A stretch of 10,737 bases of DNA from Pseudomonadota bacterium (GTDB lineage Bacteria > Pseudomonadota > Alphaproteobacteria > Parvibaculales > Parvibaculaceae): assembly GCA_021780275.1 (NCBI GenBank), contig JAJXZC010000577.1:1-10737 (forward strand), written 5' to 3'. Shown piece after piece: positions 1-10,737 of this stretch. The notes below the pieces were generated by a model. The model did not search any database. It saw only the letters and a list, made by a program, of their open reading frames with translations, and was not told the DNA's origin. The translations under genes were made by a program, and so were the position numbers. Position 1 is the first letter of the stretch, and each line of letters begins with the position of its first letter.

Positions 1-746
1 TCTTCCAGACAGCAGACGCCCCGGTCCACGCGCTGTCGCATGTGGACCTGACAATCGCGAAGGGCGAATTCGTCTCCTTCATCGGCCCGTCCGGCTGCGG
101 CAAGACGACTCTTCTGCGTATCATCGCCGATCTTCAGCAAGCTACCAGCGGCACAATTCAAGTGAACGGCACCGGCCCGCAGGCTGCGCGGCTCGATCGC
201 GCCTATGGCTATGTCTTTCAGGCGCCCGCCCTCTTCCCGTGGCGCACGGTGGAACGCAACATCACGCTTCCTCTCGAAATCATGGGACTGAACAAGACTG
301 AACAAAAGGCCCGCGCGAAGCGTGTATTGGACCTGGTCAATCTGTCGGGTTTCGCACGCAAGTTTCCATGGCAACTTTCGGGCGGCATGCAGCAACGGGT
401 TTCGATTGCCCGCGCACTTTCCTTCGATCCAGACCTGCTGCTGATGGACGAGCCCTTCGGTGCGCTGGACGAGATCATTCGCGACCACCTGAACGAGCAA
501 TTGCTCGACCTCTGGCGACGTACCGAAAAGACGCTCGTCTTCGTCACCCATTCGATCCCCGAAGCCGTCTTTCTCTCGACCAGGATCGTTGTGATGTCTC
601 CGCGCCCCGGCCGGATCATCGACATCATCGATTCGCCTTTGCCGAGGGAACGGACGCTGGATATTCGCGAGACAACGGAATTCGCACAGGTTGCCCACAG
701 AGTTCGCGAGGGCCTGAAGGCTGGGCATTCCTATGACGACCGCTAG
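1..746 (+). CDS. ABC importer ATP-binding protein, SsuB/TauB/NrtD class (5' partial)
   Basis: This is the cytoplasmic ATPase that powers the importer formed with the next three genes. The reading frame (codons from position 3) is open to the left edge; the GTG at 42 is an internal Val codon, because the residues before it (FQTADAPVHALSHV) fit the usual first strand of the family. About 247 residues are visible, so only some 10-20 are missing. Motifs seen: Walker A GPSGCGKTT (84-110), Q-loop Gln (219-221) followed by the LFPW segment typical of SsuB/TauB/NrtD, signature LSGGMQQR (375-398), Walker B LLLMDEPFGALDE (Asp at 447-449) and switch His (549-551). The C-terminal MSPRPGRI segment is also typical of this class. 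The gene overlaps the following permease by 14 bp, indicating one operon. The class is sure; the substrate cannot be read from the ATPase. Confidence 0.95.
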   Translation, partial: FQTADAPVHALSHVDLTIAKGEFVSFIGPSGCGKTTLLRIIADLQQATSGTIQVNGTGPQAARLDRAYGYVFQAPALFPWRTVERNITLPLEIMGLNKTEQKARAKRVLDLVNLSGFARKFPWQLSGGMQQRVSIARALSFDPDLLLMDEPFGALDEIIRDHLNEQLLDLWRRTEKTLVFVTHSIPEAVFLSTRIVVMSPRPGRIIDIIDSPLPRERTLDIRETTEFAQVAHRVREGLKAGHSYDDR

Positions 747-1656
747 CGCCCCTCTCGCCTCTTCGGGCGGCCTCATCCGTCGCGCGGCGCGAGGGACCGC
801 GCTTCCCGTCGCAGCCATTCTTCTGCTCGTCCTCGCCACCTGGTATGTGGGCACCGTCTTCCTCAACGCTTCTGTCGTAACCGATCAATATCAGCGCGAC
901 GGCAAGACCAGCTGGACGACAGACGAACTCATCTTCGACACCATGTCGATGGAGCGTCCGGTTCTGCCCGCGCCCCATCAGGTGGCGGCGGAACTCCAGA
1001 AGTCGATCTTCGGCGTCAAACTGACCTCGAAACGCAATCTCCTCTATCACGCCTGGGTCACCTTCTCGGCGGCCTTTATCGGCTTCGCCTTCGGCAACCT
1101 GCTCGGCATTGCGCTCGCCATTGCCATCGTTCACGTGAAGAGCCTCGAGCGTGCGCTGCTCCCCTGGGTCATCGCATCGCAGACCGTGCCGACGCTCGCC
1201 ATCGCGCCCATGATCATCGTCGTGCTGGGCTCCATCGGCATTGTCGGCCTTTTACCCAAGGCGCTGATCTCCACCTATCTCTGCTTCTTTCCGGTCACCA
1301 TCGGCATGGTAAAGGGGCTTTCCTCGCCGGAGCCCATTCAGCTCGATCTGATGCGCACCTATAGCGCCAGCGAAGCTCAGACGCTGCGCTATCTGCGCCT
1401 TCCCGCCTCGCTCTCCTTTCTCTTTCCCAGCATGAAGGTGGCCATGGCTCTTGCCATTGTCGGCGCCATCGTCGGCGAGTTGCCGACAGGTGCGCAGGCA
1501 GGCCTCGGCGCACGCATTCTCGCGGGCTCCTACTACGGTCAGACGGTGCAGATATGGTCCGCGCTCGTCGCCGCCTCGATCCTTTCGGGCGCCTCGGTCG
1601 GCCTCATCGGCATCGGCGAAGGCTGGCTTTCGCGCCGCTTCGGAGACCGGGCATGA
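733..1656 (+). CDS. ABC importer permease 1 (BPD_transp_1 / SsuC-like)
   Basis: Inner-membrane permease of 307 residues, the first of two unlike permeases that probably form a heterodimer. TM1 is about residues 22-45. A hydrophilic stretch of roughly 60 residues (about 46-105) follows before the core helices start near 106; SsuC/TauC proteins normally have a much shorter loop here. The EAA coupling loop that contacts the ATPase is visible from about residue 206 (LMRTYSASEAQTLRYLRLPA), followed by the GAIVGE segment and a final helix. The ATG at 733 lies inside the end of the ATPase gene with only a weak GAAGG (716-720) upstream, so coupled translation is likely. The stop codon overlaps the next start (ATGA). 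Family assignment is firm; substrate is not shown by the sequence. Confidence 0.93.
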   Translation: MTTASAPLASSGGLIRRAARGTALPVAAILLLVLATWYVGTVFLNASVVTDQYQRDGKTSWTTDELIFDTMSMERPVLPAPHQVAAELQKSIFGVKLTSKRNLLYHAWVTFSAAFIGFAFGNLLGIALAIAIVHVKSLERALLPWVIASQTVPTLAIAPMIIVVLGSIGIVGLLPKALISTYLCFFPVTIGMVKGLSSPEPIQLDLMRTYSASEAQTLRYLRLPASLSFLFPSMKVAMALAIVGAIVGELPTGAQAGLGARILAGSYYGQTVQIWSALVAASILSGASVGLIGIGEGWLSRRFGDRA

Positions 1657-2759
1657 AGCGAGATCCCGCTCTCCTCATCGCCGTCGCGCTTGGCGCCCTC
1701 GCCTTGCCGCTTCCACTCGGCGCTGCATCATGGACAGCAGCACCCTTGTCTCTCGCGCTCTGGCTCGCGATGGCAGCGGCGGCAATATTCCAGATGCTTC
1801 GTCCCCTGCCGACTGCCCGCGCCTTCGGGTTGCTTGGCATCGCCACACTCGCTGGCGGTGTCTCGCTCCTGAAGCTCGTCGAGGCAGGCGCGAGCGGAGG
1901 TGATGCGCTGGCGCTCTGGACCGGGCTTGCTTCGCTCTTCTTCCTCGTCTGGCGGCTGCTCGAACGCGCGGCCATGCTGGGAATTGAACATCCCGGCATT
2001 GCGACGCTCATCGCAGCCCCGCTCATTTTCGGCTTCTGGCTCCTCTATGTCTGGCAAATGCTCGTCACGGGCTTCGAGGTGCCGGGCGTTCTGTTGCCTG
2101 CGCCCAGCGTGATCTGGTCCTCCATAATGGGCGCACGTGACACGCTCGCCGCCGATTTCATGCAGACATTCATCAAAGCCGTCATTCCGGGCTTTTTGAT
2201 CGGCTGCAGCGCGGGCTTCGTCACCGGCCTGCTCGTCGACCGAGTGCCCTTCCTGCAGCGCGGCCTTCTCCCTCTCGGCAATCTCGTCAGCGCACTGCCT
2301 ATCGTCGCCGTTGCGCCGATCATGGTCATGTGGTTCGGCTTCGACTGGCAGTCCAAGGCTGCTGTCGTCGTCATCATGACCTTCTTCCCGATGCTGGTGA
2401 ACACCATCGCCGGGCTCGATGCACTGGGACGCATGGAGCGCGACCTCATGGCCACCTACGCCGCAAGCTATGGGCAGACGCTTTCCACGGCCAGAATTCC
2501 CGCTGCGCTGCCCTTCGTCTTCAACGCGCTGAAGATCAACTCCACCTTGGCGCTGATTGGCGCGATCGTTGCAGAGTTTTTCGGTACGCCGATCGTGGGC
2601 ATGGGTTTTCGCATTTCGACCGAGGTCGGCCGCATGAATATCTCGATGGTCTGGGCAACGATCGCCGTAGCCGCCGCCGCCGGTTCCGCGAGCTACGGCC
2701 TCATCGTCCTCGCAGAGCGTCGCTTCACATTCTGGCACGCGTCATTTCGCAAGCCGTGA
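1653..2759 (+). CDS. ABC importer permease 2 with extra N-terminal membrane segments
   Basis: Inner-membrane permease of 368 residues. The frame stays open back to 1554, but the ATG at 1653 is preferred: it overlaps the previous stop as ATGA, has GGAGA at 1642-1646 six bases upstream, and the protein then begins MKRDPALLIAVALG, a normal membrane-protein N-terminus, whereas the upstream extension is Arg-rich shadow sequence. The N-terminal 120 or so residues hold about four hydrophobic segments, which SsuC/TauC-type permeases of about 250-280 residues lack. The standard core follows, with the EAA loop from about residue 265 (LMATYAASYGQTLSTARIPA) and GAIVAEFFGTP after it. It pairs with the upstream permease and ATPase. 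The extension may be structural or regulatory; its role is unknown. Confidence 0.92.
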   Translation: MKRDPALLIAVALGALALPLPLGAASWTAAPLSLALWLAMAAAAIFQMLRPLPTARAFGLLGIATLAGGVSLLKLVEAGASGGDALALWTGLASLFFLVWRLLERAAMLGIEHPGIATLIAAPLIFGFWLLYVWQMLVTGFEVPGVLLPAPSVIWSSIMGARDTLAADFMQTFIKAVIPGFLIGCSAGFVTGLLVDRVPFLQRGLLPLGNLVSALPIVAVAPIMVMWFGFDWQSKAAVVVIMTFFPMLVNTIAGLDALGRMERDLMATYAASYGQTLSTARIPAALPFVFNALKINSTLALIGAIVAEFFGTPIVGMGFRISTEVGRMNISMVWATIAVAAAAGSASYGLIVLAERRFTFWHASFRKP

Positions 2760-2793
2760 TTTTTCCCCAGGGGCAACACAGAGGAGTAATTGC

Positions 2794-3798
2794 ATGAAGT
2801 TGAAGGCAATCTACGGAGCGGTGCTAGGGGCGGCGCTTCTTGGGTCGCTCAACGCGACCGGCGCGCAAGCCGCCGACGCCGTGACCTTGCAGCTCAAATG
2901 GGTGACGCAGGCGCAGTTCGCCGGCTATTATGTCGCCAAGGACAAAGGCTTCTACAAGGACGCCGATCTCGACGTCACAATCAAGCCGGGCGGTCCCGAC
3001 ATTGCGCCCGAACAGGTGATCGCCGCAGGTGGCGCCGACGTCATCGTCGACTGGATGCCCGCCGCGCTCGCGGCCCGCGAAAAGGGCGTGCCGCTGGTCA
3101 ACATTTCGCAGACCTTCCAGAAATCCGGCATGGAACTGACCTGCGCGGCGTCGAGCGGAATCAAGTCTCCCAGGGACTTTCCAGGTCACACCCTCGGCGT
3201 CTGGTTCTTCGGCAACGAATATCCGTTCCTCGCATGGATGGCGAAGCTCGGCCTCCCAACCGATGGCAGCGCCAAGGGCGTGAAGGTGCTGAAGCAGGGC
3301 TTCAACGTCGATCCGATCATCCAGAAGCAGGCCGACTGCATCTCGACCATGACTTACAACGAGTACTGGCAGGTCATCGACGCGGGCTTCAAGCCTTCTG
3401 ATCTCGTCGTCTTCAAATACTCGGATCAGGATGTCGGCATGCTTGAGGATGGCCTCTATGCCGATGGCAAGAAGCTCGCCGACAAGGCCTATGCCGACAA
3501 GCTCGCCCGCTTCGTAAAAGCCTCCATCAAGGGCTGGGAATGGGCCAAGGCGCATCCGGACGAGGCGGCGATGATCGTGCTCGACAACGACACGACGGGC
3601 GCCCAGACCGAAAAGCACCAGAAGCGCATGATGGCCGAAGTGGCGAAACTCCTGGGCGAAACGAAGCTCGGCTATCTGGAACCTGCGGATTACGAGCGCA
3701 CAGTCTCGATCCTGCTCTCGACCAAGTCCGATCCGGTCATTACCAGGAAGCCCGAAGGCGCCTATACGCACGCGATCTACGAGGCGGCGATGAAATAG
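2794..3798 (+). CDS. NMT1/THI5-like periplasmic substrate-binding protein
   Basis: Periplasmic binding component of the importer, 334 residues. Residues 1-26 form a signal peptide (Lys-containing start, hydrophobic core, AQA cleavage site); there is no lipobox Cys, so the protein is soluble. The mature start, LQLKWVTQAQFAGYYVAKDK (residues 32-51), is the hallmark of the NMT1/THI5-like group that includes binding proteins for thiamine pyrimidine precursors, other pyrimidine-like compounds and riboflavin precursors. Further family segments are VDWMPAAL and KQADCISTMTYNEYW. The ATG at 2794 has a strong GAGGAG (2781-2786) seven bases upstream, better than for the other genes of the operon, which fits the usual excess of binding protein over membrane parts. 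It is the last gene of the operon and is followed by a strong terminator. The RutR-like site downstream favours a pyrimidine ligand, but that is inference. Confidence 0.93.
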   Translation: MKLKAIYGAVLGAALLGSLNATGAQAADAVTLQLKWVTQAQFAGYYVAKDKGFYKDADLDVTIKPGGPDIAPEQVIAAGGADVIVDWMPAALAAREKGVPLVNISQTFQKSGMELTCAASSGIKSPRDFPGHTLGVWFFGNEYPFLAWMAKLGLPTDGSAKGVKVLKQGFNVDPIIQKQADCISTMTYNEYWQVIDAGFKPSDLVVFKYSDQDVGMLEDGLYADGKKLADKAYADKLARFVKASIKGWEWAKAHPDEAAMIVLDNDTTGAQTEKHQKRMMAEVAKLLGETKLGYLEPADYERTVSILLSTKSDPVITRKPEGAYTHAIYEAAMK

Positions 3799-3827
3799 AG
3801 GGCAGACAGCCTTCGACGACCCATGAG

Positions 3828-3853
3828 CGGCGGGGGAAACCCCGCCGTTTTTT
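3828..3853 (+). terminator. Rho-independent terminator closing the first ABC operon
   Basis: An 8-bp perfect stem CGGCGGGG / CCCCGCCG (3828-3835 with 3840-3847) is closed by a GAAA tetraloop and followed directly by six T residues (3848-3853). It starts 30 bases after the stop codon of the binding-protein gene. This separates the first importer operon from the oxygenase operon, so the latter needs its own promoter. Confidence 0.95.
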
Positions 3854-3990
3854 CATGCCCGGCCATCAAAAAGCACTCCGCTGAATTTGTATGCATGTGC
3901 TGCTCAATAATCCGTCGAATCCGTGTGGGCATAGCCGAAAAACGGCCCTCCCCCGGCCTCCCGAAAATGGCACGGGACTTGAAGAATGAG

Positions 3991-4008
3991 CCTGACCAAT
4001 TGGTCAGG
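3991..4008. promoter_or_regulatory. RutR-like operator, perfect 18-bp palindrome
   Basis: CCTGACCAATTGGTCAGG is a perfect inverted repeat (9 + 9, no spacer), ending 40 bases before the oxygenase ATG. The E. coli RutR (TetR family, uracil/thymine-responsive repressor and activator) consensus as I recall it is TTGACCANNTGGTCAA. The core TGACCA-AT-TGGTCA is identical, and only the outermost pair differs (C..G instead of T..A). Nothing this long or exact is expected by chance in one short intergenic region. The regulator gene is not in the window. Another TetR- or GntR-family protein with a similar site cannot be excluded. Confidence 0.75.
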
Positions 4009-4021
4009 ATTCTGACGAATT
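3998..4021. promoter_or_regulatory. Second, overlapping inverted repeat with a third half-site
   Basis: A 24-base imperfect inverted repeat, matching at 10 of 12 pairs, shares its left arm (AATTGGTCAG, 3998-4007) with the right half of the perfect palindrome and has its right arm (CTGACGAATT) at 4012-4021. The region therefore has three related half-sites in 31 bases (3991-4021). This may be a two-dimer or alternative-register site for the same regulator, or a second regulator's operator. The sequence cannot tell which. Confidence 0.45.
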
Positions 4022-4048
4022 CCACGACGACGCAACGAACAAAGACGG

Positions 4049-5059
4049 ATGAGCGCGATGACACTCAAAGCAGTGCCGATAATCGACATTTCGCCATTCC
4101 TCGAGGGAACGCCTGAGGGCAAGAAAAGGGTCGCCGCCGAAATCGGCCGCGCCTGCCGCGACATCGGCTTCCTCGTGATTACGGGGCATGGGGTTCCTGA
4201 AACCCTCATCCAGCAGACCTACGACACGGCAAAAGCCTTTTTCGACCTTCCCGAGACAGAGAAGATGAAGGTTGAGCGGCCGAGCCCCGATCAGGTGCGC
4301 GGCTACAGCCCGCTGATGGGAGAAGGTCTCGCCTACAGCCTCGACGACAAGACGCCGCCCGACCTCAAGGAATCCTTTTCCATCGGGCCGACCGACGTGC
4401 CCGCCGGCGATCCCTATTACACGGGCGCCGAAGCCGGTCCCCATTTCGCACCGAATGTCTGGCCAGCCTCGCCCTCTCTGCTGAAGCCGGTCTGGACCGA
4501 ATATTTCCATGCCATGGAGAAGCTTTCGGCACAGCTCATGGCCATGTTCGCCATGTCGCTCGACCTGCCCGAGGATTTCTTCGAGGACAAGATCGACAAA
4601 CACATCAGCATGTTGCGCGCGCTGAATTATCCCGATCAGGAAACACCGCCTGAGCCCGGCCAGATGCGCGCCGGCGCACATTCCGACTATGGCAGCCTCA
4701 CCATCGTCCGGCAGGAAGAAGCGCCCGGCGGGCTCGAAGTTCTCAACGACGATGGAGAATGGGTGCCTGCGCGGCCCGTTCCCGGCGCTTTCGTCGTCAA
4801 TATCGGCGACCTGATGATGCAGTGGACCAACGACACCTGGAAATCCACCATGCACCGGGTCGTCAATCCGCCGCGCGACAAGGCGCTCGGCAGCCGCCGC
4901 ATTTCGCTCGTCTTCTTCCATCAGCCGAACTATGACGCGATGGTGACCTGCCTCGATAGCTGTCACGACGACGGTCACCCGATCAAATATGCGCCGATCA
5001 GCTCGGGCGATCACCTGAAGAGCAAGTTCGTCAAACAGACCTCCGTCGAGGCCGCGTGA
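4049..5059 (+). CDS. Fe(II)/2-oxoglutarate-dependent oxygenase, isopenicillin N synthase family
   Basis: Soluble enzyme of 336 residues that should couple 2-oxoglutarate decarboxylation to oxidation of an unknown substrate. The N-terminal DIOX_N region is clear (VPIIDISPFLEG near residue 9; ACRDIGFLVITGHGVPE). The double-stranded beta-helix core carries the facial triad His211-x-Asp213 (AGAHSDYGSLTI) and His269 (STMHRVVNPP), with the 2-oxoglutarate-binding Arg284-x-Ser286 (SRRISLVFF). The Arg-x-Ser argues for a 2-oxoglutarate user, although true isopenicillin N synthase also has it. All key residues are present, so it should be active. ATG 4049 is used; an in-frame ATG at 4058 is an alternative, as neither has a strong Shine-Dalgarno. 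Fungal thymine 7-hydroxylase belongs to this superfamily, and with the RutR-like operator a pyrimidine or nucleoside substrate is attractive but unproven. The stop overlaps the next start. Confidence 0.93.
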   Translation: MSAMTLKAVPIIDISPFLEGTPEGKKRVAAEIGRACRDIGFLVITGHGVPETLIQQTYDTAKAFFDLPETEKMKVERPSPDQVRGYSPLMGEGLAYSLDDKTPPDLKESFSIGPTDVPAGDPYYTGAEAGPHFAPNVWPASPSLLKPVWTEYFHAMEKLSAQLMAMFAMSLDLPEDFFEDKIDKHISMLRALNYPDQETPPEPGQMRAGAHSDYGSLTIVRQEEAPGGLEVLNDDGEWVPARPVPGAFVVNIGDLMMQWTNDTWKSTMHRVVNPPRDKALGSRRISLVFFHQPNYDAMVTCLDSCHDDGHPIKYAPISSGDHLKSKFVKQTSVEAA

Positions 5060-5448
5060 TGGCCGAGCTTTCCTACGTCAATATTTTCGCGAAGGACATC
5101 GTCGCCCTTTCGAGCTTCTACATGGATGTCTTCGGCTTCACCGAGATCGAGGCCATTCGCTCGCCAATCTTCCGTGGCGTCGCCACCGGCAAGAGCGCCA
5201 TCGGCTTCAACGCGCTGGACGCTTATGAGCTTCTGAAGCTCAGCGACTATGCGGATACGAGAGGTATCAAGTTCCTCCTCAATATCGACGTCGATACGCC
5301 GGAGGAGGTCGACCGCATGGTTCCGGTCGCTCTATCCAGGGGCGCGACGCTGATCAAGGAGCCCTACAAGACTTACTACAACTGGTATCAGGCCGTTCTG
5401 CTTGATCCGGAAGGCAACGTGTTCCGCATCAACAAGATGCTGGAATAA
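5059..5448 (+). CDS. Small VOC-fold (glyoxalase/bleomycin-resistance/dioxygenase) protein
   Basis: A 129-residue single VOC module pair (beta-alpha-beta-beta-beta twice). The first half has the SYVNIFAKDIVALSSFYMDV strand-helix pattern and the second ends in LLDPEGNVFRINKM. The start overlaps the oxygenase stop (TGATG at 5057-5061); GTG at 5056 is also possible, adding one residue. Tight coupling implies the two proteins work together. By eye the positions that usually hold metal ligands are Tyr6, Phe72 and Arg123 rather than His/Glu, so a metal-dependent lyase or dioxygenase activity is doubtful. A binding, isomerase-like or accessory role is as likely. The N-terminal half lacks the His of the HVxLxVxD motif. 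Fold assignment is good; function is unknown. Confidence 0.85.
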   Translation: MAELSYVNIFAKDIVALSSFYMDVFGFTEIEAIRSPIFRGVATGKSAIGFNALDAYELLKLSDYADTRGIKFLLNIDVDTPEEVDRMVPVALSRGATLIKEPYKTYYNWYQAVLLDPEGNVFRINKMLE

Positions 5449-5470
5449 CGCTCTCGAAGATTTTCAAAAC

Positions 5471-5501
5471 CTACGCCTGGGTCCGACAATGGGGGGCGTA
5501 G
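5471..5501 (+). promoter_or_regulatory. Stem in the leader of the BMP transporter operon
   Basis: In the 98-base gap between the VOC gene and the BMP gene, CTACGCC (5471-5477) pairs perfectly with GGCGTAG (5495-5501) around a 17-base G-rich internal part (5478-5494). No T-run follows, so it is not an ordinary terminator. It lies 45 bases before the ATG and 32 before the Shine-Dalgarno. It could be a processing or stability hairpin, or part of a ligand-binding leader. I cannot assign it to an RNA family by eye. Confidence 0.4.
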
Positions 5502-5546
5502 CCGCTAAGAGACCTGATGTCGTTCCCATAGAAAGAGGGCTATTCG

Positions 5547-6644
5547 ATGAGATCAAACTGGTGGCTGAAGATCGCGACGGTGGCAACCGTTGCGGTCGGC
5601 ATGATGAGCGGCTCCGCCTTTGCGGACGATGCCGGCTTTTCGCTGAAGGGCAAGCCGAAGATCGCCATGATCATGTACGGCGCGAAGAATGACGGTGGCT
5701 GGACACAGGCCTTCGAAGAGGCGCGCGAGCGCATGGAAAAAGACCTGGGCGTGAAGATCGCCTATGTCGAGAACGTCGAGGAAAATGCGGCGAAGATCAC
5801 GCCGCCCGTTGAGAAGTTCATCAAGAAGGGCTACAACATCATCATCGGAACGGCCTTCGGCTACTCCGATACCTTCCTTGAACTGTCGAAGAAATATCCC
5901 GACGTCGCCTTCCTGAATGGCTCCGGCACGACCAACGGTCCGAACCTTCAGGCCTTTTACGGCCGCACCTATGAGAGCCAGTATCTCTGCGGCATGGTCG
6001 CAGGTGCGATGTCTAAGTCCGGCAAGCTCGGCTTCGTCGGCGCCAACCCCTATGGCGTTGTGAACTGGACCGTGAACGGCTTCGAACTGGGCGCCAAGCT
6101 CTCCAATCCGAAAGCGACGACGACGGCCATCTTCATCGGCACCTGGGCCGATCCGGTCAAGGAACGCGCGGCTGCCGAAGCGCTCATCGACGGCGGCGCC
6201 GACGTCATCGGCCAGCATGTCGACACTCCCACCCCACAGATCGTCGCGCAGGAGCGTGGCGTTTTCGGCACAGGCCATCACCGCGATCTCAGCGAATTCG
6301 CTCCCAAGGCAACGCTCTGCTCATCGGTCTGGTACTGGGATCGTTATCTGACGCCGGAACTCAAGAAGATCATCGCCGGTGGTTGGAAGCCCAATCCCTA
6401 TGGCGCCTTCCCGACCATCAAGGAAGGTCCGACCGACATCATCCTGAACAAGAAGCTCGTTCCGGCCGACGTCGTGAAGAAAGTCATGGCCGAACGCCAG
6501 GCGCTCATCGACGGCAAGGAAATCTATGCCGGTCCGATGGCCGATGTGAGCGGCAAGGAGCAGGTGCCTGCGGGCAAGGTGCTCGACGATGCCGGTCTCT
6601 GGAAGATGGACTGGTACGTGCCGGGCGTCATCACGCAGAAGTAA
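5547..6644 (+). CDS. BMP-family (PnrA/Med-like) periplasmic nucleoside-binding protein
   Basis: Binding component of a nucleoside-type ABC importer, 365 residues. Residues 1-26 are a Sec signal peptide ending SAFA before Asp27-Asp28; there is no lipobox Cys, unlike the lipoproteins PnrA/TmpC of spirochaetes and BmpA of Gram-positives, as suits a soluble periplasmic protein. BMP features: KIAMIMYGAKNDGGW at residues 38-52, GTAFGYSDTFLELSKKYPDVAF, the YESQYLCGMVAGAM segment and KLGFVGANP. ATG 5547 has AGAGGG (5534-5539) seven bases upstream. It is followed by the ATPase and two permeases in the order usual for such systems. Characterised family members bind purine or pyrimidine nucleosides; the ligand here could also be a free base or a modified nucleoside. 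Confidence 0.93.
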   Translation: MRSNWWLKIATVATVAVGMMSGSAFADDAGFSLKGKPKIAMIMYGAKNDGGWTQAFEEARERMEKDLGVKIAYVENVEENAAKITPPVEKFIKKGYNIIIGTAFGYSDTFLELSKKYPDVAFLNGSGTTNGPNLQAFYGRTYESQYLCGMVAGAMSKSGKLGFVGANPYGVVNWTVNGFELGAKLSNPKATTTAIFIGTWADPVKERAAAEALIDGGADVIGQHVDTPTPQIVAQERGVFGTGHHRDLSEFAPKATLCSSVWYWDRYLTPELKKIIAGGWKPNPYGAFPTIKEGPTDIILNKKLVPADVVKKVMAERQALIDGKEIYAGPMADVSGKEQVPAGKVLDDAGLWKMDWYVPGVITQK

Positions 6645-6654
6645 GTGACACGGA

Positions 6655-6687
6655 CAGGGACGCGGAGCCGCCGGTTTCGCGTCCCTG
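6655..6687 (+). other. Intercistronic 10-bp hairpin after the BMP gene
   Basis: CAGGGACGCG (6655-6664) pairs perfectly with CGCGTCCCTG (6678-6687) around a 13-base loop. The following bases (ACTTTGCAT) are not a T-run, so full termination is unlikely. It lies 10 bases after the stop of the binding-protein gene and 22 before the ATPase start. Such hairpins commonly protect the upstream transcript end or attenuate read-through, giving more binding protein than membrane parts. That role is inferred. Confidence 0.7.
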
Positions 6688-6709
6688 ACTTTGCATCCAG
6701 GGTTTTCCC

Positions 6710-8215
6710 ATGACGCTAGCGCTCGACCTTGTCGATATCCGCAAGACCTTCGACAGTTTTGTCGCGCTGGACGACGCGCGGTTCTCAGCCTATTCGGGCG
6801 AAGTTCACGCGCTGCTCGGCGAAAACGGCGCCGGAAAATCCTCACTGATGAATGTTGCCTGCGGACTCTACACGCCCGACGCCGGCCGGATGCTGCTCCA
6901 CGGGGCGGAAGTCTCTCTCTCAGGCCCCAGCGAGGCGAGTGCGCGCGGGATCGGCATGGTCCATCAGCATTTCAAGCTGGTGAAGCCCTTCACCGTTGCG
7001 GAAAATATTCTTCTCGCAAATCCGCGCCGGAGCTTCGGCAAGGGCATTCGCGAAATCTCCGATGAAATCCGCAGGCGTTCCGACATGCTCGGCTTCAACA
7101 TCGACCCCACACGTCGCGTCGGCGAACTTTCGGTGGCCGAGCAGCAGCGCACTGAAATCCTGAAAGTGCTCGTCGGCGGCGCGCGCATTCTCATTCTCGA
7201 CGAGCCGACAGCCGTTCTTACCGATCAGGAAGCAGAAACGTTGCTGACCACGGTACGCGGCATCGCCGCTGAAGGAGCGGCAATCATCCTCGTCACCCAC
7301 AAGCTCGCGGATGTGAAGAAGTTTGCCGATCGCGTCACCGTGATGCGCGGCGGAAAAACGGTCACGACGATCGATCCCTCGACCAGGACCACGGACGAGC
7401 TGACGGAATTGACGGTCGGCGCCAATCTTCCCCTTCCCGCCCGCACGCCCGGTCATTTCGGCCGCCGCCGCATCGAGGTCATCAATCTGCGCTGCACACG
7501 CGCCGACGGCCATGTAGCACTCGAAGATGCGAGCTTCCATGTCCGCGCAGGTGAGATCTATGGCATCGCCGGCGTCAGCGGAAACGGACAAAGCGAACTT
7601 GCGGAAGCACTGATGGGCGTGCGCACGCCCGAAAGCGGTTTGATCCAGATCGAGGACGCGGGCGAAGCCGTCTCCGCCGCGAGCCCAGCCAGAATGCGGG
7701 CGCTCGGCGCGGCTTTCATCCCCGCCGATCGCTACAGCTACGCCCTTGCGGGCAGCCTTTCAATCACTGAAAACTTCGCCGTTGGCGGCGTCGGCACCGG
7801 CCGCTATGGCTCCTGGGCGCGTCTTCGCCAGAGCGCGATGAAAAGAGATGCGGAAGCAGCGATTGCCGCATTCGACGTGCAGGGCGTGCGCACCCAGTCG
7901 CAAAAGGCAGCGCTGCTTTCCGGCGGCAATGCGCAGAAGCTCGTCATCGCGCGCGAGTTCAGCCGCTCGCCCAATGTCATCGTGGCACATAGTCCGAGCC
8001 GCGGCCTCGACGCGCGGGCGACCGCTGCTGTCCATTCGCGCCTGATGTCGGCGCGCGAAAGCGGCGCTGCGGTGATCCTGATCAGCGAGGACCTCGATGA
8101 GGTGCTCGCCCTTTCCGACCGGATCGGCGTGATGACACATGGCCGCCTCGTCGCCGAGTTCGACGCGCCGGCCGACCGGCAACAAGTAGGACGCGCCATG
8201 GTGGGCCATGTCTGA
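6710..8215 (+). CDS. Nucleoside ABC importer ATPase with two fused nucleotide-binding domains (NupO/YufO-like)
   Basis: Cytoplasmic ATPase of 501 residues, the normal length for tandem-domain ATPases of BMP and sugar importers. Domain 1 is canonical: Walker A GENGAGKS at 37-44 (Lys43), signature LSVAEQQ at 140-146, Walker B ILILDEP with Asp164-Glu165, and an H-loop THK. The signature departs from LSGGQ, as is usual in this class. Domain 2 (from about residue 255) has a degenerate P-loop GVSGNGQS at 288-295, with Gln294 where Lys is expected, signature LSGGN at 403-407 and a Walker B reading VIVAHSPSRGLD, without the Asp-Glu pair. This asymmetry is normal for RbsA/NupO-type proteins. ATG 6710 follows AGGG (6699-6702). 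The gene overlaps the next permease by 8 bp. Confidence 0.94.
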   Translation: MTLALDLVDIRKTFDSFVALDDARFSAYSGEVHALLGENGAGKSSLMNVACGLYTPDAGRMLLHGAEVSLSGPSEASARGIGMVHQHFKLVKPFTVAENILLANPRRSFGKGIREISDEIRRRSDMLGFNIDPTRRVGELSVAEQQRTEILKVLVGGARILILDEPTAVLTDQEAETLLTTVRGIAAEGAAIILVTHKLADVKKFADRVTVMRGGKTVTTIDPSTRTTDELTELTVGANLPLPARTPGHFGRRRIEVINLRCTRADGHVALEDASFHVRAGEIYGIAGVSGNGQSELAEALMGVRTPESGLIQIEDAGEAVSAASPARMRALGAAFIPADRYSYALAGSLSITENFAVGGVGTGRYGSWARLRQSAMKRDAEAAIAAFDVQGVRTQSQKAALLSGGNAQKLVIAREFSRSPNVIVAHSPSRGLDARATAAVHSRLMSARESGAAVILISEDLDEVLALSDRIGVMTHGRLVAEFDAPADRQQVGRAMVGHV

Positions 8216-9314
8216 GGACGCAATTTCAACAATTCCCGTTCCCTCAGCGCCAAAGCGCCGCCTGCGCGGAATTCGCTTCAATCTGGAAGTCCGGCGCGAC
8301 ATCTCGTCATGGTGGCAGGCGGCCTATCTTGCGGGCTTCATTGCGCTTGGCGTCGGCATTTCGGCCATCATCCTCATCTGGGCTGGCGTTCCAGCCGGCG
8401 ATCTGGTCGACCAGTTCCTCGTCGAGACGCTCACCGACAGCGACAATCTGCGCTCCGTGTTTTTTCAGGGAGCGCCCTTCATCCTTGTTGGGCTAAGCGC
8501 TTCCGTTGCTTTCCGCGCGCGCTTCTGGAATCTCGGACTTGAAGGCCAGATGATCTGGGGTGGCATCGGCGCCACATTCATTTCGATTCACCACATCGGA
8601 CCGGAAGCGCTTCGGCTGCCGATTATGATCTTTACGGCAGCAGCCTGCGCGATGGCCTGGGTGGCGATTGCCGGGCAGCTCAAGCTCAAGCTCGCAGTCA
8701 ACGAGATCATATCGACGCTGCTCATGAACTATGTTGCGCTGAACTTTCTCTATCACCTGCTCTACGGTCCGTGGCGCGATGCGACGGACGGCTTTCCCCA
8801 TTCGCCGAAATATGCGGATTTCGAGCGCCTGCCGGATGTCTTCGGCTTTAGCGGCGCGTTGCCGCTCGCCCTCATCGCGGCGCTTGTCATCTGGTGGCTC
8901 GTCAGCTTCACCCGCTTCGGATTCTACATGAAATTCGTGCAGGCGAGCGACAAGGTCGCGGGCGCGGTCGGCATTCCGGTCACTCGTATCACGCTGATCT
9001 CCGTGCTTCTGTCCGGCGCGCTCGCGGGCATTGCCGGCTTCGTCGTCGCCTCCGGACAGGAAGGCCGCCTGATCCAGAATTTCTCCGACGGCTATCTCTT
9101 CTCCGGCATCCTCATCGCCTTCCTGTCGCGTAACAATCCCATCGTCGCCGTGATCGTGGCGATGCTGGTCTCCATGCTCTTCATCTCCGGTCAGAGCCTT
9201 CAGGTGTTCTACCAAATCCCCTTCGCCATGGTTCAGCTCGTCCAGGCGATCATTGTCATATGCGTCGCCGCGTCGGAATTCCTGATCCGTCATCGCATCC
9301 ACATCGTTCGCTGA
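8208..9314 (+). CDS. Nucleoside ABC importer permease 1 (BPD_transp_2, NupP/YufP-like)
   Basis: Inner-membrane permease of 368 residues with about nine hydrophobic segments. The first 35 or so residues are polar and cytoplasmic. TM1 is near residues 40-62. The family motif FWNLGLEGQMIWGG follows FRAR, and AVNEIISTLLMNYVALNFL is the conserved segment of YufP-type proteins. A long loop holds WRDATDGFPHSPKYADFERLP, also typical of this subfamily, and the conserved GIPVTRI and SGALAGIAGFV segments come later. The ATG at 8208 overlaps the ATPase end by 8 bp (ATGTCTGA), with only a distant AGTAGGA at 8185-8191, so coupled translation is likely. It partners with the permease encoded 9 bp downstream. 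Confidence 0.93.
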   Translation: MSEDAISTIPVPSAPKRRLRGIRFNLEVRRDISSWWQAAYLAGFIALGVGISAIILIWAGVPAGDLVDQFLVETLTDSDNLRSVFFQGAPFILVGLSASVAFRARFWNLGLEGQMIWGGIGATFISIHHIGPEALRLPIMIFTAAACAMAWVAIAGQLKLKLAVNEIISTLLMNYVALNFLYHLLYGPWRDATDGFPHSPKYADFERLPDVFGFSGALPLALIAALVIWWLVSFTRFGFYMKFVQASDKVAGAVGIPVTRITLISVLLSGALAGIAGFVVASGQEGRLIQNFSDGYLFSGILIAFLSRNNPIVAVIVAMLVSMLFISGQSLQVFYQIPFAMVQLVQAIIVICVAASEFLIRHRIHIVR

Positions 9315-9317
9315 GGG
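9313..9317 (+). promoter_or_regulatory. Ribosome binding site fixing a GTG start
   Basis: GAGGG overlaps the preceding TGA stop and stands six bases before the GTG at 9324. The next in-frame Met is far inside the conserved core, so this site decides the GTG start of the second permease. Confidence 0.65.
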
Positions 9318-9323
9318 CCTGAG

Positions 9324-10262
9324 GTGTACGAACTCTTCATCAACTGGATTGCGAATACGCCGGGCTATGCGGCCCCCTATGCGCTGGCTGCGCTCGGGCT
9401 CATTCTTTGCGAGCGCGCGGGTGTCCTCAACCTCACGGCCGAAGGCATCATGCTGGTCGGCGCCCTTTCGGGCATCGGCGCCACGTTGATCATGGGCGGC
9501 TATCCGCCCGTTGCGATCATCATCGCGATGATCATGGCCGCGCTCGTCTCCATGCTCTTTGCGACCATGACCGTTCTCCTGCGCGTCAATCAGGTGATCG
9601 CGGGCCTCGCCATGGTCTTCTTCTGCCAGGGGCTGACGGCGCTTCTCGGCAACCTCTTCGAATGGAAGAACCAGCCCATCACGGGCATCGGGCGGATCGA
9701 CATCTGGCCGCTCTCGGAAATTCCGGTCATCGGTCACATATTCTTCAGCCAGGACATAATCGTCTTCCTGATCATCCCGATCTTCTACCTCGTCAACCGC
9801 GTGCTGACGCGCAGCATGGTCGGCCTGCGCCTGCGCGCGGTCGGCGAAAGCCCGGAAGCCTCTGACGCTGCCGGCATCAACGTCACGGCCTATCGCTTCC
9901 TGACGGTGATGGCGGGCTCTGGGTTGGTCGGCCTCGCAGGCGCCTATATCTCGGTCGCCAGCACGAAGATATGGGTCGATAACGTCACAGCGGGTCGCGG
10001 CTGGATCGCGCTCGCCCTCGTCATCTTCGCCCGCTGGCGGCCCTGGCGCGCGCTGCTCGGCGCGCTTCTCTTCGGCGCCATCGAAAGCGCCATGCCGCGC
10101 ATCGCGGCAGCAGGCATCAAGGTGCCCCAATACTTCATGCTCATGCTCCCCTATGTCGTGACGCTCGGCGTCATGATCTGGGTTGCCTGGTCGAAGCGGG
10201 GCGGCGCGACGGATGAGCCGGGCGCCCTCGGCCAACCGCATGTGCGCGAAGAGCGCCGCTGA
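9324..10262 (+). CDS. Nucleoside ABC importer permease 2 (BPD_transp_2, NupQ/YufQ-like)
   Basis: Inner-membrane permease of 312 residues, the shorter partner of the pair, as is usual for NupQ/YufQ. It starts at GTG. The family core is clear: CERAGVLNLTAEGIMLVGAL near residues 28-48 matches the NxGxEG motif region of the partner, and RVNQVIAGLAMVFFCQGLTALLG corresponds to its NEIIST segment. GLRLRAVGESPEASDAAGIN is the cytoplasmic coupling loop, followed by SGLVGLAGAYIS. The last segment before the polar C-terminus is FMLMLPYVVTLGVMIWVAW. Nine bases separate it from the preceding gene and 21 from the hydrolase that follows, so all are probably one transcript. Confidence 0.93.
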   Translation: MYELFINWIANTPGYAAPYALAALGLILCERAGVLNLTAEGIMLVGALSGIGATLIMGGYPPVAIIIAMIMAALVSMLFATMTVLLRVNQVIAGLAMVFFCQGLTALLGNLFEWKNQPITGIGRIDIWPLSEIPVIGHIFFSQDIIVFLIIPIFYLVNRVLTRSMVGLRLRAVGESPEASDAAGINVTAYRFLTVMAGSGLVGLAGAYISVASTKIWVDNVTAGRGWIALALVIFARWRPWRALLGALLFGAIESAMPRIAAAGIKVPQYFMLMLPYVVTLGVMIWVAWSKRGGATDEPGALGQPHVREERR

Positions 10263-10283
10263 TATTCAATAAGGGAAGTCGAT

Positions 10284-10737
10284 ATGCAGGCCTATGTCTA
10301 TGGCGCGAAGCGCGAGTTGCCGGAAGGCTTCGAGGACTATGTCAGCCTGAAAAATACGGCCGTCATATCGATCGACATGCATGAAGGTCATCTGGCCGAC
10401 ACGCCCGATTGTCCCTGCCCTGCACCCCGCGCCCGAGAGATCGTGGAGCCCCTCAACGAATTTCATCGCGCTGTCCGCGCATACGGCGTCCCCGTCATTC
10501 ACGTGCGCAGCGTGCTCCGCAAAGGCGGCGCGGACGACCTCAAGGGCATTCCCTCGGCGTGGCGACGCACCTTCCCGCTCTATGTGGGAGACATCCCCAA
10601 TGCTGACGAGCATGCGATCGAGGGGACACGCTGGACGAACTTCGTCACCGAGGTCGCAGACGGTGATCTCGTTGTCGAAACGAAAAAGCGTCTCTCGGCC
10701 TTCTATCCGACCGACATCGACTTTCTGTTGCGCAACA
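10284..10737 (+). CDS. Isochorismatase-family cysteine hydrolase (amidohydrolase), 3' partial
   Basis: The first 151 codons of a cysteine hydrolase; the right edge of the window cuts it. ATG 10284 has AAGGGA (10271-10276) seven bases upstream. The catalytic Asp is Asp31 in AVISIDMHEGH, and the Lys is Lys134 in ETKKRLSAFYPTDID, which fits the family K-x3-SAF-x2-T-D pattern. The nucleophilic Cys would come some 30-40 residues later, outside the window. Family members cut amide or carbamoyl bonds: nicotinamidase, N-carbamoylsarcosine amidase, biuret hydrolase, and RutB, which acts on ureidoacrylate in uracil breakdown. Next to nucleoside transport genes a RutB-like role on a ring-opened base is plausible. 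The PDCPCPAPRAREIV insert (about residues 41-54) is somewhat unusual. The exact substrate is not identifiable. Confidence 0.9.
   Translation, partial: MQAYVYGAKRELPEGFEDYVSLKNTAVISIDMHEGHLADTPDCPCPAPRAREIVEPLNEFHRAVRAYGVPVIHVRSVLRKGGADDLKGIPSAWRRTFPLYVGDIPNADEHAIEGTRWTNFVTEVADGDLVVETKKRLSAFYPTDIDFLLRN

Follow-up and report, generated by a model that had tools for sequence, protein, structure and literature searches.

The regulators closest to the one considered here are RutR of Escherichia coli and PydR of Pseudomonas putida, the latter reportedly a RutR-like repressor of dihydropyrimidine dehydrogenase. One RutR study gives the consensus as palindromic and roughly 16 bp long, and names W77, Y97, W167, Q171 and Q179 as the residues that hold uracil (PMC10891134); a comparative study describes RutR regulons reconstructed in 68 proteobacterial genomes, with a mean of 10.9 target genes and motifs whose substitutions are taxon-specific (PMC5343134). 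Two further systems are relevant to the genes discussed below: (i) the thymine 7-hydroxylase (T7H) of the fungus Neurospora crassa (5c3p), described as tolerating N294A and, for thymine, N87A/E122A (PMC4787775); and (ii) AtzT (6pi5), a free-nucleobase binding protein of the BMP family that belongs to the atrazine plasmid and is described as binding guanine at 0.11 uM and thymine at 620 uM, guanine thus being preferred, in a source that also refers to the structure 3s99, modelled with adenine (PMC6834077).

The window, by which we mean the whole 10,737-base stretch of DNA analyzed here, contains the perfect 18-bp palindrome CCTGACCAATTGGTCAGG at positions 3991–4008 (no strand assigned), which we propose as a PydR/RutR operator on the basis of its sequence, its rarity and the presence of the same site in Parvibaculum sedimenti. 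Its core, TGACCA-AT-TGGTCA, lies at 3993–4006 and matches exactly the form TGACCA-N2-TGGTCA, which we take to be the letters of the E. coli RutR box. The palindrome reported at this position in the initial annotation was confirmed by the sequence: the window has no other perfect 18-bp palindrome (mean of 0.10 in 300 first-order Markov simulations) and no other match to TGACCA-N2-TGGTCA with two or fewer mismatches (0.20 expected). When the window is aligned with P. sedimenti, no base differs across the palindrome or the 55 aligned positions 3' of it, and every one of the 29 differences among 265 aligned window positions falls upstream of it. Based on the Markov expectation, this conservation and the gene context, a chance palindrome was rejected. 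A search of the region around the palindrome (3700–4200) revealed no sigma-70-like promoter.

Forty bases separate the palindrome from the ATG at 4049, which opens the first downstream reading frame, a DIOX_N/2OG-FeII_Oxy protein (4049–5059, start at 4049 or 4058; PF14226/PF03171); this 2OG-Fe(II) oxygenase and all other genes of the window are encoded on the plus strand. Upstream of the palindrome lie an NMT1/THI5-type ABC transporter (ATPase, two permeases and binding protein; 3–3798), identified by family matches, and a GC-rich plus-strand hairpin (3828–3853; arms 3828–3835 and 3840–3847, followed by TTTTTT) that is nearly unchanged in P. sedimenti and absent from the output of a consensus scanner. 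As the hairpin and its six T residues probably end the preceding transporter operon, the palindrome would precede a separate oxygenase operon. The start of the second gene of this operon, encoding a VOC/glyoxalase-fold protein (5059–5448; PF00903), overlaps the oxygenase stop; its closest solved chain is 2rbb, the one close solved relative, and of 80 loci (the best 80 of 314 relatives), 77 have a VOC gene next to the oxygenase gene. There follows a BMP-type ABC transporter that spans 5547–10262 as a whole, consisting of a BMP-family periplasmic binding protein (5547–6644; PF02608), an ATPase with two ABC domains (6710–8215; PF00005, two stretches) and two permeases, one assigned by PF02653 (8208–9314) and the other by NCBIfam matches to BMP-type permeases that lie below cut-off (9324–10262). 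The last gene, for an isochorismatase-family amidase (10284–10736; PF00857), runs off the window; the full P. sedimenti amidase resembles biuret hydrolase, N-carbamoylsarcosine amidase and RutB, in each case far below cut-off.

The nearest genome is that of P. sedimenti, with 95% identity between its oxygenase and the one in the window. Upstream of the part equivalent to the window, its locus (L001) encodes, in order, a dihydropyrimidinase (minus strand), a RutR-family regulator (948–1787, minus strand, divergent from the pyd genes), a PreT-like flavoprotein, PreA, a ureido-hydrolase-family protein and the NMT1-type transporter. PreA (722 bits, cut-off 335) scores above cut-off, as does the ureido-hydrolase-family protein (662 bits against 452), which belongs with the allantoate amidohydrolases/carbamoylases; the dihydropyrimidinase gene is cut by the end of the locus and covers 256 of 454 model positions, scoring 314 bits (cut-off 393), and the PreT-like flavoprotein reached no equivalog cut-off. 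From these matches, we read the genes upstream of the NMT1-type transporter as a putative reductive pyrimidine (pyd) operon, of which the transporter is probably the uptake system. The closest solved relative of the binding protein encoded in the window is the pyrimidine-precursor binder 3ix1, and transporters of this NMT1/THI5 type recur in the pyd clusters of loci L123, L124 and L125.

A scan of the whole P. sedimenti assembly with TGACC-N4-GGTCA (TGACCNNNNGGTCA), performed in this sister species as the initial annotation had proposed for the complete genome, detected five sites, while the reversed control pattern detected two. Three of the five cluster around the RutR-like gene, the pyd genes and the oxygenase: one precedes the dihydropyrimidinase, one lies in the interval from the regulator to preT and one precedes the oxygenase. 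The regulator gene is flanked by one site on each side (TGACCATTCGGTCA and TGACCGAAAGGTCA). The exact sequence TGACCANNTGGTCA occurs once in this genome, before the oxygenase; the sister sites of the cluster differ from it at one and two positions.

The same cluster provides the TetR-family RutR homologue that had been anticipated, with its uracil pocket intact: the P. sedimenti regulator, the only PF08362 match above cut-off in its genome, matches the E. coli RutR structures at 1.6e-43 and keeps all five of the uracil-holding residues named above as well as K52 of the DNA-binding helix. Among 23 distinct RutR-family proteins (those with loci, out of 34 PF08362 matches over cut-off), 20 keep the five contacts and the remaining three change one residue each, while an unrelated TetR protein used for comparison keeps none of the five. 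Although the regulator shares the TetR_C_3 family and these contacts with E. coli RutR, it is only about 41% identical to it over the aligned part, adjoins pyd rather than rut genes, and scores 191.9 bits against the RutR equivalog TIGR03613, below the cut-off of 368. None of the 22 oxygenase genomes that we chose reached that cut-off, not even those with rut linkage; the highest score was 343.2, and rut-linked family members ranged from 277 to 343. In a tree of 25 rows, which has some long branches and several unresolved inner forks, the P. sedimenti protein falls into a separate nine-row clade (support 98/100), made up of six rows from pyd-type clusters and three that represent additional copies in Pseudomonas genomes. 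Given its score and its separate clade, RutR proper was rejected as the local regulator. The family, the pocket and the recurrence of the motif largely uphold the RutR-type reading, but the regulator is PydR-like, and as it lies below the RutR cut-off, "PydR-type" is the better name. PydR of P. putida is its closest known namesake. Likened by description rather than by sequence, both are RutR-like regulators beside the reductive pyrimidine genes that they would control; unlike that of P. putida, the regulon proposed here would also include the oxygenase/VOC/BMP-transporter operon. Three Pseudomonas genomes with rut operons (G012, G020, G022) carry a further PF08362 copy of the PydR clade, two of these having Ile or Leu in place of W77.

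Across the best 80 of 314 relatives, a set of loci that is dominated by Pseudomonadaceae and whose members are not independent, RutR and at least three rut genes adjoin the oxygenase operon in 33 loci. Representatives exceed the NCBIfam cut-offs for RutA, RutB, RutC, RutD, RutF and malonic semialdehyde reductase. A RutR-family gene only is present in three more of the 80, and the pyd cluster in P. sedimenti. Six actinobacterial loci (L033, L034, L036, L037, L051, L067) contain a dihydropyrimidinase, a carbamoyl-amidase-like protein, a methylmalonate-semialdehyde dehydrogenase and a sugar-type ABC transporter. In 37 of the 80, some of which are cut by a contig end, the fetched stretch lacks any rut, pyd, dihydropyrimidinase or RutR gene. 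The oxygenase had initially been described as a target that is not itself a rut or pyd gene; it is nevertheless not isolated from such genes, as it follows the pyd locus in the sister species and adjoins rut genes in 33 of these 80 best loci. PpnN (pyrimidine/purine nucleotide nucleosidase; 733 bits, cut-off 450) adjoins the rut genes at about 2800–4590 in four loci of Pseudomonas abyssi and Halopseudomonas (L024, L027, L043, L066). Neighbor annotation of the Stutzerimonas loci returned unrelated genes, four frames from L003, L004, L008 and L009 had no Pfam match, and a plasmid search returned 31 records with partial matches only, none covering 80% of the query.

In the 22 oxygenase genomes, hand-picked from the 80 loci for variety, PreA was detected in six, RutA in 13, both in none and neither in three (G004, G005, G008), the last being the same three that lack a PF08362 match. 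These three genomes (loci L004, L005 and L009) keep the oxygenase, BMP and amidase genes without PreA, RutA, a RutR-family match or a good box. As base rates, with small genomes included, PreA occurs in 49 and RutA in six of 289 genomes from the class of P. sedimenti, and RutA in one of 274 genomes from the class of P. oryzihabitans, namely the centre genome. PF08362 is found in 42 of the 289 alphaproteobacteria, 39 of which have PreA, in 33 cases within 15 kb. Oxygenase relatives (E <= 1e-70) are present in 38 of the 289; counting these, which include distant oxygenases of 40–53% identity, PreA occurs in 15 of the 38 genomes versus 34 of the 251 others (p = 0.0003). The corresponding link to PF08362 is weak (10 of 38 versus 32 of 251, p = 0.044), probably because most of the oxygenase relatives are distant. 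Of the six genomes with an oxygenase match of at least 56% identity, four have both PreA and a RutR-family gene, with PreA 7–33 kb away on the same contig, G115 has RutA, and G204 has none of PreA, PF08362 and RutA. Taken together, the linkage, chosen-genome and 289-genome counts indicate that close oxygenase orthologues accompany pyrimidine-base degradation by either route, while distant ones need not.

The designation "isopenicillin-N-synthase-type", used for the oxygenase in the initial annotation, turned out to be a name only. Of 7,995 candidates scored, 5,274 were homologous to it at E <= 1e-60 (orthologues and distant relatives together, the best 120 of which were inspected), and sources give this family no name more specific than "isopenicillin N synthase family oxygenase" or similar. 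The nearest solved fold, at the top of the fold ranking, is fungal T7H, and true isopenicillin N synthase was rejected because it ranks behind T7H and other 2OG enzymes. By sequence, the best match is the ancestral EFE 9ovh (2.4e-50), followed by T7H (1e-47). As in T7H, a 2-His-1-Asp iron site (H211, D213, H269) and 2OG-binding Arg, Ser and Tyr residues (R284, S286, Y194) are present. R190, Y214 and F290, equivalent to R190, Y217 and F292 of T7H, are present and invariant in 36 aligned members, but they occur in the ancestral EFE 9ovh as well. Conversely, the fungal enzyme is only 33% identical, and in a pairwise alignment that is gapped near E122, its polar base contacts N87, E122 and N294 are replaced by V83, Y124 and Q292. 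In six loci (L017, L019, L020, L026, L045, L073), further oxygenase paralogues (36–41%) have as neighbors an NMT1-type binding protein, an amidohydrolase or both, the amidohydrolase resembling 5'-deoxyadenosine or guanine deaminases below cut-off.

The nearest solved relatives of the BMP binding protein are AtzT and 3s99; as both bind free bases, the BMP-type transporter is assigned by homology to the free-nucleobase uptake class. The alternative label "putative B6 transporter" was not adopted, since the NCBIfam matches behind it are far below cut-off. The hint at a substrate class given by the operator is strengthened by the fold ranking and the rut/pyd linkage and weakened by the replacement of N87, E122 and N294 and the guanine preference of AtzT, and on these comparisons we consider a pyrimidine base the likely substrate; that it is thymine itself would be a guess, and a tentative one.

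It is also conceivable, if rather unlikely, that the operator reading is right but that the oxygenase acts on purines or other N-heterocycles, uracil merely reporting nucleic-acid scavenging. The closeness of the binding protein to guanine-binding AtzT and to adenine-bearing 3s99 would fit such a role, as would six Marinobacter/Halopseudomonas loci, where a second, distant oxygenase paralogue has as a neighbor an amidohydrolase whose best matches, none of which reaches its cut-off, are 5'-deoxyadenosine and guanine-type deaminases. However, it is to rut, pyd or dihydropyrimidinase clusters that this orthologue group is linked, and besides that amidohydrolase and the PpnN of four loci, the annotated neighbors, which cover the commonest families only, include no purine gene.

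We give a similarly low probability to demethylation of modified RNA-derived pyrimidine nucleosides or bases (e.g., methylated or thiolated uracils), as carried out by PHYHD1/FJS of another fold family. 2OG demethylases that act on 2'-O-methyl nucleosides have been described in bacteria, but they belong to PF05721 (PMC12709175), whereas the oxygenase belongs to PF14226/PF03171; moreover, the closest binding proteins of solved structure carry bases in the free form rather than as nucleosides. In five actinobacterial loci (L029, L030, L036, L051, L067), a protein that falls just short of the threshold for a TudS-related putative desulfidase family (126 bits, cut-off 130) near the oxygenase/VOC pair speaks for this explanation. 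The TudS-like protein of these loci hints at a thiolated or otherwise modified uracil.

Returning to the proposed operator, we found exact cores within 400 bases before the oxygenase in four of the 80 best of 314 loci (Parvibaculum, Tistrella, Roseiarcus, Methylobacterium), and cores with one mismatch in three more. For upstream comparisons with control windows, L047 and L048 were dropped because too little DNA was available, leaving 78 loci from the best 80 of 314. Within this set, matches to TTGACCANNTGGTCAA with at most two mismatches in 14 positions precede the oxygenase in 17 loci (0.22% of 7,800 control windows), and those with at most three in 26 (2.8% of control windows). Many Stutzerimonas, Pseudomonas and Marinobacter loci carry the variant GACCATTTGATC. 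A core that allows this variant is present in 30 of the 78 loci versus 70 of 15,600 control windows; for a more relaxed version of the box, the counts are 51 of the 78 versus 425 of 15,600, both patterns having been adjusted after the sites were seen; the unadjusted GACCANNTGGTC is present in six of the 78 versus 68 of 15,600. Even the relaxed pattern is missing before 27 of these 78 oxygenases, among them those of L008, L011 and L012, whose genomes have a RutR-family regulator, and those of the ten actinobacterial loci tested. As none of these ten has a RutR box, RutR control is not claimed for them.

Similar sites accompany the regulators themselves. In pyd-type genomes, TGACCAAGCGGTCA lies beside the regulator gene in Tistrella and TGACCAAATGGTCA in Roseiarcus, and L125 has two sites beside the regulator gene and one more before the dihydropyrimidinase, while L123 and L126 have no similar site beside the regulator gene. 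GACCA-N2-TGGTC occurs in the rutR-rutA interval (with a 60-base margin) in 13 of the 24 rut-type loci examined, and also in L127, L128 and L130. The upstream conservation that the initial annotation had proposed to look for among orthologues therefore extends to many proteobacterial loci but not to all, given the 27 of 78 (from the best 80 of 314) without a box. With the same reservation, membership of the oxygenase in a pyrimidine regulon is favored by the regulator, the recurrence of the motif and the rut/pyd linkage. On a Tistrella chromosome (L132, 9428–15050), a distant oxygenase paralogue (36% identity), BMP-transporter genes and a gene for RutR proper occur together, with the RutR-like box TTTGACCATCCGGTCGGG 190 bp before the matched stretch, possibly a second, independent instance of an oxygenase/RutR association.

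A coincidental resemblance to the RutR box, with the palindrome serving an unrelated TetR-family or other regulator, is very improbable: TGACCA-type half-sites are short and the operator is a candidate from sequence, but in the P. sedimenti genome the motif clusters near a RutR-family gene and the pyd genes, boxes of this kind recur elsewhere in the rutR-rutA interval and upstream of the oxygenase, and in the three sampled genomes without PF08362 (G004, G005, G008) the best site before the oxygenase has five or six mismatches.

We therefore regard it as very likely, judging from sequence comparisons, that the palindrome is a RutR/PydR-type operator, and as likely that the reading as a whole is correct, i.e., that this operator belongs to a uracil/thymine-controlled operon whose oxygenase most likely acts on a pyrimidine base; direct repressor binding, the ligand response, the direction of control and the oxygenase substrate are inferred. 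According to this proposal, a TetR-family dimer of the RutR/PydR type would occupy 3991–4008, about 40 bp before the oxygenase start, and block the operon for the 2OG-Fe(II) oxygenase, the VOC protein, the nucleobase-type ABC transporter and the amidase. The repressor would sense uracil or thymine, remaining bound when the base is absent and being released when it is present. Since the same repressor would control the adjoining reductive pathway (dihydropyrimidinase, PreT/PreA, ureido-hydrolase and NMT1-type transporter), uracil or thymine would release the oxygenase operon together with the pyd operon. The transporter would import the base and the oxygenase would oxidize it, possibly at the methyl group of thymine or on another substituted uracil, with the oxidized product entering the Pyd or Rut pathway.

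While a RutR/PydR operator is of a known kind, what is new is that the regulon would also take in this oxygenase operon. Our literature search retrieved no paper linking this oxygenase to RutR or PydR, although the RegPrecise target lists may already contain such a link. Somewhat short of an even chance, in our estimate, is the more general proposition that bacteria have a RutR/PydR-controlled, 2-oxoglutarate-dependent pyrimidine-base oxidation (oxygenase, VOC protein and nucleobase transporter) that is portable before Rut or Pyd and probably converts thymine or a substituted uracil that these pathways handle poorly.

A widespread oxygenase family would be tied in this way to a sensor and a pathway, and its possible substrates narrowed to a few that a single assay could test. 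Were thymine the substrate, the enzyme would be a bacterial counterpart of fungal thymine 7-hydroxylase and would explain how organisms with the Rut or Pyd pathway deal with substituted uracils. That related bacteria often have the operon together with uracil-degradation genes points to an unstudied step in bacterial pyrimidine use.
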